NCBI GenBank assembly: GCA_944388175.1
Contig: CALXHR010000001.1
Location: 372,001 to 436,000 of the forward strand
DNA length: 64,000 nucleotides
Direction: 5' to 3'
Source of the DNA: an uncultured Gemmiger sp.
GTDB lineage: Bacteria; Bacillota; Clostridia; Oscillospirales; Ruminococcaceae
Positions 1 to 64,000 of this stretch are shown in pieces. Position 1 is the stretch's first letter. Every line of letters starts with the position of its first letter. Below the pieces are notes generated by a model. That model did not search any database and was not told the DNA's origin. It saw only the letters and a list, made by a program, of their open reading frames with translations. Position numbers and translations under genes: made by a program.

Positions 1-605
1 ACCGCGCGGCCAGCGTGGCGCCGGTCAGCGACCTGATCGCCTGCCTGGCGGCGGGCAAAACCGGCAACTACCTGGTGTTTTTCCCCAGTTACAGCTACCT
101 GCAAACGGTGTGGGAGGATTTTACCGCCCGTTACCCGGGCCTTGCCGCGCTGCGGCAGGAGACCGCCATGGACGAAACGCAGCGCGCGGCGTTTCTGGCG
201 CGCTTTGCCCCCGGCAGCACCCAGACGCTGGTGGGCTTTGCAGTGCTGGGCGGCGTGTTTGGCGAGGGCGTGGACCTCGCCGGCGACCGGTTGATCGGCG
301 TGGCGGTGGTCGGGCCGGGGCTGCCCCAGGTAGGCCCGCGCCAGGAACAGCTGCGCGAACACTTTGAGAAAACGCGCGGTTCCGGCTTTGACTATGCGTA
401 CCGCTTCCCCGGTATGAACAAAGTCTTGCAGGCCGCGGGGCGGGTGATCCGCACGCCGCAGGACAAAGGCGTGGTGCTGCTGATCGACGACCGCTTTACC
501 GCACCCGAAAACCGCCGCCTGATGCCGCCGCACTGGGACCACCTGCGCACCGTGTACGACACGGAACGCTTCCGCGCGGAGTTGGCCGCTTTCTGGGCCG
601 AATGA
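1..605 (+). CDS. DinG/Rad3-type ATP-dependent helicase, C-terminal part (5' end outside window)
   Basis: The reading frame is already open at the left edge (first full codon at base 3), so only about the last 200 residues are present. They look like the second motor domain of an XPD/DinG-type superfamily 2 helicase (HELICc2). A strand with FFPSY is followed by VLGGVFGEGVDL, which corresponds to motif V, and QAAGRVIRTPQDKGVVLLIDDRF, which corresponds to the arginine-finger motif VI with QAxGRxIR. Such enzymes are 5'-3' DNA helicases, often with an Fe-S domain in the part missing here. The stop is followed directly by a strong hairpin terminator, so the gene ends its transcription unit. Family call is firm; the subfamily (DinG versus another Rad3-like repair helicase) cannot be decided without the N-terminus. 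Confidence 0.85.
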   Translation, partial: RAASVAPVSDLIACLAAGKTGNYLVFFPSYSYLQTVWEDFTARYPGLAALRQETAMDETQRAAFLARFAPGSTQTLVGFAVLGGVFGEGVDLAGDRLIGVAVVGPGLPQVGPRQEQLREHFEKTRGSGFDYAYRFPGMNKVLQAAGRVIRTPQDKGVVLLIDDRFTAPENRRLMPPHWDHLRTVYDTERFRAELAAFWAE

Positions 606-629
606 CCGCTTTTGTCCCGCATGTACAAC

Positions 630-660
630 AACCGCCCTGCCGAAAGGCAGGGCGGTTTGC
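630..660 (+). terminator. Intrinsic terminator after the helicase gene
   Basis: An 11-bp perfect stem (631-641 with 646-656) closes on a GAAA tetraloop and is followed by a short T run. It lies 25 bases after the helicase stop. Confidence 0.75.
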
Positions 661-827
661 GTTGGTTGATACGCCACAAGCCCGGCTTGTGGGCGAGCCA
701 TAGCATAAGTGTTGATCGGGCAAAAAAAGAATTCCCTTTTGCTATCATGAGTGCAGATAAACCTGCCCCCAAATGACCGCCTGCCCCGTATATCCAGATG
801 GCAGGAACCCCAGCGAAAAATCAGGCA
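661..827. other. Intergenic stretch, no gene seen
   Basis: Between the helicase terminator and the kinase promoter I see no supported coding region. There is a small hairpin (about 671-691). Base composition is more AT-rich than the neighbouring operons, like the kinase gene that follows. Confidence 0.5.
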
Positions 828-856
828 TTTCCACACTCTTGGAATTGTGGTAAAAT
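828..856 (+). promoter_or_regulatory. Candidate sigma-A promoter of the P-loop kinase gene
   Basis: TTTCCA (828-833) and TAAAAT (851-856) are separated by 17 bases. The -35 box is weak. The start codon is 43 bases downstream of the -10 box. Confidence 0.4.
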
Positions 857-899
857 GACAAGTACAGCGTGACGAACCGGAAATTTGCAGGAGTGCGTG

Positions 900-1394
900 A
901 TGAAAACCTTATACATGATCGGCGGCACTATGGGGGTTGGAAAAACGACCGTATGCCAGCAACTCAAACGAAATTTGCCGAATAGCGTATTTCTTGACGG
1001 AGATTGGTGCTGGGACGCCAGCCCCTTCCAGGTAACCGATGAAACCAAATCCATGGTGATCGACAACATCTGCTATTTGTTAAACAACTTTTTAAAATGT
1101 TCCGCCTATGAAAACATCATTTTCTGCTGGGTTATGCATGAGCAGAGCATTATCCATTCCATTCTTGAAAAGCTGGATACAAAGAATTGTGCCGTGAACT
1201 GCATCTCTCTTATTGCAAACGAGAAGAGCCTGCGGGACAGATTGTCAAACGATATTGCACGAGGGGTTCGCACTGCGGATGTCATGGAAAGAAGCGTTGC
1301 AAGAATCCCCCTCTATCAGGCGCTCGACACCGTTAAAATTGATACCAGCAAAAAAACGGTGGCCATGATTGTCGATGAAATCAAGCAGCTGTGA
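900..1394 (+). CDS. Small P-loop (AAA/nucleotide kinase-like) protein
   Basis: A 164-residue protein starting at the ATG at 900, chosen over an upstream in-frame TTG because AGGAG lies 6 bases before it. Residues 8-16 hold a Walker A loop (GTMGVGKTT), followed by an LDGDWCW segment at the usual place of the acidic substrate-binding strand of shikimate-kinase/APH-like nucleotide kinases. A later DR-type basic segment (about residues 107-116, LRDRLSNDIARG) may be the lid. The substrate is unknown; similar proteins are usually annotated as AAA-family ATPases or nucleotide kinases. The codons are clearly more AT-rich than every flanking gene, and the gene stands alone between a promoter and a terminator, which suggests recent acquisition. 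Confidence 0.75.
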   Translation: MKTLYMIGGTMGVGKTTVCQQLKRNLPNSVFLDGDWCWDASPFQVTDETKSMVIDNICYLLNNFLKCSAYENIIFCWVMHEQSIIHSILEKLDTKNCAVNCISLIANEKSLRDRLSNDIARGVRTADVMERSVARIPLYQALDTVKIDTSKKTVAMIVDEIKQL

Positions 1395-1410
1395 TATTGA
1401 CGACACCCTA

Positions 1411-1443
1411 AGCGGCGCCACATGCGGTTGGCGTCGCTTTTTG
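1411..1443 (+). terminator. Intrinsic terminator after the kinase gene
   Basis: Ten-base arms 1411-1420 and 1429-1438 pair with a single G-T wobble and are followed by a run of five Ts. Confidence 0.7.
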
Positions 1444-1469
1444 TGCGCATTTAGGCGCGGCGGGGATGT

Positions 1470-1494
1470 GGCCCCCTATGGGGCCGTTGTTTTT
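1470..1494 (+). terminator. Second plus-strand hairpin with T-tract
   Basis: GGCCCC/GGGGCC (1470-1475 with 1480-1485) followed by GTTGTTTTT. It lies between convergent genes and may back up the terminator at 1411. Confidence 0.5.
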
Positions 1495-1514
1495 CCCCGT
1501 TCCCCGCAGGGGGG

Positions 1515-2753
1515 TTATGCTTCCGGTTCCTGCTTGCGCATACGCAGCAGGCTGCAGGGCATCAGCGGCGTCTCGCAGGGGATGGTGTAGCGCATCATGG
1601 GGTGCGGCGTGGCATCCACGCGCTGGCCGTCCTCGTTTTCGATCCAGGCCGGGGTCAGCGTGACGGTGGCGCCGTCGGGCTGCAGCACTTCCAGCGTGTC
1701 CCCCACCGCAAATTTGCCGCGCTGCGTGCAGTGGGCGACGCCGTCGGCCCAATCGTCGACGGTGCCGATGAAATCCCACCGGCGCACGTAGGTGTGGCTG
1801 GGGGTCTGCAGCGCCTGCTCTTTGCCAAAATAGAACCCCGGCGAATAGTGGCGGTGGCTGGTACGGTCCAGTTCCTCAATGACGTCGGGCGGCAGGCGGA
1901 AATCGTCGTTAAACGGGTCGCGCAGGTAGGTATCCAGCGCGCGGCGGTAGGCGCTGGTGACCGACGCGACATAGTAAAACGTCTTGGCGCGCCCCTCGAT
2001 CTTGAGCGAATCGACACCCGCCTTGCAGATGAGATCCAGAAACGGCGCGGTGCACAGGTCGTTGGCATTGAGGATGTAGCTGCCGTTGTCCGGTGTTTCG
2101 CCGATCTCCATATACTGGCCGGGGCGGTGTTCCTCAACAAGGGCGTACTTCCAGCGGCAGGGCTGCGCGCACTCGCCGCGGTTGCCGCTGCGGCCCGTCA
2201 TGTAGCTGGAAAGCAGGCACCGGCCCGAGACGCTCATGCACATGGCGCCGTGCACAAAGGCTTCCAGTTCCAGCTCGCGCGGGCAGTTGTCGCGGATCTG
2301 GGCGATCTCCATCAGCGGCAGTTCGCGCGCCAGCACCACGCGCTTGGCGCCCAGCTCATAGGCGGCGGTGGCGGCGGCATAGTTGGTGATGCCGGCCTGG
2401 GTGGAGAAATGCCGCTCGACATCAGGCGCATAGCGCTTGGCCAGCGCCAGCACGCCGAGGTCGGCAATGATGAACGCGTCGACGCCGGCCGCGGCGGCCT
2501 CCTGGATATACTGCGGCAATTTTTTGAGTTCCTCGTTCGTGGGCAGCGTGTTGAGCGTCAGGTAGACCTTTTTGCCCCGCGCGTGGGCGTAGATGCAGCC
2601 CTGCTGCAGTTCTTCCACCGTCAGGTTGACCGGCGCGGCGCGCATGCCGAACTCCGGCAGGGCGCAGTAGACAGCGTCGGCGCCGTACAGCACCGCGTAT
2701 TTGAGCGTTTCCAGGCTGCCCGCGGGGGCCAGCAGTTCCGGCTGTTGCAGCAT
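1515..2753 (-). CDS. Peptidase U32 family protein (tRNA/rRNA hydroxylation factor type)
   Basis: 412 residues, full length for the family. The PROSITE U32 signature is clear (ExFxxGxMC...GxC, residues about 164-181). Cysteines at about 172, 179, 195 and 199 match the Fe-S ligands of the TrhP/RlhA type enzymes that drive prephenate-dependent 5-hydroxyuridine formation in tRNA or C2501 hydroxylation in rRNA. The N-terminus PELLAPAGS is typical. It lies directly downstream of mltG, as in Bacillus subtilis (yrrL-yrrM-yrrN-yrrO), which supports a YrrO/TrhP2-like role. The start has a strong AGGAGG site just after a hairpin terminator that separates it from mltG. Function in tRNA modification is inferred from the family; a protease role is unlikely. 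Confidence 0.88.
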   Translation of the reverse strand: MLQQPELLAPAGSLETLKYAVLYGADAVYCALPEFGMRAAPVNLTVEELQQGCIYAHARGKKVYLTLNTLPTNEELKKLPQYIQEAAAAGVDAFIIADLGVLALAKRYAPDVERHFSTQAGITNYAAATAAYELGAKRVVLARELPLMEIAQIRDNCPRELELEAFVHGAMCMSVSGRCLLSSYMTGRSGNRGECAQPCRWKYALVEEHRPGQYMEIGETPDNGSYILNANDLCTAPFLDLICKAGVDSLKIEGRAKTFYYVASVTSAYRRALDTYLRDPFNDDFRLPPDVIEELDRTSHRHYSPGFYFGKEQALQTPSHTYVRRWDFIGTVDDWADGVAHCTQRGKFAVGDTLEVLQPDGATVTLTPAWIENEDGQRVDATPHPMMRYTIPCETPLMPCSLLRMRKQEPEA

Positions 2754-2770
2754 GTTTGTTCCCTCCTGCG

Positions 2771-2803
2771 AAAAGCCCGGCGCACGGGGTCCCGCGCGCC
2801 GGG
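2771..2803 (-). terminator. Intercistronic terminator/attenuator between mltG and the U32 gene
   Basis: Arms 2776-2783 and 2796-2803 (CCCGGCGC/GCGCCGGG) pair perfectly; on the minus strand the stem is followed by CTTTT and then directly by the U32 gene's AGGAGG site. It probably trims expression of the downstream gene. Confidence 0.65.
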
Positions 2804-2821
2804 TAAAATGGTTTTGGTGGA

Positions 2822-4147
2822 TCAGTAGGCCCAGCCGGCGATCTCGACGTTGGCCTGGTGTTCGTCGGCCGTCTTGGCGTAGAAATACTGGCCTGCCACG
2901 TCGGTGTCGGGGTGGCCGGTGACGAAGAAGAAGTACCCTTCGTCGAGGTATTCCTGGTCGGGGTTTAGCGCCGCCTCAATGGCCGCGTACCCCGGGCAGG
3001 AGATCGGCCCCGCCGGCAGGCCGCTGATGCGGTAGGTGTCGTAGGCGGCAAGGACGTCCTCGGGGATGGCGCCCTGCTCCGGCCAGCCGAAGTACTCGGC
3101 CGTGGGCGAGTTCCAGAGGTAGTTGTTCTCGCTGTCCTGCATGATATAGCTGGAAGCGTTGGACTCGAGCTTATGCTCGGCCCACAGCGGGTCGTCGGAT
3201 TCCAGACGGTTGTGGAAGCAGGCGCTGACGCGGGCATCCTCGGCCTCGAGGCCGGCTTCCTCCTGGATGAAGCTGGCCAGCTTGACGACGTCGTCGATGG
3301 ACGTGCCCTTGGCGGCGATGGTATCGGCCAGGCCGGCGGTCTGCTTGTCAAACTCGGCGTAGAGCGTGTCGACGTAATAGTAGACGTCCTCGTCGGCGTA
3401 GACGTTGTACGTCTCGGGGAAGAGATAGCCCTCGCACTTCATCAGGCGGCCGTTGTCGGGGATGGCGGACCAGAAGCTGTACTGGCTGAAATCCGACCCG
3501 TCGGTGCCGTTGGCGCAGGCCAGGAAGGTATCGACGCTGTCCACCAGCCCGGCTTCCACAAAGATCTGCGCTACGCCGACGGCGGTGGTGCCTTCGGGGA
3601 TGGTAACGTTCGTCGTGGGGCGGCGGACTTCCTGCGAGATGGTCTGGATGATGCTGTTATAGTCCATGCCGGGGCGCAGCGCGAACTCGCCGTACTGGAT
3701 GCCGCTGGCCAGGCCGCTGAACTTGACGTACTGCTGGAACAGCCAGCCGTGCTCGACAATGCCGGCCTGCTCCAGCTGGTCGGCGATGACGGCGACGGAG
3801 GAGCCCTGCTCGATCTCGACGGTCTGCTCCTCGCCCAGCGTGGCGGCGCCGTCGATCTCCTGGTACAGCTGCAGGACCTGGAAGCCGCCGAACGCCACCA
3901 GCGCCGCGAACAGCAGCAGGATCAGGCAGCCAAACGGGAAACGGCGGCGGGGTTCTTCGTCCTCGTCGTCGTATTCTTCCTCCCGCACGGGCTTGGCGCG
4001 GGTCTTTTTGGGCGGTTTCTTTTTTTCTTCCTTGCCCTTCTGGGGCGCAGCGGGCTGCTGCGCGGGCTTTTGGGGCTGTTGGGCGGCAGCAGGCTGCGCC
4101 TGCGGCATCTGGTTGGTGTCGCTGCCGTCGTTACGGTTGATCCTCAT
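2822..4147 (-). CDS. mltG: Endolytic transglycosylase MltG (YceG-like)
   Basis: 441 residues: a long, charged, Pro/Gln/Lys-rich cytoplasmic tail (1-71), one membrane segment (about 72-92), a LysM-like region and the YceG catalytic domain. Visible family motifs are EGYLFPETY, the catalytic-region ASFIQEEAG (normally ASIIExE), HNRL, and the C-terminal YDTYRISGLPAGPI that matches YNTYxxxGLPPGPI. The enzyme cuts nascent glycan strands inside the chain and so limits glycan length at the membrane. The start ATG has AAGGAG nine bases upstream. The disordered basic/acidic N-terminal extension is longer than in most homologues. It sits in the recD2-to-U32 operon, and its U32 neighbour is conserved in Firmicutes. 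Confidence 0.93.
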   Translation of the reverse strand: MRINRNDGSDTNQMPQAQPAAAQQPQKPAQQPAAPQKGKEEKKKPPKKTRAKPVREEEYDDEDEEPRRRFPFGCLILLLFAALVAFGGFQVLQLYQEIDGAATLGEEQTVEIEQGSSVAVIADQLEQAGIVEHGWLFQQYVKFSGLASGIQYGEFALRPGMDYNSIIQTISQEVRRPTTNVTIPEGTTAVGVAQIFVEAGLVDSVDTFLACANGTDGSDFSQYSFWSAIPDNGRLMKCEGYLFPETYNVYADEDVYYYVDTLYAEFDKQTAGLADTIAAKGTSIDDVVKLASFIQEEAGLEAEDARVSACFHNRLESDDPLWAEHKLESNASSYIMQDSENNYLWNSPTAEYFGWPEQGAIPEDVLAAYDTYRISGLPAGPISCPGYAAIEAALNPDQEYLDEGYFFFVTGHPDTDVAGQYFYAKTADEHQANVEIAGWAY

Positions 4148-4213
4148 GCAAAAAACTCCTTATGATTCCTGTACAATTTGTTCCACACCCTGGTTTGGGT
4201 CTGCCTGCGCCGC

Positions 4214-5035
4214 TTACAACAGCATCCGAAAATAGACGTCCGTGACCGGGAAAGGCTCTTGCAAAAACGCGATCATACCGCAGCTGCAGCGCCGCCCGGC
4301 CCCTTGGTAGAGGGTCTGGTTTTCGGCCAGCAGTACGCGCGCGTGCTGCGCGCCGGTTTTTTCGCGCGCAGCCTGCAGCAGCGCGTCGGCGGCTGCGTCG
4401 TTGTCGGCCTGCAGTTCCAAAAACTGCAGCTCGTCGTCCCGGAGCAAATACAACCCATACCCGCGCCGGCTGGAAACTACGGTCAGCCCGCGGCGGTACA
4501 GCTGGGTCATCACTTCGTTCATGGCGGCTTCGGGCAGGGCGATCTGCCCCGGCTGGCTGCGCGCGCGGCGTTCCATCCACTGGCGCGCCGTCAGGCCGTC
4601 AAACTCCGCCTGGGCCAGCACGTTGGGGCGCACCGGCATCGCCAGCACCCGCGTGGGCAGCAGGTTCTGGAACCCCAGCGTTTCCATGGCCCGGGCCTGC
4701 TGCGCGTCGTGGGGGGCAGCCACGGCAAACGTGACGCCGCTTTGGGCAAACGCACGCAGGCAACCGCCCAGCAGGCGCGGCAGCAGCGTTTGCAGCGGCA
4801 CGCCGTCGGCGGCCGCCGCCCCGCAAAACCACACGCCCCGGTGCTGCCTGTACTGCGCCGGCACCGCGGCCAGCATGGCCTGCACCGGCGCTTCCCCTGC
4901 CTGCACCAGCAGCGTGTGGTCCAACCCGGCCACGTTTTGCAGCCAGCCGGCTGCATCGGCCCGGCTGCCGCCGTACCGTGCGCAGCGCAGTTCCACCAGC
5001 GCCGGCAGGTCTTTCGCCGTCGCCATGCGCAGCAT
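4214..5035 (-). CDS. GNAT-family N-acetyltransferase-like protein
   Basis: The N-terminus (MLRMATAKDLPALVELR) is the usual first strand and helix of a GNAT fold. The rest, to 273 residues, suggests a second, degenerate acetyltransferase half as in Eis-like proteins, with a final strand near VTDVYFRML. The ATG at 5035 is preferred over 5041 because the GGGGAG site is only properly spaced from the former. It lies 29 bases downstream of tmk and 66 upstream of mltG in the same direction, so it is probably co-transcribed. The acceptor substrate cannot be predicted. Conserved acetyl-CoA P-loop residues (RxxGxG/A) are not obvious, so activity is uncertain. Confidence 0.6.
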   Translation of the reverse strand: MLRMATAKDLPALVELRCARYGGSRADAAGWLQNVAGLDHTLLVQAGEAPVQAMLAAVPAQYRQHRGVWFCGAAAADGVPLQTLLPRLLGGCLRAFAQSGVTFAVAAPHDAQQARAMETLGFQNLLPTRVLAMPVRPNVLAQAEFDGLTARQWMERRARSQPGQIALPEAAMNEVMTQLYRRGLTVVSSRRGYGLYLLRDDELQFLELQADNDAAADALLQAAREKTGAQHARVLLAENQTLYQGAGRRCSCGMIAFLQEPFPVTDVYFRMLL

Positions 5036-5064
5036 GGGCATCTCCCCTTTCCGCTCCCCACATT

Positions 5065-5739
5065 TTACAGGATGTCCTGCAAATACGCAAGTATTTCGTC
5101 GTTAATCTGTTCCACCGCGCGCATCGTTTTGCCCTGCGGGCCGTCCGCCGTGCAGTCGATGCGCTTCCAGCCCAACGCTTTGGCGCAGTACTCGGCCGCC
5201 GCGCGGCTGCGCGCAAGGTAGTCGAGGTCTTTTTCCTGGATATCTTTTTTGCTGTCGTCGCCGTGGTAGCGCGCCGCCAGCAGCCGCTGCGAGACTTCCG
5301 GGTCCACCGCCAGGTAGACGACGGCGTCCGGCGCGGGGATGCCGATCTTGTGATACTCAAAATCGAACAGCCAGTTCAAAAAGCCGTCCCACTGTGCCGG
5401 CGGCAGCTTGGAACACTGGTGCACGGCGTTGGACGTCGTGTACCGGTCCGAGAGGACCAGCCCGCCGGCGTGGTAAAACGCGCCCCAGTCGGTTTTGTAG
5501 CTGGCGTAGCGGTCCACCGCGTAAAAGCTGGACGCCGCGTAGGCGTTGACGTCGTCCGGTTTTTGGCCAAACGCGCCGGCCAGGTACAGTTTGACGAGCG
5601 CCGAGGACTCGCTGGCATAGTTGGGGAAGGTAATCTGCCGCAGGTCCACCCCGCGCGCCGCCAGTTTTTGCGCTGTCAGCGCGGTCTGGGTGCCTTTGCC
5701 GGAACCGTCCAGCCCTTCAAAAATCATCAGCTTACCCAC
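5065..5739 (-). CDS. tmk: Thymidylate kinase-like dTMP kinase
   Basis: 224 residues with P-loop EGLDGSGKGT (residues 8-17), a DRY motif in the nucleoside-binding region (VLSDRYTTS) and a lid-like segment after LLAARYHGDDSKK. It phosphorylates dTMP to dTDP. The reading frame starts with GTG at 5739, overlapping the last eight bases of thyX; the GGAGG ribosome-binding site lies inside the thyX C-terminal codons, so translation is coupled. Pairing with thyX links dTMP synthesis to its phosphorylation. The sequence is somewhat divergent from canonical Tmk (DxxxYA-type motif FYAVDRYAS instead of the usual AxRxxH), so it belongs to the divergent clostridial branch. Confidence 0.85.
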   Translation of the reverse strand: MGKLMIFEGLDGSGKGTQTALTAQKLAARGVDLRQITFPNYASESSALVKLYLAGAFGQKPDDVNAYAASSFYAVDRYASYKTDWGAFYHAGGLVLSDRYTTSNAVHQCSKLPPAQWDGFLNWLFDFEYHKIGIPAPDAVVYLAVDPEVSQRLLAARYHGDDSKKDIQEKDLDYLARSRAAAEYCAKALGWKRIDCTADGPQGKTMRAVEQINDEILAYLQDIL

Positions 5740-6514
5740 GGTGCTGCGCCTCCTGTTTGAGGGCTGCGTATTTTTCGCGCACCTGCGCCTGGCGGCCGCA
5801 GCACATGCGGCCTTCGGGGCAGGGGCCGGTCAGGCAGCGCGGCCCGGCCGCCGCAAAGATATGCGGGGCCAGCGGCAGCACCAGGCGCAGCATCTCGTCG
5901 GCCACGGCGCGGATCTCCCACTGGGCGCGCTCGCAGCAGCGCAGGTTGAAGAAGTTGATGAGGCTGCGGCAGTTCATCGTCAGCACCATCTTGGTTTCGC
6001 AGGCGTTGGGCAATACAAAACGCGCGTCCTCGTTGGCCTGCTTGGACGCTTTGGCCCGGGCGGCTTTTTCGTCCAGCCCCTCGGCCATCAGGCGGGCGGT
6101 GTGCGCGTCCTCCAGGCTTTTGACAAGTTCCAGGTAGCGGCGTGCGTCGTCGTTCATCGCGTCGAGGAACTGCGCTTTCGCCGCGGGGATGGCCGCGATC
6201 TCGGGCGGGACGACATAGCGGAAATCCTCCAAACGCACATAGCGCTGGCTCTGCACGCTGAAACTGGCGATGCGGTGGCGCGTCACCTGCGCCAGAAACG
6301 TGCGGGAGACCCCCTCAATGCCAAAGGTAAAGCTGGCGTGCTCGATGGGGCTGGCGTGGCCGACGTCGGACAGGCGCTGCAAAAACGCCGCCGTCTTTTC
6401 GGGCGTCAGGCCGTCAAGCAGCGTGGCGATGTGCGCGTCCGAGTAGCAGAGCTTGGCCGCCGCCGCGATGGTTTTTTCCGGCTCTGCGGTGTGGGAGATC
6501 AGTTGGACCAGCAT
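5732..6514 (-). CDS. thyX: FAD-dependent thymidylate synthase ThyX
   Basis: 260 residues. The ThyX signature RHRxxSxxxxSxRY is complete (R79 H80 R81, S84, S89, R91 Y92). The enzyme uses FAD, NADPH and methylene-THF to methylate dUMP without oxidising THF to DHF, so no partner dihydrofolate reductase is required. The start at 6514 has AGGAGGG upstream. It lies 18 bases after pcrA and overlaps tmk by eight bases. The C-terminal tail is rich in cysteine (RCLTGPCPEGRMCCGR), a pattern seen in clostridial ThyX proteins but not part of the core active site. Confidence 0.95.
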   Translation of the reverse strand: MLVQLISHTAEPEKTIAAAAKLCYSDAHIATLLDGLTPEKTAAFLQRLSDVGHASPIEHASFTFGIEGVSRTFLAQVTRHRIASFSVQSQRYVRLEDFRYVVPPEIAAIPAAKAQFLDAMNDDARRYLELVKSLEDAHTARLMAEGLDEKAARAKASKQANEDARFVLPNACETKMVLTMNCRSLINFFNLRCCERAQWEIRAVADEMLRLVLPLAPHIFAAAGPRCLTGPCPEGRMCCGRQAQVREKYAALKQEAQHRG

Positions 6515-6532
6515 ACAAAGTGCCCTCCTTTT

Positions 6533-9130
6533 TTATTCCGAGAGTTTTTTCAGCGGCGCATAGTTCGCCATCGTCTTTTTGACGCCGACGCGGTCGAACT
6601 GGATCTCGACGATGCAGTCCCCCGCCACCGGCGTGGCTTTGAGCACAGTGCCGCGGCCGAACACGCGGTGTTCGACGACGTCGCCCGGCGCATACTGCGC
6701 CCCCTGTTTTTTGGGCGCAGTGTTCTGCATACCGGCCAGCGTCGAGGTGCCGGCCCCGGCCGGCGTGGCCGGCGCGCCGCTGTGGTGCGACGCCCGGCTG
6801 CCGTACCCGGCGCCAAACCCGCCGCTTTGCGCCATATGGCGGCCGCCGTCATAGCGCGGGCTTTCGTGCCCGCCGCTGGCGTACCCAGCGCCGAAGCCGC
6901 CGCGCGGCCGGGCGTTGTACTCGCTGTTGAGGTACCCGCGCGACGCGCCGGAATACCCGCTGCGCCCGCCGGGCACGTTGTGGCTGTAGCTGCCGTACCC
7001 GGCGCCAAAACCGCCCGACGCCCAGGCCAGTTCCTCGCTTTGGGTCTCGTCCAGGTGTTCGGGGCCGATCTCATCGAGGAAGCAGGACGGCGGGTTGCGG
7101 CGCGTCTGGCCAAAAATCAGCCGGCTGCGCGAACTGGAAAGGTACAGTTCCTTTTTGGCGCGGGTGATGGCGACGTAGCAAAGGCGGCGTTCTTCCTCCA
7201 TATCGTCCTGCGCGTAGCGCGCCATATCACCGGGGAAGATGCCGTCCTCCATACCGACGACGAAGACGTACGGGAACTCCAGCCCTTTGGCGGAGTGGAT
7301 GGTCATCATCGTGACGCTGTCGGCGTCCTGGTCGTAGCTGTCGAGGTCCGAGATGAGGGCAACTTCCTCCAAAAAGCCGGAGAGCGTTGCGTCCTCGCCG
7401 TTCTGGTCGGCGTAGGTCTTGACCGAACTGACGAGCTGGCCCAGGTTCTCAAGCCGGGCCTCGCCCTCCTCTTTCTGGGCTTTGAGCATCGCCTCATACC
7501 CGGTCTTGCGGATGACCTCGCCGGCAAACTCGTCCAGCGGCAGCGTGACCGAAAGGTCGCACAGTTCGCGGTAGAGTTCGTAGAATTTTTCCAGCGGAGC
7601 GGCGGCGCGGCCCAGTTCGGGGTAGTCGCGCGCGTCGGCAATAATTTGCAACATCGGCACGCCGGCCGCCGCGGCCAGCTCGCCGACTTTTTCGATGGTG
7701 GATGCGCCGATCTTGCGCGCCGGCTCGTTGATGATGCGGCGCAGGCGCACGTCGTCGCGCGGGTTGACGATGACCGCCAGGTAGGAGTTGATGTCCTTGA
7801 CTTCCTTGCGGTCAAAGAAGCGCTGGCCGCCGACGATGCGGTACGGGATGCCGGCGCGGGCGAAATAGGTTTCGATGGGGTTGGACTGCGCGTTCATGCG
7901 GTAGAGCACCGCGTGGTCCCGCAGGTGCGCGCCGTCGCGCAGGTGTTCGCCGATGATATCGGCAATATGGCTGGCTTCGTCCTGCTCGCTGGCGGCGGTG
8001 TAGTGATGTACCTTGGCGCCGTCGCCGTTTTGGGTCCACAGCGTCTTGCCCTTGCGGCCGGCGTTGTTCTTGATGACGCGGTTGGCGGCATCGAGGATGT
8101 TGGAGGTGGAGCGGTAGTTCTGCTCCAGCCGGATGGTGCGCGCGCCGGTGAACACCTGCTCAAAGTTGAGGATGTTCTCGATGGTGGCGCCGCGGAACTT
8201 GTAGATGGACTGGTCGTCGTCGCCCACAACGCAGACGTTGTTGGTGCCGCCCGCCAGCAGCCGCACCAGGTGGAACTGGGCGACGCTGGTGTCCTGGTAT
8301 TCGTCGACGACGACGTAGCGGAACTTGTTCTGGTAGTAGCTGCGCGCTTCCTCGTCCGTTTGCAGCAGGCGCACGGTGTGGAAGATCAGGTCGTCGAAAT
8401 CCATCGCGCCGGCGGTGCGCAGCCGCCCGGCATAGGCGGTGTAAATTTTGGAGATCAGCGCCGCCTTGGTGTCGCGCGGGGCTTCGGCGGCGACTTCCTC
8501 GGCCGTGATGAGTTTGTCTTTAAACGCGCTGATCTGCGCGATGGCGGACTTGACGGGCAGGAACTTGTCGTCGATCATCAGGTCTTTGTAGATCTGCTTG
8601 ATAACGCGCTGCTGGTCGTCGGCGTCGTAGATCGTAAAGCTTTTGGGGAAGCCGATGCGCTCGGCATCGCGGCGCAAAATGCGCACGCAGGCCGAGTGGA
8701 AGGTCGAGGCATGGACGTCGCCGCCCACCGTCTCGCCCAGCATGGCTCGCAGGCGGTCTTTGAGTTCCCCGGCCGCCTTGTTGGTAAAGGTGATGGCCAG
8801 CACGTTCCACGGGCGCGCCGGGCGCACGGCCAGGCGCTGCGCTTCCCGCGCAAGGTCGCGCCCGCTTTCCAGCGCGGCGCGCAGGTCGGCCACATCCTGC
8901 GCCGTGACGGGCGCGGGCAGTTCGGCGCTGCCGTGCGCGCTGCCAAAGCGGATGATGTTGGCGATTCGGTTGACAAGCACCGTCGTCTTGCCGGAACCCG
9001 CGCCGGCCAAAATCAGCAGCGGGCCCTCGGTGGTAAAGACCGCCTGTTTTTGCGCGGGGTTCAGGCGGGAGAATTTGCTTTCGATATATTGGTCGCGCAA
9101 AGCGCGGAATTCTTGGGTCAGGTCAGGCAT
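6533..9130 (-). CDS. pcrA: ATP-dependent DNA helicase PcrA/UvrD
   Basis: 865 residues, superfamily 1A helicase with the full motif set: Q-motif LNPAQKQAV, Walker A GAGSGKTT (43-50), Ia TFTNKAA, II DEYQDT, III GDDDQSIYKFRGA, IV LEQNYRST, V TIHSAKGLEFPYVFVVGMEDGIFP and VI YVAITRAKKELYL. It unwinds 3'-5' in nucleotide excision repair and replication-fork maintenance. Two features are unusual: an insert of about 40 residues between motifs I and Ia, and a Gly/Ser/Tyr/Arg-rich linker carrying GGFGAGY three times before the C-terminal Tudor-like domain (DVVEHRVFGRGTVL...). The start has AAAGGA nine bases upstream. It is part of the recD2-mltG operon. Confidence 0.96.
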   Translation of the reverse strand: MPDLTQEFRALRDQYIESKFSRLNPAQKQAVFTTEGPLLILAGAGSGKTTVLVNRIANIIRFGSAHGSAELPAPVTAQDVADLRAALESGRDLAREAQRLAVRPARPWNVLAITFTNKAAGELKDRLRAMLGETVGGDVHASTFHSACVRILRRDAERIGFPKSFTIYDADDQQRVIKQIYKDLMIDDKFLPVKSAIAQISAFKDKLITAEEVAAEAPRDTKAALISKIYTAYAGRLRTAGAMDFDDLIFHTVRLLQTDEEARSYYQNKFRYVVVDEYQDTSVAQFHLVRLLAGGTNNVCVVGDDDQSIYKFRGATIENILNFEQVFTGARTIRLEQNYRSTSNILDAANRVIKNNAGRKGKTLWTQNGDGAKVHHYTAASEQDEASHIADIIGEHLRDGAHLRDHAVLYRMNAQSNPIETYFARAGIPYRIVGGQRFFDRKEVKDINSYLAVIVNPRDDVRLRRIINEPARKIGASTIEKVGELAAAAGVPMLQIIADARDYPELGRAAAPLEKFYELYRELCDLSVTLPLDEFAGEVIRKTGYEAMLKAQKEEGEARLENLGQLVSSVKTYADQNGEDATLSGFLEEVALISDLDSYDQDADSVTMMTIHSAKGLEFPYVFVVGMEDGIFPGDMARYAQDDMEEERRLCYVAITRAKKELYLSSSRSRLIFGQTRRNPPSCFLDEIGPEHLDETQSEELAWASGGFGAGYGSYSHNVPGGRSGYSGASRGYLNSEYNARPRGGFGAGYASGGHESPRYDGGRHMAQSGGFGAGYGSRASHHSGAPATPAGAGTSTLAGMQNTAPKKQGAQYAPGDVVEHRVFGRGTVLKATPVAGDCIVEIQFDRVGVKKTMANYAPLKKLSE

Positions 9131-9162
9131 GGCAGGGTTCCTTTACTATCGTGTTTTGCGGC

Positions 9163-10221
9163 TCACTCGCCGGCAAAGGGGTCGCGGATATTCTGGATGG
9201 TCTTTTTCCAGGCTTTGGGCGTGGCGTCGCGGAAACCGGCGGTCAGGTATTTGCCTTCGCTCAGGCTGATGGCGGTACCGCGGGCGACGCAGTTGACGGG
9301 GTCGGGCGCAATGGCGACATCGACGTGCAGTTCCCCGGCCAGGTAGCTGGCCAGGCCGCGCAGCAGCGAGCCGCCGCCCGTCAGCAGCACACCGGTGGAG
9401 GAGATATCGGCCGCCAGTTCCGGCGGGGTGCTCTCGAGCACTTCGCGCGCTGCGGCCACAATACGGGACGCCAGCTGCTGCACCGGCACATACAAATCCC
9501 GCGTGTAGATGCGCTGCCGGGCCGGCAGGTTGGTCTGCCAGGAATGCCCGCGCGCTTCCATCACGCCCTCAAACTCGCTTTTGGTGCAGCAGGCCACCTG
9601 TTTTTTGAGCGCTTCGGCCGTCAGCGGGCCGATGGCCAGCTGGAATTTTTCCTGCACGTACTGGGCGATGGCGCGGTCAAACGCGTTGCCGGCCACCGGC
9701 ACGCTGGCCGCGCGCACCCGCCCGCCCATGCTGATGACGGCGATATCGGTAGAGCCGCCGCCGATGTCCACGACCATGCAGCCGTGCGGCTGGCGGATGG
9801 GCAGCCCCGCACCCAGCGCGGCGGCCACCGGTTCATCTACCAGAAAAACCTGCCGCGCCCCCGCCGCCATAACCGATTCGACGACGGCGTCGGCCTCGAT
9901 GCCGGTGATGGCCGCCGGCACGCAGACCGCGACACGCGGCTTAAGGAGACGCGAGCGGCAGACTTCGTTGACAAAGCGCACGATCAGTTCGTTGGTCATG
10001 CGGTGGTCCTGGATGACACCGTCCTTGAGCGGGCGCACAAGGTCGATATGCGCCGGGGCGCGCCCCACCATGCGCAATGCTTCGTCCCCCACCGCCACGA
10101 TGGTATCGCTGCGGGTGTCCACCGCGCCGATGGCCGGCTGGTGGAAAATAACGCCCTGTTTTTCGGTGGCAATGATGATGGAGGTCGTCCCCAGGTCGAT
10201 GCCGATGTCCTGTTGTTTCAT
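9163..10221 (-). CDS. mreB: MreB/Mbl-family actin-like cell-shape protein
   Basis: 352 residues. The phosphate-1 loop IGIDLGTTS, the connecting VDEPVAAALGAGL, phosphate-2 VVDIGGGSTDIAVIS and the adenosine motif TGGGSLLRGL are all intact, as expected for a filament-forming MreB-type actin. It guides lateral cell-wall synthesis at the inner face of the membrane. The ATG at 10221 overlaps the comF stop (ATGA), with GGAGA upstream, so translation is coupled. mreC and mreD are not adjacent, which is unlike the usual cluster. MreB, Mbl and MreBH cannot be told apart from motifs alone. Confidence 0.87.
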   Translation of the reverse strand: MKQQDIGIDLGTTSIIIATEKQGVIFHQPAIGAVDTRSDTIVAVGDEALRMVGRAPAHIDLVRPLKDGVIQDHRMTNELIVRFVNEVCRSRLLKPRVAVCVPAAITGIEADAVVESVMAAGARQVFLVDEPVAAALGAGLPIRQPHGCMVVDIGGGSTDIAVISMGGRVRAASVPVAGNAFDRAIAQYVQEKFQLAIGPLTAEALKKQVACCTKSEFEGVMEARGHSWQTNLPARQRIYTRDLYVPVQQLASRIVAAAREVLESTPPELAADISSTGVLLTGGGSLLRGLASYLAGELHVDVAIAPDPVNCVARGTAISLSEGKYLTAGFRDATPKAWKKTIQNIRDPFAGE

Positions 10222-10991
10222 GTGTGTTTCTCCGTAGCGATGCGTTGTTGCCTGGGCAGTTCTTCCACCGCCGCGATGGCGGCAGCCGTCACATCGACCG
10301 CGCCGGCCTGCAACAGCGCCAGCGCGCAGGCCGAAGCCGTGGCCCCGGTGGTGATGATATCGTCGACGAGCAGCACCCGCTTGCCGCCAAGGTCCATGCC
10401 GGGGCGGCAGGCGTAGGCGCGTTTGGCGTTTTGCATGCGCCCGGTGCGGCCCAGCTGCTTTTGGGCGGCGACGCGCCGGGTGCGCAATGCCTGCACAACC
10501 GGCGTCCCCAGTAGTATGCCCAGGCGGCGGGCCAGCAGCAGCGGCAGACCGGGCACGCCCGGCCAGGCCTGATGCGGCGGCACCGGCACGATGCAGTGAT
10601 ACAAAGGGATGCCTGTTGGCAGGGTCGTTTGCGGGCGCCCGCCGGGGTGTGACGCCGGCAGCGCGCCCCAGATGCGCACCGCCATGCGGTCGGCGAGTTC
10701 CCGCGCATACCAGGGGTGCGCGCCGCGCTTGCACAGCAGGATGGCGCGCCGGACTGCGCCGGTATAGTAGTAGGCCGCCGACGCGCTGCTGAGCGCGTAA
10801 AACGCGTGCTCGGTCGCCGGCAGACGCGGCGGCTGATGCGCCAGGCGCTGTTCTTCGGCCGCGCAGGCCGGGCACAGTGCGCCCTCGCGGGCGTCAGGGC
10901 CCAGCAACGCGTCGCAGAACGGGCAGCGCCGCGGGTACAAAAGCGCCAGCAGCCGCCCCGGTTCCCACGCGGGCCGGCGCAGCGCGCTCAC
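10218..10991 (-). CDS. comF: ComF-family phosphoribosyltransferase-like protein
   Basis: 257 residues. A four-cysteine zinc finger (C23, C26, C40, C43; CPFC...CPAC) precedes a phosphoribosyltransferase domain whose PRPP loop is VLLVDDIITTGAT near the C-terminus. ComF/GntX proteins take part in DNA uptake during transformation and possibly in DNA end processing. The start is a GTG that overlaps the recD2 stop (GTGA), with no clear separate ribosome-binding site, so it depends on recD2 translation. The stop overlaps the mreB start in the same way. Link to competence in this organism is inference only. Confidence 0.88.
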   Translation of the reverse strand: MSALRRPAWEPGRLLALLYPRRCPFCDALLGPDAREGALCPACAAEEQRLAHQPPRLPATEHAFYALSSASAAYYYTGAVRRAILLCKRGAHPWYARELADRMAVRIWGALPASHPGGRPQTTLPTGIPLYHCIVPVPPHQAWPGVPGLPLLLARRLGILLGTPVVQALRTRRVAAQKQLGRTGRMQNAKRAYACRPGMDLGGKRVLLVDDIITTGATASACALALLQAGAVDVTAAAIAAVEELPRQQRIATEKHT

Positions 10992-13219
10992 GGGGCGGGG
11001 CTGGCAGAAGGCGCAGCCTGTGCCAGCAGGTAGCGCAGCCCGCTGTAGCGCATGTTCTGGCGCACGTTGCGCACCATCGTCTCGACGGTGCGGGTGCTGC
11101 CCGCCAGGATGCACAGCCTGCGCGCGCGGGTGACGCCGGTATACAAAAGGTTGCGGTAGCAAAGGCGTGCCGGCACGTCGGCCACCGGCACAATGACGGC
11201 CGGGAACTCCGACCCCTGGCTTTTGTGCACGGTGACGGCGTAGGCCGGTTCCAGTTCATGGAGCTGGTCGGCCGAGTAGACGTACTTGCGGTCGTCCATC
11301 ATCACGGTGACCGAGCGCGCGTCGCGGTCGACGGCCGTGATGACGCCCAGGTCGCCGTTGTACGCGCCGACGCCGGCTTCGGCCCCGGCGCGCTCAAACG
11401 TGATATCGTAGTCGTTTTTGATCTGCATGACTTTGTCGCCCAGGCGCAGGATCTTGCCGCCGTTCTCGCCGCCCAGCTGCGGTTTGCCGGGCTCCGGCGG
11501 GTTGAGCAGCGCCTGCAGCCGGGCGTTGAGTTCCACGCTGCCGGTGGGTCCCACTTTGGTGGGGCACAGGACCTGGATATCGCGCACCGGGTCGAGACCG
11601 TAAGCCTTGGGCAGCCGCGTGGCGACAAGGTCGCACACCAGCCGCTGGCAGGCCAGGCCGACCGATTCGATCTGGAAAAAGTCGTCCTGCGCGCCGCCTT
11701 TTTGCGGCATCTGCCCCTGCACGATACGGTGGGCGTTCTGCACGATCAGGCTTTGCTGCGCCTGGCGGAAAATCTCGGTCAGGCGCACGGTGGGCACAAC
11801 GCCGGCGCGCAAAATCTCGCCCAAAATGTTGCCGGGCCCGACGCTGGGCAGCTGGTCGGCGTCGCCGACCATGATGATGCGGCAGTGCGGGCGCGCTGCA
11901 GCCAACAGCGCCTGGAACAGCTTGACGTCCACCATGCTCATCTCGTCCAGAATGATGACGTCGTATTTGAGCAGGTTTTTCTCGTTATGGATGAACCGCA
12001 CCGCGCCGGTGGTGTAATCGACCTCCAGCAGCCGGTGGATGGTGGAAGCGTTATGCCCGGTCAACTCGCTCAACCGCTTGGCGGCGCGGCCCGTCGGCGC
12101 ACAGAGCGCCACGCGGTCGTACAGCGCTTCGTACAGACTCAAGATGGCGTTCACCGTTGTCGTTTTGCCGGTGCCGGGGCCGCCGGTGAGCACCATGACG
12201 CGGCTGGAGAGCGCCAGACGGATGGCTTCTTTTTGCAGCGGCGCATAGGCGAACCCCTGGGTGATCTCCAGCGCGCGGATATCGCTTTCCAGCGTGCGCG
12301 GCGCTTCGGTGGGGAACGTCGAAAGCTCGCCCAGGCGGGCGGCGATATCTTCCTCGGCCGCAAGCAGGTCGGGCAGGTAGATATACTCGGTATCTGCAAA
12401 AGTGCGCGCGCGCAGCTCGCCGGTTTGCAGCTGTTCCTGCAGGCCGTGCTCAATGGCGTCCGGTTCCACGCGCAAAAACCGCGCCGTGCTGGCCAGCAGC
12501 TTGGCGCGCGGCAAGCAGGTGTGGCCGTTGCCGGCGTTGTGGCGCAGCGCATACAACAGCCCGGCCGCCACCCGCAGCCGGCTGCCGGACTCAAACTGCA
12601 ACGCGGCGGCGATGCCGTCCACCTGACCGAATTTGAGTTGCAGCGGCTCGCCGCAGAGCAGGTATGGGTTCTGGGTCAGCGCTTCGACGGTGTGCGGGCC
12701 GAACGCACGGTAGGCCGTGACGGCGTTTTGCGCCGAAAGCCCAAACTGCGCGAACCAGGCCACAACCTCCCGCACGCCGTACATACGGTGAAACTCCCGC
12801 GAGATGGCGGCGGCCTTTTCCTCGGTGATGCCCTTGATGGCGCAGAGTTTCTGCGGCGTCTCGCCAATGACGGTGAGCGCATCCTCGCCAAACAGTTTGA
12901 CGATCTTTTTGGCGGTGGCAGGCCCGATGTAGGGCAGCACGCCGCTGGAAAGGTAGCTCAAAAGGCCGCTTTCGTCCTGCGGCAGGCTGGCCTCGCAGGA
13001 TTCTGCGCGGAACTGCTCGCCGTAGCTGGGGTGGGTGACCATGCGGCCGTACACCGTGACATGCATGCCGTTGTCGATACCGCCGACGTTGCCGGCCACG
13101 ACGACGTCCTGCCCGCCGGCGTCCACTTCAAACACGGCGTAGCCGGTCTCGGCGTTTTCGTAGATGGTATGTTCGACGACGCCTTCCAGCTTTTGCAGTT
13201 GCCGGGTAGTGCTTTCCAT
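10988..13219 (-). CDS. recD2: RecD2-type 5'-3' DNA helicase (RecD-like, RecBC-independent)
   Basis: 743 residues. The N-terminal extension with tandem helix-hairpin-helix motifs (GVLPYIGPATAKKIVKLFGEDAL at about 94-116) marks the RecD2/YrrC subfamily. Helicase motifs: Walker A GGPGTGKTTT (346-354), II LDEMSMVD, III VGDADQLPSVGPGNI, IV LTEIFRQ, V VTVHKSQGSEFPAVIVP and VI YTGVTRARRL. RecD2 acts in replication-fork repair and mismatch repair in Gram-positives. The ATG at 13219 is used because AAAGGGGG is well spaced from it. It is the first gene of the operon, directly behind a strong promoter. Confidence 0.94.
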   Translation of the reverse strand: MESTTRQLQKLEGVVEHTIYENAETGYAVFEVDAGGQDVVVAGNVGGIDNGMHVTVYGRMVTHPSYGEQFRAESCEASLPQDESGLLSYLSSGVLPYIGPATAKKIVKLFGEDALTVIGETPQKLCAIKGITEEKAAAISREFHRMYGVREVVAWFAQFGLSAQNAVTAYRAFGPHTVEALTQNPYLLCGEPLQLKFGQVDGIAAALQFESGSRLRVAAGLLYALRHNAGNGHTCLPRAKLLASTARFLRVEPDAIEHGLQEQLQTGELRARTFADTEYIYLPDLLAAEEDIAARLGELSTFPTEAPRTLESDIRALEITQGFAYAPLQKEAIRLALSSRVMVLTGGPGTGKTTTVNAILSLYEALYDRVALCAPTGRAAKRLSELTGHNASTIHRLLEVDYTTGAVRFIHNEKNLLKYDVIILDEMSMVDVKLFQALLAAARPHCRIIMVGDADQLPSVGPGNILGEILRAGVVPTVRLTEIFRQAQQSLIVQNAHRIVQGQMPQKGGAQDDFFQIESVGLACQRLVCDLVATRLPKAYGLDPVRDIQVLCPTKVGPTGSVELNARLQALLNPPEPGKPQLGGENGGKILRLGDKVMQIKNDYDITFERAGAEAGVGAYNGDLGVITAVDRDARSVTVMMDDRKYVYSADQLHELEPAYAVTVHKSQGSEFPAVIVPVADVPARLCYRNLLYTGVTRARRLCILAGSTRTVETMVRNVRQNMRYSGLRYLLAQAAPSASPAP

Positions 13220-13261
13220 GCCACGCCCCCTTTCCGGCACACTTCCACAATATTACCCTTT

Positions 13262-13290
13262 ATTATACCCCAACGCCCCCGGTTTGGCAA
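13262..13290 (-). promoter_or_regulatory. Sigma-A promoter of the recD2 operon
   Basis: On the minus strand TTGCCA and TATAAT are 17 bases apart. The -10 box lies about 45 bases upstream of the recD2 start and just after the metK terminator. Confidence 0.8.
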
Positions 13291-13293
13291 ATC

Positions 13294-13325
13294 AAAAAAG
13301 CGCAGGGGCTTTGCCCTGCGCTTTT
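13294..13325 (-). terminator. Intrinsic terminator after metK
   Basis: GCGCAGGG/CCCTGCGC stem (13300-13307 with 13314-13321); on the minus strand it is followed by TTTTTT. Confidence 0.85.
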
Positions 13326-13347
13326 GTTGGTATTGCGGAACGGCGTG

Positions 13348-14493
<1,146 letters not shown>

Positions 14494-14543
14494 ACAAAAA
14501 CCTCCCTTATGTCTCATAAGCAGAAGTTGCAACCGGTGAGAAC

Positions 14544-14572
14544 AAAAAGCGCGCAGCCAAAAGACTGCGCGC
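14544..14572 (-). terminator. Regulated terminator of the metK SAM-I riboswitch
   Basis: Stem GCGCGCAG/CTGCGCGC (14549-14556 with 14565-14572) followed on the minus strand by TTTTT. It is the expression platform of the S box. Confidence 0.85.
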
Positions 14573-14578
14573 CAAAGG

Positions 14579-14673
14579 CTTATCTTTCGGTTCCCCGCAG
14601 GATTTGGCACCTTACATTTCCATGCAGGTTGTCGGGCTTCTCAGGGCCTGTTCCCTCAGCCGCTCTTGATAAG
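14579..14673 (-). ncRNA. SAM-I (S-box) riboswitch aptamer
   Basis: On the minus strand the leader shows the S-box hallmarks in order: CTTATCAAGAG opening P1, GGCTGAGGGA, GGCCCTGAGAAGCCCGACAA, GGTGCCAAATCC and the closing GAAAGATAAG that pairs back to P1. The terminator at 14544-14572 follows directly. High SAM should favour termination ahead of metK, so the gene is shut off when its product is abundant. Confidence 0.95.
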
Positions 14674-14698
14674 TTGCTATTCTGTTGTAACGCCGGCA

Positions 14699-14727
14699 AT
14701 TATAGCAAAAAAACGCGAAACCGTCAA
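14699..14727 (-). promoter_or_regulatory. Promoter of the metK riboswitch transcript
   Basis: TTGACG and TATAAT on the minus strand, 17 bases apart, with transcription starting about 20 bases before the aptamer. Confidence 0.85.
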
Positions 14728-14764
14728 GGGGCCGTCCCAAAAAAGTCTAAAGCGCCCCGGCCGC

Positions 14765-15364
14765 TCAACGCCGGCCGTGCAGGATGGGCGACAGCGGTTT
14801 GTAGATGAGGAAGCACAGCACTGCGTCGATAGCCCCTTTGAACAGCGTGAACGGCAGGTTGAACACGACCAGGCAGGCCAGCAGGCCGTCGATATCGGGG
14901 TTGAGGGCCTGGTAGGCTTCCAAAATCAGGTCCATGCCGCCGAACATAGCTGCATACACCGGGTAGGACAGAAAATAGTTGATGGGTACGCTGGCCACCG
15001 CCATAGCCACCGCGCCGGCCAGCGAAGCGAGCGCCGCTGCCTTGCGGGTCTTGTGGTGTTGGTAAATCCACCCGGCCACGCCCACGAACACCGCGCCCAT
15101 CAGGAAATTGCACACCTCGCCGATGCCGCCGGTGGAGCCGTGGAAGATGGCCGCCAGCACGTTTTTGAGCAGGCAGACCAGGATGCCGTACACCGGCCCC
15201 AGGCTGAAGGACGCCAGCAGTGCCGGCAGTTCCGACACGTCCATCTTGACGAACGAGGGGATCAGCATCGGCAGCGGGAAATCCAGCATCATCAATACGC
15301 AGCCAACGGCCGACAGCATGGCGGTCACGGTGAGCTTGCGCACGCGGTCATGTGTTTGGGTCAT
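14765..15364 (-). CDS. ribU: Riboflavin ECF transporter substrate-binding (S) component RibU
   Basis: 199 residues with five to six membrane segments. The sequences FPLPMLIPSFVKMDVSELPALLASFSLGP and LLKNVLAAIFHGSTGGIGEVCNFLMGA match the conserved face of RibU-type S components. It binds riboflavin at the membrane and relies on a shared EcfT/EcfA energising module, which is not in this window. An FMN riboswitch with its own terminator lies directly upstream, which independently supports a flavin substrate. The start has AGGTAATTTGT upstream, a modest ribosome-binding site. Confidence 0.92.
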   Translation of the reverse strand: MTQTHDRVRKLTVTAMLSAVGCVLMMLDFPLPMLIPSFVKMDVSELPALLASFSLGPVYGILVCLLKNVLAAIFHGSTGGIGEVCNFLMGAVFVGVAGWIYQHHKTRKAAALASLAGAVAMAVASVPINYFLSYPVYAAMFGGMDLILEAYQALNPDIDGLLACLVVFNLPFTLFKGAIDAVLCFLIYKPLSPILHGRR

Positions 15365-15460
15365 ACAAATTACCTCCCGATTTGAGAAAGATTTTCTGCG
15401 AAAGCCGGTTTACCTGTGATAAAACCGCGGGAGACTGCCTGCGCCCTGCTGCCGGCAAAC

Positions 15461-15500
15461 AAAAACGCCCTGCCGCCGCAAAACTGCGGCAACAGGGCGC
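15461..15500 (-). terminator. Terminator of the FMN riboswitch
   Basis: A long GC-rich stem on the minus strand (arms about 15466-15480 and 15485-15500) is followed by TTTTTG. It lies between the aptamer and ribU. Confidence 0.85.
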
Positions 15501-15524
15501 AAAAAAGCATGGCAAACAGCTTTC

Positions 15525-15655
15525 CGTTTCTTTCATCCGGACTATACCGTCGGCCCCGGACTTGCACCGGGTCAGCGGCTGCCCAAGCAGCCGGTCGCGG
15601 GCTTGCGGCACATTGGCCGCTTACCGCCGGTGGGGAATTGCACCCCGCCCTGAAA
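15525..15655 (-). ncRNA. FMN riboswitch (RFN element)
   Basis: Read on the minus strand, the element starts with TTTCAGGGCGGGGTGCAAT and CCCACCGGCGGT, carries AGCCCGCGA, GACCCGGTGCAAGTCCGGG and GCCGACGGTATAGTCCGGATG, and closes with GAAAGAAAC. These are the defining RFN segments. FMN binding should promote the terminator at 15461-15500 and repress ribU. Confidence 0.96.
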
Positions 15656-15673
15656 CAGACTTTCTACCCCCAC

Positions 15674-15701
15674 AGTATAGCACAGGTTTTACAAAATGCA
15701 A
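15674..15701 (-). promoter_or_regulatory. Promoter of the FMN riboswitch/ribU transcript
   Basis: Minus-strand TTGCAT and TATACT, 16 bases apart. It interleaves with the divergent mscS promoter: each -35 box falls within the other promoter. Confidence 0.65.
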
Positions 15702-15716
15702 GGGGTATGGTATGAT
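15688..15716 (+). promoter_or_regulatory. Promoter of the mscS-type gene
   Basis: TTTACA (15688-15693) and TATGAT (15711-15716) with a 17-base spacer, 37 bases upstream of the start codon. Confidence 0.7.
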
Positions 15717-15752
15717 AAAGCCACCAACTTTTTTTGCAGGGAGGTGCGCCCC

Positions 15753-16811
15753 ATGGAAGCGTTGTCCTTTGGCCTGGCGCTGCAATTTTTGCCCGCTGTA
15801 CTGCTGGCGCTGGCCGCCCTGGCCGTGCCGGAGTTATACGTGCGGCTCATCCGCCGCATGCTGGACGGCCTGCGCCCCCACCTGGCCGAGTGGCTGTATA
15901 TTTTGCTGGACAGCTACGTGCGCCCCACGGCGCAGATTTTGCGGGTGCTACTGTTGTACCTGGCGCTGGCCATGGCGCCGTTTGTGGCGCAGCACGCGCT
16001 GCTGATGCGCGTGCTGGGCACGCTGCGCGACCTGCTGGTGACGTTTTTTGTCGGCCTGGGCGCCTGGCGTGCCGCGCCGATCAGCCGCCTGCTGTTGAGC
16101 AGCGCGCAAAACAAGCTGGACCTGCAGACCAACCAGACGATGGCCCGCTTTTTTGAGAATATCTTCCGCGCGCTGGTGGCAGCTTTTACCGGCATTGCGC
16201 TGCTGGATCGCCTGGGCGTGCCGGTGGCCGGGCTGCTAACCGGCGCCGGCGTGGCCGGGTTGGCGATCTCGCTGGCGGCGCAGTCGACGCTGTCCAACCT
16301 GATTGCCGGCATTACGCTGGTATTGGAACACCCGTTCGGCATTGGGGATTATATCGTGCTGGGCACGTCGGAAGGCACGGTCGAGGATATCTCCTTCCGC
16401 TCCACGCGCATCCGCACCGCCGACAACGTAACTGTGACCATCGAGAACTCCAAGGTCTGCGCCGAATCCATCCAGAACTGCAACCAGCGCAACAGCCGGC
16501 TGTGGCAGTTCACGCTGGGGCTGACCTACAGCAGCACGCCCGGCCAGCTGGAAACCGTGTGCAAAGACCTGACCGAATTTCTGCAGGCCCAGCCCACCGT
16601 GACCGGTGCTGTGACGGTGACCGTAGACCGGTTTAACGAGTACAGCATCGACCTGCTGGCGCGCGTCTACCTGACGACAGTGCCTTACGGGGATTACCTG
16701 CGCGAAAAAAGCCGCCTGAACCTGGAGATCATGCAGCTGGTAGCCCGCGACGGGTGCAGCTTTGCTTTCCCCACCACGACGGTGGACTTGCCGCAGCCCC
16801 CGGCCCCCTGA
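15753..16811 (+). CDS. Small-conductance mechanosensitive channel, MscS family
   Basis: 352 residues. Three or more N-terminal membrane segments (to about residue 125) lead into the MscS pore helix region LLTGAGVAGLAISLAAQSTLSNLIAGI, rich in Gly/Ala as required for tight helix packing, then the beta domain with HPFGIGDYI and TVEDISFRSTRIRTADN. Such channels release solutes on hypo-osmotic shock. The ATG at 15753 has CAGGGAGG eight bases upstream, preferred over a far-upstream alternative that would precede the promoter. It is a single-gene unit ending in a strong terminator. It is of the YkuT/MscS size class rather than the larger MscK/YnaI forms. Confidence 0.92.
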   Translation: MEALSFGLALQFLPAVLLALAALAVPELYVRLIRRMLDGLRPHLAEWLYILLDSYVRPTAQILRVLLLYLALAMAPFVAQHALLMRVLGTLRDLLVTFFVGLGAWRAAPISRLLLSSAQNKLDLQTNQTMARFFENIFRALVAAFTGIALLDRLGVPVAGLLTGAGVAGLAISLAAQSTLSNLIAGITLVLEHPFGIGDYIVLGTSEGTVEDISFRSTRIRTADNVTVTIENSKVCAESIQNCNQRNSRLWQFTLGLTYSSTPGQLETVCKDLTEFLQAQPTVTGAVTVTVDRFNEYSIDLLARVYLTTVPYGDYLREKSRLNLEIMQLVARDGCSFAFPTTTVDLPQPPAP

Positions 16812-16842
16812 CGCCGCCGCATAAGACCGCACAAATACAGCA

Positions 16843-16878
16843 CAGCGCCCCGGCGTTTGCCGGGGCGCTGTTATTTTT
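16843..16878 (+). terminator. Terminator between mscS and the convergent lipoprotein gene
   Basis: Twelve-base perfect arms (16843-16854 and 16859-16870) with a GTTT loop, followed by TTATTTTT on the plus strand. The same hairpin may also stop the minus-strand operon. Confidence 0.85.
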
Positions 16879-17365
16879 CGTAATCGTTTTTCGCGGCCAG
16901 CCCCTCGCGGTGGCAGATGACCAGCATTGTGTCGCTGCCGCCCGGCGTGGTGACGACGAACTCAAAGTTATACACGGTATCCAGCCGGTATTGCAGGCTG
17001 CCGTCCGGCAGTTCGGTCAGTATGTAATCGAGATCGACCTGCGGCATCATTTTGTCGTAGTAGAGGTAGAGTTCGGCGATGTTCTCGGCGAAGCGCAGTT
17101 CGACGTCCTCCGCCTGGACGCCGTGCAGCGTCACGACGGGCACACCCTCGACTTCCAGCGCCGGGCGTTCCTGCCAGGTTTCGTCTGCGTCGCGGCTCCG
17201 CACATAGGGCACCGGCTCCTCGCTAAGCAGCGTGCAGTTGCTCAGCTCCATCTCCACGCCGGTGGCCGGCAGGGTCTGCTGCCATACGGGCGTTGTATCC
17301 ACCGGCTGCGCGCACCCGGCCAGCAACAGCAGGCCCAGCGGCAGGCAAAAACAGGTCGGTCTCAT
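16871..17365 (-). CDS. Predicted lipoprotein of unknown function
   Basis: 164 residues beginning with a lipoprotein signal: short hydrophobic stretch CFCLPLGLLLLAGC with the lipobox LLAGC, so the mature chain should start at Cys18 and be anchored to the outer face of the membrane. The rest is acidic with mixed strands (PYVRSRDADETWQ, VTLHGVQAEDVELRF) and no family I recognise. It starts only 12 bases after the DinB-like gene stop and shares direction with the ligase/ATP-grasp/DinB genes, so it is the last gene of that operon. Whether it works in the same pathway is unknown. Confidence 0.75.
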   Translation of the reverse strand: MRPTCFCLPLGLLLLAGCAQPVDTTPVWQQTLPATGVEMELSNCTLLSEEPVPYVRSRDADETWQERPALEVEGVPVVTLHGVQAEDVELRFAENIAELYLYYDKMMPQVDLDYILTELPDGSLQYRLDTVYNFEFVVTTPGGSDTMLVICHREGLAAKNDYEK

Positions 17366-17377
17366 ACAAAAGGTCTC

Positions 17378-17899
17378 CTAACGGTAGGGGTCGTAGGGCG
17401 GGCGGGGAAATTCTTCCCCCAGGCCGAGCGTGCGCGGGCACAGGCCGGTCTCGGCCGCCACAAAGCCCATCAGCATGCCTAAGTGCAGGTGCAAATGGCG
17501 GTATTGGGACAAGATCAGCGTAAAGCGCGTCCACTCGCAGTGGTCCGGCCGCTGCAGCAGGTCCTCGTCGTGCAGCGAGGTCAGGTACAGCGACAGCTTG
17601 GCCTTGATGGTGTAAAAATAGGCGTCGATTTGCGCGCGGTCCAGCACCTCGGCCGGGTAGATGCTGAGTTCGTCCAGGCCGGGGGTGTGGATGGGCGGTT
17701 CGACGAAGTCGTTGGCGCGCGGGTTGATGAACCACTGGTCCAGCATGTGCAGCATGTGGTAGACGTGCTGCCACAGCGGCGAACCGCTGTATGGTTTTTC
17801 CCACAGTTCATCCGGGATGCAGTCCATGACGTTCTGGGTGTCCCACAGCGCGCGCACCGTCATCTCGGCAATGACGGCATGGTAGGATGTTTCCCGCAC
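17378..17899 (-). CDS. DinB-superfamily protein (possible thiol S-transferase fold)
   Basis: 173 residues from a GTG at 17899, eight bases after a GGGGAGGGGG ribosome-binding site. A four-helix DinB-type arrangement is suggested by the metal-ligand pattern: LWQHVYHMLHMLDQW (H45, H48, H51) in the first half and RHLHLHLG (H135, H137, H139) in the second. DinB/YfiT folds include mycothiol-, bacillithiol- and glutathione-linked S-transferases as well as many uncharacterised proteins. Its place behind a GCS2 ligase and an ATP-grasp ligase makes use of a thiol or peptide cofactor attractive, but this is inference. It is separated by 80 bases from the ATP-grasp gene. Confidence 0.75.
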   Translation of the reverse strand: MRETSYHAVIAEMTVRALWDTQNVMDCIPDELWEKPYSGSPLWQHVYHMLHMLDQWFINPRANDFVEPPIHTPGLDELSIYPAEVLDRAQIDAYFYTIKAKLSLYLTSLHDEDLLQRPDHCEWTRFTLILSQYRHLHLHLGMLMGFVAAETGLCPRTLGLGEEFPRPPYDPYR

Positions 17900-17979
17900 G
17901 GCGCCGCCCCCTCCCCTGTTTGGTGTGGGGCCGCGTCGCCGCTGCGCCCCGGGGAGAGTATGCCCCGGAACGCGGCGGG

Positions 17980-19314
17980 TTATTCGGCCACCAGCAGGGT
18001 GGGCAGCGTTTTTTCGCTGTACTGGCTGGAGATCATGGGGCTGAGCGATACGCGGGAATATACGCCCTGCGCCACGCCGTCGTAGACGTACACACCGGTG
18101 AGGTTGTAGTAGCGGTTTTTGCCAAACGTACCGTCGGGGCCGATGCCGTAGTTTTCGGTCACGTAGGGGCGGCAGAACGCCTGCAGCAGATACCCGGTGC
18201 GCGGCGTAGCACGCACGATGGCTTCCCATTCGGCCTGGGTGCTCTCGACACCGGCATGCACCCCGCGCGACGCGTAGGAATCCAGCGGTTTTAAGATCCA
18301 GTCGTCCTTGTGCGCCAGCACGCGCGGGATATCGCTTTCTGCAAACGTCTTGGTCAGCGGCACATGGGCCTGTACAAAGGCCTGTTCTTCCGGCGTGAGC
18401 AGAGCCCGGGTCTGTGGCTCGTGCAAAATGCGAAAAATTGTCTTGTTGTGCACAAGCTGGGTGTGGAAATCCCCCACCAGCAGCACGGCGTCATCACGCA
18501 CGGCGGCCAGCAGTGCCGCGCAGGCGTCGTAGCGCTCCAAAATATCGCTGGTGACGGCGCGGCGGTAGATGGCGTCGATCTTATGCCCGGCCGGGCCGTA
18601 CAGCGCTTTGGCCGCGGCGTCGTACCGCAGGCTGCGAATATCGCAGACTTCGGCCTGCACGCCGTTTTGCACAAAGTGCTGGCGGAACACCTCGAACTCA
18701 TTGACGGTGCCGCAGTCCAGAAAATCCACAATGGCCACATACGGCGGCTGCTGCGTACCGCGCACGCGGGCGTACAGGGCGCACAGCGTTTGCACCCAGC
18801 TGTCGAACAGTTCGCAGGTGCGGGTGGTATGGGCGGCACACAGCTGGCGGTACACGGTGGAACGCTGCTGCGCCAGGTTGAGTTCGCGGTCCTCATTCAT
18901 GGCGCTGGTGCCGTCGGTGTTGAACTCACAGTACTGGTAGGCACCGGTTTCCTCGTTATAGAAGAAATCGATGCGCGCCATCGGCAGCAGCGCGCGCGAC
19001 GGGTCGGCGCGCAGGATCAGTTCTTCGGTCACTGCGTCGAACCCGAACAGCGCGCGGTACGCTGCATCGCGGTAATACGCCCGCATAGCCTTGCCCAAAA
19101 TGCCGTACAGCACGCGGATATCGGCCGCAAACTGTGCAAAGACGGACTCCGGCAGGAGTTTGGGCATATAACAGGTGCGCACATACTCGCCGTGGTGGAT
19201 GGCGGTGGACGCTTTCATATACGCCGTGATGGCGTCAAATTCCTGCCGGGTGCGCGGCAGGTCGGCGGCAGCTGCCGCCAGATATGCCCTGTGCAGGGCC
19301 TGCATCTTGTTCAT
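17980..19314 (-). CDS. ATP-grasp ligase, glutathionylspermidine-synthase-like
   Basis: 444 residues. The pre-ATP-grasp part has YQYCEFNTDGTSAMNED, like the carboxylate-binding EFNxD segment of glutathionylspermidine synthase and circularly permuted ATP-grasp proteins. The ATP-grasp part has WILKPLDSYASRGVHAG (lysine plus glycine-rich loop) and a C-terminal YYNLTGVYVYDGVAQGVYSRVS. Such enzymes join a carboxylate to an amine through an acyl phosphate. The ATG at 19314 overlaps the stop of the gamma-glutamyl ligase gene by four bases (ATGA), so the two are translationally coupled and probably act in succession, as GshA and GshB do. The actual amine and peptide substrates are not known. Confidence 0.8.
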   Translation of the reverse strand: MNKMQALHRAYLAAAAADLPRTRQEFDAITAYMKASTAIHHGEYVRTCYMPKLLPESVFAQFAADIRVLYGILGKAMRAYYRDAAYRALFGFDAVTEELILRADPSRALLPMARIDFFYNEETGAYQYCEFNTDGTSAMNEDRELNLAQQRSTVYRQLCAAHTTRTCELFDSWVQTLCALYARVRGTQQPPYVAIVDFLDCGTVNEFEVFRQHFVQNGVQAEVCDIRSLRYDAAAKALYGPAGHKIDAIYRRAVTSDILERYDACAALLAAVRDDAVLLVGDFHTQLVHNKTIFRILHEPQTRALLTPEEQAFVQAHVPLTKTFAESDIPRVLAHKDDWILKPLDSYASRGVHAGVESTQAEWEAIVRATPRTGYLLQAFCRPYVTENYGIGPDGTFGKNRYYNLTGVYVYDGVAQGVYSRVSLSPMISSQYSEKTLPTLLVAE

Positions 19315-20540
19315 AAACCGGTTTCCTGTTCCCATATCGTTTTGCGCCCGGCGGCCAGCGCGGCAAACGGCGCCAAAAGGGCGCGGTCCTCGGGCGAAGA
19401 AATGCGGCTGCGCGCCTGCAGCAGCAGCCAGGCCAGTTCCTGGGCGACGGGGCGGCCGTAGACCCAGGCATTGTACCCGTCGTGGCAGACCGCCAGCTTG
19501 GCGTTGGCGATATCCACCGTGCCCAGGCCCGCATAGTGGCGCAGCACATTTTGCAGCGCCGCCCGGCTGCCGAATATCGCCTTAATCAGCTGGGCGTACG
19601 CCGCGATGTAAGGCGGCGGCATGCTGTCGGCGCCGCGGATTTCGAGATAGCTTTTTAAACGCGCATCAAAAAAGAACATCGAAAGGATGTGTTCGATCTC
19701 GCTTTGCTGCAGCTGCGCGCCGTAGACCTGCTGCGCGCTCTGCCCGCCCACGTCCGCCGTTTGGCCGCCCTGCAGCGCCACAATCAACGGCCGGGTGAGC
19801 ACCGTCTCGGCATAGCGGGCAAAGCCGAAATCCGGTTCCATCAAATGGGGCGGCACGCCGCAGCGGTCGTCATCGACGTCCTGCCAGATGCGCGTGCGCA
19901 CGCTGTAGCCGCTGTTGCGGTGCCCCTGGTAACGGGCGGCGCTGTCGGTCAGCAGGGCCAGCAGCGGCGTCAGCAGGCAGGCGGCGCGCATTTTTTGCAC
20001 AAAGTCCTGCTCGCTGTAATAGTCTATGGACAGCTGGGTCGACGCCGTGGCGCGCATCATCTGGATGCCGCCGGCCCCGGTATGCTGGAAATAGCGGTCC
20101 ATGGCCGCATACCGCTGTTTGGGGATCAGGGGCAGGTCCTCGGCCCGGCGGGTGGGGTGGTACCCCACGTTCCACGCGCGCAGCCCGCGTGCCGCCAGCG
20201 TCATGTCCAGCTGCACGCGGAACTGGTCGTAGACCGCCAGCATACGGCGCACATCGCTTTGCGGGGCGATGCTGACTTCCAGCTGGCAGGCCGGTTCCAG
20301 CGAGACGCTGTACTGCGCCGCGGTATAGCCCATATACAGCCCGTCGATGGTGATGGGCACATCCTGCGCCTGCTGCATCTGGCGCATGATGCTTTGCACC
20401 TCGGCAAACATGACGGGTTCCCCGCCCGCACGCGTCAGAAAATGCTCCACCTCCAACCCCAGGGTCAACGGGCCCTGCGGTTTGCAGCCCCGGCGGAAAT
20501 AGTCGACCAGGGCTTGTTTTTGTTCGTCCAGTTTGGCCAT
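19311..20540 (-). CDS. Glutamate-cysteine ligase, GCS2-type (plant/EgtA-like)
   Basis: 409 residues, beginning MAKLDEQ with AGGAG eight bases upstream. LGLEVEHFL (about 28-35) is the first ATP/metal-binding strand of the GCS2 family. MRATASTQLSIDYYSE, then LTPLLALLTDSAARYQGHRNSGYSVRTRIWQDVDDDRCG, match the substrate and metal site of plant-type gamma-glutamylcysteine synthetases. The family joins glutamate through its gamma carboxyl to cysteine or another amine. In Firmicutes glutathione is usually made by a GshF fusion, so a separate GCS2 enzyme coupled to an ATP-grasp ligase is unusual. First gene of a four-gene operon with a long, structured leader. Ligase identity is good; the acceptor is not proven. 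Confidence 0.85.
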   Translation of the reverse strand: MAKLDEQKQALVDYFRRGCKPQGPLTLGLEVEHFLTRAGGEPVMFAEVQSIMRQMQQAQDVPITIDGLYMGYTAAQYSVSLEPACQLEVSIAPQSDVRRMLAVYDQFRVQLDMTLAARGLRAWNVGYHPTRRAEDLPLIPKQRYAAMDRYFQHTGAGGIQMMRATASTQLSIDYYSEQDFVQKMRAACLLTPLLALLTDSAARYQGHRNSGYSVRTRIWQDVDDDRCGVPPHLMEPDFGFARYAETVLTRPLIVALQGGQTADVGGQSAQQVYGAQLQQSEIEHILSMFFFDARLKSYLEIRGADSMPPPYIAAYAQLIKAIFGSRAALQNVLRHYAGLGTVDIANAKLAVCHDGYNAWVYGRPVAQELAWLLLQARSRISSPEDRALLAPFAALAAGRKTIWEQETGL

Positions 20541-20723
20541 ACGGGCGCTCCTGTCAGGGGGCGCGGCCTGTGGCGGCCCCCGCATTGTTTGCAAACACTT
20601 GTGCGGCTCCATTTTTCCATGCGCGCAGCGGATGGTGAATTGCGCGCCCAAAGGCGGTTGCCGGGCCGGCGTTTTGCCAGAACGGCGCGCCATTGCGCAA
20701 ACGTGATATAACAGCCGCTTCCT
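20541..20723 (-). ncRNA. Structured 5' leader of the ligase/ATP-grasp operon (copy A of a shared element)
   Basis: About 180 bases of untranslated leader. After a 5' hairpin (AGCCGC/GCGGCT) comes a core at 20641-20701. In it TTGCGC can pair with GCGCAA, continued by GGCG/CGCC, and encloses two small hairpins around a stretch closely matched at 58463-58521. A further GC-rich stem (about 20553-20580) ends next to the AGGAG site. The same promoter-plus-leader pattern precedes the operon at 58.4 kb. I do not recognise it as a known riboswitch class. Confidence 0.5.
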
Positions 20724-20729
20724 GCGGCT

Positions 20730-20758
20730 ATTATACCCCGAAACGCCCGCCGGCGCAA
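20730..20758 (-). promoter_or_regulatory. Promoter of the ligase/ATP-grasp operon
   Basis: Minus-strand TTGCGC and TATAAT with a 17-base spacer, directly behind the terminator of the preceding unit. Confidence 0.8.
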
Positions 20759-20767
20759 CGGGGCAGC

Positions 20768-20797
20768 AAAAGTTCCCGCCGGACGCCCGGCGGGAAC
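20768..20797 (-). terminator. Terminator of the upstream membrane-protein operon
   Basis: Perfect 11-base arms (20772-20782 and 20787-20797), followed on the minus strand by TTTTG. It isolates the ligase operon from the genes before it. Confidence 0.85.
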
Positions 20798-20804
20798 GCA
20801 GCTT

Positions 20805-22346
20805 TTATGATGCGCCGTCCTGCCCTTGCGGGGCGACGACGGTGACGGAATCCTTGCCGTAATACGGCGTCAGGCCCCACAGGTCGGGGCCGACGGCCAC
20901 ATCGGTGTAAAACAGCAGCCAGGGGCGCGCATCGGCCGCCAGCGGCGTAATCTCGGCGTCGGGCACCGCCGGGTCGTACAACAGCGCTTCGCGCGCGTCC
21001 AGCGCGGCGGCAAAGCGCTGGGCTTCGCCGGTGGCCAGCTCGTAAACAGCTTCCAGGCTGGTGGCAAAGTGGTTGTCCTGCCCTTCCTTGACGGTGTGGC
21101 TGCCGATGCAGCCGATGCAGACCAGCATGGCCGCCGCCACCCAGGGCACGGCCCGCGCGTGGGCGGCGCAAAGGCGCTCGACCCCGGCCAGCGAATGCCC
21201 GCGCAGACGTTCTGCCCAGCCGAACAGCAGAAACTCCGACACGGCCAGCCCCAGCACAAAGGTCATCCAGACGACGTTGAGCAGCCGCCCCGCGCCGATG
21301 CCGCCCATGGTGTAGGACGGCAGAAAGATCATGGCCCACATCAGCACAAACGTGAATGCCAAGCCCGCCCAGGGGCGGCGGAACGCGCGGTCCGGCAGGG
21401 CCCGGCTTTGCGCCAGACGGCGCAGCGGCAGCGCCAGCAGCGCCAGCAGGCACAAAAGCGGCACATCCAGCCAGCGAACCCATTGCAGCGCCGCCAGCAC
21501 AAAACTTTTGGCCACCGCCTCGGCAAAGCCAGCCTGCGCCAGCCCGCCGGCACGCACCTGCGTGCCGGGCGCCGTGATGTTGACGGCCAACCCCGCCGCC
21601 GCGGCGGCCAGCGCCGGGCAGGGCCAGAAATTGCGCCGCCGCGCGCACAGCGCCGCGGCCAGCGCCAGTACCAGCAGGTCCATGACGGCGACGACCTGGT
21701 GCCCGCCGCCGATGACAAGCCCCAGCAGCACGCCGCCCGCCGCCAGCGCAACGCGCCGCTTACGCGGCGTTTGCGGCAGCGCCAGCGCAAAGGCCAGCGC
21801 GGCGTTGAGCACCGCCAGCGCAAAGTACGGCTGGTAGTTCATGGCGCCGTTGAACCAGTACAGCCCCTCAACCGGGGCGGGCATGCCCTGCACAAAGGCG
21901 TACAGCAGCAGCACGGCCAGCGCCGCCGGCAGGTCCTTTTGCTGCGGCGCCAGGCTGCGCACCGTCAGGCGCGCAGCACCGTACAGGCACGCCAGCAGCG
22001 GCCCCAGCACGCACAACAGCGTCAGGCCGTACCATTGGTTGCCAAAAATGGCCGGCTGCAGCGCCAGCATAAAGCCGGAGACATACAGCCCCTGCCAGTT
22101 GTGGAAATAATAGGCGTTGGTATCCCACGCAGCGGCCAGCAGGCGCGGCAGGTCCAGCCCGTACTGCTGCACCACGGCGTGGGTGCGGGCGGCGTAGACA
22201 TAATCATCGGCCGAAGGGCGTGCATAAAACGCCAGGATCACTGCCGGCAGCAGCAGGGCCGCCGCCAGCAGCAGGAACCGCCGCAGCCAGCGCTTTTGGG
22301 CCGCGGCGTCCTGCCAGAGCCCGGTGTTGGAGCGTTGTTTTTCCAT
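20805..22346 (-). CDS. Polytopic membrane protein, DUF6056/GT-C-like
   Basis: 513 residues with about ten to twelve membrane segments. The N-terminal loop after the first segment carries SADDYVYAARTHAVV and YYFHNWQGLYVSGF; an acidic DD pair after the first helix and a WQGxY motif are typical of the DUF6056-type GT-C-fold proteins, which are thought to transfer sugars from lipid carriers at the outer face. A soluble tail of about 90 residues follows the last helix. It starts four bases after the esterase gene stop and shares its operon. A role in surface glycan assembly is inferred from the family only. Confidence 0.65.
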   Translation of the reverse strand: MEKQRSNTGLWQDAAAQKRWLRRFLLLAAALLLPAVILAFYARPSADDYVYAARTHAVVQQYGLDLPRLLAAAWDTNAYYFHNWQGLYVSGFMLALQPAIFGNQWYGLTLLCVLGPLLACLYGAARLTVRSLAPQQKDLPAALAVLLLYAFVQGMPAPVEGLYWFNGAMNYQPYFALAVLNAALAFALALPQTPRKRRVALAAGGVLLGLVIGGGHQVVAVMDLLVLALAAALCARRRNFWPCPALAAAAAGLAVNITAPGTQVRAGGLAQAGFAEAVAKSFVLAALQWVRWLDVPLLCLLALLALPLRRLAQSRALPDRAFRRPWAGLAFTFVLMWAMIFLPSYTMGGIGAGRLLNVVWMTFVLGLAVSEFLLFGWAERLRGHSLAGVERLCAAHARAVPWVAAAMLVCIGCIGSHTVKEGQDNHFATSLEAVYELATGEAQRFAAALDAREALLYDPAVPDAEITPLAADARPWLLFYTDVAVGPDLWGLTPYYGKDSVTVVAPQGQDGAS

Positions 22347-22350
22347 ACCG

Positions 22351-23112
22351 TTACGGGTTGCCCAGGATCATCTGCAGGAAATAGACCCACTGTTTTTCCC
22401 ACCAGGGCCAGTCGTGCGAGACATCGGTGCCCCAGATATCGACGATGGGGTGGATGCCCTTGCTCTCCAAAATCGCCTGCAGCTCTTTGGTGGAAGCGAG
22501 CAGGTCGTCCTCCCACGCGCCCTGGCCGCAGCACAAAATGAACTTGTCGGCCTGGGCGTAGAGTTTATGGTACGGGTGGTCGGCCGGGAAATTGCGCATG
22601 TAATCGCAGGGGGAGTTGCGGTAGACGAGGTCGTCCATGTAGTCGCCAAAGAACATGCGCGACGAGTACAGGCCGCTGAGCGCGATGGTGCCGTTGTACA
22701 GGTCCGGCCGGCGCAGATAGAGGTTGACGGCATGCCCGCCGCCCATGCTGGCGCCGCCCAGCAGGATGCGCCCGGTGTGGTCGGGGCCCTGCTCGCGGTT
22801 GATCTGCAAAATACGCGGGGTCAGTTCCTCGCAGATATAGTTGTACCAGCGCTCCTGCATCTCGATGCGGTGGCGGCCGGGGCCGGGGTTGTCCCAGCTT
22901 TCACGGTCGATGCTGTCGGCGGTAAAAATCTGCAGTTTCCCGCTGTCGACCCAAGGCGCGGCCAGATCGCACATGTGGCGGTCCTCCCAGTCGTAAAAGC
23001 GGCCGCTCTGGCACGGGAAAATCAGGATCGGCCGCCCGGCGTGGCCGTAGACCTTGAACTCCATATACCGGTCGAGGTAACGGCTGTACTCTTTGTAATA
23101 GCGGATCTGCAT
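22351..23112 (-). CDS. Putative esterase, alpha/beta hydrolase fold
   Basis: 253 residues. The nucleophile elbow is GGASMGGG, with the acid probably in the WGTDVSHDW region and the histidine in SHDWPWWEKQWVYFL, the usual end of the esterase D / Fes family (PF00756). PILIFPCQSGRFYDWEDR near the N-terminus is the oxyanion region. No signal peptide is visible, so it should be cytoplasmic. It is followed after four bases by the DUF6056-like gene, which suggests handling of acylated sugars or surface material, but the substrate is unknown. Confidence 0.85.
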   Translation of the reverse strand: MQIRYYKEYSRYLDRYMEFKVYGHAGRPILIFPCQSGRFYDWEDRHMCDLAAPWVDSGKLQIFTADSIDRESWDNPGPGRHRIEMQERWYNYICEELTPRILQINREQGPDHTGRILLGGASMGGGHAVNLYLRRPDLYNGTIALSGLYSSRMFFGDYMDDLVYRNSPCDYMRNFPADHPYHKLYAQADKFILCCGQGAWEDDLLASTKELQAILESKGIHPIVDIWGTDVSHDWPWWEKQWVYFLQMILGNP

Positions 23113-23130
23113 GGCAGAAATCCCCCTTTT

Positions 23131-23943
23131 CTATTGGTAAAAAAATCGTTTGTTCAAATCCAAAAGCCCTACCATCGCGTGCATCGGCCCGCTGGTGGAA
23201 GTTTTGAACACCCAGTAATAGGCAAGCGCCAGCGCCTCGCGCAAATAGCAGGGCAGCACGCTGCGCCAGGGCGTGGCGGCGGGCAGCGCCGCCGCTGCGG
23301 TAAAACCGGCGCGCTGCGCATAACGCCCCGCGCGGTAACAGTGGAACGCATTGGATACGTACACGATGGGCGTACTCTCGTCCAGGCCGTGCGCCTTGAG
23401 CAGTTCCAGAGAGAAGGCAAAGTTTTCCTCGGTCGAGGTCGAAGCGTTTTCGGCCACGACGCGCTGCGGGTCCAGGCCCTTTTCAATCAGGTAATCGCGC
23501 ATGGCCTGGCCTTCGGGCACCCATTCGTCGCGGCCCTGCCCGCCGCTGGTCACCACCAGCAGATCGGGGTGGGCCGCCGCGTATTCGTAAGCTTTGTCAA
23601 GCCGGAAACGCAGCAGCGTGCTGGGTTTGTCGCGCCGCAGCCCGGCCCCCAGCACGATGATGGCCTTTTCCTGCCCGGTGGGCGGGTTGGCGTAGCCGCT
23701 GACGGCCGTAAAGCCGATGAGCAGCGCATAGACAATGCCCAGCACGACGAGCACCCACCCGACGACGCGCCCCGGGCCCGGCGCATGGAACCAGGCGTAC
23801 AGCGGTTTGTGCCAGACGGCGTACGCGGTCACCGCTGCGGCCAGCAGCCAGACCATCAGGTTGCCCATGTTGAAGTTGCTGGTGAGCGCCAGGCCGATGG
23901 AATAGACCACCAGCGCCGCGGCCAGCAGATACAGCAGCGCCAT
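23131..23943 (-). CDS. YdcF/ElyC-family (DUF218) membrane protein
   Basis: 270 residues: three membrane segments in the first 90 residues, then a DUF218 domain with AIIVLGAGLR, VVTSGGQGRDEWVPEGQAM, ENASTSTEENFAFS and VSNAFHCYRAGRYAQRAG. These are the usual YdcF/SanA/ElyC motifs. Family members affect envelope integrity and lipid-carrier handling in E. coli; the reaction is not settled. The start at 23943 is used; an alternative ATG at 23967 would overlap deoB by 17 bases. Ribosome-binding sites are weak for both, so expression may depend on coupling to deoB. Confidence 0.82.
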   Translation of the reverse strand: MALLYLLAAALVVYSIGLALTSNFNMGNLMVWLLAAAVTAYAVWHKPLYAWFHAPGPGRVVGWVLVVLGIVYALLIGFTAVSGYANPPTGQEKAIIVLGAGLRRDKPSTLLRFRLDKAYEYAAAHPDLLVVTSGGQGRDEWVPEGQAMRDYLIEKGLDPQRVVAENASTSTEENFAFSLELLKAHGLDESTPIVYVSNAFHCYRAGRYAQRAGFTAAAALPAATPWRSVLPCYLREALALAYYWVFKTSTSGPMHAMVGLLDLNKRFFYQ

Positions 23944-23950
23944 CGGCCAC

Positions 23951-25126
23951 TTACCCGCGCACTTCATCGTACACCCCGCAGCCCGCCGCACAGTAAGGCA
24001 CGCCCAGGCTCTGGCAGACGGTGTCGGCGATGGTGGCAAAGCTGTAGCGCGTGTGCAGGTTGACGCCGGGGCGGATCTCGCTGCCGTACAAGAGGTAGGG
24101 CACATACTCCCGCGTGTGGTCGGTCGTTTTGGTATAGCTGGGGTCGCAGCCGTGGTCGGCCGTGACCATCAGCACGTCGCCCGGACGCATCCTGGCCCGG
24201 AACGCCGGCAGCCAGTCGTTGAACTCGGCCGCGGCGGCCGCATACCCGGCCACATCGCGGCGGTGGCCGTAGAGCATGTCAAAGTCCACCAGGTTGACGA
24301 AGGCCAGGCCTTCAAAGTCGCGATCCGCCAGGTCCAGCGTGACGCGCAGTCCCTCGGTATTGCCGCTGGTGCGGAGGGTCTCCCCCACGCCTTTGCCGGC
24401 GAAAATATCGTGGATTTTGCCCACGCCGATCGTCGCTTTGCCGGCCGCCTGCAAGGCGTCCAGCATGGTATCGCGCGGCGGCACCAGGCTGAAATCATGC
24501 CGGCGGGAGGTGCGCTGGAAATTGGCGGCGCAGTCGCCCACGAACGGACGCGCGATGACGCGGCCGACGCCGTACTTGCCGGTGAGCAGTTCGCGCGCCT
24601 GGGCGCAGATTTCATAGAGTTTTTCCACCGGGACGATGGCTTCGTTGGCGGCGATCTGGAACACGCTGTCGGCCGAAGTGTAGACGATCAGCGCGCCGGT
24701 GCGGGCGTGTTCCTCGCCATAATCGCGGATGACCTCGGTGCCGGAATAAGGTTTGTTGCACAGCACTTTGTAGCCGGTTTTGGCCGTAAACGCGTCCAAC
24801 AGTTCCTGCGGGAACCCGTCCGGGAAGGTGGGCAGCGGCTCGGCGCTGAGCAGGCCGGCAATCTCCCAATGGCCGATGGTGGTATCCTTGCCGGCGCTGG
24901 CTTCGCGCAGGCGCGCAAAGCTGCCGATGGGCTGCGCCGCCGGCGTGCCGCAGTGCACACCGTCCAGGTTGAACAGGCCCAGCTCGGCCAGATGGTCGCC
25001 CTTGAAATTCGGGTGCGCCGCAATGGCGGCCAGCGTGTTGGTGCCGGCATCGCCAAACTGCGCGGCGTCCGGTTCCGCCCCGACGCCGAAGCTGTCCAGC
25101 ACGATCAAAAAGACACGTTTTGCCAT
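23951..25126 (-). CDS. deoB: Phosphopentomutase
   Basis: 391 residues, normal length. LIVLDSFGVGAEPDA (metal ligand Asp near the N-terminus), AGKDTTIGHWEIAG (phospho-threonine region) and VTADHGCDPSYTKTTDHTREYVPYL (second metal site) are intact alkaline-phosphatase-superfamily motifs. It interconverts ribose-1-phosphate or deoxyribose-1-phosphate with the 5-phosphates, and works with purine nucleoside phosphorylase (punA at 53 kb) in nucleoside salvage. Good AAGGAG site upstream of the ATG at 25126. Confidence 0.97.
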   Translation of the reverse strand: MAKRVFLIVLDSFGVGAEPDAAQFGDAGTNTLAAIAAHPNFKGDHLAELGLFNLDGVHCGTPAAQPIGSFARLREASAGKDTTIGHWEIAGLLSAEPLPTFPDGFPQELLDAFTAKTGYKVLCNKPYSGTEVIRDYGEEHARTGALIVYTSADSVFQIAANEAIVPVEKLYEICAQARELLTGKYGVGRVIARPFVGDCAANFQRTSRRHDFSLVPPRDTMLDALQAAGKATIGVGKIHDIFAGKGVGETLRTSGNTEGLRVTLDLADRDFEGLAFVNLVDFDMLYGHRRDVAGYAAAAAEFNDWLPAFRARMRPGDVLMVTADHGCDPSYTKTTDHTREYVPYLLYGSEIRPGVNLHTRYSFATIADTVCQSLGVPYCAAGCGVYDEVRG

Positions 25127-25179
25127 AATTGTATTCTCCTTGGCGAAATCGCCCTGCAAAAGTCGTATATGTATGTTTC

Positions 25180-25209
25180 ATTATACCCGAAACCGCGGCA
25201 AAAGTAAAA
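25180..25209 (-). promoter_or_regulatory. Candidate promoter of deoB
   Basis: Minus-strand TATAAT (25180-25185) with a weak TTTTAC 18 bases upstream. It is divergent from the pyk promoter. Confidence 0.5.
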
Positions 25210-25281
25210 TGGAATTGCATTTTTTGCGGCGCGCAGGGGCTCCGGGCGCGTAAAATGTGGGTAAAAGCCGCAAGAAAGGGC

Positions 25282-25311
25282 TTGTTTCCCCTTGTCGAAA
25301 TGTTGTATAAT
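25282..25311 (+). promoter_or_regulatory. Promoter of pyk-luxS
   Basis: TTGTTT (25282-25287) and TATAAT (25306-25311), 18-base spacer, about 40 bases upstream of the pyk start. Confidence 0.65.
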
Positions 25312-25352
25312 GGACGCAAACTTTGAGTTTAGTATCATGGAGGCATTTGTGT

Positions 25353-27098
25353 ATGCGTAAGACAAAGATCGTTTGTACGTTGGGTCCCTCGACCGACGAG
25401 CCCGGCATTTTGCGGCAGCTGCTGGAAAACGGCATGAATGTTGCACGGTTCAACTTCTCCCACGGGGACTATGCCGAGCACAAAGGCCGCCTGGACACCC
25501 TGCGCGCCCTGTGCGCCGAGCTGGACCTGCCCGTGCCGGCCATGCTGGACACCAAAGGCCCCGAGATCCGCCTGGGCACCTTTGTCAACGGCACCGAGAA
25601 CCTGACCGCCGGCCAGAAGTTCACGCTGACCACCCGCAAAGTGGAGGGTACCAACGAGATCAGTTCGGTCACATACAAAGATCTGCCCCATGACGTGGAA
25701 CCCGGCGGCCGCATTATGCTGGACGACGGTTTGATTGAACTGCGCATCGACCAGGTCACCGACACTGACATTGTGTGCACGGTGCAGAACGACGGCGTCA
25801 TCAAGACCAAAAAAGGCGTCAACGTGCCCGGCGTGCATCTTTCGATGCCGTACATGAGCCAGCGCGACCGCGACGATATCCTGTTTGGCATTGAGCAGGG
25901 CTTTGACCTGATTTCGGCCAGCTTTACGCGCAACGCGCAGGATATCATGGAGATTCGCCACCTGCTGGACGAGAATGACTGCTCGATGCGCATCATCGCC
26001 AAGATCGAGAACCGCGAGGGCATCGACAACATCGACGAGATTCTGACCGTGGCCGACGGCATCATGGTCGCCCGCGGCGACATGGGCGTCGAGATCGATT
26101 ACGCCGAGATTCCCGCCATCCAGAAACATCTGATCGACCGCGCGATGGGCGCAGGCAAAATCTGCATCACCGCCACGCAGATGCTGGACTCCATGATGAA
26201 CAACCCCCGCCCCACCCGTGCCGAGATCACCGACGTGGCCAACGCCATCTACGACGGCACCGGCGCGATCATGCTTTCGGGCGAGACGGCCGCCGGCAAA
26301 TACCCGGTGGAAGCGCTGAAAGCGATGGCCACCATTGCCGAGACGACGGAAGCCGACTCCAACTTTGAGAGCCTGGTCCACCATACCGCCAAGCCGGACA
26401 CCCACCTGACCATCAGCGCCGCCGTGGGCCACGCCGCCTGCACGACGGCCGCCGACATCGGCGCTTCGGCCATCATCTCGGCTTCCAAGAGCGGCGAGAC
26501 CGCCCGCCTGTTGAGCCGTTTCCGCCCCGACACGCAGATCATCGCCTGCGTGCTGGACGAGCGCACCCGCCGCCAGATGAACGTCTACCGCGGCATCACC
26601 CCGCTGCTGATGGGCTACGCCAACTCCACCGACGAGCTCATCAACATGTCGGTCGACGCGGCCGAGCAGGCCGGTCTGGTCCAGTCCGGCGACCTCGTCG
26701 TCGTGACGGCGGGCGTGCCGGTGGGCGTTTCGGGCACCACCAACATGATTAAGATTCACATGGTGGGCGACACGCTGCTGGCCGGCGTCGGCATTGGGCA
26801 GCACAACGCCAAGGGCGAGGTCTGCGTCTGCCGCAGCGCGCGCGAAGCCGCCGAAAAGCTCAAGCCCGGCCAGATCATGGTTGTGCCCTTTACCACCAAC
26901 GATATGCTGCCCTACATGCGCCAGGCCGCCGGCATCATTGCCGAGGAAGCCGGCACCAACAGCCATTCCGCCATTGTGGGGCTGACGCTGGACAAAGCGG
27001 TCATTGTGGGCGCCACGTTCGCCACCCGCACGCTGAAAGACGGCATGAAAATCTCGATGGACTGCGTGCGCGGCGTCGTGCAGGCCATGCCGGACTGA
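25353..27098 (+). CDS. pyk: Pyruvate kinase with C-terminal PEP-utiliser-like domain
   Basis: 581 residues, longer than the ~470 of minimal pyruvate kinases. The (beta/alpha)8 barrel has RFNFSHG, LDTKGPEIR, IAKIENREGIDNIDEI, MVARGDMGVEI and ATQMLDSMMNNPRPTRAEITDVANAI, which hold the ADP, metal and PEP sites. After the allosteric C domain, about 90 extra residues (EVCVCRSARE ... GTNSHSAIVGLTLDKAVIVGA) form the PEP-utilising-enzyme-like domain found in Bacillus and clostridial enzymes. It lacks the catalytic TxGGxxSHxA histidine context in full (here GTNSHSAI). ATG at 25353 with GGAGG nine bases upstream. luxS follows after ten bases. Confidence 0.97.
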   Translation: MRKTKIVCTLGPSTDEPGILRQLLENGMNVARFNFSHGDYAEHKGRLDTLRALCAELDLPVPAMLDTKGPEIRLGTFVNGTENLTAGQKFTLTTRKVEGTNEISSVTYKDLPHDVEPGGRIMLDDGLIELRIDQVTDTDIVCTVQNDGVIKTKKGVNVPGVHLSMPYMSQRDRDDILFGIEQGFDLISASFTRNAQDIMEIRHLLDENDCSMRIIAKIENREGIDNIDEILTVADGIMVARGDMGVEIDYAEIPAIQKHLIDRAMGAGKICITATQMLDSMMNNPRPTRAEITDVANAIYDGTGAIMLSGETAAGKYPVEALKAMATIAETTEADSNFESLVHHTAKPDTHLTISAAVGHAACTTAADIGASAIISASKSGETARLLSRFRPDTQIIACVLDERTRRQMNVYRGITPLLMGYANSTDELINMSVDAAEQAGLVQSGDLVVVTAGVPVGVSGTTNMIKIHMVGDTLLAGVGIGQHNAKGEVCVCRSAREAAEKLKPGQIMVVPFTTNDMLPYMRQAAGIIAEEAGTNSHSAIVGLTLDKAVIVGATFATRTLKDGMKISMDCVRGVVQAMPD

Positions 27099-27108
27099 GG
27101 GCCCCGCC

Positions 27109-27570
27109 ATGGAACGCATCGCCAGTTTTTGCGTCGACCACACAACGCTGCGGCCGGGGATGTATCTTTCGCGCCAGGACGGCCCGGACGGCGCCATCCG
27201 CACCTGGGATATCCGCATGAAGCGCCCCAACCAGGGGCAGTACCTCTCCCCCGCTGCGGCGCACACGCTGGAGCACCTGTTTGCCACCTACGCGCGCAAC
27301 AGCCGCTATGCAAAAGGCGTCGTCTATGTCGGCCCTATGGGCTGCCTGACCGGGTTTTACCTGCTGACCACCGGCCTGACTGACGCCGAAGCGCTGGACC
27401 TGGTGCGCAGCGCCTTTGTCTGGATGGCCGAATATGACGGCGAGATCCCCGGCGCGTCCGCGGCCGAGTGCGGCAACTATCGCATGATGGACCCCGCCGC
27501 CGCCCGCCAGGAAGCTGCCGCCATGCTGCCGGTGCTGCAGGCGCTGGACGCCGACCACCTGCGGTATTGA
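27109..27570 (+). CDS. luxS: S-ribosylhomocysteine lyase LuxS
   Basis: 153 residues. Zinc ligands HTLEH (H52, H56 with catalytic E55) and C121 in AAECGNY are present, as is the catalytic cysteine in GPMGCLTGFY (C79). The enzyme splits S-ribosylhomocysteine to homocysteine and DPD, the precursor of autoinducer 2, within the activated methyl cycle fed by metK. It sits only ten bases after pyk, apparently in the same transcript, which is not the usual methyl-cycle context. A strong terminator follows. Confidence 0.97.
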   Translation: MERIASFCVDHTTLRPGMYLSRQDGPDGAIRTWDIRMKRPNQGQYLSPAAAHTLEHLFATYARNSRYAKGVVYVGPMGCLTGFYLLTTGLTDAEALDLVRSAFVWMAEYDGEIPGASAAECGNYRMMDPAAARQEAAAMLPVLQALDADHLRY

Positions 27571-27590
27571 CATTTTAAAACCACACAGTT

Positions 27591-27623
27591 GCCCCGGGCT
27601 GCCCATGGCAGCCCGGGGCTTTT
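27591..27623 (+). terminator. Terminator of pyk-luxS
   Basis: Perfect 13-base arms (27591-27603, 27607-27619) and a TTTT tail. Confidence 0.88.
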
Positions 27624-27631
27624 GGATGCAC

Positions 27632-27670
27632 AAAGCCGCCCCACAGGCATGGGATTGCCTGCGGGGCGGC
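27632..27670 (-). terminator. Terminator of pta
   Basis: Long stem (27635-27649 with 27655-27670) that on the minus strand is followed by TTTG; it lies 33 bases after the pta stop. Confidence 0.7.
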
Positions 27671-27702
27671 GCGGGTTTATGTAGAGAGCAAAAAGGTTAT
27701 GC

Positions 27703-28668
27703 TTAGATCAGCGCGGCGGTAATCAGCGCCATCTTGTAGACTTCCTCGGCGTTGCAGCCGCGGGACAGGTCGTTGATGGGCGCGTTAAGACCCTGCAGGA
27801 TGGGGCCGTACGCCTCAAACCCGCCCAGGCGCTGCGCGATCTTGTAGCCGATGTTGCCGGCGTTGATATCGGGGAAGATGAAGGTGTTGGCGTAGCCCGC
27901 CACCGGGGAACCCGGCGCTTTGAGCTGGCCGACTTCCGGCGCGACGGCGGCGTCAAACTGCAGTTCGCCGTCCACTTTCAGTTCGGGGTGGCCGGCCTGC
28001 ACGCGGGCCGTGGCGTTGCGCATTTTGTCGACGCTGTCGCCCTTGCCGGAGCCTTTGCTGGAGTAGGACAGCAGCGCCACGCGCGGGTCGATGCCGAAGA
28101 TCGCGGCCGTGCGCGCGGTCTCGACCGTGCACTCGACGACTTCGTCCTCACTGGGATCAATATTGATGGCGCAGTCGCCCATGGCCAGGCTCTCGTCGCC
28201 GCGCATCAGGATAAAGCAGGAACTGACCGACTGGATGCCGGGCTTGCACTTGATGAGCTGCAGCGCCGGACGCACGGTGTCGGCCGTGGAATAGGTCGCG
28301 CCGCCCAGCAGGCAGTCGGCCTTGCCCATTTTGACGAGCATCGTGCCGAAATAGTTGGACTTGGCCAGCGCCGCGCGGCACTGTTCCTCGGTCATTTTGC
28401 CTTTGCGCAGTTCCACCATCTTGGCGACCATCTCGTCAAAGCCCTCATAGGCGGCGGGGTCCAGAATCTCGGCGCCGGTGATATCGAAACCGCCGTCGGC
28501 TGCCGCTTTCTGCACGGCGTCGGGCGCGCCCAGCAGAATCACGCGCAGCGTCTTGCCCGCCAGCAGGCGGCTGGCGGCCGACAGGATGCGCGCGTCGGTG
28601 CCCTCGGTAAAGACGATGGACTTGGCCTCGCCCCGCAGCTTTTCTTCAAACGTTTCAAAGATGGACAT
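27703..28668 (-). CDS. pta: Phosphate acetyltransferase
   Basis: 321 residues, the short single-domain form of Gram-positives. Conserved segments include VFTEGTDARIL, LLGGATYSTADTVRPALQLI, SYSSKGSGKGDSVDKMRNA, VDGELQFDAAV and NTFIFPDINAGNIGYKIAQRL. It converts acetyl-CoA and phosphate to acetyl phosphate, the first step of acetate formation and substrate-level ATP. The usual partner ackA is not adjacent. Start at 28668 with GGGAGG nine bases upstream. Confidence 0.96.
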   Translation of the reverse strand: MSIFETFEEKLRGEAKSIVFTEGTDARILSAASRLLAGKTLRVILLGAPDAVQKAAADGGFDITGAEILDPAAYEGFDEMVAKMVELRKGKMTEEQCRAALAKSNYFGTMLVKMGKADCLLGGATYSTADTVRPALQLIKCKPGIQSVSSCFILMRGDESLAMGDCAINIDPSEDEVVECTVETARTAAIFGIDPRVALLSYSSKGSGKGDSVDKMRNATARVQAGHPELKVDGELQFDAAVAPEVGQLKAPGSPVAGYANTFIFPDINAGNIGYKIAQRLGGFEAYGPILQGLNAPINDLSRGCNAEEVYKMALITAALI

Positions 28669-28729
28669 AGGAAACGACCTCCCCTGTTTTGTACGCGGCA
28701 TTGCCTTTGGCAATACGTTCTTTGCCTAC

Positions 28730-28758
28730 ATTATAGCATCGAATTTTGGCTTTTGCAA
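28730..28758 (-). promoter_or_regulatory. Promoter of pta
   Basis: Minus-strand TTGCAA and TATAAT, 17 bases apart. The leader holds a small hairpin ATTGCC/GGCAAT near 28700-28714. Confidence 0.8.
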
Positions 28759-28878
28759 AGGCGTTGCACACACAACGGCCCGATTGCGCAATAAATATGC
28801 GAAATATGCGAAACCGGGCCAAAAAGCAAGATACATCGCAAAGTTAATAAAATGGCAAGCCCCGCTTGCGAAGTTTTG

Positions 28879-29109
28879 TCACTTCTGCCGTGGCGGCTCG
28901 TAGCCGTAGGCACGGTAAAAAGCGGCGAGGTCTGCCGGGCTGCGCACGACCACCGCCTGCAGCAGTTTGCCGGTCTGTGCGTCAAGAAAACCGACGAGCG
29001 TCTCGCCGGTGCAGACGCTGCTCTGCGTTGCGATATCGCGCGCACCAAAACCGGGCGGCGGCGTCAACACCGCGCCCGCCTTATGCTTTTTAAAACGGTC
29101 AAACCACAT
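28879..29109 (-). CDS. Small hypothetical protein
   Basis: 76 residues, basic N-terminus (MWFDRFKKHKAG), then a region ending in SPADLAAFYRAYGYEPPRQK. I recognise no family. Its start overlaps the end of the DUF1294 gene by 11 bases and has a GCGGGGG site, so the two are coupled. The central segment TLVGFLDAQTGKLLQAVVVRSPADLAAFY reads like a small alpha/beta domain. No membrane segment or signal is visible. Confidence 0.6.
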   Translation of the reverse strand: MWFDRFKKHKAGAVLTPPPGFGARDIATQSSVCTGETLVGFLDAQTGKLLQAVVVRSPADLAAFYRAYGYEPPRQK

Positions 29110-29371
29110 AGCCCCCGCCCCACCATGCCGCCAGCAGCAGCTGGATTGCCAGAATCAACGGCATGCCGACGACGAAATACCAGTGTTTGGTCTTATGGCG
29201 GCAGGCATACATGCCCGCCCAGGCGCCCAAACTGCCGCCCAGTAGCGCCACGCCGAACAGCGTGCGTTCCGGCACGCGGCGGCTGTGCGTCTGCGCCAAA
29301 AACTTATCCAGCGCCATCAGCGCAAAACCCGCCAGGTTGGCGGCGATGAGATACAAACTGAACCCTTCCAT
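29099..29371 (-). CDS. DUF1294 family small membrane protein
   Basis: 90 residues with three membrane segments. The conserved DUF1294 pattern is visible: NLAGFALMALDKFLAQTHSRRVPERTLFGVALLGGSLGAWAGMYACRHKTKHWYFVVGMPL. Function is unknown. The ATG at 29371 sits only six bases after a TATAAT box, so the transcript should begin at or next to the start codon (leaderless). Longer starts would lie upstream of the promoter and are not supported. Confidence 0.8.
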   Translation of the reverse strand: MEGFSLYLIAANLAGFALMALDKFLAQTHSRRVPERTLFGVALLGGSLGAWAGMYACRHKTKHWYFVVGMPLILAIQLLLAAWWGGGYVV

Positions 29372-29377
29372 GATTGT

Positions 29378-29407
29378 ATTATACTGCAAAAGGGGCGGCA
29401 CTGTCCA
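29378..29407 (-). promoter_or_regulatory. Promoter immediately upstream of the DUF1294 start codon
   Basis: Minus-strand TGGACA and TATAAT with an 18-base spacer; the A of the ATG is the seventh base after the -10 box. Confidence 0.65.
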
Positions 29408-29485
29408 GTGCTTCCCCTGCGCTGCGCGTTAGGCGGCCCGGCGGCAAAAGGCGCAGTCGTGTTTTTCGTGGCAAAGGCGCAGTAC

Positions 29486-29526
29486 AAAAAAGAAAAGACG
29501 TCGGACGAAACGTCCAACGTCTTTTC
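29486..29526 (-). terminator. Terminator of tRNA-Leu
   Basis: Stem formed by AAAAGACGT...CGGACG and CGTCC...ACGTCTTTT around GAAAC, with T-rich flanks on both strands; it lies just downstream of the tRNA 3' end. Confidence 0.8.
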
Positions 29527-29528
29527 TT

Positions 29529-29615
29529 TGGTGCGGATGAAGGGATTTGAACCCACACTCTTTTAAGGGAACTAGAACCTGAATCTAGCGCGTCTGCCAG
29601 TTCCGCCACATCCGC
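29529..29615 (-). tRNA. tRNA-Leu (anticodon CAG)
   Basis: On the minus strand a seven-base acceptor stem GCGGATG/CATCCGC, a long variable arm, T-arm GGGTTCAAATCCC and an encoded CCA end are all present. The anticodon loop reads TTCAGGT, giving CAG, which decodes CUG leucine codons. That codon dominates in these GC-rich genes. Confidence 0.95.
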
Positions 29616-29653
29616 ATATTTTCTGCCGGCCGGTAACCCGGGCGACGTGTATT

Positions 29654-29682
29654 ATTATAGCCAGCACAGGGCAAAATGTCAA
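29654..29682 (-). promoter_or_regulatory. Promoter of tRNA-Leu
   Basis: Perfect TTGACA and TATAAT on the minus strand with a 17-base spacer. Confidence 0.88.
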
Positions 29683-29782
29683 GCACTTTTTTGGATTTTT
29701 TTCAATTTTTGCGCCGCATTTTCTTTGCGTGCCACAAAAGCGCGTCCCATCGATTTTTATCAAAAACACGGCGCATGGACGC

Positions 29783-29810
29783 TTGCTTTCCCGCTGGGAT
29801 TTGCTATAAT
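29783..29810 (+). promoter_or_regulatory. Promoter of the DUF975 gene
   Basis: TTGCTT (29783-29788) and TATAAT (29805-29810), 16-base spacer, with a TG extension before the -10 box. Confidence 0.7.
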
Positions 29811-29842
29811 GTACGTAAAAACCACCCGGGAGGTAGAACATT

Positions 29843-30607
29843 ATGTGGACATGTGGAATGCTGAAGGCGAATGCCCGCCAGGCCCTGCAGGGGCGGTACT
29901 GGCGGTCGTTCTGGGTCACGCTGGTCCTGGGGCTGCTGGGCGGCGGGGCCACCGGCATCAACCTCAATTACAATATCAACAACCTGGGCAGTTCCCCGGA
30001 ACAGGCTGCCGAGCAGTTCTATGATATGCCCTCGCTCGCTTTGCCGCTGCTGCTTGTTCTGCTCTCCGCCGCGTTTGTCGGGGTGGTGCTGGGGGTCCTG
30101 TGGAACGTGTTTTTGTCGTCGCCGCTGCGCGTGGGCGCCTGCCGCTATTTTATGGAGAGCCGGCAGAGCGCTTCGCCGTTCAGCACGCTGTTCAGCGTGT
30201 TCCGGACGCCGTACCTCAACGTCGTCAAGGTCCAGTTTTTGACCGGGCTCAAGATCGGTGTCGGCTACCTTTTGTTTGTGATCCCCGGCATTTACTGGAC
30301 GTACTGCTACGCGCTGGTGCCCTACCTGCTGGCCGAGAACCCCTACCTGACGACCACCCGCGCCATGGAGCTGAGCAAACAGATGATGTACGGCGAAAAG
30401 CTCCACTATTTTGTGTTGGAACTTTCCTTTATCGGCTGGTATCTGCTGTGTATGCTGACGCTGGGCATCGGGTTGTTTTTCCTGAACCCGTACACCCAGG
30501 CCACCTTTGCCGAGTTCTACGCTGCCATGCGTGCCAAAGCCCTGGCCCAGGGCCTTGCCACCACCGATGAACTGGGCGGCTTTGTGACCCACGACGCCAA
30601 CCCCTGA
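29843..30607 (+). CDS. DUF975 family integral membrane protein
   Basis: 254 residues with five or six membrane segments. It starts with the typical DUF975 amphipathic opening (LKANARQALQGRYWRSFWVTLV) and has the conserved IPGIYWTYCYALVPYLLAENP and TRAMELSKQMMYGEK segments that recur in the family. Function is not known; homologues are common in gut clostridia and lactobacilli. It stands alone behind its own promoter with a GGGAGGT ribosome-binding site. Confidence 0.85.
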   Translation: MWTCGMLKANARQALQGRYWRSFWVTLVLGLLGGGATGINLNYNINNLGSSPEQAAEQFYDMPSLALPLLLVLLSAAFVGVVLGVLWNVFLSSPLRVGACRYFMESRQSASPFSTLFSVFRTPYLNVVKVQFLTGLKIGVGYLLFVIPGIYWTYCYALVPYLLAENPYLTTTRAMELSKQMMYGEKLHYFVLELSFIGWYLLCMLTLGIGLFFLNPYTQATFAEFYAAMRAKALAQGLATTDELGGFVTHDANP

Positions 30608-30666
30608 AAGGGGCGCGTCCCGGTGCGCCTACCCGCCAAAATACCGGAAATTTTGTGTGTTTTGGC

Positions 30667-30695
30667 TTGACAAGCGCCGCACGAATTGCTATAAT
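30667..30695 (+). promoter_or_regulatory. Promoter of tRNA-Ser
   Basis: Consensus TTGACA (30667-30672) and TATAAT (30690-30695) with a 17-base spacer, 26 bases ahead of the tRNA. Confidence 0.9.
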
Positions 30696-30721
30696 AACCC
30701 TTGCAGCCTGACGGCTGCTTT

Positions 30722-30813
30722 GGAAAGATGGCTGAGCTGGTCTAAGGCGCACGACTGGAAATCGTGTAGGGCCCCTAAAGCCCTCGAGGGTTCGAATCCC
30801 TCTCTTTCCGCCA
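30722..30813 (+). tRNA. tRNA-Ser (anticodon GGA)
   Basis: Acceptor stem GGAAAGA/TCTTTCC, D-arm, anticodon loop CTGGAAA (anticodon GGA), class II variable arm, T-arm GAGGGTTCGAATCCCTC and an encoded CCA at 30811-30813. Confidence 0.95.
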
Positions 30814-30817
30814 TATA

Positions 30818-30864
30818 AAAAACCGCATTGCAACGCTAAAACGCCGTTGCAATGCGGTTTTTTG
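30818..30864 (+). terminator. Terminator of tRNA-Ser
   Basis: Sixteen-base arms (30820-30835 and 30845-30860) and a TTTTTT tail. Confidence 0.88.
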
Positions 30865-30870
30865 TTTATG

Positions 30871-30900
30871 CGATACTGCCAGATACTGTCAAATACTGTA
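30871..30900. repeat. Three tandem decamers around ATACTG
   Basis: ATACTG occurs at 30873, 30883 and 30893, exactly ten bases apart, in decamers CGATACTGCC, AGATACTGTC and AAATACTGTA. They lie directly after the tRNA-Ser terminator. One copy per helical turn would suit a protein binding site or the arm site of a recombinase. Confidence 0.55.
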
Positions 30901-30937
30901 GGTTAATGGGTCGTAAAAAGGTCACAATTTAGGGACA

Positions 30938-30964
30938 GTTTGCAGCGCTTTTGGCGTTGCAAAC
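30938..30964. repeat. Hairpin ahead of the palindrome array
   Basis: GTTTGCAGCGC and GCGTTGCAAAC form an 11-base stem with one wobble around TTTTG. No T-tract follows, so it is not a clear terminator. Confidence 0.5.
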
Positions 30965-30969
30965 TACCA

Positions 30970-31394
30970 CAATTTTGTACAAACCCCTATGGTGCAAAAC
31001 AGACGTCGGGCTGAATTGGGAACGAACGCAGAGGGCATGCTGCCCTTGCGGCGGGGTCAAGACCCCGCCCTACAATGTAAGAGAAAGGCCATATGAACCT
31101 GCCAGCAAGCGGCGCGGCACCGTTTTGCGGGCGGCATATATGCCGCCCCTACGCATAGACCGAACGCGACCGCAACCAAAAAAACGACATCATAGAACAA
31201 ACGGGTACGGGCCGCATACATGCGGCCCCTACAGACCGAGAGAAACACCATACAAACCATACATGGGCAGCCGCGGCGCGTCGCCGTACGGCGGGGTCAA
31301 GACCCCGCCCTACAGAGCAAGGCAGACGTTGGGCCAAACCGGAGGAGCGAGCGGCGACGGGCAGGGCGTGGGCGGCCTATATGCCGCCCTACAA
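30970..31394. repeat. Array of palindromes with ~80-bp period, each followed by CCCTA(C)
   Basis: Five strong palindromes start at 31050, 31129, 31209, 31290 and 31370, so the period is 79, 80, 81 and 80. Each is followed at once by CCTAC (CCCTAC in most). Units 1 and 4 share GGCGGGGTCAAGACCCCGCC; units 2, 3 and 5 are GGGCGGC/GGGCCGC-ATA-type. A weaker sixth head (TTTTGTACAAA then CCCCTA) lies at about 30973. Spacers are also related: that after the 30973 head matches that after 31290, those after 31050 and 31209 match, and those after 31129 and 31370 match. No open frame spans it. Confidence 0.75.
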
Positions 31395-31480
31395 ATAAAA
31401 CAACCGCGTACACGAACCCAAAAACGTTGCCATATGCAGCGTAGCAAAAACACGGTATACCGTTTTGCGCACCAACAGTA

Positions 31481-31508
31481 CAGCCCCCGGGCGTTTGCCC
31501 GGGGGCTG
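31481..31508 (-). terminator. Hairpin downstream of rnr
   Basis: Perfect 12-base arms (31481-31492, 31497-31508) with a 4-base loop, 23 bases after the rnr stop. No clear T-tract follows on the minus strand, so efficiency is uncertain. Confidence 0.5.
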
Positions 31509-31531
31509 CGTGGCATTGCGGTAAAAAACGG

Positions 31532-33652
31532 TCACTCGACCATATAATCGAAATCGATGCGGCCCAGCGCCACGTCGGCGCCAGCGACGCGGACCTTCAT
31601 GGAGGTGCCCAACATCCAGCTGCGGCCCGTCAGCGGGTCCAGCATGCTGACGCCGTCCACGACCTGGGGCTCGCCTTTGCACAGCTGCGCCGCCGGCACA
31701 AAGCCTTCGACGGTGTTTTCCAGCTCGACAAAGACGCCGCGCGGCGTGATGCCGGCCACGGTGCCGGTATATACCTCGCCCAGATGCTCGTGCATATACT
31801 CGGATTTGTAGAGATCCTCGACGTCGCGCTCGATGGAAACGGCTTCCACTTCTTTTTTGCTGGACTGTTCGCTGGCGCGCTGCGCGAACTCGTTGTACGT
31901 CCTGACAATCTGGTCATGCGGCGCGCCCAGCAGCATATCGCTGAGGATGCGATGAATCGCCAGGTCCGGGTAACGGCGGATGGGGCTGGTAAAGTGCGCG
32001 TAATCGGCCAGCACCAGGCCGTAGTGGCCCAGCGGCTGCGGCGCATAGCGCGCCTTTTGCATGCTGCGCAGAATGCCGGTGTGCACCGGGGTCTGGATGG
32101 GCTGGCCGCGCGTTTCGTCCAGCAGGGCGGCCAGTTCCAGCTGCGTGGGAATCGGCTCCTTGAACTTGGCGTTCAGGCCGCAGGCCAGCAGCGTGGCCGA
32201 GAGTTTTTCCATCTTTTCGGCGCTGGGGGCCTCGTGCACGCGGTAGACAAAGGGCACCTTGTTGGTGCGCCCCGCGTTGGCCGCGCACTGGTTGGCCAGC
32301 AGCATAAACTCCTCGATCATGCACTCCGACGTGCCGCGCCCGCGCTTGACGATATCGACGCAGCGGCCGGTCTCGTCGATGACGAGCTTGGCCTCGTCGG
32401 ATTCGATCTCCATCGCGCCGCGCTTGCGGCGCAGGTCCAGCCGCTTGCGGTACAGCTCGTCCATGACGGGCAGCTGGGGCAGGACCTCGGCATATTTTTG
32501 CGTCAGGTCTTCCCCTGCCGTGCCGTCCAGCAGGGCGTTGATCTCCTTGTAGACGCCCTTGACGCGGCTGCGGATGAGCGTTTTGACAAAACGGTAGCTG
32601 TGGATGCTGCCCTGCGCGTCCAGCCGCATCAGGCAGGAGAACGCCAGACGGTCCGCCTGCGGGTTGAGTGAGCAGATGCCGTTGGACAGCTGCGTGGGCA
32701 GCATGGGGATGACTTTGTCGGCATAGTAGATGCTGGTGGCGCGCTCAAACGCTTCCTCGTCCAGCTGGCTGCCGGGGCGCACATAGTGGCTGACGTCGGC
32801 AATGTGGACGCCGAGTTCGTACCCGCCGTCGGCGAGCTTTTGCAGGCTGATGGCGTCGTCGATGTCCTTGGTTTCGGCCGAGTCGATGGTGAAGATAGGG
32901 ATGGCGCGCAGGTCCATGCGGCGGGCGGCTTCAGCCGCGTCGACTGTAGCGTCGTCGTAGGCCCGGGCTTCGGCCAGGACCTCGGGCGGGAAGTCCTGCC
33001 GGACGTTGCGGCCGTAGAGGATGGCCTTGGCGCACTCCGACGCGCGGTCGGAGGAGCCGAACTTCTCGGTGACGGCGGCGCGGTGGCCGGCATGGCGCTC
33101 GCCGCGGTGGGTGATGAGGAAGCCAACTTTATCGCCCAGCTCGACGCCCTCGCTGCCCTGCTTGGCCAGCAGGAACTTAACGTCGCGGCAGCCGTCCGGT
33201 TCGACGGCCAGGCGGCCGTCGTCCGAAAGGCAGACCGTGCCCGCAAAGCGGTTGTTGGGCACCGTGACCTCGACGACTTCGCCCTCGGACGAGCCCTCGA
33301 CCCGCGGGTGGTCGAACAGTTTCACGTTGATTTTATCCTGCGGCATGGCGCCGTGCAGCGCGCGCCCCGGGATGAAGATATCGCCCTGGCCGTCGTCGCG
33401 GCTGGCAAAGCCGAAGCGCGCCGCCAGCTTGACCAGCGTGCAGGGGATGGTAGCGGGGTCGGCCGCGTTTTCGTAAGTGGCAAAACCCGGCACATAGGCG
33501 CCGTTGCGCAGCGAGAGTTCGCCGGTGGCGACCATGGCCGAGACGGTGGTGCGCAGGCGGGAATTGTCTACCTGCAGGTTGTTCTGCAGCTCGCGCAGCG
33601 TCATGGGGCGGCGCTTTACGGCTGCGAGGATGCTTTTTTGTAACGGTGTCAT
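31532..33652 (-). CDS. rnr: Ribonuclease R
   Basis: 706 residues: N-terminal winged-helix-like region (LQKSILAAVKRRPMTLRELQNNL), cold-shock domains, then the RNB catalytic domain with TIDSAETKDIDDAISLQ (metal-binding aspartates), HIADVSHYVRPGSQLDEEAFERATSIY and SPIRRYPDLAIHRIL, and a final S1 domain (GEVYTGTVAGITPRGVFVEL). It is a 3'-5' exoribonuclease that degrades structured RNA and works in trans-translation. Start at 33652 with AAGGAG six bases upstream. The secG-rnr order is conserved in Firmicutes; smpB does not follow here. Confidence 0.96.
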   Translation of the reverse strand: MTPLQKSILAAVKRRPMTLRELQNNLQVDNSRLRTTVSAMVATGELSLRNGAYVPGFATYENAADPATIPCTLVKLAARFGFASRDDGQGDIFIPGRALHGAMPQDKINVKLFDHPRVEGSSEGEVVEVTVPNNRFAGTVCLSDDGRLAVEPDGCRDVKFLLAKQGSEGVELGDKVGFLITHRGERHAGHRAAVTEKFGSSDRASECAKAILYGRNVRQDFPPEVLAEARAYDDATVDAAEAARRMDLRAIPIFTIDSAETKDIDDAISLQKLADGGYELGVHIADVSHYVRPGSQLDEEAFERATSIYYADKVIPMLPTQLSNGICSLNPQADRLAFSCLMRLDAQGSIHSYRFVKTLIRSRVKGVYKEINALLDGTAGEDLTQKYAEVLPQLPVMDELYRKRLDLRRKRGAMEIESDEAKLVIDETGRCVDIVKRGRGTSECMIEEFMLLANQCAANAGRTNKVPFVYRVHEAPSAEKMEKLSATLLACGLNAKFKEPIPTQLELAALLDETRGQPIQTPVHTGILRSMQKARYAPQPLGHYGLVLADYAHFTSPIRRYPDLAIHRILSDMLLGAPHDQIVRTYNEFAQRASEQSSKKEVEAVSIERDVEDLYKSEYMHEHLGEVYTGTVAGITPRGVFVELENTVEGFVPAAQLCKGEPQVVDGVSMLDPLTGRSWMLGTSMKVRVAGADVALGRIDFDYMVE

Positions 33653-33730
33653 ACTTACTCCTTCATTGACGTCGCCGCACCGTCCGGTGCAGCCCTTCCG
33701 TGCGGGGGCGTCCCCCGCGTACTTTCCCAC

Positions 33731-33786
33731 AAAAAACAGCCCGCCGGGGCGCTGACGGTTGCCGTGCGCTTGGCGGGCCCTTTTTG
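33731..33786 (-). terminator. Terminator/attenuator between secG and rnr
   Basis: GCCCGCC (33739-33745) pairs with GGCGGGC (33772-33778) around an inner stem; T-rich runs flank it on both strands. Confidence 0.65.
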
Positions 33787-33810
33787 TTTTGTGACAGGCG
33801 CGTACCTTGC

Positions 33811-34056
33811 TTACAGGCGGGCACTGAGCACGCAGACCAGCAGCGTGACCACAAAGAAGATCACGCCGAACACCTTGGTCCATTTGACGAGCTTGGCGTC
33901 GTTGCCGCGCTCACGGCCGGCCGCCATGTTGGCGTTGTCGCCCATGATCGCCGCAGACAGGCCGCGGCCCTTCTGCTCCTGTGCAAGGGTGAAAACGATG
34001 ATCAGCAGCGAAGCAGCGATGAGCACGCCGCCGAGCACGATCTCATACCAGTTCAT
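33811..34056 (-). CDS. secG: Preprotein translocase subunit SecG
   Basis: 81 residues with two membrane segments (LGGVLIAASLLIIVFTLAQE and VFGVIFFVVTLLVCVLSA) joined by a glycine/charged loop that starts QEQKGRGLSAAIMG, the usual SecG QxxKGxGLS motif. It assists SecYE in protein export. Start at 34056 with AAGGAG ten bases upstream; upstream neighbour of rnr as in other Firmicutes. Confidence 0.93.
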   Translation of the reverse strand: MNWYEIVLGGVLIAASLLIIVFTLAQEQKGRGLSAAIMGDNANMAAGRERGNDAKLVKWTKVFGVIFFVVTLLVCVLSARL

Positions 34057-34091
34057 TGAACAGCACTCCTTTACCTTCTCATGCGTGGTAC

Positions 34092-34120
34092 AGTATACCA
34101 CAGAACTGCCGATGGTGCAA
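34092..34120 (-). promoter_or_regulatory. Promoter of secG-rnr
   Basis: Minus-strand TTGCAC and TATACT, 17-base spacer. Confidence 0.8.
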
Positions 34121-34153
34121 GCATTTTTTGCGATTTCTTTGCCGCTTGGCGCA

Positions 34154-37100
34154 TCACATCAGGCTGAACAGGTCGACCTGACTCGTCTCGGGCAGGTTGC
34201 CGAGCGCACCGACGGCGCGCAGTTTTTCAAAGACCGAAGCCGCGACGCCGCTGGCCTGCTGCAGTTCTTCGACCGAGATATACGTCTGCCCGTGCAAGGT
34301 GGCTTCCTCCAGCGCGACGGCCGCCGCTTCGCCCAGACCGCGCAGCGCCGTGAACGGCAGGCGGACCTTGCCGTCCTCGACGACATATTTGCTGGCGCGG
34401 CTTTTGCCCAGTTCAATGGGCAGAAACTGCACGCCGCGCTGCAGCATCTCGTTTTCCAGCTGCAGGCTGACAAGGGCGTCGTCGTCCTTGGCGGTGCGCT
34501 CCTCTTTGGGAATGCGCTCGTTGTCGCGCAGGTGCTCTTTGGCGACGCGCACGCCGCCGACGGCGGCTTCATAGTCGATATCGGCGCCGCGCACCGTAAA
34601 GTAGACGGCGTAGAACACCGCCGGGTGGTAGACCTTGAACCACATCAGGCGGATGGCCGCCATCAGGTAGGCCACAGCGTGGGCTTTGGGGAACATATAC
34701 TTGATTTTGCGGCAGGACTCGATGTACCAGTCGGGCACGTCGTGCTCGCGCATGGCTTCCTCCCACCCGGGCTGGAAACCGCCCTTGGCGACTTTGCCTT
34801 TACGCACGGCTTCCATGATATCGAACGCCATCTTGGGTTCCAGCCCTTTACGCAGCAGGTAGAGCATGATGCTGTCGCGGCAGCCGATGACCTCGGCGAT
34901 CGTGCAGGTGCCGGAGCGGATGAGTTCGTCGGCGTTGTTGGTCCAGACGTCGGTGCCGTGGGAAAGCCCCGAAATCTGGATGAGTTCCGAGAAGTTCTTG
35001 GGCTGGGCGTCCAGCAGCATCTGCCGCACAAAGTTGGTGCCCATCTCGGGGATGCCGAAGGTGCCGGTCTTGGAGCCGATCTGTTCTTCCGTCACGCCGA
35101 GGGCCGCGGGGCTCGTGAGCAGGCTGTAGACTTTTTCGTCGTTCATCGGCACCGAGTCGATGGGGATGCCGGAGTATTCCTCAAAATACTTGTAGAACGT
35201 CGGCACATCGTGGCCGAGCTCATCGAGCTTGAGCAGCGTATCGTGCAGGTACTTGAATTCAAAGTGGGTGGTCAGCAGGCCTCCCTTGACGTCGTCGGCC
35301 GGGTGCTGGATGGCGCAGAAGTCGTAGATGTCAAAAGTATCAGGCACGACGACCATGCCACCGGGGTGCTGGCCCGTTGTACGCTTGACGCCGGTACAGC
35401 CGATGACCAGGCGGTTTTCCTCGGCACGGTTGACGGTGCGGCCGCGTTCCTCGAGGTATTTTTTGACGTAGCCGTAGGCCGTTTTGTCCTGCAGGCCGGA
35501 GACTGTGCCCGCCTTAAAGACGTTTTCTTTGCCGAAGAGTTCCTCGGTATAGCGGTGGACGTTGGACTGGTACATGCCCGAGAAGTTCAGGTCGATATCG
35601 GGTTCCTTGTCGCCGTAAAAGCCCAGGAAGGTCTCAAACGGGATGTCGTGCCCTTCGACGATCATCTTCTGCCCGCAGACCGGGCAGTTTTTGTCGGGCA
35701 GGTCAAAGCCGTCCATGTGCACGCCGTCGTCGATCCACTCGCTGTGCTTGCACTCGGGGCACAGGTAGTGCGGCGGCATACTGTTGACCTCCGAAATGCC
35801 GGAGAAGTGCGCCACGGCGGAGGAGCCGACCGAGCCGCGGCTGCCGACCTGGTAGCCGCCGGCGTTGGAGTAGGCCACCAGGCGCACGGCGATGACGTAC
35901 AAAACGGCGTAACCGTGGCCGCAGATGGAATCGAGCTCTTTTTTGAGCCGCTTTTGCAGCACGTCGGGCAGCGGGGTGCCGTAGTCGCGCGCCGCATGCT
36001 TCCAGGTATCGTCGCGCAGCTCCTGCTCGGCGCCGGGGATGCTGGGCGGGTAGGTGCCCTTGGGGATGGCGCGCAGGTTGTTATCGATGGTAGCGGCGAT
36101 CTTGTTGGGGTTGGTGACGGCGAGCTCGTAGGCTTTCTCTTTGGGCAGGTAGCTGAGGTCCTCGAGCATTTCCTGCGTCGTGTGGTAGTACAGCGGCGCC
36201 TGGTTGTCGGCGTCCTTAAAGCCGTTGCCGGCCTGCAGCACCGCGCGGTAGATCCAGTCCTCGGGTTCCTGGAAATGCGCGTCGCCGGTGGCGACGACGG
36301 GCTTGTGCAGGTCCTCGCCCAGCTGGATGACGGTACGGTTGAAGTTTTTGATCGCTTCGAGGGAATCGACCTGGCCGCCCCGCACCATGAACTCGTTGTT
36401 GCCCAGGGGCTGGACTTCGAGGTAGTCGTAGTAGTCGGCGATGCGCAGCAACTGCTCGTAGGGCTGGCCGGCGACGATGGCGCGGTAGAGTTCGCCCGCT
36501 TCGCACGCCGGAGAGAGCAACAACCCTTCGCGGTACTGGTTGAGCAGACTGCGCGGCACACGCGGCTTTTTGAAGAAATATTGCGTGTGCGCGGCGCTGA
36601 CGATGCGGTACAGGTTTTTAAGGCCCACCTGGTTCTGCACCAGAATGATAAGGTGGTAGTATTTTTTCTTGAGCACCTCTTTGTTGCCGCCAAGACCGGT
36701 GTTGACGTCCTCAACGGTGTGGATGCCTTTTTCCGCCAGGTCGGTGAGCATGATCTCAAAGATGCGGGCCAGCGCCATGGCGTCGTCGACGGCGCGATGG
36801 TGGTTAAAGGGCGGAATCTCAAGATGCTTGTTGATGGTATCGAGCTTATAGTTGCGCAGCCCCGGGAACAGCGCCTGCCCCATGGGCAACGTGTCGATGT
36901 AGGTGTTTTCGTCAAAGCTGACGCCGGCGCGCGCGCCCGCGTTGCGGATGAACAGCATATCAAAGCTGTGGGCGTTGTGCGCGACGAGGACATGGTCCCC
37001 GCAAAATTCCTTGAACGCGCGGATGGCTTCCTCTGGCGGGGGGGCGTCGGCCACCATGGCGTCGTTGATGCCGGTGAGTTCGACAACGCGCGGCGGGATG

Positions 37101-38461
37101 GGCATGCCGGGGTTGACGAAGGTACAGAACTTTTTGTCCTCGTTGATCTTGCCGTTTTCCACAAAGACGGCGCCGATCTCGGTCAGGCGGTCGTTGTTGG
37201 GGTCCAGGCCCGTCGTCTCGGTGTCAAAGACGACAAAGCTGCCCGCAAGCGGCATCTGCGCGCCGCCGTAGACTGCGGGGATCATATCGTCGACAAAGTA
37301 CGCTTCGCACCCGTAGATCAGCTTGAAGTCGGGGTCGTCCTTGTGGATGGCGTCGGCGGCCAACATCGCTTCCGGGTAGCCCTGGCAGACGCCGTGGTCG
37401 GTGATAGCGATGGCGCGGTGGCCCATGCGGTGGGCCAGGCGCACGATCTTGCCGGGGTCGTTGAAGCCGTCCATGGAACTGGACTTGGTGTGCAGGTGCA
37501 GCTCGACGCGCTTTTGCCCTTCCGGCGCGGTGTCCTGGCGGGGTTCGCGCTCAACCTGCAGCACGTCGTAGGGCATAATGACAAAGTCATGCTCGTACTT
37601 GTCGTACAGGTAGTTGCCGCGCACAATCAGCGTCGTGCCGGGCTTGAGGTTTTCCCACTTGGACATATCGGCGCCGTCGTCCCCCAGGACTTTGAGGTTG
37701 ACGGAACCCGAATAGTCGGTGATGGAGGTAAAGTAGATTTTGCGGCGGGCGCCCTTGACCTCGGTGGCGAACACGTCGCCCCACACCGTGACTTTGCCGC
37801 CGTCGCCCAAATCGCCCAGGCGGCGGGTGTCGGCGGGTTTGAAGTTTTTGCCGTAGAACAGCTTGACCGGTTTATTGGCCAGCGTCAGGCCCTCGATGGT
37901 AAAGTCGGGCGGGGTCTCCTTGGCTTCAAACTTGACGACGGGGGCTTTCTTTTGCAGGTATTCCTCAAACTCCTGCTCGCTGCGGGCGCGGCCGGTGTCG
38001 GCCAGGCGCACGATGGGCAGCGAACCGGTGCGCTCCTGGATGAGTTCAGCCAGCACGCGGGGCAGCTCGACGCTTTCGAGGATGGTGCGCCCGGCGTTGA
38101 CATGGATGGTGATGCCGTCCTCGCCAAAAGAGACCGGCTCGTTTTTATCGAGAAAGCCGTTGACCGGCATGCCCTGCTCTTTGAGTTCCTCAATCAGGCG
38201 GCAGACGGCCTGCGGCGTGATGTTGGGGTAGGCAAAATAGTTGCGCAGGTGCAGCTCATACCCGGCAAACACCGCCGCCAAAGACGCACAAAGGCGCCCG
38301 CACAGCGCGTCGTCCAGCGGCTCGGCGCTGCGCAGGCAGAGAATGACCTGGCGTTTGGTGCGGTGCAGTTCCACGCGGTCTACCAGCACGCTGCCAAAGG
38401 CGGCGCAGAACTGCGGGTCGGCCGTGAACTGCGGCCAGACCTGGGTGACAAAGGGTTTCAA
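34154..38461 (-). CDS. polC: DNA polymerase III alpha subunit, PolC type
   Basis: 1435 residues, the Gram-positive replicative polymerase. N-terminal domain and OB fold (to about 310), PHP domain (VELHLHTKSSSMDG..., ITDHGVCQGYPEAM), interrupted by a DnaQ-like 3'-5' exonuclease (FVVFDTETTGLDP with catalytic Asp/Glu, HNAHSFDMLF, HHRAVDDA) from about residue 415, then the polymerase core with the zinc finger (YLCPECKHSEW...CPVCGQ), GSRGSVGSSAVAHFSGISEVN and PDIDLNFSG metal site, and helix-hairpin-helix LRGLGEAAAVALEEA. It ends the isoprenoid/phospholipid gene block. The start codon at 38461 lies 18 bases after the small membrane protein gene. No sign of damage. Confidence 0.98.
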   Translation of the reverse strand: MKPFVTQVWPQFTADPQFCAAFGSVLVDRVELHRTKRQVILCLRSAEPLDDALCGRLCASLAAVFAGYELHLRNYFAYPNITPQAVCRLIEELKEQGMPVNGFLDKNEPVSFGEDGITIHVNAGRTILESVELPRVLAELIQERTGSLPIVRLADTGRARSEQEFEEYLQKKAPVVKFEAKETPPDFTIEGLTLANKPVKLFYGKNFKPADTRRLGDLGDGGKVTVWGDVFATEVKGARRKIYFTSITDYSGSVNLKVLGDDGADMSKWENLKPGTTLIVRGNYLYDKYEHDFVIMPYDVLQVEREPRQDTAPEGQKRVELHLHTKSSSMDGFNDPGKIVRLAHRMGHRAIAITDHGVCQGYPEAMLAADAIHKDDPDFKLIYGCEAYFVDDMIPAVYGGAQMPLAGSFVVFDTETTGLDPNNDRLTEIGAVFVENGKINEDKKFCTFVNPGMPIPPRVVELTGINDAMVADAPPPEEAIRAFKEFCGDHVLVAHNAHSFDMLFIRNAGARAGVSFDENTYIDTLPMGQALFPGLRNYKLDTINKHLEIPPFNHHRAVDDAMALARIFEIMLTDLAEKGIHTVEDVNTGLGGNKEVLKKKYYHLIILVQNQVGLKNLYRIVSAAHTQYFFKKPRVPRSLLNQYREGLLLSPACEAGELYRAIVAGQPYEQLLRIADYYDYLEVQPLGNNEFMVRGGQVDSLEAIKNFNRTVIQLGEDLHKPVVATGDAHFQEPEDWIYRAVLQAGNGFKDADNQAPLYYHTTQEMLEDLSYLPKEKAYELAVTNPNKIAATIDNNLRAIPKGTYPPSIPGAEQELRDDTWKHAARDYGTPLPDVLQKRLKKELDSICGHGYAVLYVIAVRLVAYSNAGGYQVGSRGSVGSSAVAHFSGISEVNSMPPHYLCPECKHSEWIDDGVHMDGFDLPDKNCPVCGQKMIVEGHDIPFETFLGFYGDKEPDIDLNFSGMYQSNVHRYTEELFGKENVFKAGTVSGLQDKTAYGYVKKYLEERGRTVNRAEENRLVIGCTGVKRTTGQHPGGMVVVPDTFDIYDFCAIQHPADDVKGGLLTTHFEFKYLHDTLLKLDELGHDVPTFYKYFEEYSGIPIDSVPMNDEKVYSLLTSPAALGVTEEQIGSKTGTFGIPEMGTNFVRQMLLDAQPKNFSELIQISGLSHGTDVWTNNADELIRSGTCTIAEVIGCRDSIMLYLLRKGLEPKMAFDIMEAVRKGKVAKGGFQPGWEEAMREHDVPDWYIESCRKIKYMFPKAHAVAYLMAAIRLMWFKVYHPAVFYAVYFTVRGADIDYEAAVGGVRVAKEHLRDNERIPKEERTAKDDDALVSLQLENEMLQRGVQFLPIELGKSRASKYVVEDGKVRLPFTALRGLGEAAAVALEEATLHGQTYISVEELQQASGVAASVFEKLRAVGALGNLPETSQVDLFSLM

Positions 38462-38479
38462 GGTAGCTCCTTTTTCTGT

Positions 38480-38740
38480 TTACTTGCGGGGGCGGCGATC
38501 TTTTTTGCGCCGCGGCTGGAACGCACCGTTTTTGAGCCCGGTGACGCCCACGGCCAAAAACAGCCCCGCCGCCAGCAGGCTGAGGACGGCCTTGGCGGTC
38601 TCGCCCGCCGTGAAAAACAGGTACGCCAAAAAAGCGAACACCGCCACCAGCGCGGCGCACAAGATCCCATAGAGGGGCGGCCAGAGTTCCGTCAAAAATT
38701 CCACGATGACCGAACCCACAAGCTCGAACAACGTTTCCAT
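38480..38740 (-). CDS. Small two-helix membrane protein
   Basis: 86 residues: two membrane segments (about 22-45 and 53-70) and a basic tail (FQPRRKKDRRPRK) likely in the cytoplasm. I recognise no family. It is placed between ispG and polC in the same direction with short gaps, so it is presumably co-expressed. No function is suggested by its sequence. Confidence 0.65.
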   Translation of the reverse strand: METLFELVGSVIVEFLTELWPPLYGILCAALVAVFAFLAYLFFTAGETAKAVLSLLAAGLFLAVGVTGLKNGAFQPRRKKDRRPRK

Positions 38741-38770
38741 GGGCGTTCCCCTCCCCCGCCGGGCGGCGGC

Positions 38771-39823
<1,053 letters not shown>

Positions 39824-39861
39824 GGTTTGCTTCCTCCTTGCAGCGGCCCGGGGGCCCGGGC

Positions 39862-40959
39862 TTAAAAGAAACGGGTGATGTCCTGCATCGTGACCACAGC
39901 CATCAGCCACAGCAGCAGCACGACGCCCGCCGTGTTGACGGCGGCCTGGAACCGCAGCGGCACGGCATGGCCGGTAAGGCCCTCAAACAGCAAAAACAGC
40001 AGCTTGCAGCCGTCCAGCGCCGGTACCGGCAGCAGGTTGAAGATGCCCACGTTGATGGTGAGCAGCGCCATCAGCGACAGGACGTCCCGCCAGCCGTACT
40101 GCACGGCCTGGCTGACGGCCGACACCGTGCCGATGGGCCCGGAAAGCTGGTCCATGCCCACCTGGCCGGTGGCCAGCTGCCAGAAACCGCCCAGGATGGC
40201 GGTGCTGTAATAGCAAAAAAATTCGCCGGCCTGCACCAGCACGTTGCGCGGCGTTTTGGGGATGGCCGCGACGCGGAAATCCACCGTGCTGGTCAGGTTG
40301 CCGTCGGCGTCGGTGCTGGGGGCCACGGTGACGGCGTCCAGCGTCACGATCTCGCCTTCGCGCAGCACCGTCATGGTATGCGTCTGTTCGGTATAGCCGA
40401 AGCACTGTGCCATCGAGTTGGCGGTGCGCACGCGCTGGCCGTCCACCGCCAGGATGGTATCGCCCAGCTGCAGGCCGCTGGCCGCGCTGGCAGAGTCTTG
40501 GGTAAACTGTGCGACGGTGGTGCCGCCCAACGCCTGCATGCTGAGCACCAGCACCAGCAGCACGGCCAGGCCCAGCACAAAGTTCATCAGCGCGCCGGCC
40601 AGCGTGACAAAAAAGCGCTGCCAGGCGGTCGCCTGCTCAAACTGCTGGCCGCGCACAGCCAGCGGGAACAGCGGCGCATGGCGCGGGCGCGGCGCGGGCG
40701 GCTCGGGTGCGGTTTCGCCGTCCTCCCCCTCCCCTTCCGGCGGGGCCGAGAACAGATTGTAGCCGCCCAGCGGGATCAGCCGCAGGGTGTAGCGGGTCTC
40801 GCCTTTGCCCCAGGCCAGCAGCTTGGGGCCAAAGCCGATGGAAAATTCCTCGACCCGGATGCCGCAGCGGCGCGCCGCCCAAAAATGGCCGAGTTCATGC
40901 ACCAGGATGACAGCCCCGAACACGAGCACCGATACCAGCCCGGTCAGCAATGCAGTCAT
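39862..40959 (-). CDS. rseP: Site-2 zinc metalloprotease RseP/RasP
   Basis: 365 residues. HELGH (21-25) in the first membrane segment holds the zinc, and NLLPVPALDG near the C-terminus supplies the third ligand. A PDZ domain lies between (SAASGLQLGDTILAVDGQRV). A proline/glutamate-rich insert (PPEGEGEDGETAPEPPAPRP) precedes the PDZ domain. RasP-type enzymes cut membrane-bound anti-sigma factors and leftover signal peptides. The ATG at 40959 is used for its spacing from GAGG; a GTG two codons earlier is possible. Conserved position between dxr and ispG. Confidence 0.95.
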   Translation of the reverse strand: MTALLTGLVSVLVFGAVILVHELGHFWAARRCGIRVEEFSIGFGPKLLAWGKGETRYTLRLIPLGGYNLFSAPPEGEGEDGETAPEPPAPRPRHAPLFPLAVRGQQFEQATAWQRFFVTLAGALMNFVLGLAVLLVLVLSMQALGGTTVAQFTQDSASAASGLQLGDTILAVDGQRVRTANSMAQCFGYTEQTHTMTVLREGEIVTLDAVTVAPSTDADGNLTSTVDFRVAAIPKTPRNVLVQAGEFFCYYSTAILGGFWQLATGQVGMDQLSGPIGTVSAVSQAVQYGWRDVLSLMALLTINVGIFNLLPVPALDGCKLLFLLFEGLTGHAVPLRFQAAVNTAGVVLLLWLMAVVTMQDITRFF

Positions 40960-40989
40960 AGGCACCTCACGTTTGCTTGTGTAAAGCGT

Positions 40990-42141
40990 TCAGATATGGG
41001 CTTCCACATAGGCGCGGGCCATGCGGTCGCACTCGTGCACATCGGCCAGCGTGTAGTCGCCGCCGAAAGAATCGCTGTCGACGACGCCCTCGACCAGGCG
41101 GCCGATGTCCAAAAAACCGATCTCATCTTTTAAGAAATGCGCGACGGCGGCTTCGTTGGCGCCGTTGGCCGCGCAGGGGGCCAGCCCGCCTTTGCGCAGC
41201 GCCTTTTTGCAGGCCGCCAGGCAGCGAAAGGTCTCGTCGTCGGCTTTGGCGATGCTGAGCTTGGTCAGCGCGGTCAGGTCCAGTTCCGGCGCGGGGCTGG
41301 GCAGGCGTTCGGGCCAGGTGAGCGCATACTGGATGGGGATGCGCATATCCGGCACGCCGAGCTGCGCCAGAATGGAATGGTCGGAGAACTGCACCGCCGA
41401 GTGGATGATGCTCTCGCGCTGGACGACGATCTGAATCTTATCTTCGGGCAGGCCGAACAGCCACGCGGCTTCGATGAGCTCGAGTCCTTTGTTCATCAGT
41501 GTGGCCGAATCGATGGTGATTTTGGCACCCATATGCCAGTTGGGGTGGCGCAGCGCGTCGTCTTTGGTCTTGCGGCGCAGTTCCTCGGTTTTCATGCCAA
41601 AGAACGGCCCGCCCGACGCTGTGAGCAGGATTTTTTCCAGCGTTTTGGCGCTGTGGCGGTCCTGCAGGCACTGGAAAATGGCACTGTGTTCGCTGTCTAC
41701 CGGCAGCAGGTGCACCCGGTTGCGGTGCACCGCGTCCAGGATCAGGTGGCCGCCGGTGACCAGGCTTTCTTTGTTGGCCAGCGCCAGGTCGTGCCCGCTC
41801 TCGATGGCGGCCAGCGAAGCGTCCAGGCCCGCAATGCCCACCACGGCGTTGAGCACCATATCCGGCCCCGGCATGGCGGCCAGTTCGCGCAGGCCCTCGG
41901 GCCCCTGCAGCAGCGTCGGCGCGCCGGGCTGCCAGGCGAGTTCGGTTTTCAGGCGGCGGAACGCGTGCGGGTCGGTCACTGCCACATAGCGGGGGCGGAA
42001 CTCGCGGATCTGTTCCAGCAGTTTGCCCACGCTGGAATGCGCGGCCAAACCGAACACCTTGTAGCCGTGCATGCGGCAGACGTCGAGACTTTGGGTGCCG
42101 ATGGAGCCGGTAGAACCCAGCAAAGTGATGGTCTTACTCAT
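40990..42141 (-). CDS. dxr: 1-deoxy-D-xylulose 5-phosphate reductoisomerase
   Basis: 383 residues. NADPH-binding LLGSTGSIGTQSLDV at the N-terminus, ALANKESLVTGG, PVDSEHSAIFQCL and TASGGPFFG are DXR landmarks; the metal and flexible loop follow (HPNWHMGAKITIDSATLMNKGLE). It forms 2-C-methyl-D-erythritol 4-phosphate, the committed step of the MEP pathway. Start at 42141 with AAGGA nine bases upstream. In the usual frr-uppS-cdsA-dxr-rseP order, but uppS is missing from the block. Confidence 0.97.
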   Translation of the reverse strand: MSKTITLLGSTGSIGTQSLDVCRMHGYKVFGLAAHSSVGKLLEQIREFRPRYVAVTDPHAFRRLKTELAWQPGAPTLLQGPEGLRELAAMPGPDMVLNAVVGIAGLDASLAAIESGHDLALANKESLVTGGHLILDAVHRNRVHLLPVDSEHSAIFQCLQDRHSAKTLEKILLTASGGPFFGMKTEELRRKTKDDALRHPNWHMGAKITIDSATLMNKGLELIEAAWLFGLPEDKIQIVVQRESIIHSAVQFSDHSILAQLGVPDMRIPIQYALTWPERLPSPAPELDLTALTKLSIAKADDETFRCLAACKKALRKGGLAPCAANGANEAAVAHFLKDEIGFLDIGRLVEGVVDSDSFGGDYTLADVHECDRMARAYVEAHI

Positions 42142-42160
42142 ATTCCACGTCCTTTTTGGT

Positions 42161-43021
42161 TCACAGCAGGTAGAAGAAATAGCGTACGGCGATGGAGACG
42201 AACGGCGCAATGAACATGACGCTGTCAAAGCGGTCGAGAATGCCGCCGTGGCCGGGGAAAATGGTGCCATAGTCCTTGATGCCGGCCTGGCGTTTGACCG
42301 CCGATGCGAACAGGTCGCCCAAAATGCCCAGCACCGAAGCAACGGCCCCCATAAACAGCAAAATCAGATAGTGCCGCGGCTTTACTTGGATGCTGAGGAC
42401 CGGGTAAGCTGCCGACAGCGCATGATACACCACCGTGAGCAGCACGCCGGCCGCCACGCTGCCTACGATGCCGCCAACCGCCCCCTCGACCGTTTTGTGG
42501 GGGCTGACCGTCGGCGCCAGTTTGCGGCGGCCGAACGCGCGCCCGGCAAAGTAGGCGGCGGTATCGCCGCCCCAGGCAAAACAGAGCACCAGCAAAATGA
42601 AATAGACCGCATCATAGCGGTACTGCGCAAACGGCAGCACGCGCTTTAAGTGGATGAGCGAGTAAAAGCAGAAGATGATGACCCCCGAGAAATAGACGTA
42701 CCCTGCCAGTTTGCCGAATTCCAGCGTTTTGACCTGCACGATCTGGCAGATATTGAGGAACAGCACCACCAGAAAACTGATCGGCAGCACCAGCATGCGC
42801 GCCGTCTGCGTGGTGCTGAGCATGACCAGCAGTGTGAACGGCACGGCCGCCGCATACAGATACCACTGTTTTTTGCCAAAGCCCATGGCAGCAAACACTT
42901 CGTGGATGGCGATCAGGCAGACGGCGCTGAGCACCAGGTCAAACAAAACGGTATTGAAAAATGCCAGCACCACGGCCAGCAGCGCCAGGCCAACGGCAGC
43001 GGTGATCACGCGGGTCTTCAT
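42161..43021 (-). CDS. cdsA: Phosphatidate cytidylyltransferase
   Basis: 286 residues with about eight membrane segments. The CDP-diglyceride synthetase signature lies near the C-terminus: SVLGILGDLFASAVKRQAGIKDYGTIFPGHGGILDRFDS. It makes CDP-diacylglycerol from CTP and phosphatidate for phospholipid synthesis. Start at 43021 with AAAGGA upstream. Confidence 0.95.
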   Translation of the reverse strand: MKTRVITAAVGLALLAVVLAFFNTVLFDLVLSAVCLIAIHEVFAAMGFGKKQWYLYAAAVPFTLLVMLSTTQTARMLVLPISFLVVLFLNICQIVQVKTLEFGKLAGYVYFSGVIIFCFYSLIHLKRVLPFAQYRYDAVYFILLVLCFAWGGDTAAYFAGRAFGRRKLAPTVSPHKTVEGAVGGIVGSVAAGVLLTVVYHALSAAYPVLSIQVKPRHYLILLFMGAVASVLGILGDLFASAVKRQAGIKDYGTIFPGHGGILDRFDSVMFIAPFVSIAVRYFFYLL

Positions 43022-43062
43022 AGGTGGTGGTCCTTTCAGCGGATGGTCGTCAGAACAGCCTA

Positions 43063-43090
43063 TGCGGGCGTGCCATACGGCATGCCCGCA
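43063..43090. repeat. Hairpin between frr and cdsA
   Basis: Twelve-base arms (43063-43074 and 43079-43090) with one G-T wobble and a four-base loop, lying where uppS is found in other Firmicutes. No T-tract follows on either strand, so it is not an ordinary terminator. Confidence 0.55.
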
Positions 43091-43127
43091 CAGGGAAAGC
43101 ACGGAAACTCAGGGCAGCGCAGGCCGG

Positions 43128-43682
43128 TCAGACTTCCATGATCTCTTTATTTTTGGCCGCGCAGGTATCGTCGATCATCTTGACGTACTTGTCGGTCAGT
43201 TTCTGGGTTTCTTCCTCCAGTTTTTTCTGGTCGTCCTCGGTCAGTTCCCCGCTCTTTTTCAGGGCCTTGAACTTATCCATCGCGTCGCGGCGGACGTTGC
43301 GCACGGCCACTTTCGCTTCCTCGCCCAGTTTCTGGACGTCCTTGGTCAGCTGGCGGCGGCGCTCCTCGGTCGGGGCCGGGAACACCAGGCGGATGATCTG
43401 GCCGTCGTCGATGGGGTTGATGCCGATGTCGCTGGTCTGGATGGCTTTGGAGATCGGCTTGAGCATCTGGCGGTCCCACGGGGAGATGGTCAGGATGCGC
43501 GCTTCGGCCACGGCGACCGCCGCAATCTGGTTGATGGGCGTGGGGCTGCCGTAGTAGTCCACCGTGACACGGTCCAGCACGGCGGGGTTGGCGCGGCCGG
43601 CGCGGATCGCGCCCAACTCACGGGCCAGGTGGTCGACGCTGGCGTTCATCTTTTCTTCGTACGGTTTGGTCATGCTGCTCAT
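43128..43682 (-). CDS. frr: Ribosome recycling factor
   Basis: 184 residues, standard length. RAGRANPAVLDRVTVDYYGSPTPINQIAAV and RNVRRDAMDKFKALKKSGELTEDD match RRF throughout. It splits the post-termination ribosome with EF-G. Start at 43682 with AAGGAG. An AT-rich stretch with a TATAAT box (43719-43724) lies between pyrH and frr and could hold an extra promoter. Confidence 0.97.
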   Translation of the reverse strand: MSSMTKPYEEKMNASVDHLARELGAIRAGRANPAVLDRVTVDYYGSPTPINQIAAVAVAEARILTISPWDRQMLKPISKAIQTSDIGINPIDDGQIIRLVFPAPTEERRRQLTKDVQKLGEEAKVAVRNVRRDAMDKFKALKKSGELTEDDQKKLEEETQKLTDKYVKMIDDTCAAKNKEIMEV

Positions 43683-43770
43683 AGTAAATTCTCCTTATTG
43701 TATAATAATACTATTTGTATTATAGAGTGCTCGAGAGTGCTTGCGGCCGGCCCGCCGGATGTTCGGGGCT

Positions 43771-44478
43771 TTACTCCTGCACCAGCGTACCCACAACCTC
43801 GCCGCGCAGCGCTTTGGCGATGTTGGTGGGCTCGCCCAGGTCAAACACGAGGATGGGCAGGTGGTTGTCGCGGCAGAGCGTCGCGGCCGTGGAATCCATG
43901 ACCGCCAGGCGCTCGTCCAGCACGCGGGTGAAGGTGAGCGTATCGTAGCGCACGGCGTCGGGGTATTTGTGGGGGTCTTTGTCGTAGACGCCGTCCACCA
44001 TCGTGGCTTTGAACATGGCGTCGGCGCCGATCTCCAGCGCGCGCAGCGCCGAAGCGGTATCGGTCGAGAAAATGGGGTTGCCGGTGCCGCCGCCGAACAC
44101 GACGACCTGCCCGCTTTGCAGCGCGGCGATGGCTTTGTCGCTGGTGAACACCTCGGCCACCTGCGGCATGAAGGAACTGGTCATGACCACGGCCGGCACG
44201 CCCTGCTGGCGCAGCGCATCCTTGACGGCCAGCGCGTTCATGACGGTGGCCAGCATGCCGATTTTATCGGCGTCCATGCGGTCCATGTTGCCGCTGGAAC
44301 GGCCGCGCCAGAAATTGCCGCCGCCCACCACGATGCCGATCTGGGCGCCCAGATCGTACGCAGCTTTGATGCCGGCGCAGATAGATGCGATGGTTTCCTC
44401 GTCAAAGCCGGCGCCTTTGGCCCCTGCCAGCGCCTCGCCGCTGACTTTAAGCAGAATGCGGTTATAGCGAATCTCCAT
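43771..44478 (-). CDS. pyrH: Uridylate kinase
   Basis: 235 residues. RILLKVSGEALAG, GIVVGGGNFWRGR, MDRMDADKIGMLATVMNA and VVFGGGTGNPIFSTDTASALRA are the amino-acid-kinase-fold motifs of bacterial UMP kinase. It makes UDP from UMP. Upstream of frr as in most bacteria; rpsB and tsf, the usual further neighbours, are not adjacent. The ATG at 44478 has AGGTGG upstream. Confidence 0.97.
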   Translation of the reverse strand: MEIRYNRILLKVSGEALAGAKGAGFDEETIASICAGIKAAYDLGAQIGIVVGGGNFWRGRSSGNMDRMDADKIGMLATVMNALAVKDALRQQGVPAVVMTSSFMPQVAEVFTSDKAIAALQSGQVVVFGGGTGNPIFSTDTASALRALEIGADAMFKATMVDGVYDKDPHKYPDAVRYDTLTFTRVLDERLAVMDSTAATLCRDNHLPILVFDLGEPTNIAKALRGEVVGTLVQE

Positions 44479-44552
44479 AGTTTGAAACACCACCTGTTGT
44501 TTTGTGCGGTGTCGTACCTGCCGGGCACAGTACACCATTGTGTTTGTACAGT

Positions 44553-44581
44553 ATTTTACAATAGTTTGGCGGCAAAGTAAA
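44553..44581 (-). promoter_or_regulatory. Candidate promoter of pyrH-frr
   Basis: Minus-strand TTTACT and TAAAAT with a 17-base spacer, about 75 bases before the pyrH start. Confidence 0.5.
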
Positions 44582-44591
44582 GCGCCGCGGC

Positions 44592-44620
44592 AAAAAAAGC
44601 GCCGCCCCGGCCGGGGCGGC
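44592..44620 (-). terminator. Terminator of the sensor/regulator operon
   Basis: A perfect 20-base palindrome GCCGCCCCGG/CCGGGGCGGC (44601-44620) followed on the minus strand by GCTTTTTTT. Confidence 0.88.
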
Positions 44621-44638
44621 AACAGGTTCTGCGTATCG

Positions 44639-45451
44639 TCACAAAGTTTCGGGCGGTGGGGCCAGCAGCGGGTCCAGTTCTTCCCGCAGGCGCTGGCGGC
44701 GCCATTGCCGCCCCTGGGCCGCGGCGTCCGACTGCAGCACCATGCAGTCCAGCGGCACGTCGCACGGGGGCAGGTCAAACCGCAGCACGGTGCCAGGGGC
44801 GTCGTCCTGCACCGTCAGCGTCCAGCCCATCGCCTGCGCGTAGGCGCGCACCAGCGGCAGGCCCAGGCCGCCCTGTTCCAGCAGGCGGCCGCTCCACGTG
44901 CCGCTGCGCAGAAATTCGGCGGCGTCCGGCGGCAGGCCGGGCCCGTCATCCCGGTACAAAAAGGCCCCCGGCATGCAGGCCAGGGTAATGTGCACCGGCT
45001 GCTGCGCGGCCAGTGAGTTGGAAAACAAATTGGCCAGCAGCCCATCCAACAGGGCCGGGTCGCCCATCGTCAATAACGTCTGCAGCCCCTCGTCCAGCTC
45101 CAACCGGACGGTGACCCGGGCCCGGGCCTGGGCTACGATTTCATGAAAAACCTGTTCCAGCTCCTGCAGCTGGCTGAGCAGTTCCATCGGCTGCGGCGTG
45201 CAGATTTGCTGCAAAACCGGCGCAATGGCCGCGTCGGCCGCGTGCTCGCCCAGGCGGCGCAGCAGCAGCAACTGGGCGTTGATCTGCGCAAACAGCGGCC
45301 GCAGCGCGTCGTACTGTGCCGGTGTGACGCTGTGGACCATCTGATCGTCCAGCACCTCAAACGCAGCTTCCAGCATGTGGAAAGAGTTGCGGAACCGCCC
45401 CTGCAGACCGCCGCGCAGCGCCATGGCCAGTTCCTGTTCGTTTGTCTGCAT
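44639..45451 (-). CDS. Histidine-kinase-like ATPase, degenerate sensor
   Basis: 270 residues with no membrane segment. The C-terminal half is a GHKL ATPase: N box LLANLFSNSLAA (N141, N145), G1 box DDGPGLP (168-174), G2 box GGLGLPLVRAYAQAMG. The N-terminal half is helical like a DHp domain, but the phosphoacceptor H box (HExxxP/R) is not evident; a single histidine in FRNSFHMLEAAF is the only candidate. Start at 45451 with AAAGGGGG upstream, 29 bases after the Spo0A-like gene. It may phosphorylate a partner weakly, act as a phosphatase, or only bind ATP. Confidence 0.7.
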   Translation of the reverse strand: MQTNEQELAMALRGGLQGRFRNSFHMLEAAFEVLDDQMVHSVTPAQYDALRPLFAQINAQLLLLRRLGEHAADAAIAPVLQQICTPQPMELLSQLQELEQVFHEIVAQARARVTVRLELDEGLQTLLTMGDPALLDGLLANLFSNSLAAQQPVHITLACMPGAFLYRDDGPGLPPDAAEFLRSGTWSGRLLEQGGLGLPLVRAYAQAMGWTLTVQDDAPGTVLRFDLPPCDVPLDCMVLQSDAAAQGRQWRRQRLREELDPLLAPPPETL

Positions 45452-45480
45452 GGTATCCCCCTTTGCTGCCGGGCAGCGGT

Positions 45481-46284
45481 TCATACAATCTCCTGCTGCA
45501 GCAGTTCCAACATGCTTTTCAGCAGCTTGCCGTTGGGCAGCGCTGCGGTTTCGGCCAGGCCGCAGCGGCGGCAAAGTTCCCGGTACATCGGCGTGCCCTG
45601 CTGTTGCATTTTGCGCGAAAGCCTGCCTACGGCCGCGGCCACGCTGCCCTCCTGCGTGTCATTGTCCTGGGCGGTCAGCTGGTACAGCGCCGCCAGCGTC
45701 ATCGGGCGTTCCGCCGTCACGGCGTACAGCAGCATCTGTTCCAGATAATCGCAGCCGCTCATGGCCGGGTCCGCCTGCATCATCTGCAGGTACCGCCGGC
45801 AACAGCGGCGGATGCGGTATAAACGGAACTGGTCTGCCCCTACGCCCATCAGGTAGACCTGGTCGAATAAATCTTTCATGCGGCAGGGTTTCAGCAGCAG
45901 TTCGCATTCGCCTACTTCCTGCAAGGCCCGGCGCGCCGCCGTCTGTTCCGGCAGCGGGGCCAGCAGCAAAAGGGCCGGTTCCGGGTCCAGGTGCAGCGCG
46001 CGGATTTCTTCAATCAACGACAGAACGCCGCCCAGCATCACGTCAAGCACCAGCACCTGCGGGCAAAGGCCGCTGCGCAACAATGCCAGCAACTGCGCCC
46101 CGTCCGCCACCACCGCCGCAGCGCGGACTTCCGCATGGGTCTGGGCATACAGGCGGATGCACTCCCGCTCCAGCCGGGTTGCGCTGGCAAACGCCGCGAC
46201 GACCGCCTGACGGCCCGGGGCCGGCGGGGTGGGTGCGCTTTCTTTGCCCAGGGCCGGACGCCCTTGTTCCAACGCCCCCAACAT
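45481..46284 (-). CDS. Spo0A-like regulator with degenerate receiver
   Basis: 267 residues. Residues about 26-140 follow a receiver pattern: the phospho-acceptor Asp is present (VLVLDVMLGG, D81) and so is the lysine (LLLKPC, K132), but the acidic pair at the first strand is missing (VVAAFASATR) and the Thr/Ser switch is Ala (LLLLAP). From about 165, GCDYLEQMLLYAV..., LAALYQLTAQDNDTQEGSVAAAVGRLSRKM and LPNGKLLKSMLELL parallel the Spo0A DNA-binding domain (GYxYLReAI, lYPxIAkkfnTTxSRVERAIRHAIE, PTNSEFIAmvADkL), with the core arginines lost or moved. It looks like a Spo0A relative that no longer follows normal phosphorelay chemistry. Confidence 0.6.
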   Translation of the reverse strand: MLGALEQGRPALGKESAPTPPAPGRQAVVAAFASATRLERECIRLYAQTHAEVRAAAVVADGAQLLALLRSGLCPQVLVLDVMLGGVLSLIEEIRALHLDPEPALLLLAPLPEQTAARRALQEVGECELLLKPCRMKDLFDQVYLMGVGADQFRLYRIRRCCRRYLQMMQADPAMSGCDYLEQMLLYAVTAERPMTLAALYQLTAQDNDTQEGSVAAAVGRLSRKMQQQGTPMYRELCRRCGLAETAALPNGKLLKSMLELLQQEIV

Positions 46285-46288
46285 GGCG

Positions 46289-46570
46289 TTACACGGCCGC
46301 CCCGCACAGGTCCCGCAATACGTCGGGGACCTGTTCCGGGGCTACGGCATTCTCGTACAAATAGCAAAGCAGGCGTCCGGCAAACGCCTCGTCCAGACCG
46401 CACAGGCCGCAGGTGATATCCTGTGCAGAGGTGCGCCGTCTGGCATGAAAATACAGGGTATTGTGTGCGCGCTGCAGCGCATAGGTGACCTGATCCGCTT
46501 TTTGCAGGCCCTCCAGCTCTGAAAACTCACGCTGGTATACAGCAAGATAGTTCTGCCCTGCTTGTTCCAT
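46289..46570 (-). CDS. Small helical protein, first gene of the sensor/regulator unit
   Basis: 93 residues, mostly helical, with CGLCGLDEAFAGRLLCYLYENA near the end; no known family. The ATG at 46570 has GAGG upstream. The stop lies four bases before the Spo0A-like gene start, so the two are tightly linked. It may be an accessory or a phosphotransfer-related protein, but no conserved histidine motif is evident. Confidence 0.6.
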   Translation of the reverse strand: MEQAGQNYLAVYQREFSELEGLQKADQVTYALQRAHNTLYFHARRRTSAQDITCGLCGLDEAFAGRLLCYLYENAVAPEQVPDVLRDLCGAAV

Positions 46571-46644
46571 GAATGCCTCATCCTTCCTCTCGGAGACCCA
46601 AGTCATTGCACAAACGCCGCCGCGGTCCGGCGTTCCCTGGATGT

Positions 46645-46673
46645 ACTATAGGGCAAAGCAGACAAGGAATCAA
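46645..46673 (-). promoter_or_regulatory. Promoter of the sensor/regulator unit
   Basis: Minus-strand TTGATT and TATAGT with a 17-base spacer, about 75 bases before the first start codon. A second TATAAT lies further upstream at 46731-46736 beside a stem-loop (CATGGC.../...GCCATG). Confidence 0.55.
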
Positions 46674-46837
46674 TCCACACATGGCATACGTTTTTCTACG
46701 CCATGCGCAAAAATTGTCTGTTTTTACGGATTATACCACCAAAAGCGCAAAATGGGAACGATATTTTTGCAAAAAGTTGATAAATTCTTTTTTGTTTTTC
46801 CCCGTTTGTGGCAAATGTGGCAAACAAAAAGCAGCAC

Positions 46838-46879
46838 CCGTTTCAGGTGCTGCGCATGGGTGGACCTGGAGGGATTCGC
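46838..46879 (-). pseudogene. Duplicated 3' end of tRNA-Ala with its terminator
   Basis: On the minus strand CGAATCCCTCCAGGTCCACC, the last 20 bases of the T-arm and acceptor of tRNA-Ala, is repeated about 283 bases beyond the intact gene, together with a relative of that gene's own terminator (GCAGCACC/GGTGCTGC then TTTTT). The 5' three quarters of the tRNA are absent. Confidence 0.7.
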
Positions 46880-47102
46880 CGAGCCGCGCCCTAAAAAAGC
46901 CCCGCAGGGGCTTTTTTGCCCGCCGGGACGCAGGACGGCGGGCACTGTACGGGTTGCGGTGCCCGCATCAGGCGGCGCCCCTTGGGCGGGGCTTGCCTTC
47001 TGCGACCGCTGCCCCTGCTTCGGCTCCCTGTTTCCGCCGCAGGCGGCGGTCGCCTTTGCAGCTGTTCGACTCCCTCCTCGTGCCACCACGTAAAGGCAAA
47101 GA
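46880..47102. other. Stretch between the duplicated tRNA ends, no gene seen
   Basis: About 220 GC-rich bases with no supported coding region. It contains a bidirectional hairpin with T/A tails (46893-46917) and other short inverted repeats. It could be leftover from a lost insertion or from tandem tRNA decay. Confidence 0.5.
46893..46917. terminator. Bidirectional terminator-like hairpin
   Basis: AAAAAAGCCCC/GGGGCTTTTTT with a GCA loop, T-tract on both strands. Confidence 0.75.
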
Positions 47103-47139
47103 TAAAATAAAAGCGCAGCCCCTCGACAGGTGCTGCGCA
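47103..47139 (-). terminator. Terminator of tRNA-Ala
   Basis: GCGCAGC (47132-47138 on the minus strand) pairs with GCTGCGC (47113-47119), followed by TTTTATTTT. Confidence 0.75.
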
Positions 47140-47140
47140 T

Positions 47141-47216
47141 TGGTGGACCTGGAGGGATTCGAACCCTTGACCTCTCGGATGCGAACCGAACGCTCTCCCA
47201 ACTGAGCTACAGGCCC
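47141..47216 (-). tRNA. tRNA-Ala (anticodon CGC)
   Basis: Acceptor stem GGGCCTG/CAGGTCC with the alanine identity pair G3-U70, D-arm TAGCTCAGTTGGGAGAG, anticodon loop TTCGCAT (CGC), T-arm GGGTTCGAATCCC and encoded CCA. The CGC anticodon is often absent in low-GC Firmicutes and fits the high GC content here. Confidence 0.95.
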
Positions 47217-47235
47217 ATATTTGGCTGACTAGGTC

Positions 47236-47264
47236 ATTTTACGCGATTTGCGCCGAAAAGTCAA
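47236..47264 (-). promoter_or_regulatory. Promoter of tRNA-Ala
   Basis: Minus-strand TTGACT and TAAAAT with a 17-base spacer, about 20 bases upstream of the tRNA. Confidence 0.75.
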
Positions 47265-47345
47265 GCCCCCGCGGGAAATTTTTCCGTCCCGGGCGGAAAA
47301 GATGTAAAAAATCCCGCCCGGCGGCAATTTTGCCGCACTTTTTGT

Positions 47346-47374
47346 TTGCGCTGCCCGCCCAAATGGTGTATGAT
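47346..47374 (+). promoter_or_regulatory. Promoter of the SGNH surface protein gene
   Basis: TTGCGC (47346-47351) and TATGAT (47369-47374), 17-base spacer. Confidence 0.7.
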
Positions 47375-47410
47375 GAAACATATTTGATGTTGTTGGGAGG
47401 AATGTATCCC

Positions 47411-49375
47411 ATGAATTTACCGTCCTTACCGCCGCCGCTGGACCGTTTCAGCCGGCGGCAGCTGGCTTTGCTGGGCGGCGGCTGCGCGGTTGCGCTGCTC
47501 GTCATCCTTTGTATTGTGGTCATGGCGCTGCGCGGCGGGCTGACGCCTGAGCGGGACGATCTGCAGGCCACGGCCGAGACCGCCGAGACCGCCGCCACGC
47601 ACGAAACGGCGGAAACGGCCGAAACCGCCCCGCACGAAACCGACCTGGCCGTGCAGAACGCGGCAGACGGTACCGTGCTGAGCGAGACCCCCGACGCCGG
47701 GCGCACCTATGTGGAGGAAACGCTGTTCATCGGGGATTCCAACACCGCGCGCTACCTGATGTACGCCGACGAGACCGGCGAAGCGTTCACCTCACTGAAC
47801 AACAACATCGGCGTCGTCAGTATGGGGGTTGGGTCCATCACCTCGCTGGAATGCGAAAAATTCAAAGGGTATTCCGGCATGTACACGGTGCCGGAATCGG
47901 TCGCCATGCTCAAACCCAAGCGCATCATCATCTGCTATGGCACCAACAATTTAAGCGGGTCCTCAACCGACGCCACCAATTTCATCAACACCTACTTACA
48001 GGGGTTGCAGGCCATTGAGGATTCCTGGCCCTACTGCGATATCATCGTCAGCGCCATCCCGCCGCTGGACCGCCAGCGCGAGAACACCAACCTGACGATG
48101 ACCCAGGTGGACGCCTACAACGCCGCGCTGGTAAAAATGTGCGAGGAAAACGGCTACAAGTTCCTGAACAGTGCCGAGGTGCTGCGCGACGAGACGACCG
48201 GCTGGGCCAAAACCGACTACACGCTTTCGGACGGGGTGCACCTTTCCAAACAGGCGGTGACGGCCTACTTCCAGTATGTGCGCACCCACGCCTACATCAC
48301 CGAGGACCGCCGCCCGCAGCCGCTGGGGACCATCCCCACGCCGGACGGCGTACCGGCCAACCTGATTACGCAGGATCCCATCGCCGTGCGCGGCGCCAAA
48401 GTGCCGCTGGAATTTGTGGCCACCAACGGCGGCAGGCTGTCCGGCGCGACAAGCCAGCTTGTCAAGAAAGGCGGCACGTCCAGCGCGGTGACGGCCATCC
48501 CCAACGAGGGCTTTGTGTTTGCGGGCTGGACGGCCAGCACCGGCGGCAGCTACAGCAGCGCGACCATCCAGTTTACGATGCCCGCCAACGCCAACGCCGG
48601 CGGCGTGGTACTGACCGCCCACTTTACCCCCGACGCACATGAGCACAACTACGTGCTGGTGGAAGGCAGCGAGGTGCCCGCCACCTGCCTGAACGCCGGC
48701 AGCGCCAAGTATGCGTGCAGCGTCTGCGGCGATGTGATTGAGGAGGACACCCCCGCCCTGGGCCATGACTGGGACGGCGGCAACCAGAGCGGCGATACCA
48801 TCACCTACACCTGCCGCCGCTGCGGCGAAACCAAGAGCGAGCAGGTGGCGCATACCCACAACTTCAGCACAGAGGTAGACCGGAAGGACCCCACCTGCAC
48901 CGAAAGCGGTTACGTAGTGTGGCAGTGTTCCTGCGGGCAGCAGACGACCGAAACCAAAGGCGCGCTGGGGCACAGCTGGAACGGCGGCGCGGTAACGCAA
49001 GAACCGCAGGTCGGCGTGCCGGGCGTAAGGACCTATACCTGCACGGTCTGCGGCACTACCACCACAGAATCGATCCCGGCGTTGGAACCGGCCGAACCCG
49101 AGCCGACGCCACCGCCTGCTACCGAACCGACGCCGGAACCCACACCGTCACCGGAACCCACACCGTCGCCAGATCCCGAACCCGCGCCAGACCCCGGACC
49201 TGAACCAGAGCCGGAACCCGAGCCGGAACCCGAGCCGGAACCGGAACCAGAACCCGAGCCGGAACCGGAACTCCAACCTGAACCCACGACGGAGGGCGAC
49301 AGCGGCGGCGAAGTTGTGACGGAGAGCGTTGAACCTGAAACCACCGCCACCGAAGTACCGCCCACCGGCGGCTGA
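47411..49375 (+). CDS. Membrane-anchored SGNH/GDSL hydrolase with CxxC repeats and Pro-Glu tail
   Basis: 654 residues. ATG at 47411 chosen because GGGAGG lies ten bases upstream (a nearer ATG at 47402 is too close). One membrane anchor (about 19-40), a Thr/Glu/Ala-rich linker, then an SGNH domain: LFIGDSN (S110), IICYGTNN (N near 179) and SDGVHLS (D274, H277). Next comes an InlB-B-repeat-like module (about 330-410, FAGWTAS) and two to three repeats each with CxxC pairs ([31 protein letters not shown]) and HxH/GH(D/S)W segments. The tail is a run of Pro-Glu/Pro dipeptides. It faces outside; probably a wall or glycan esterase. Polymeric tail and repeats suggest size variation. Confidence 0.85.
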
Positions 49376-49393
49376 CGCCCTGCGCCAGGACCC

Positions 49394-49420
49394 GACCGCC
49401 CCACTGCCGGGGCGGTCTTT
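49394..49420 (+). terminator. Terminator after the SGNH gene
   Basis: GACCGCCCC/GGGGCGGTC stem with a TTT tail. Confidence 0.7.
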
Positions 49421-49458
49421 CCTGTGCTGATATTTCAAAAGAAAAGAGGGTTTCCCTT

Positions 49459-51234
49459 ATGGCATCTGCCAACAACCAGCAAACCGGCAGCAGCGCGCTG
49501 CTGCGCCGCTTTTTGCCGTATCTGTTCAAATACAAAGGCATTTTGTGCTTTGACCTGTTCTGCGCGGCGCTGACGACGCTGTGCGACATTGTGCTGCCCA
49601 AGATTATGGGCACGCTGACCAACGCTGCTTCCGGCCAGGGGGTTGCGCTGACGGTGCAGGCCGTACTGAAACTGGCGGCGCTGTACTTTGTGCTGCGCAT
49701 CATCGACGGCGCGGCCAGCTACTTTATGTCCGGCATCGGGCATATCATGGGCGTACATATCGAGACCGACATGCGCCGCGACGCCTTTGACCACCTGCTG
49801 CGGCTGGACCACACCTACTACAACAACACCAAGGTCGGGCAGATCATGGGGCGCATCACCAACGACCTGTTCGACGTGACCGAGTTCGCCCACCACTGCC
49901 CCGAGGAATTTTTCATCGCCTTTATCAAGATCACAGCGTCCTTTGTCATTTTGTGCCAGGCCAGCGTGCCGCTGACGCTGGTGGTGTTTGCCTGCGTGCC
50001 GCTGATGGGCGTCGTATCGGTACGGCTGAACCTGAAACTGCGCGCCCGGTTCCGCCAGCAGCGGTTCCAGATCGGCGAGCTGAACGCGACGATCGAGGAC
50101 AGCCTGCTGGGGCAGCGCGTCGTCAAAGCCTTTGCGGCCGAAGCACAGGAGCGCGAAAAATTTGCCGAGGGCAACCGCGCGTTTGAGAACATCAAGACGC
50201 TGACCTACCACGCGATGGCCGCGTTCAACACCTCGACCCGGCTGTTTGACGGGCTGATGTACTTCGTCGTCATTTTGGCCGGCGGCCTGGCGCTGGTGTA
50301 CGGCGCCATCAACGCCGGCGACCTGGTGGCCTATGTGCTGTATGTGTCGACGCTGATTGCCACCATCCGCCGCATTGTGGAATTTGCCGAGCAGTTCCAG
50401 CGCGGCATGACCGGCATCGAGCGGTTTTTGGAGATCATGGACACGCCAGTGGCCATTGCCGACGCGCCCGACGCTAAACCGCTGACCGTGCGCGAGGGCG
50501 GCATTGAGTTCCGCGACGTCAGCTTTGAGTACCCCGACGACCACAACATGGTGTTGCGCCATGTTGACCTGCGCATCCGCCCCGGCGAGAGCCTGGCATT
50601 GGTCGGGCCTTCGGGCGGCGGCAAGACGACGCTGTGCAACCTGATCCCCCGTTTTTACGATGTGACCGGCGGCCAGATTTTGATTGACGGGCAGGACGTG
50701 CGCAGCGTGACGCTGCACAGCCTGCGCGAAGCCATCGGCGTTGTGCAGCAGGACGTCTACCTGTTCAGCGGCACGGTGGCCGAGAACATCGCCTACGGCA
50801 AGCCCGGCGCCACGCGCCAGGAGATCGTAGAAGCCGCCAAACTGGCCGGAGCCGACGCCTTTGTGCGCGCGCTGAAAGATGGCTACGATACCTATGTGGG
50901 TGAGCGCGGCGTCAAACTTTCGGGCGGGCAGAAACAGCGCATCGCCATTGCGCGGGTCTTTTTGAAGAACCCGCCCATCCTGCTGCTGGACGAAGCGACG
51001 AGCGCGCTGGACAACGAGAGCGAAATTCTGGTAGGCCAGAGCCTGGACAAGCTGGCCAAAGGCCGCACGACGCTGACCATCGCCCACCGGCTGACGACGA
51101 TCCAGAACGCCGACCGCATCCTGGTGCTGGGCAAGGACGGCATTGAGGAAGAAGGCAGCCACACCGAGCTGCTGGCCAAAAAGGGCATCTACTACCGGCT
51201 GTGGAACGGGCTGGTCAGCGGCCAGACCCTGTGA
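49459..51234 (+). CDS. ABC transporter, fused permease and ATPase (exporter type)
   Basis: 591 residues: six membrane segments in the first ~320 residues, then the nucleotide-binding domain with Walker A GPSGGGKTT (about 384-391), Q loop VVQQDVYLFSGTVAENIAYG, signature LSGGQKQR (about 487), Walker B ILLLDEATSALD and H loop TIAHRLTT. This is the MdlB/MsbA-like half-transporter architecture; it would form a homodimer and export lipid, drug or peptide. GAGGG(TTTCCCTT)ATG start. No partner half-transporter is adjacent. Confidence 0.93.
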   Translation: MASANNQQTGSSALLRRFLPYLFKYKGILCFDLFCAALTTLCDIVLPKIMGTLTNAASGQGVALTVQAVLKLAALYFVLRIIDGAASYFMSGIGHIMGVHIETDMRRDAFDHLLRLDHTYYNNTKVGQIMGRITNDLFDVTEFAHHCPEEFFIAFIKITASFVILCQASVPLTLVVFACVPLMGVVSVRLNLKLRARFRQQRFQIGELNATIEDSLLGQRVVKAFAAEAQEREKFAEGNRAFENIKTLTYHAMAAFNTSTRLFDGLMYFVVILAGGLALVYGAINAGDLVAYVLYVSTLIATIRRIVEFAEQFQRGMTGIERFLEIMDTPVAIADAPDAKPLTVREGGIEFRDVSFEYPDDHNMVLRHVDLRIRPGESLALVGPSGGGKTTLCNLIPRFYDVTGGQILIDGQDVRSVTLHSLREAIGVVQQDVYLFSGTVAENIAYGKPGATRQEIVEAAKLAGADAFVRALKDGYDTYVGERGVKLSGGQKQRIAIARVFLKNPPILLLDEATSALDNESEILVGQSLDKLAKGRTTLTIAHRLTTIQNADRILVLGKDGIEEEGSHTELLAKKGIYYRLWNGLVSGQTL

Positions 51235-51305
51235 GGGGCTGCTTGCGCACCGCCGTCGGCACGGGCCGGGAACCGCGCACCGGCCCCCATCCCGCAAAGG
51301 GCAAA

Positions 51306-51340
51306 GAAAAAGGCAGGAGATCCATTTCCGATCTCCTGCG
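51306..51340 (-). terminator. Terminator of the small minus-strand gene (bidirectional)
   Basis: GCAGGAGATC/GATCTCCTGC arms (51313-51322, 51330-51339) and CTTTTT on the minus strand; T-rich on the plus side as well, so it may also stop the ABC transporter transcript. Confidence 0.8.
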
Positions 51341-51423
51341 GGCGGCGGGTATTTTCTTCTTACAGGCTTGGATCAGGACCGCGCACAGTCCTTTTCTTGG
51401 TTCCTCCGATCCACAGGGAACGT

Positions 51424-51654
51424 TCACTTTTCCCTGCACTTGATCCCATAATTGCCGCGGCTCCCCTCCTCGTAACCTCTATATATTTCATAGAGTTTGC
51501 CGTTGATCGTCACTTCGTCATCGCCGGGGAACGCGCATGTGTAACCATTTTCTTCACAATATCGGGAGATCGCCTGCTGTGCTTTTTCCACAGTGGGATA
51601 GGTATCGCTTTCGTCATACGGCACCCAAAAAGCCTTCTTGAACATCTTCAACAT
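51424..51654 (-). CDS. Small hypothetical protein
   Basis: 76 residues starting MLKMFKKAFWVPYDESDTYPTVEKAQQAI. ATG at 51654 with AAGGAG seven bases upstream. The middle (DDEVTINGKLYEIYRGYE) reads like a small beta sheet. No family recognised, no signal, no membrane segment. It has its own promoter and terminator. Its codons are more AT-rich than those of the neighbouring genes. Confidence 0.65.
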   Translation of the reverse strand: MLKMFKKAFWVPYDESDTYPTVEKAQQAISRYCEENGYTCAFPGDDEVTINGKLYEIYRGYEEGSRGNYGIKCREK

Positions 51655-51698
51655 TGTATCGCTCCTTCCTGCGCGGAGCACCCTGATCCATTACTGTC

Positions 51699-51728
51699 AT
51701 TATACCACACGCCTTCTTTACTTTTCAA
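51699..51728 (-). promoter_or_regulatory. Promoter of the small gene at 51424-51654
   Basis: Minus-strand TTGAAA and TATAAT, 18-base spacer. Confidence 0.65.
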
Positions 51729-51839
51729 CCGAGAATCGTGATTTTTGAGCCGCGAGGGCAGATTTTTTTCCCCCCTCCCCTTCCCCGGCACGCCCCTGTA
51801 CCAGTTCCGGCCCCCGCCGTCAGGCGGGGGCCGGTTGCT

Positions 51840-53180
51840 TTATTCGGCGGCGGCCACCTTCCACATGCGGCGGGCGTTGAGCGTGAAGGTCAGCAGGTTG
51901 GAAGCGATCATAATGCCCAGGAACGCCGCCATGCCGTACCGGGGCAGCAGCACCGCGATGGCCGTGATGCGGAAAAGGGAATCCACCAGCGAATAGCGGA
52001 ACGTCGCCAGCTGCTCGCCCAGGCCTTTGAGCACGCCGTCCACCATGCTTTCGAGGTACATGAACGGCGCGACGAACCCCAGCACCCGCACATAGCGGCC
52101 GACTTCGGCGTCGCGGTAGAGCAGCTGCGCCAGCTGCGGTCCCAGCGCCACAAACCCCGCGCCCGCCGCCAGCGAAAACACGGCGGTCAGCCCCAGTACC
52201 CGCGCGACGAGCCGCCGGGTGGCCGCGCCGTCGCCGCGGGTGTGGGTGCGGGTGATCTCCGGCATCATCAGGCCGGACAGCGCCGACAGCACCGAAAACG
52301 GGAAAAACAGCAGCGGCAGCGCCATGCCCTTGAGGTTGCCGTACTGCGTCAACGCGGCCGCGCGGCTGCCGGTGTAGAGCGAGAGCGTCAGCGGAATGAG
52401 ACTGCTTTCGGCCGCCTGCAATGCGCTGGCCAGCAGGCGGTTGCCCTGCACCGGCCACAGGATGGCGTTCAGTTCCCGCCGGGTGTAGGGGTGCAGCGGC
52501 TCGCCGGGGCGGCGGGCAAACTCCGGCGCGCGCGCCGCAAACAGCACCATCAGCACGCAGGAGACGCCCTCGGCCACGGTATTGCCCAGCAGCACGGCCG
52601 CGCAGCCGTACCCTGCGCCCCAATGCGCCATCGCTTGCAGCCCGGCCAGCGCCACGCCCATGCGCACGCACTGCTCGACCAGCTGGGACCCCACGTTGGG
52701 CCCCACGCGGCGCGCCGCCAGAAAACCCCCGCGCAGCGCGGCGGCCACCGCCATGCACGGCAGACTGGGCGCCAGCACCCGCAGCGCCCCTTCGGCGCGC
52801 ACATCGTGCAGCAGGTAGCGCGCCGCCGGCCCGGCCAGCAGCGCCAGCGCCGCCATGGCCGCTGTGCCCAGCGCCAGGCCCGTAGCACACAGCCCGCGCA
52901 GCGTGGCCGCCGCGCCCTGCCCGCGCGCCAGGCTGCGCGCCGCCAGCCGGGTGGCCGCCACATAGATGCCCGCCGTGGCAAAGGCGCTGAACACGCCGTA
53001 CAGCGCCAGAATCAGCTGGTACAGGCCCATGCCCTCGCCGCCGAGGTACCCCGACAATACGACCCGGAACCCCATGCCCAGCACGCGCAGCGCCAGCCCG
53101 GACCCCGCCAGCAGCAACGCGTTTTGCAGATACAGCCTGTGTTTGCGCAACCCGGCCGCCCCCTTTCGCCCCTCTTGCAT
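51840..53180 (-). CDS. SpoVB/MurJ-like polysaccharide flippase (MOP superfamily)
   Basis: 446 residues with 12-14 membrane segments. The start NALLLAGSGLALRVLGMGFRVVLSGYLGGEGMGLYQL is the standard SpoVB/PST pattern, with G, E and GLY kept. Family members flip lipid-linked wall or surface-polysaccharide precursors. In sporulators SpoVB acts in cortex formation; here, where other signs point to lost sporulation, a role in wall or capsule material is more likely (inference). The ATG at 53180 has no good ribosome-binding site; a TTG at about 53150 with AAAGGGGG upstream is a realistic alternative. Confidence 0.82.
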   Translation of the reverse strand: MQEGRKGAAGLRKHRLYLQNALLLAGSGLALRVLGMGFRVVLSGYLGGEGMGLYQLILALYGVFSAFATAGIYVAATRLAARSLARGQGAAATLRGLCATGLALGTAAMAALALLAGPAARYLLHDVRAEGALRVLAPSLPCMAVAAALRGGFLAARRVGPNVGSQLVEQCVRMGVALAGLQAMAHWGAGYGCAAVLLGNTVAEGVSCVLMVLFAARAPEFARRPGEPLHPYTRRELNAILWPVQGNRLLASALQAAESSLIPLTLSLYTGSRAAALTQYGNLKGMALPLLFFPFSVLSALSGLMMPEITRTHTRGDGAATRRLVARVLGLTAVFSLAAGAGFVALGPQLAQLLYRDAEVGRYVRVLGFVAPFMYLESMVDGVLKGLGEQLATFRYSLVDSLFRITAIAVLLPRYGMAAFLGIMIASNLLTFTLNARRMWKVAAAE

Positions 53181-53209
53181 GGCTATGCGCGCCGCCGGGC
53201 CGGTATGCC

Positions 53210-53238
53210 TTGCGCCGCGGCGCGGCAGGTGTTACAAT
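53210..53238 (+). promoter_or_regulatory. Promoter of punA
   Basis: TTGCGC (53210-53215) and TACAAT (53233-53238), 17-base spacer. Confidence 0.75.
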
Positions 53239-53274
53239 ACCCTAAACACTGTACCTACCAAGGAGGATGCTGCT

Positions 53275-54084
53275 ATGAAAGAAGTCGATACCGCTGCCGC
53301 CTACCTGCGCGAGCACCTGCCCTTTGCGCCGGAACTGGCGCTGGTGCTGGGGTCCGGCCTGGGCGGCCTGGCCGAACGCATCGAAAACGCCGTGACCATC
53401 CCCTACCGCGAGGTGCCGGGCTTCCCGCTTTCGACGGCGCCGGGGCACGCCGGGCAGTTTGTAGCCGGCATGCTGGGCGGCAAGCGCGTGCTGTGCATGC
53501 AGGGGCGGTTCCATTACTATGAAGGCCACGATATGCGCGCCATCGCGCTGCCGGTGCGGGTGTTCAAGGCGCTGGGCTGCCGCGCGCTGATTTTGACCAA
53601 CGCGGCCGGCGGCGTGAACTGGGACTTTAACGTCGGGGATTTTATGCTGATTACCGACCACATCAACTTTATGGGCGTCAACCCGCTGCGCGGCAAAAAT
53701 GACGAAGGCATCGGCCCGCGCTTTTGCGATATGACCCAGGTCTACACCCCGCAGCTGCAGCAGCTGGCACAGGACGTGGCTGCCAAGCAGGGCCTTTTGC
53801 TGCAAAAAGGCGTCTACCTGGGCTACATGGGCCCCAGCTTTGAGACGCCGGCCGAGATCCGCGCGTTCCGCACGCTGGGCGCCGATGCCGTGGGCATGAG
53901 CACCGTGCCCGAGGCCATTGCCGCCAGCCATTGCGGGCTGCCGGTGCTGGGCTTGAGCCTGATTACCAACATGGCGGCCGGTATGGCGGGCAAGCGGCTT
54001 TCGGGCGAGGAAGTCATTGAGATTGCCGACCGGCGCGGGCCGGTGTTCCAGAGCTTTGTGCTGGGCATTGTGGAAGCGATGTGA
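53275..54084 (+). CDS. punA: Purine nucleoside phosphorylase (trimeric type)
   Basis: 269 residues. VLGSGLGG (phosphate site), GRFHYYEGHDM and LTNAAGGVNWDFNVGDFMLITDHIN, MGPSFETPAEIRA and GMSTVPEAIAA are the class II PNP landmarks. It cleaves inosine/guanosine with phosphate to base plus ribose-1-phosphate, which deoB at 24 kb then uses. AAGGAGG ribosome-binding site; single-gene unit. Confidence 0.95.
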   Translation: MKEVDTAAAYLREHLPFAPELALVLGSGLGGLAERIENAVTIPYREVPGFPLSTAPGHAGQFVAGMLGGKRVLCMQGRFHYYEGHDMRAIALPVRVFKALGCRALILTNAAGGVNWDFNVGDFMLITDHINFMGVNPLRGKNDEGIGPRFCDMTQVYTPQLQQLAQDVAAKQGLLLQKGVYLGYMGPSFETPAEIRAFRTLGADAVGMSTVPEAIAASHCGLPVLGLSLITNMAAGMAGKRLSGEEVIEIADRRGPVFQSFVLGIVEAM

Positions 54085-54144
54085 CGTTGAGCAAAAAGTA
54101 CAGCAATGCCCCCTGATTTGAACGGTTTTGCCGGTTTTGTTATC

Positions 54145-54173
54145 TTGCATTGCTGTGCGCTTTTTGGTATAAT
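54145..54173 (+). promoter_or_regulatory. Promoter of the mrp gene
   Basis: TTGCAT (54145-54150) and TATAAT (54168-54173), 17-base spacer. Confidence 0.8.
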
Positions 54174-54232
54174 GTAGTTTGCTGCGGGTCTGTACGCAGG
54201 CCCGCGCATTTTGTTGTAAGGAGCAACCTGCC

Positions 54233-55057
54233 ATGAGCGAAGAATGTACCCACGATTGCAGCACATGCAGCGCCAACTGCGACCACCGCGCGCCGCAGCA
54301 TGAGCCGCCGCACCCCAAAAGCCGCATCCGCAAAGTGATCGGCGTCGTGTCCGGCAAGGGCGGCGTCGGCAAAAGCATGACCAGCGCCATGCTGGCCGTG
54401 GCGATGCGCCGCCTGGGCTACCAGGCCGGCGTGCTGGACGCCGACATTACCGGGCCGTCCATCCCCAAACTGTTCGGCGTGCACGGCCCGGCCACCGGCG
54501 ACGGCGAGAGCATCCGCCCCATCGCCAGCCGCACCGGCGTGCAGATTATGAGCATCAACCTGCTGCTGGATGACCCCGAAGCCCCGGTGGTCTGGCGCGG
54601 CCCCGTCATTGCGGGGGCGGTCAAGCAGTTCTGGCAGGATGTTGTGTGGGACGTCGACTTTTTGTTCGTCGATATGCCCCCGGGTACCGGCGACGTGCCG
54701 CTGACCGTGTTCCAGACGCTGCCGGTGGACGGCATCCTGATCGTGTCCAGCCCGCAGGAGCTGGTGGGCATGATCGTCGGCAAGGCCGTACAGATGGCCA
54801 AAATGATGAACGTGCCGATTTTGGGCCTGGTCGAAAACATGAGCTACGCCGTCTGCCCCGACTGCGGCAAGCATATCGCCGTGTTTGGAGAGAGCCATGT
54901 CGATGAGATCGCCGCCAAATACACCCTGCCGGTGCTGGCCAAGATGCCCATTGACCCCGAGCTTTCCAAGGAAGCCGACGCCGGTATGATCGAGATGTAC
55001 GCCGGCGATTTCCTGGACGATGCCGCCCGGGCCGTGGCCAAGCTGCTGAAAGCGTAA
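54233..55057 (+). CDS. mrp: Mrp/NBP35-family Fe-S cluster carrier ATPase
   Basis: 274 residues. A four-cysteine N-terminus (C5, C9, C12, C16; CTHDCSTCSANC) like NBP35, a deviant Walker A SGKGGVGKS (40-48) and a CxxC near the C-terminus (VCPDCGKH), which holds the bridging cluster in the dimer. DMPPGTGDVPLT is the conserved switch. It transfers Fe-S clusters in the cytoplasm. TAAGGAG site nine bases upstream. Confidence 0.94.
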   Translation: MSEECTHDCSTCSANCDHRAPQHEPPHPKSRIRKVIGVVSGKGGVGKSMTSAMLAVAMRRLGYQAGVLDADITGPSIPKLFGVHGPATGDGESIRPIASRTGVQIMSINLLLDDPEAPVVWRGPVIAGAVKQFWQDVVWDVDFLFVDMPPGTGDVPLTVFQTLPVDGILIVSSPQELVGMIVGKAVQMAKMMNVPILGLVENMSYAVCPDCGKHIAVFGESHVDEIAAKYTLPVLAKMPIDPELSKEADAGMIEMYAGDFLDDAARAVAKLLKA

Positions 55058-55158
55058 ACCCGTTTTGCCTTAAAAAAACAGCAGGTACCAAAGCCCGCCG
55101 TTTTCTTTACATAAACCCAACCGTAAAAACAGAATAGGAAAAGGGAAAGGTGTACTGT

Positions 55159-55578
55159 ATGAAAAACTTCCTCAACGAATTCAAGGCTTTCGCCCTCAAG
55201 GGCAACGTCATGGATATGGCGGTCGGTGTGATCATCGGCGCTGCCTTCCAGGGCATCGTCACTTCGCTGACCAACGACATCCTCAACCCCATCCTGGGCA
55301 TGGCCTTCTCCACCGATTTCAGCAACGTGGTCATCCCCCTGTTCGGCGACGCGTCCATCGGCATCGGCGCCTTCATCTCGGCTGTCATCAACTTCATCAT
55401 CATGGCGTTCGTGCTGTTCTGCATCGTCAAGGCCATGAACCAGCTGATGGCGCTGGGCCACAAAGAGGAAGAGCCCGCCCCCGAGGCCCCCAAAGCCCCC
55501 ACGCAGGAAGAGCTGTTGGCCGACATTCTGGCCGAGCTGCGCACCCGCAACGAGAACGAGGCTGCCCTGACGAAGTAA
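55159..55578 (+). CDS. mscL: Large-conductance mechanosensitive channel
   Basis: 139 residues. FLNEFKAFALKGNVMDMAVGVIIGAAFQGIVTSLTNDILNPILG is the conserved MscL N-terminal helix and pore helix; the second helix and a Pro/Glu linker to a C-terminal helix (TQEELLADILAELRTRN) follow. A second osmotic release valve beside the MscS-type channel at 15.7 kb. AAAGG ribosome-binding site; followed by a very strong terminator. Confidence 0.96.
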   Translation: MKNFLNEFKAFALKGNVMDMAVGVIIGAAFQGIVTSLTNDILNPILGMAFSTDFSNVVIPLFGDASIGIGAFISAVINFIIMAFVLFCIVKAMNQLMALGHKEEEPAPEAPKAPTQEELLADILAELRTRNENEAALTK

Positions 55579-55624
55579 GGCCCCGCCTGCCGCTGTACAT
55601 AACACAGCGCCTGTACCTACCTGC

Positions 55625-55668
55625 AAAAAGCCGTCCCACCCCGGGTTCCCGGGGCGGGACGGCTTTTT
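55625..55668. terminator. Bidirectional terminator after mscL
   Basis: AAAAAGCCGTCCC...GGGACGGCTTTTT, T-tract on both strands, between convergent genes. Confidence 0.9.
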
Positions 55669-55688
55669 GTTGGCCGAAAGAGCGGCCG

Positions 55689-56120
55689 TTACATTTCTTT
55701 CTCAAATTTGACCCGGTAGTAGAGCGCCACCCCATGGACCAGAAGATAGGCGAACACCAGCAGCAACAGGGGCACCATATCCACGCCCATCAGGGCGAAG
55801 GACAACATAAGGGCGCTGTACACATAGGTCATGCAGTCGAAGGCTTTGCCCTTGGCGCGGTTGGCTACCGCGATATTCCGCTCGTCGTTCTGCTCAATCC
55901 TGAGCCGCCGGGCAAACTCCGGGTCGCTCTGCACCGCGCGGTCGCCGAGCAGGCTGCCCAGGCACCCGCCGAACAGCCCGCAGCCCACGCCGATGCAGAC
56001 ATAGGGCAGCGCCCGCAGAAAGCCCTGGGGGTCGGCCGCCGTCCTGACCAAATACAGTCCGGCCGCCGCCAGCAGCAGCCCCGCGGCCACGCCAATGCAT
56101 TGCAGGGTCTTGGTTTTCAT
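55689..56120 (-). CDS. Membrane protein partnered with an XRE regulator
   Basis: 143 residues with four membrane segments (two near the N-terminus, two in the C-terminal half). Between them is a polar region RRLRIEQNDERNIAVANRAKGKAFD, a motif common in small membrane proteins that accompany HTH regulators in gut Firmicutes. The ATG overlaps the stop of the XRE gene (ATGA), so the two are one translational unit. Function is unknown; a stress or bacteriocin-related role would be guesswork. Confidence 0.75.
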   Translation of the reverse strand: MKTKTLQCIGVAAGLLLAAAGLYLVRTAADPQGFLRALPYVCIGVGCGLFGGCLGSLLGDRAVQSDPEFARRLRIEQNDERNIAVANRAKGKAFDCMTYVYSALMLSFALMGVDMVPLLLLVFAYLLVHGVALYYRVKFEKEM

Positions 56121-56320
56121 TGTGCATCCTCCTCATAGATAAAAATTTCTTCGATGCTCATGTCAAAAAATCTTGCAATTTTGAACGCCAGCAGGATGGA
56201 TGGATTGTACCGCCCGTTTTCCAGCGAGCCGATGGTCTGGCGGGACACTTTCAGCGCATTGGCCAGGTCCTCCTGCTTGATGCCCCGCTGCTTGCGCAGC
56301 GCTTCCAGCCGGTTTTTCAT
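56117..56320 (-). CDS. Small XRE/Cro-type HTH transcription regulator
   Basis: 67 residues: a single helix-turn-helix domain (ALRKQRGIKQEDLANALKVSRQTIGSLENGRYNPSILLAFKIARFFDMSIEEIF), as in the YozG/PlcR-N class. AAGGGGG upstream of the ATG at 56320. It probably controls itself and the membrane partner encoded right after it. Confidence 0.92.
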   Translation of the reverse strand: MKNRLEALRKQRGIKQEDLANALKVSRQTIGSLENGRYNPSILLAFKIARFFDMSIEEIFIYEEDAQ

Positions 56321-56425
56321 ACAGACCCCCTTTTGTATAGAAAGTTTGCTTTCCGTGATTTCAGGATAGCACATCTGTGCAAGAATGTCAAGCGCACTTT
56401 CCATTTTTTCTGTATGGCAGCGGAA

Positions 56426-56469
56426 AACGGCGCGGCCGGGTTCTCCCCGGCCGCGCCGTTTCTTTTGCT
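56426..56469 (-). terminator. Terminator downstream of the amylase gene
   Basis: Fourteen-base-plus GC stem (426-440 with 446-460) ending in TTTT on the minus strand and TTTCTTTT on the plus strand. Confidence 0.8.
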
Positions 56470-56481
56470 GTATCGTTGTTT

Positions 56482-57804
56482 TCAGCGTTCCATCTTCCAG
56501 AACGCGCAACTGTAGGGCGGCAGTTCGCTGCCGCCGCCGAAATCGTGCGGGGCGCCGGTAATGAGGTCCACCGCCATGCCGCAGCCGGCGTCAAAGTGGG
56601 CTGTGCAGGGCGCACTGTCGGCGTTGATAGCCACCAGCACGCGCTCGCTGTCGGCCTTGCGCTCAAAAATCAGCTGTTTGGGCTGCACCAGCACGTTGCG
56701 GTAGCTGCCATGGCACAGCGCCGGGCTGGCGGTGCGCGCCCCGGCCAGCGCCGTGATCCACGCGGTCAGTTCGTTGCGCTGCGGGGCCGCGATGGCCGGG
56801 CGCAGCGTGGGGTCGCCGTCCTTTTTATCGCCCTGGACGCCCCACTCGCTGCCGTAGTAGACGGCGGGCACGCCCGGCATGCCGAACAGCAGGCCATACA
56901 GCGGGCGCAGGCAGTTTTTATCCGTCAGGATGGTGGCGATGCGCGTGACGTCGTGGTTGTCCACAAAGTTCAGCAGATGTTTGCCGGTGTACAGGCACCA
57001 CGGCTCGGCCCCGAACTGGCGGTTGAGACTGTAGGCGATCTCGTGCATATTGCCGGTGTTGAAGCTGGAATACAGGCCCTTGTAGCACTCGTAGTTGGTC
57101 ACGCTGTGGCAGGCGTGGTCGTTCATCCAGCGGTTATAGTCGCCGTGCAAGGTCTCGCCCACCAGCACAAACTCCGGCTTGACGGCATCGGCCAGCGCGC
57201 GCAGTTCGGCCAAAAAGCCGAGGTCCAGGCAGTACGCGACGTCCAGGCGCAGGCCGTCGATATCATAGTCGCGTACCCAGCCGCGCACGACGTCGAACAG
57301 GTAGTTTTTGACTTCGGGGTTTTGCAGGTTGAGTTCGACAAGGTCGCCGCAGCCCTCCCAGTCTTTGTACCAGAAGCCGTCGCCATAGCGGCTGTCACCG
57401 TCGAAACTCAAGTGGAACCAGTCTTTATAGTGGCTGTCCCACTTTTTTTCCTGCACGTCGCGGAACGCCCAGAACCCGCGCCCCACATGGTTGAACACGC
57501 CGTCCAGCAGCACGCGGATGCCCGCTTTGTGCAGCGCGTCCACGACGGTTTTCAGGTCGTTGTTATCGCCCAGGCGGCTGTCCACGCGGGTGTAGTCCCG
57601 CGTGTCGTAGCCGTGGGCGTCGCTTTCAAACAGCGGGTTGAACAGCACGCAGGTCGCGCCCAGGTCCCGGATGGGATCGACCCAGTCCAGCACGCGCAGC
57701 AGGCGGTGTTCCCCGGCCTGCGCCGCGTCGCCGGTGTTTTGCAGCGGCGCGCCGCACAACCCCAGCGGGTAGATCTGATAGACGACAGCTTCCTGATACC
57801 ACAT
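56482..57804 (-). CDS. GH13 alpha-amylase family glycosidase
   Basis: 440 residues, cytoplasmic (no signal). Catalytic nucleophile in DGLRLDVAYCLD (D188), acid/base in VGETLHGD (E217) and transition-state Asp in FVDNHDV (D285); DGVFNHVG is region I. The set matches small clostridial alpha-amylases/neopullulanase-like enzymes acting on maltodextrins inside the cell. AGGAGG upstream of the ATG at 57804. It follows the S-component-like membrane protein and probably shares its transcript. Confidence 0.9.
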   Translation of the reverse strand: MWYQEAVVYQIYPLGLCGAPLQNTGDAAQAGEHRLLRVLDWVDPIRDLGATCVLFNPLFESDAHGYDTRDYTRVDSRLGDNNDLKTVVDALHKAGIRVLLDGVFNHVGRGFWAFRDVQEKKWDSHYKDWFHLSFDGDSRYGDGFWYKDWEGCGDLVELNLQNPEVKNYLFDVVRGWVRDYDIDGLRLDVAYCLDLGFLAELRALADAVKPEFVLVGETLHGDYNRWMNDHACHSVTNYECYKGLYSSFNTGNMHEIAYSLNRQFGAEPWCLYTGKHLLNFVDNHDVTRIATILTDKNCLRPLYGLLFGMPGVPAVYYGSEWGVQGDKKDGDPTLRPAIAAPQRNELTAWITALAGARTASPALCHGSYRNVLVQPKQLIFERKADSERVLVAINADSAPCTAHFDAGCGMAVDLITGAPHDFGGGSELPPYSCAFWKMER

Positions 57805-57855
57805 AAGAAATCCTCCTGTTTTGCAAGGGCGGGGGCCGCAGCACCCGCCCGGGCG

Positions 57856-58395
57856 TCACCAAAAGCGGCGCAGCCGCGGGCGCAGTACCAGCCGGTAATA
57901 CCGCGTCAGCACGCCCAGCGCGCGGTCGTACAAAAAGAACGCCGCATTGCCCATGCCCAGCAGCGCCAGCAGCATCGGCAGGCCGTCGCCGGCGAGTTCC
58001 CGCCAGACGGCCGGGCCCAGCAGCGCGGCCAGCAGGGCGTACAGCAGCGCCACGGCGGCGTTGAATGCCAAAAACGTAAGCACCCAGCGCAAAACCGCCG
58101 GGCGCACGGCGCGCAGCGCACAGCGCAGCACCGGGTAATGGCCGACGGCCAGCGCGTAGAACAGCGCCAGTTCGGTTTCCGGCACCAGCAGCAGCGCCAG
58201 CACCGCCGTGGTAAGGTAGAGCAGCAGCGCGTAGCGCGGGCCGTATTCCTCCTGCACGGGGATGAGCAGGAACGCCGCCAGCATCGGCGCGGCATAGGTG
58301 CCCACCTGCAGCGCGCTGCCCGCCAGCAGCAACACGACCGACAGCGCCGCCAGCACGCCGCACAGCGCCGCTTTTTGGCTTTTGGACTTGCGCAA
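57856..58395 (-). CDS. Polytopic membrane protein, ECF S-component-like
   Basis: 179 residues with about five membrane segments. The start KAALCGVLAALSVVLLLAGSAL and the following APMLAAFLLIPVQEEYGPRYALLLYL pattern resemble ECF-transporter S components and related uncharacterised clostridial membrane proteins. TTG start at 58395 with an AAGG site; no better start fits the frame. First gene after the shared leader element at 58.5 kb; gh13 amylase follows. A transported substrate cannot be assigned. Confidence 0.62.
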   Translation of the reverse strand: MRKSKSQKAALCGVLAALSVVLLLAGSALQVGTYAAPMLAAFLLIPVQEEYGPRYALLLYLTTAVLALLLVPETELALFYALAVGHYPVLRCALRAVRPAVLRWVLTFLAFNAAVALLYALLAALLGPAVWRELAGDGLPMLLALLGMGNAAFFLYDRALGVLTRYYRLVLRPRLRRFW

Positions 58396-58531
58396 AGTTT
58401 CACCTTGCTTTTTAGAAGTTATTTAAAATCATTCTGGCATGCGTGCCAACAAATAGCAGAACCGCGCATCCACGGCTTTGCCGGGCCGGCGTCATACCAG
58501 GAACGGCGAGCCGCTGCGCAAAAATCGCTCT
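58396..58531 (-). ncRNA. Structured 5' leader (copy B of a shared element)
   Basis: The core 58463-58521 matches the leader core at 20641-20701 with about four of five bases identical. Here TGCGCA-G-CGGCT can pair with AGCCG-TGGA-TGCGCG; in the other copy the same positions are GGCG/CGCC, a paired change. The first bases of this transcript (AGCCGC) can also pair with GCGGCT inside the stem, which would be an alternative fold. Confidence 0.5.
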
Positions 58532-58537
58532 GCGGCT

Positions 58538-58566
58538 ATTATACCCTATCCGGCCGCCGTTTGCAA
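58538..58566 (-). promoter_or_regulatory. Promoter of the membrane protein/amylase operon
   Basis: Minus-strand TTGCAA and TATAAT with a 17-base spacer. It overlaps the end of the deacetylase gene. Confidence 0.8.
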
Positions 58567-59412
58567 TTCCGCCAGCTGGGCCACCGTGCAAAAGGCGTAC
58601 CCTTCGGCGCGGAACCAGTCGATGACAGCAGGCAGTGCTTCCACCGTGTGGGACGCCGCTTTGGTGTCGTGCAGCAGCACCACGCAGGTGTCGCGCCCTT
58701 CGGCGTCGCCCTGGATGTTGCGCAAAATAGCGTCGGCGTCGGGGTGGGCGGCGGTTGCGTCCTCGCCGCAGACGTTCCAGTCGATCCAGTGCCAGCCTTT
58801 TTCCTCGGTCTGGGTTTTGAGCTGCTGCATGATGCCGCTGCCGCCGTAGCGGTGGCTGACGGTATTGGTGCTGCCGCCGGGGAACCGCAGCCACGCCAGG
58901 TCCGCCAGTGCGACGTAGGGTTCCAGCGCCTGGCGCAGCGTTTTGATATCCTGCCAGAACGCGTCGGTGCTTTGGTAGATTTGCGCGTATTTGTGGCTGG
59001 CGCTGTGCATGGCGACCTGGTGCCCCTGCTGCACAATCTGCCGTACCAGCGGCAGGTAGGGTTCGTTGATGCCCTGCGCGCAGACAAAAAAGGTGGCCGG
59101 CACCTGCTGCTGCGCCAGTATCTCCAGGATCGGCCCGGTGCGTTCGCTGGGGCCGTCGTCAAAGGTCAGGCAGACATAGCGCGGCAGCGGTTCGTTTACA
59201 TCCCCCGCCGCCGCGGCGAAACAGTCGTTGGGGACCTCGGTCTCGGCCCAGGCGCGGTGGTAGAGCCGGTGCAGCGCGCCGGCCAGCAGCGCCAGTGCCA
59301 CCCCCAGCGCAATGCCGGCCCACAGCGTCTGGCGGGCTTTTTGCCGTTTGCGGTCGTAACGGATGGCGCACCCCTCCCCTGCCCGGTTTTGGTACAGCGT
59401 ATGCGCCCGCAC
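58546..59412 (-). CDS. Polysaccharide deacetylase (NodB domain), membrane-anchored
   Basis: About 288 residues. One membrane anchor near the N-terminus (TLWAGIALGVALALLAGAL) and a NodB domain outside: LTFDDGPSERTGPILEIL (catalytic Asp and metal Asp), HSASHKY (metal histidines), RFPGGSTN and, near the end, VVLLHDTKAASHTVEALP (catalytic His). It probably removes N-acetyl groups from peptidoglycan or a surface glycan. Start uncertain: GTG at 59412 and TTG at 59430 lack a ribosome-binding site, whereas a strong GGGGAGGGG lies near 59373 with no standard start in frame after it. Confidence 0.85.
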   Translation of the reverse strand: MRAHTLYQNRAGEGCAIRYDRKRQKARQTLWAGIALGVALALLAGALHRLYHRAWAETEVPNDCFAAAAGDVNEPLPRYVCLTFDDGPSERTGPILEILAQQQVPATFFVCAQGINEPYLPLVRQIVQQGHQVAMHSASHKYAQIYQSTDAFWQDIKTLRQALEPYVALADLAWLRFPGGSTNTVSHRYGGSGIMQQLKTQTEEKGWHWIDWNVCGEDATAAHPDADAILRNIQGDAEGRDTCVVLLHDTKAASHTVEALPAVIDWFRAEGYAFCTVAQLAELQTAAG

Positions 59413-59483
59413 CGGCGGGTAGGACTGCAAAACCGCCGCGCTCCGGCACAGCGGGGCGCAGCGGTTTTGGCAAGGGGCGGGGT

Positions 59484-60947
59484 TTACGGATTTGCGGCGC
59501 TGTGGCGCGCACGCCAGACCCGGCGCGAGAACAGGGCCAACATGGGGTAGAGTTCCAGCCGGCCGGCCAACATATCAAAGCTGAGCAGCAGCTTGACCGG
59601 GGCCGAGAACCCGGCAAAAGAACCGGTGGGGCCGACGAGTTCCATGCCGGGGCCGACGTTATTAAAGCAGGTGGCCACCGCCGTAAAGGTGGTGACGAGG
59701 TCGAACCCGTCAATGGAGACCAGCAGCACCGAGACGGCGAACAGCAGCATGTACAGGTTAAAATAGTTGTGCACGCCGCGCAGCGTTTTTTCGTCCAGAG
59801 GCTTGCCTTCAAAGCGGACGGTGGTGACGGCATGGCTGTGCAGCATGCGGTTGAGGTCCTGCCGGGCAGCTTTTAAAAAGATGACGATGCGCGAGACTTT
59901 GAGCCCGCCCGCCGTGGACCCCGCGCAGGCGCCGACGAACATCAGCAGCACCAGCACCGTGCGCGCATAGTTGGGCCAGAGGTTGAAATCCACCGTGGCG
60001 TAGCCGGTGGTGGTGATGATGGACGCCACCTGGAAAAACGCCGTGCGCAGCGCCGTGCCGACACTGCCGTAGAGACGGACAATGTTGACCGTGATGGTAA
60101 GGGTGGCAAAGGCGACGATGCCCAGGTAGACGCGCAGTTCCTCCGAGCGGAAGGCTTCGCGGAAATGGCGCAGCAGCAGGAAATAGTACAGGTTAAAGTT
60201 GACGCCGAACAGCAGCATAAAGACAGCGATGACGACCTCAAAATAGGGGTTCTGATATGCACCGACGCTGAGGGCTTTGTTGCTGAACCCGCCGGTACCG
60301 GCCGTGCCGAAGGAGTGAACCAGCGCGTCAAACAGCGGCATACCGCCCGCGCACAGCAACACAACTTCCGCCACGGTCAGCACGAAATAGATTTCGTACA
60401 GAATTTTGGCGCTGTCCCGCAGTTTGCTGGAGATTTTGCCCACCGTGGGGCCGGGGACCTCGGCGCGCATCAGGTGCATGGCGCGGCCGTCCGTCATGGG
60501 CAGCACGGCCATGGCAAACACCAGCACGCCCATACCGCCCACCCAGTGGGAAAAACTGCGCCAGAACAGCAGGCCGTAGCTTATGCTTTCGATATCGGTC
60601 AGGATGGTGGAACCGGTGGTGGTAAAACCGGAGACAATCTCAAAAAAAGCGTCGACGAAGGACGGGATTTCCCCCGCCAATACAAACGGGAAAGCGCCGA
60701 ACACCGACATGAGCACCCAGGCCAGCGCCACGATGGCCAGGCCGTCGCGCGCATAGATGGCGGTGTTTTGCGGTGCACGCCAACCCAGCAGCGCACCGAG
60801 GGCCCACAGCGCCAGCGCCGGGCCCAGAAACGCCTGCACAACGTCCCCCTCGCCATAAAGCATGGCGCACAACATGGGGCAAAGCATCAACCCGGCTTCG
60901 ATCCAGAAAATGCGGCCCAACACAAAGCCGACCATTTTGTAGTTCAT
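59484..60947 (-). CDS. trkH: TrkH/KtrB-family potassium uptake channel subunit
   Basis: 487 residues with about ten to twelve membrane segments and four pore loops. Filter segments appear as SGFTTTGSTIL, GTAGTGGFSNK, SIITTTGYATVDF and ATCFNNVGPGM, the TTG-type selectivity turns of TrkH/KtrB. It is ten bases after trkA in the same direction, so they form one K+ uptake unit at the membrane. Confidence 0.95.
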   Translation of the reverse strand: MNYKMVGFVLGRIFWIEAGLMLCPMLCAMLYGEGDVVQAFLGPALALWALGALLGWRAPQNTAIYARDGLAIVALAWVLMSVFGAFPFVLAGEIPSFVDAFFEIVSGFTTTGSTILTDIESISYGLLFWRSFSHWVGGMGVLVFAMAVLPMTDGRAMHLMRAEVPGPTVGKISSKLRDSAKILYEIYFVLTVAEVVLLCAGGMPLFDALVHSFGTAGTGGFSNKALSVGAYQNPYFEVVIAVFMLLFGVNFNLYYFLLLRHFREAFRSEELRVYLGIVAFATLTITVNIVRLYGSVGTALRTAFFQVASIITTTGYATVDFNLWPNYARTVLVLLMFVGACAGSTAGGLKVSRIVIFLKAARQDLNRMLHSHAVTTVRFEGKPLDEKTLRGVHNYFNLYMLLFAVSVLLVSIDGFDLVTTFTAVATCFNNVGPGMELVGPTGSFAGFSAPVKLLLSFDMLAGRLELYPMLALFSRRVWRARHSAANP

Positions 60948-60957
60948 ACGCGCCGCC

Positions 60958-62319
60958 TCACTTTACAATGTCGCGCAGCGAGCGCAGCCGGGTGTTGGTG
61001 GTGACGACGACCACGTCGTCGCCCTCGGCCAGGGCATCGTCGCCCGAGGGGATGACCGCCTGGCCATTGCGCCGCACAATGCCGACGACGAGCAGGCCGT
61101 CCTTGAGGTCGATTTCCTTGAGCGGTTTGCCGATGAACGGCACGCCGGGGCCGACGTTGAACTCCAGCGCTTCGACGCGGCCGCCGACGAGCCGGTGCAG
61201 CGTCTTGATGTTGTCGGAATCGAGACTGTTCTGCACGGCGCGCACATAGCGGGCGATGGCTTCGCTGGTGACGGCGGCGGTGGAGACGACGCTGTCCACC
61301 AGGTCACGCCCCGACACAAGGTCGGAAAACGAGGGGCGGTTGATTTTGGCGACGACTTTGCAGTTGAACTGCGACGCGTACATAGCCAGGATAATGTTGG
61401 TTTCGTCCAGGCCGGTCAGCGCCACAAAGGCGTCCGCTTCGGCGATGCGTTCCTCGCGCAGCAGTTCGCTGTCCGCACCGTCGCCGTGGATGACCAGCAC
61501 GCCGGGGAATTTTTCGCTCATCTCCTGGCAGCGGCTGCGGTCGCTGTCGATGACCGTCACCCGCTTTTGCACGTCCTGCAGTTCTTTGACAAGGTAGTAG
61601 GCCATGCGGCTGGCGCCGACGATCATAATGTTGTTGGCACGCGCGCGGAACAGATGCAGTTTGCGGAAAAATGCTTCCAGGTCCGCCGGCGACGCGGTCA
61701 GGTAGATTTTGTCGCCTTCCCGCAGGGTAAAACTGCCCGAGGGGATGATGGTCTGCTGCCCGCGGGCCACCGCGCACACCAGAATTTTGACGCGGATGCT
61801 GCGGTAGAGGTCGGCCAGCAGCATACCGGCCAGCGGGTTGCTCGGGCCGATGCGGTACTCGACCAGTTCAAAGCGCTGGCGGCAGAACTGCTCGCGCTTG
61901 ATGGCGCTGGGGAAGCGCAGCACCCGCGCAATCTCGCGCGCCGTGGTCTTTTCGGGGTTGATGACCATCGAAAGGCCCAGTTCCTCCCGCACAAGGCGCA
62001 GCTGACGCTCATACTCCGGGTTGCGGATGCGCGCAATGGTATGCTGGGTGCCGATTTTTTTGGCCATTAGGCAGGCCAGCATGTTGATTTCGTCACTGGA
62101 CGTGGTGGCGATCAGCAGGTCGGCGCCGCTTTCAAACGCTTCCTTTTGCACGTCGTAGCAGGCGCCGTTGCCCACCACGCCGCGCACATCATAGATATTG
62201 ACGATGGTTTCGACCAGTTCGGGCTTATGGTCGATGACGACGATATCATGCCCTTCCTCGGTCAGCTGGGCCGTCAGGGCGCGGCCCACTTTGCCTGCGC
62301 CGACAACAATGATCTGCAT
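60958..62319 (-). CDS. trkA: Trk system potassium uptake regulator TrkA
   Basis: 453 residues with two RCK_N/RCK_C repeats. Both nucleotide-binding starts are visible: IIVVGAGKVGRALTAQL (residue 2 on) and NIMIVGASRMAYYLVKEL (about residue 232). The second lost the third glycine of the GxGxxG motif (GASRMA), as is common. It gates TrkH with NAD(H)/ATP. Start at 62319 with GAGGAA upstream. Confidence 0.96.
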   Translation of the reverse strand: MQIIVVGAGKVGRALTAQLTEEGHDIVVIDHKPELVETIVNIYDVRGVVGNGACYDVQKEAFESGADLLIATTSSDEINMLACLMAKKIGTQHTIARIRNPEYERQLRLVREELGLSMVINPEKTTAREIARVLRFPSAIKREQFCRQRFELVEYRIGPSNPLAGMLLADLYRSIRVKILVCAVARGQQTIIPSGSFTLREGDKIYLTASPADLEAFFRKLHLFRARANNIMIVGASRMAYYLVKELQDVQKRVTVIDSDRSRCQEMSEKFPGVLVIHGDGADSELLREERIAEADAFVALTGLDETNIILAMYASQFNCKVVAKINRPSFSDLVSGRDLVDSVVSTAAVTSEAIARYVRAVQNSLDSDNIKTLHRLVGGRVEALEFNVGPGVPFIGKPLKEIDLKDGLLVVGIVRRNGQAVIPSGDDALAEGDDVVVVTTNTRLRSLRDIVK

Positions 62320-62395
62320 ACAGGGTTCCTCTTTTCCCGGGGTATGGCCGCCCCGCCGGCGGCCGCCCCCCTTCGACATATTTTGTTTTTACCCC

Positions 62396-62424
62396 ATTGT
62401 AATACGAAGCGGCGCGCAAAACAA
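62396..62424 (-). promoter_or_regulatory. Candidate promoter of trkA-trkH
   Basis: Minus-strand TTGTTT and TACAAT, 17-base spacer. Confidence 0.6.
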
Positions 62425-62466
62425 GCATACTTTCTTTCGATCTTGTATTTTTCCGCGTTGCAACGC

Positions 62467-62498
62467 AAAAGCCCGCGGTTTGTGGCCAAACCGCGGGC
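62467..62498 (-). terminator. Terminator of guaB
   Basis: GCCCGCGGTTT/AAACCGCGGGC stem, followed on the minus strand by TTTTGCG. Confidence 0.85.
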
Positions 62499-62517
62499 GG
62501 GAAGCACCAGAGTGCGA

Positions 62518-64000
62518 TCAGGTATTGGGGGAGCTATTTTTGAGGATGACGTCGTGGCTGCCGCCCTCGACAATGGAGGTGGAGGAGACGACAGTCAGGC
62601 GGGCTTTCTGCTGCAGTTCGGGGATGGAGAGCGCGCCGCAGTTGCACATGGTGGAGCGCACTTTGTACAGCGTGGTCTGCACGCCCTCGGCCAGCGGGCC
62701 GGCGTACGGCACGTAGGAGTCGACGCCTTCCTCAAAGCTGAGTTTCTGCGCGCCGCCCAGGTCATAGCGCTGCCAGTTGCGGGCGCGGTTGGAACCTTCG
62801 CCCCAGTACTCTTTGACATAGTTGCCGTTGACGCGCAGGCGGTTGGTCGGCGCTTCGTCAAAGCGGGCGAAGTAGCGGCCCAGCATGACGAAGTCGGCGC
62901 CCATGGCCAGCGCCAGCGTGATGTGGTAGTCCTGCACGATGCCGCCGTCGGAGCAGATGGGCACGTAGATGCCGGTCTGCTCATAGTATTCGTCGCGGGC
63001 TTTGGCGACCTCGATGACCGCCGTGGCCTGGCCGCGGCCGATGCCCTTGGTCTCGCGCGTGATGCAGATGGAACCGCCGCCGATGCCGATCTTGACAAAG
63101 TCCGCGCCCGCTTTGGCCAGGAAGAGGAAGCCCTCGCGGTCGACGACGTTGCCGGCGCCGATCTTGACTTTGTCGCCGTAATGCTCGCGCACCCAGGCCA
63201 GCGTGCGGGCCTGCCACTCGGAGTAGCCTTCGGAAGAGTCGATGCACAGCACATCGGCGCCGGCTTCGACGAGGGCGGGCACGCGCTCGGCGTAATCGCG
63301 GGAGTTGATGCCCGCGCCGACAACATAGCTCTTGTTGGCGTCCAGCAGTTCGTTGACGTTCTCTTTGTGGCTGTCGTAGTCCTTGCGGAACACCATGTAC
63401 TGCAAACGGCCTTCGTCGTCGATCAGGGGCAGGGTGTTGATCTTGTTGTCCCAGATGATGTCGTTGCAGTCATGCAGGCTGGTGGTGGCGGGGGCGGTGA
63501 CGAGCTTGTCGATGGGGGTCATGAACTCGGTGACTTTGAGGTCGTTCGTCATGCGGGAGAGACGGTAGTCGCGCGAAGCGACGATGCCCAGCAGCTTGCC
63601 GTGTGCGCTGCCGTCGTCGGTGATGGCGACGGTGGAGTGGCCGGTGCGGGTCTTGAGGTCCAGCACGTCGCCGAGGGTTGCCTCCGGCGGGAGGTTGGAG
63701 TCCGAGGTGACGAAGCCTTTTTTGTAGGCTTTGACACGGCGCACCATGTCGGCTTCCTGCTCAACGGTCTGGGAACCGTAGATGAAGGACACGCCGCCCT
63801 GTTTGGCCAGCGCGATGGCGAGCTTTTCGCCCGAGACCGACTGCATGATGGCCGAGACCATCGGGATGTTCATCTCCAGCGGGCAGGGTTCCTCGCCCTT
63901 GCGGAACTTGACCAGCGGCGTTTTCAGGCTGACGGCCGTGGGCACGCACTCGGCCGAAGTATAGCCGGGGACCAGCAGATACTCGCCAAAAGTGCGGGAC
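62518..64000 (-). CDS. guaB: IMP dehydrogenase (5' end outside window)
   Basis: About 493 residues are in view and the frame is open to the right edge ([13 protein letters not shown] upstream of 63945), so the start lies beyond the window. Catalytic loop [12 protein letters not shown] with the active-site cysteine, SDGGI phosphate site, flap-like [17 protein letters not shown] and an internal CBS pair ([39 protein letters not shown]) are intact. It makes XMP from IMP, the committed step to GMP. The C-terminus [32 protein letters not shown] is that of the divergent clostridial class of IMPDH. Confidence 0.96.

Follow-up and report, generated by a model that had tools for sequence, protein, structure and literature searches.

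A promoter-associated and probably mobile non-coding repeat in Gemmiger and other Clostridia

Small elements of the REP/RAYT type and those derived from IS200/IS605 carry imperfect palindromes at their ends, lack terminal inverted repeats and have a fixed target beside an end, and elements moved by Y1 HUH enzymes likewise have hairpins at their ends and integrate next to a fixed target. Correia elements are accompanied by a TA target duplication, and ERIC repeats are palindromic; to our knowledge, ERIC has no link to -10 boxes. In the passages of PMC10969869 that deal with them, the Correia elements (NEMIS/CREE) of Neisseria are short, non-coding, multicopy and mostly upstream of genes, they carry outward sigma70-like promoters, and RNase III cuts their transcripts at the terminal inverted repeats. 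The same passages present the pneumococcal RUP, BOX and SPRITE repeats as small, intergenic or regulatory in position and inserting into one another, while the part of PMC2759123 that concerns ERIC (enterobacterial RU-1) gives it as an intergenic, mobile-looking repeat of about 127 bp.

The repeat described here resembles the Correia elements in size, lack of coding, copy number, position and promoters, the pneumococcal repeats in size, position and nesting, and ERIC in length, position and apparent mobility, the last being a likeness of these traits rather than of aligned sequence. The differences lie in the ends and the target. Whereas Correia elements have terminal inverted repeats, the ends of this element are -10 direct repeats inside palindromes, and unlike the Correia elements it appears to insert at the -10 box itself, with units that stack in register. 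Neither a single -10 target nor one-unit arrays that share a hexamer are mentioned where PMC10969869 describes RUP, BOX and SPRITE. With the REP/RAYT and IS200/IS605 systems it shares palindromes at the ends and a target beside the end, but the tag next to the palindrome is TATAATA rather than GTAG. As in MITEs, we find a short, non-coding, dispersed repeat; the terminal inverted repeats of that class are missing, since TATAAT(A) has the same orientation at the two ends and the palindromes are subterminal. A candidate terminal inverted repeat (TATTATACCA..GCGCAGCGG, mirroring the right end in Gemmiger) was rejected, as by eye it fails in other genera. A literature search by sequence strings and topic words, with most subscription papers and all preprints outside its scope, returned no description of such a repeat.

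The window, that is, the whole 64,000-nucleotide stretch of Gemmiger DNA that was analysed, contains two copies, A and B (Table 1). A preliminary description had reported two leaders at 20.7 and 58.5 kb with a common core behind similar promoters, and all of this holds: both lie on the minus strand, behind a -35 hexamer (TTGCGC and TTGCAA, respectively), a 17-bp spacer and TATAAT, and copy A as query recovers copy B at E 5.3e-7, a similarity beyond chance, with the family model also matching other genomes of the genus. Its extent was right for the core but covered only the middle of the element, so that the left-end hairpin and the right-end -10 hairpin were missed. Exact matches to ACGCCGGCCCGGCAA in the 1.75-Mb genome of origin (assembly about 69% complete) are confined to the two copies. 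Some 280 bases after the last position of the window, a third copy (L081) occupies 64282-64411 when the window numbering is continued (G000:C1:436282-436411); its right -10 box reads CAGAAT. The orthologue of copy B in genome G200 (L077) is more complete and has part of another unit behind it, and comparison with it identifies the 5' AGCCGC of copy B, earlier taken for a competitor of the stem, as the left arm of the lost left hairpin. For the gene after copy B, our third gene caller picked a later in-frame start, and a Pfam search (E up to 0.01) returned no family. Copies A and B are decayed members of a dispersed non-coding element and not a gene-specific pair of riboswitches.

Table 1. Features of the two copies in the window (window numbering).
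Feature	Position	Strand	Basis
Copy A, host-promoter -35 hexamer (TTGCGC)	20753..20758	-	Direct reading; the 94-site profile has the same 17-bp spacer
Copy A, left -10 hexamer TATAAT (R1), putative insertion point	20730..20735	-	Single TATAAT here in the element-free orthologous G200 leader L076
Copy A, repeat element with decayed right end	20611..20729	-	Covariance-model match 20610-20739, minus strand, 106.9 bits; left boundary from L076, right from family alignment
Copy A, left hairpin H1, TATAATAGCCGC-AGGAA-GCGGCTGTTATA	20707..20735	-	Direct reading, fold and family alignment
Copy A, central hairpin H2 (core of the preliminary description)	20640..20701	-	Fold; covariation over 29 and 43 copies
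Copy A, relic of right hairpin H3	20611..20639	-	Alignment with intact copies
Copy A, second -10 box, decayed to GGAAAAAT	20611-20618	-	Alignment with intact copies
Gene following copy A, encoding a GCS2 (glutamate-cysteine ligase family 2) protein	19311..20540	-	Pfam PF04107, E 6.4e-32
Copy B, -35 hexamer TTGCAA	58561..58566	-	Direct reading
Copy B, left -10 hexamer TATAAT	58538..58543	-	Direct reading
Copy B, truncated element without the H1 right arm and with little of H3 left	58430..58537	-	Model match, 54.4 bits; alignment with the fuller orthologous L077 (G200)
Copy B, relic of the right -10 box (R2), CAGAAT	58431-58436	-	Alignment with L077 in G200
Gene following copy B, encoding a small hydrophobic protein; probably starts at TTG, AAGGTG upstream	57856..58395	-	Open reading frame list

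The complete element is non-coding and measures about 95-125 bp. It starts directly after the -10 hexamer of a sigma70-type promoter, with a left hairpin at the -10 box, and ends with a second, extended -10 box (TGnTATAATA) within a right hairpin, which is decayed in copies A and B. In an alignment of 20 hand-chosen copies the first part reads TATAATA-GCCGC-AAA-GCGGC-TATTATACC; a central hairpin follows (GCCG-TT-CTGGC-loop-GCCRG-CC-CGGC on a TGCGC/GCGCA base), and then the right end, AATTATACCAT-loop-CATGGTATAATA. Intact copies fold into three consecutive hairpins, the central one long, rather than into the three-way junction with two small hairpins that had been proposed from copies A and B. 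Among eight sequences folded, energies lay below those of dinucleotide shuffles by 6.5 to 8.1 SD (L063, L065, L084) or 3.8 to 4.9 SD (L094, L167, L088); the values for copy A (-1.8 SD) and copy B (-0.8 SD) are weak, as expected from their decay. An internal loop, CTC/AACC, recurs across many genera, and a core-less form that keeps both ends occurs at L295. Genome G207 (L083, L084, L086, L087, L162) has long, AT-rich right hairpins in which the stretch leading up to the -10 box is similar to the left flank; in L084 the similarity covers about 20 bases, the -10 box among them.

We consider it probable (roughly 0.8) that this is a promoter-targeting, non-autonomous mobile repeat of which copies A and B are old members; the repeat, its boundaries, its promoter context, its arrays and its fold are firm. 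The element would enter a sigma70-type promoter directly behind the -10 hexamer, and as its own last bases form an extended -10 box (TGnTATAAT(A)), the host gene would again stand behind a -10 box, with the original -35 and -10 now at the far left and reading through the element. Further copies could enter at the right end, where stacking is possible because that end recreates the target, giving head-to-tail arrays with one TATAATA per junction, and old copies would decay within the leader, as in the window. The right-hand -10 box is presumably active, and movement was presumably brought about by an enzyme acting in trans. Neither a mobilising enzyme nor a longer, gene-carrying member turned up in eight stretches of genome G256 that two end patterns had singled out for having left ends with no right end nearby; ordinary, decayed or core-less copies were all they held. 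Against a mobile repeat stand this result and the conservation of pairs in the core, which exceeds what a passive repeat needs.

Of 14 Gemmiger sites, namely copy A and 13 others used as queries, six have an element-free orthologous place with a single TATAAT. Queries with joined flanks recovered uninterrupted orthologues in other species for L065, L075, L079, L081 (in G200, L266) and L088, while the remaining eight of the 13 gave no uninterrupted place among the eight candidates scored per genome. The copy A promoter is uninterrupted in G200 (L076): leaving the element aside, the two sequences agree in 130 of 143 aligned columns, but directly past the junction 10-16 bases cannot be aligned between the two species. 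The orthologues seen for copy B, L080 and L071 are all occupied (L077, L078 and L079, respectively). L067 (G227) and L131 (G213) are alike in promoter and gene start and differ in their surroundings, and this pair was not counted as an element-free place. As the element-free places are in other species, parsimony leads us to infer gain by insertion rather than repeated precise loss. There is one -10 box without the element and two with it; given that the CATGG before the right -10 copy is conserved as element sequence, this right copy may belong to the element rather than being a target duplication.

The flanks point to promoters as the common denominator. When 94 of 98 left flanks were aligned on the -10 box (four were dropped for lack of a recognised hexamer or too little flank), a TTG peak appeared in 67, 56 and 50 of the 94 at a 17-base spacing, TG preceded the left hexamer in 81, and information was low elsewhere. 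The left flanks are therefore unrelated except as promoters, since only the -35 and extended -10 positions are common to them. At the right ends, TG is present in 79 of the 85 that could be parsed from the 98 sites, and an A stands seven bases after the right hexamer, as at a start site, in 43 of 71 flanks (those left after dropping 14 that resemble the start of another unit). Judged by these letters, the right end resembles a promoter of the extended -10 type.

The next gene runs in the same direction at 74 of 79 sites, in the opposite direction at two and undetermined at three, according to a home-made third gene caller that uses amino-acid composition and ribosome-binding sites; the 79 are not all independent, because they include orthologous pairs (for example L078/L080, L071/L079, L219/L220 and L077/copy B). 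Two cruder callers gave 50/23/6 and 55/19/5 for the same three classes, and in the cases inspected (L065, L217) they had chosen reverse-strand shadow reading frames. For the copy carried by a plasmid of Anaerotruncus colihominis, the next annotated gene is in opposite orientation. An all-against-all comparison of 71 downstream proteins gave 19 related pairs at E <= 1e-5, comprising orthologues of one site, one Gemmiger family with sites in four species, and some cross-genus cases; the rest are unrelated, and the genes do not fall into one pathway. Across genera, with names assigned by eye, YfhO-like proteins recur in three, TilS-like in two and Asp23-like in two. The YfhO-like large membrane proteins follow L184, L204 and L218, and the TilS-like and Asp23-like loci are L090 and L213, and L194 and L222, respectively.

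Tandem arrays consist of head-to-tail units with one TATAATA, or a local variant of it, common to each junction. They reach eight units at L206, five plus a partial sixth at L210, and three each at L222 and L223. Within single arrays (L206, L207) near-identical ends enclose differing cores, so that ends and core appear as separate modules. Beside arrays in G256 (L204, L205, L206, L288) lies a second cassette of about 190 bp, TGCGCAG...GCTGTGGTATAATA, with TATAATA at both ends, which may be another family with the same target.

The covariance-model search that the preliminary description had proposed uncovers relatives at the level of genus, family, order and class. The copy A leader alone gave many matches in 35 genomes of the same genus, the best full-length ones spanning about 115-145 bp at 75-82% identity, with several matches per genome in some species, and a strict core pattern searched in a collection of 84,980 species hit 13 contig stretches, all in Gemmiger. 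A model built on 20 copies (model R1) matched 13 of the 35 genus genomes at E <= 0.01; eight had matches below 1e-6, and some of the other five had a single marginal match only. With a model of 29 copies (model R2), matches were obtained in 94 of 396 family genomes, covering 45 of 126 family genera (E <= 1e-3), in 43 of 394 order genomes (E <= 1e-4) and in 14 of 391 class genomes (E <= 1e-4), the last including families of other orders; these genome sets are overlapping samples, and with at most eight candidates scored per genome the copy numbers are lower bounds. Five class-level copies inspected (L327, L329, L330, L331, L333) follow the same plan. Genome G256 contains 66 right ends within three mismatches (0 for a control pattern) and about 70 left hairpins, counted on both strands with a nearly palindromic pattern. 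Copies are also present on the A. colihominis plasmid (NZ_CP094683.1) and on a faecal contig labelled as phage (MT835828.1, an unverified record). One pattern match in a viral collection, on a contig without the core, was taken as chance. The preliminary description had named hits scattered at random as a mobile repeat as the outcome that would speak against its leader; scatter of a mobile repeat is what we see, but it is tied to promoters rather than random.

If the mobile reading is correct, one element family has rewritten numerous promoters across a broad set of gut Clostridia, landing on the -10 box and leaving a second one behind. Insertion could therefore be close to neutral and stacking possible; the family would provide a natural source of portable promoters and multi-start leaders and would make many 5' leaders of Oscillospirales misleading for riboswitch hunting. 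It would also raise the question of what kind of protein or nucleic acid selects insertion sites by their -10 box.

The hairpin arms may bear on that question. In G256, copies of the -10 box that lie within the arms (R1' and R2') follow the local box at several loci: for R1/R1', TAAAAT in L276 and L277, TACAAT in L280 and TAGAAT in L279; for R2/R2', GGGATAAT in L274, TATCAT in L275, L276, L281 and L282, TAAAAT in L277 and TACAAT in L278. Mismatches occur in the left hairpin at L290, in the L210 array, in later units of L274 and in the plasmid copy (L334), and in the right hairpin at L280, L285, L286, L287 and one unit of L288. Two processes could account for this matching: the target may be chosen by pairing, or one hairpin arm may be corrected against the other once the element is in place. 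Under the former, the two inner R' segments of the core (ATTATACCA) would pair with the single-stranded extended -10 box (TGGTATAAT) at promoters opened by RNA polymerase, so that active promoters would be the landing sites, the -10 box the address, and the match of R' to unusual boxes (TAAAAT, TACAAT, TAGAAT, TATCAT, GGGATAAT) its trace. We regard such pairing-guided targeting as a tentative idea and rather unlikely: several loci break the match, and hairpin-templated correction would explain the matching too.

The compensatory changes noted between copies A and B are genuine and become very strong with relatives. An alignment of 29 copies has two-sided changes at 20 of 42 pairs (10.2 +/- 1.8 in shuffles), and one of 43 divergent copies, one per locus from hand-chosen loci, at 39 of 42 (18.8 +/- 2.2 in shuffles), with 94.0% of cells paired against 77.0%; both alignments were fitted to the structure and are biased towards it. 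In slid controls of the structure alignment, pairing falls to 29-51%. Covariation in such palindromic repeats need not mean RNA function, and whichever of the two processes made R' copies follow the local -10 box, the two-sided changes in the palindromes are no proof of RNA. Tests of which strand of the structured core might act contradict one another. A model-based alignment, of a kind that can favour G.T, gave 23 G.T against 2 A.C in the central hairpin, 3 against 8 in H1 and 1 against 5 in H3, and the Gemmiger alignment gave 19 against 14. By folding energy the other strand is better in 41 of 43 copies for H2 and, for H3, in 32 of the 36 copies whose strands differ, H1 having no preference; a strand-symmetric stem aligner counted 39 A.C against 2 G.T in H2, mostly at what by eye is one conserved loop position.

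The structured core may nevertheless act as RNA. The element could be a domesticated or selfish promoter cassette whose core makes a trans-acting small RNA from either strand, its spread being secondary: extended -10 boxes face both ways (the inner R2' is TGGTATAAT on the other strand), the core folds and covaries, and its reverse strand folds better in nearly all copies, but the conflict among the strand tests speaks against this reading, which we judge improbable. Very improbable, in our view, is an undescribed cis-regulatory RNA with its promoter inside the conserved unit, spread by ordinary duplication and kept for gene regulation, close to the riboswitch or protein-bound leader first suggested. 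The strong covariation of the central hairpin, the recurrent internal loop, the nearly constant direction of the next gene and the few recurring downstream genes would agree with it. The downstream genes are mostly unrelated, however, and other species of the genus can have the orthologous gene without the element; moreover, a -10 box stands at either end and at every junction of arrays of up to eight units, and a right-hand promoter downstream of the RNA would bypass the leader. The earlier statement that no known riboswitch motif is present stands: at the gathering threshold no Rfam family matched the element in the window, a permissive search of the two leaders gave only far sub-threshold hits (the best, isrK on the other strand, at 16.3 and 10.5 bits against a gathering value of 50), and 24 further loci gave none on the element (E up to 1). 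Apart from the element, an FMN riboswitch (15521-15661) and a SAM riboswitch (14577-14675) lie on the minus strand of the window at the gathering threshold.

An IS200/IS605 derivative, or a REP element moved by a RAYT, is extremely improbable: hairpins at both ends, a target repeated at the right end, the lack of terminal inverted repeats, the presence of Y1 domains in 11 of 16 genomes with the element and a weak Y1 match about 1.3 kb from an element in G251 (C17, E 7.9e-7) would suit it, but five of the 16 (G256, G134, G155, G006, G099; 94-99% complete) have no Y1 match at E <= 0.001, the two inspected RAYT-like genes sit in GTAG-tagged repeats of their own (those in G000 and G227 belong to such a repeat, distinct from the element), IS200 copies in G220 have different ends, and exact TATAAT/ATTATA hairpins occur at one of 42 scanned Y1 loci (L234).

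RAYT-like Y1 transposase genes at L123:1958-2422 and L124:1971-2516 are accompanied by GTAG-tagged hairpin repeats (GTAGGGGC...), one of which lies inside the gene at L124. On contig C1 of G220, five near-identical IS200-like copies (L125-L129) each follow a T-rich stretch behind a possible hairpin.
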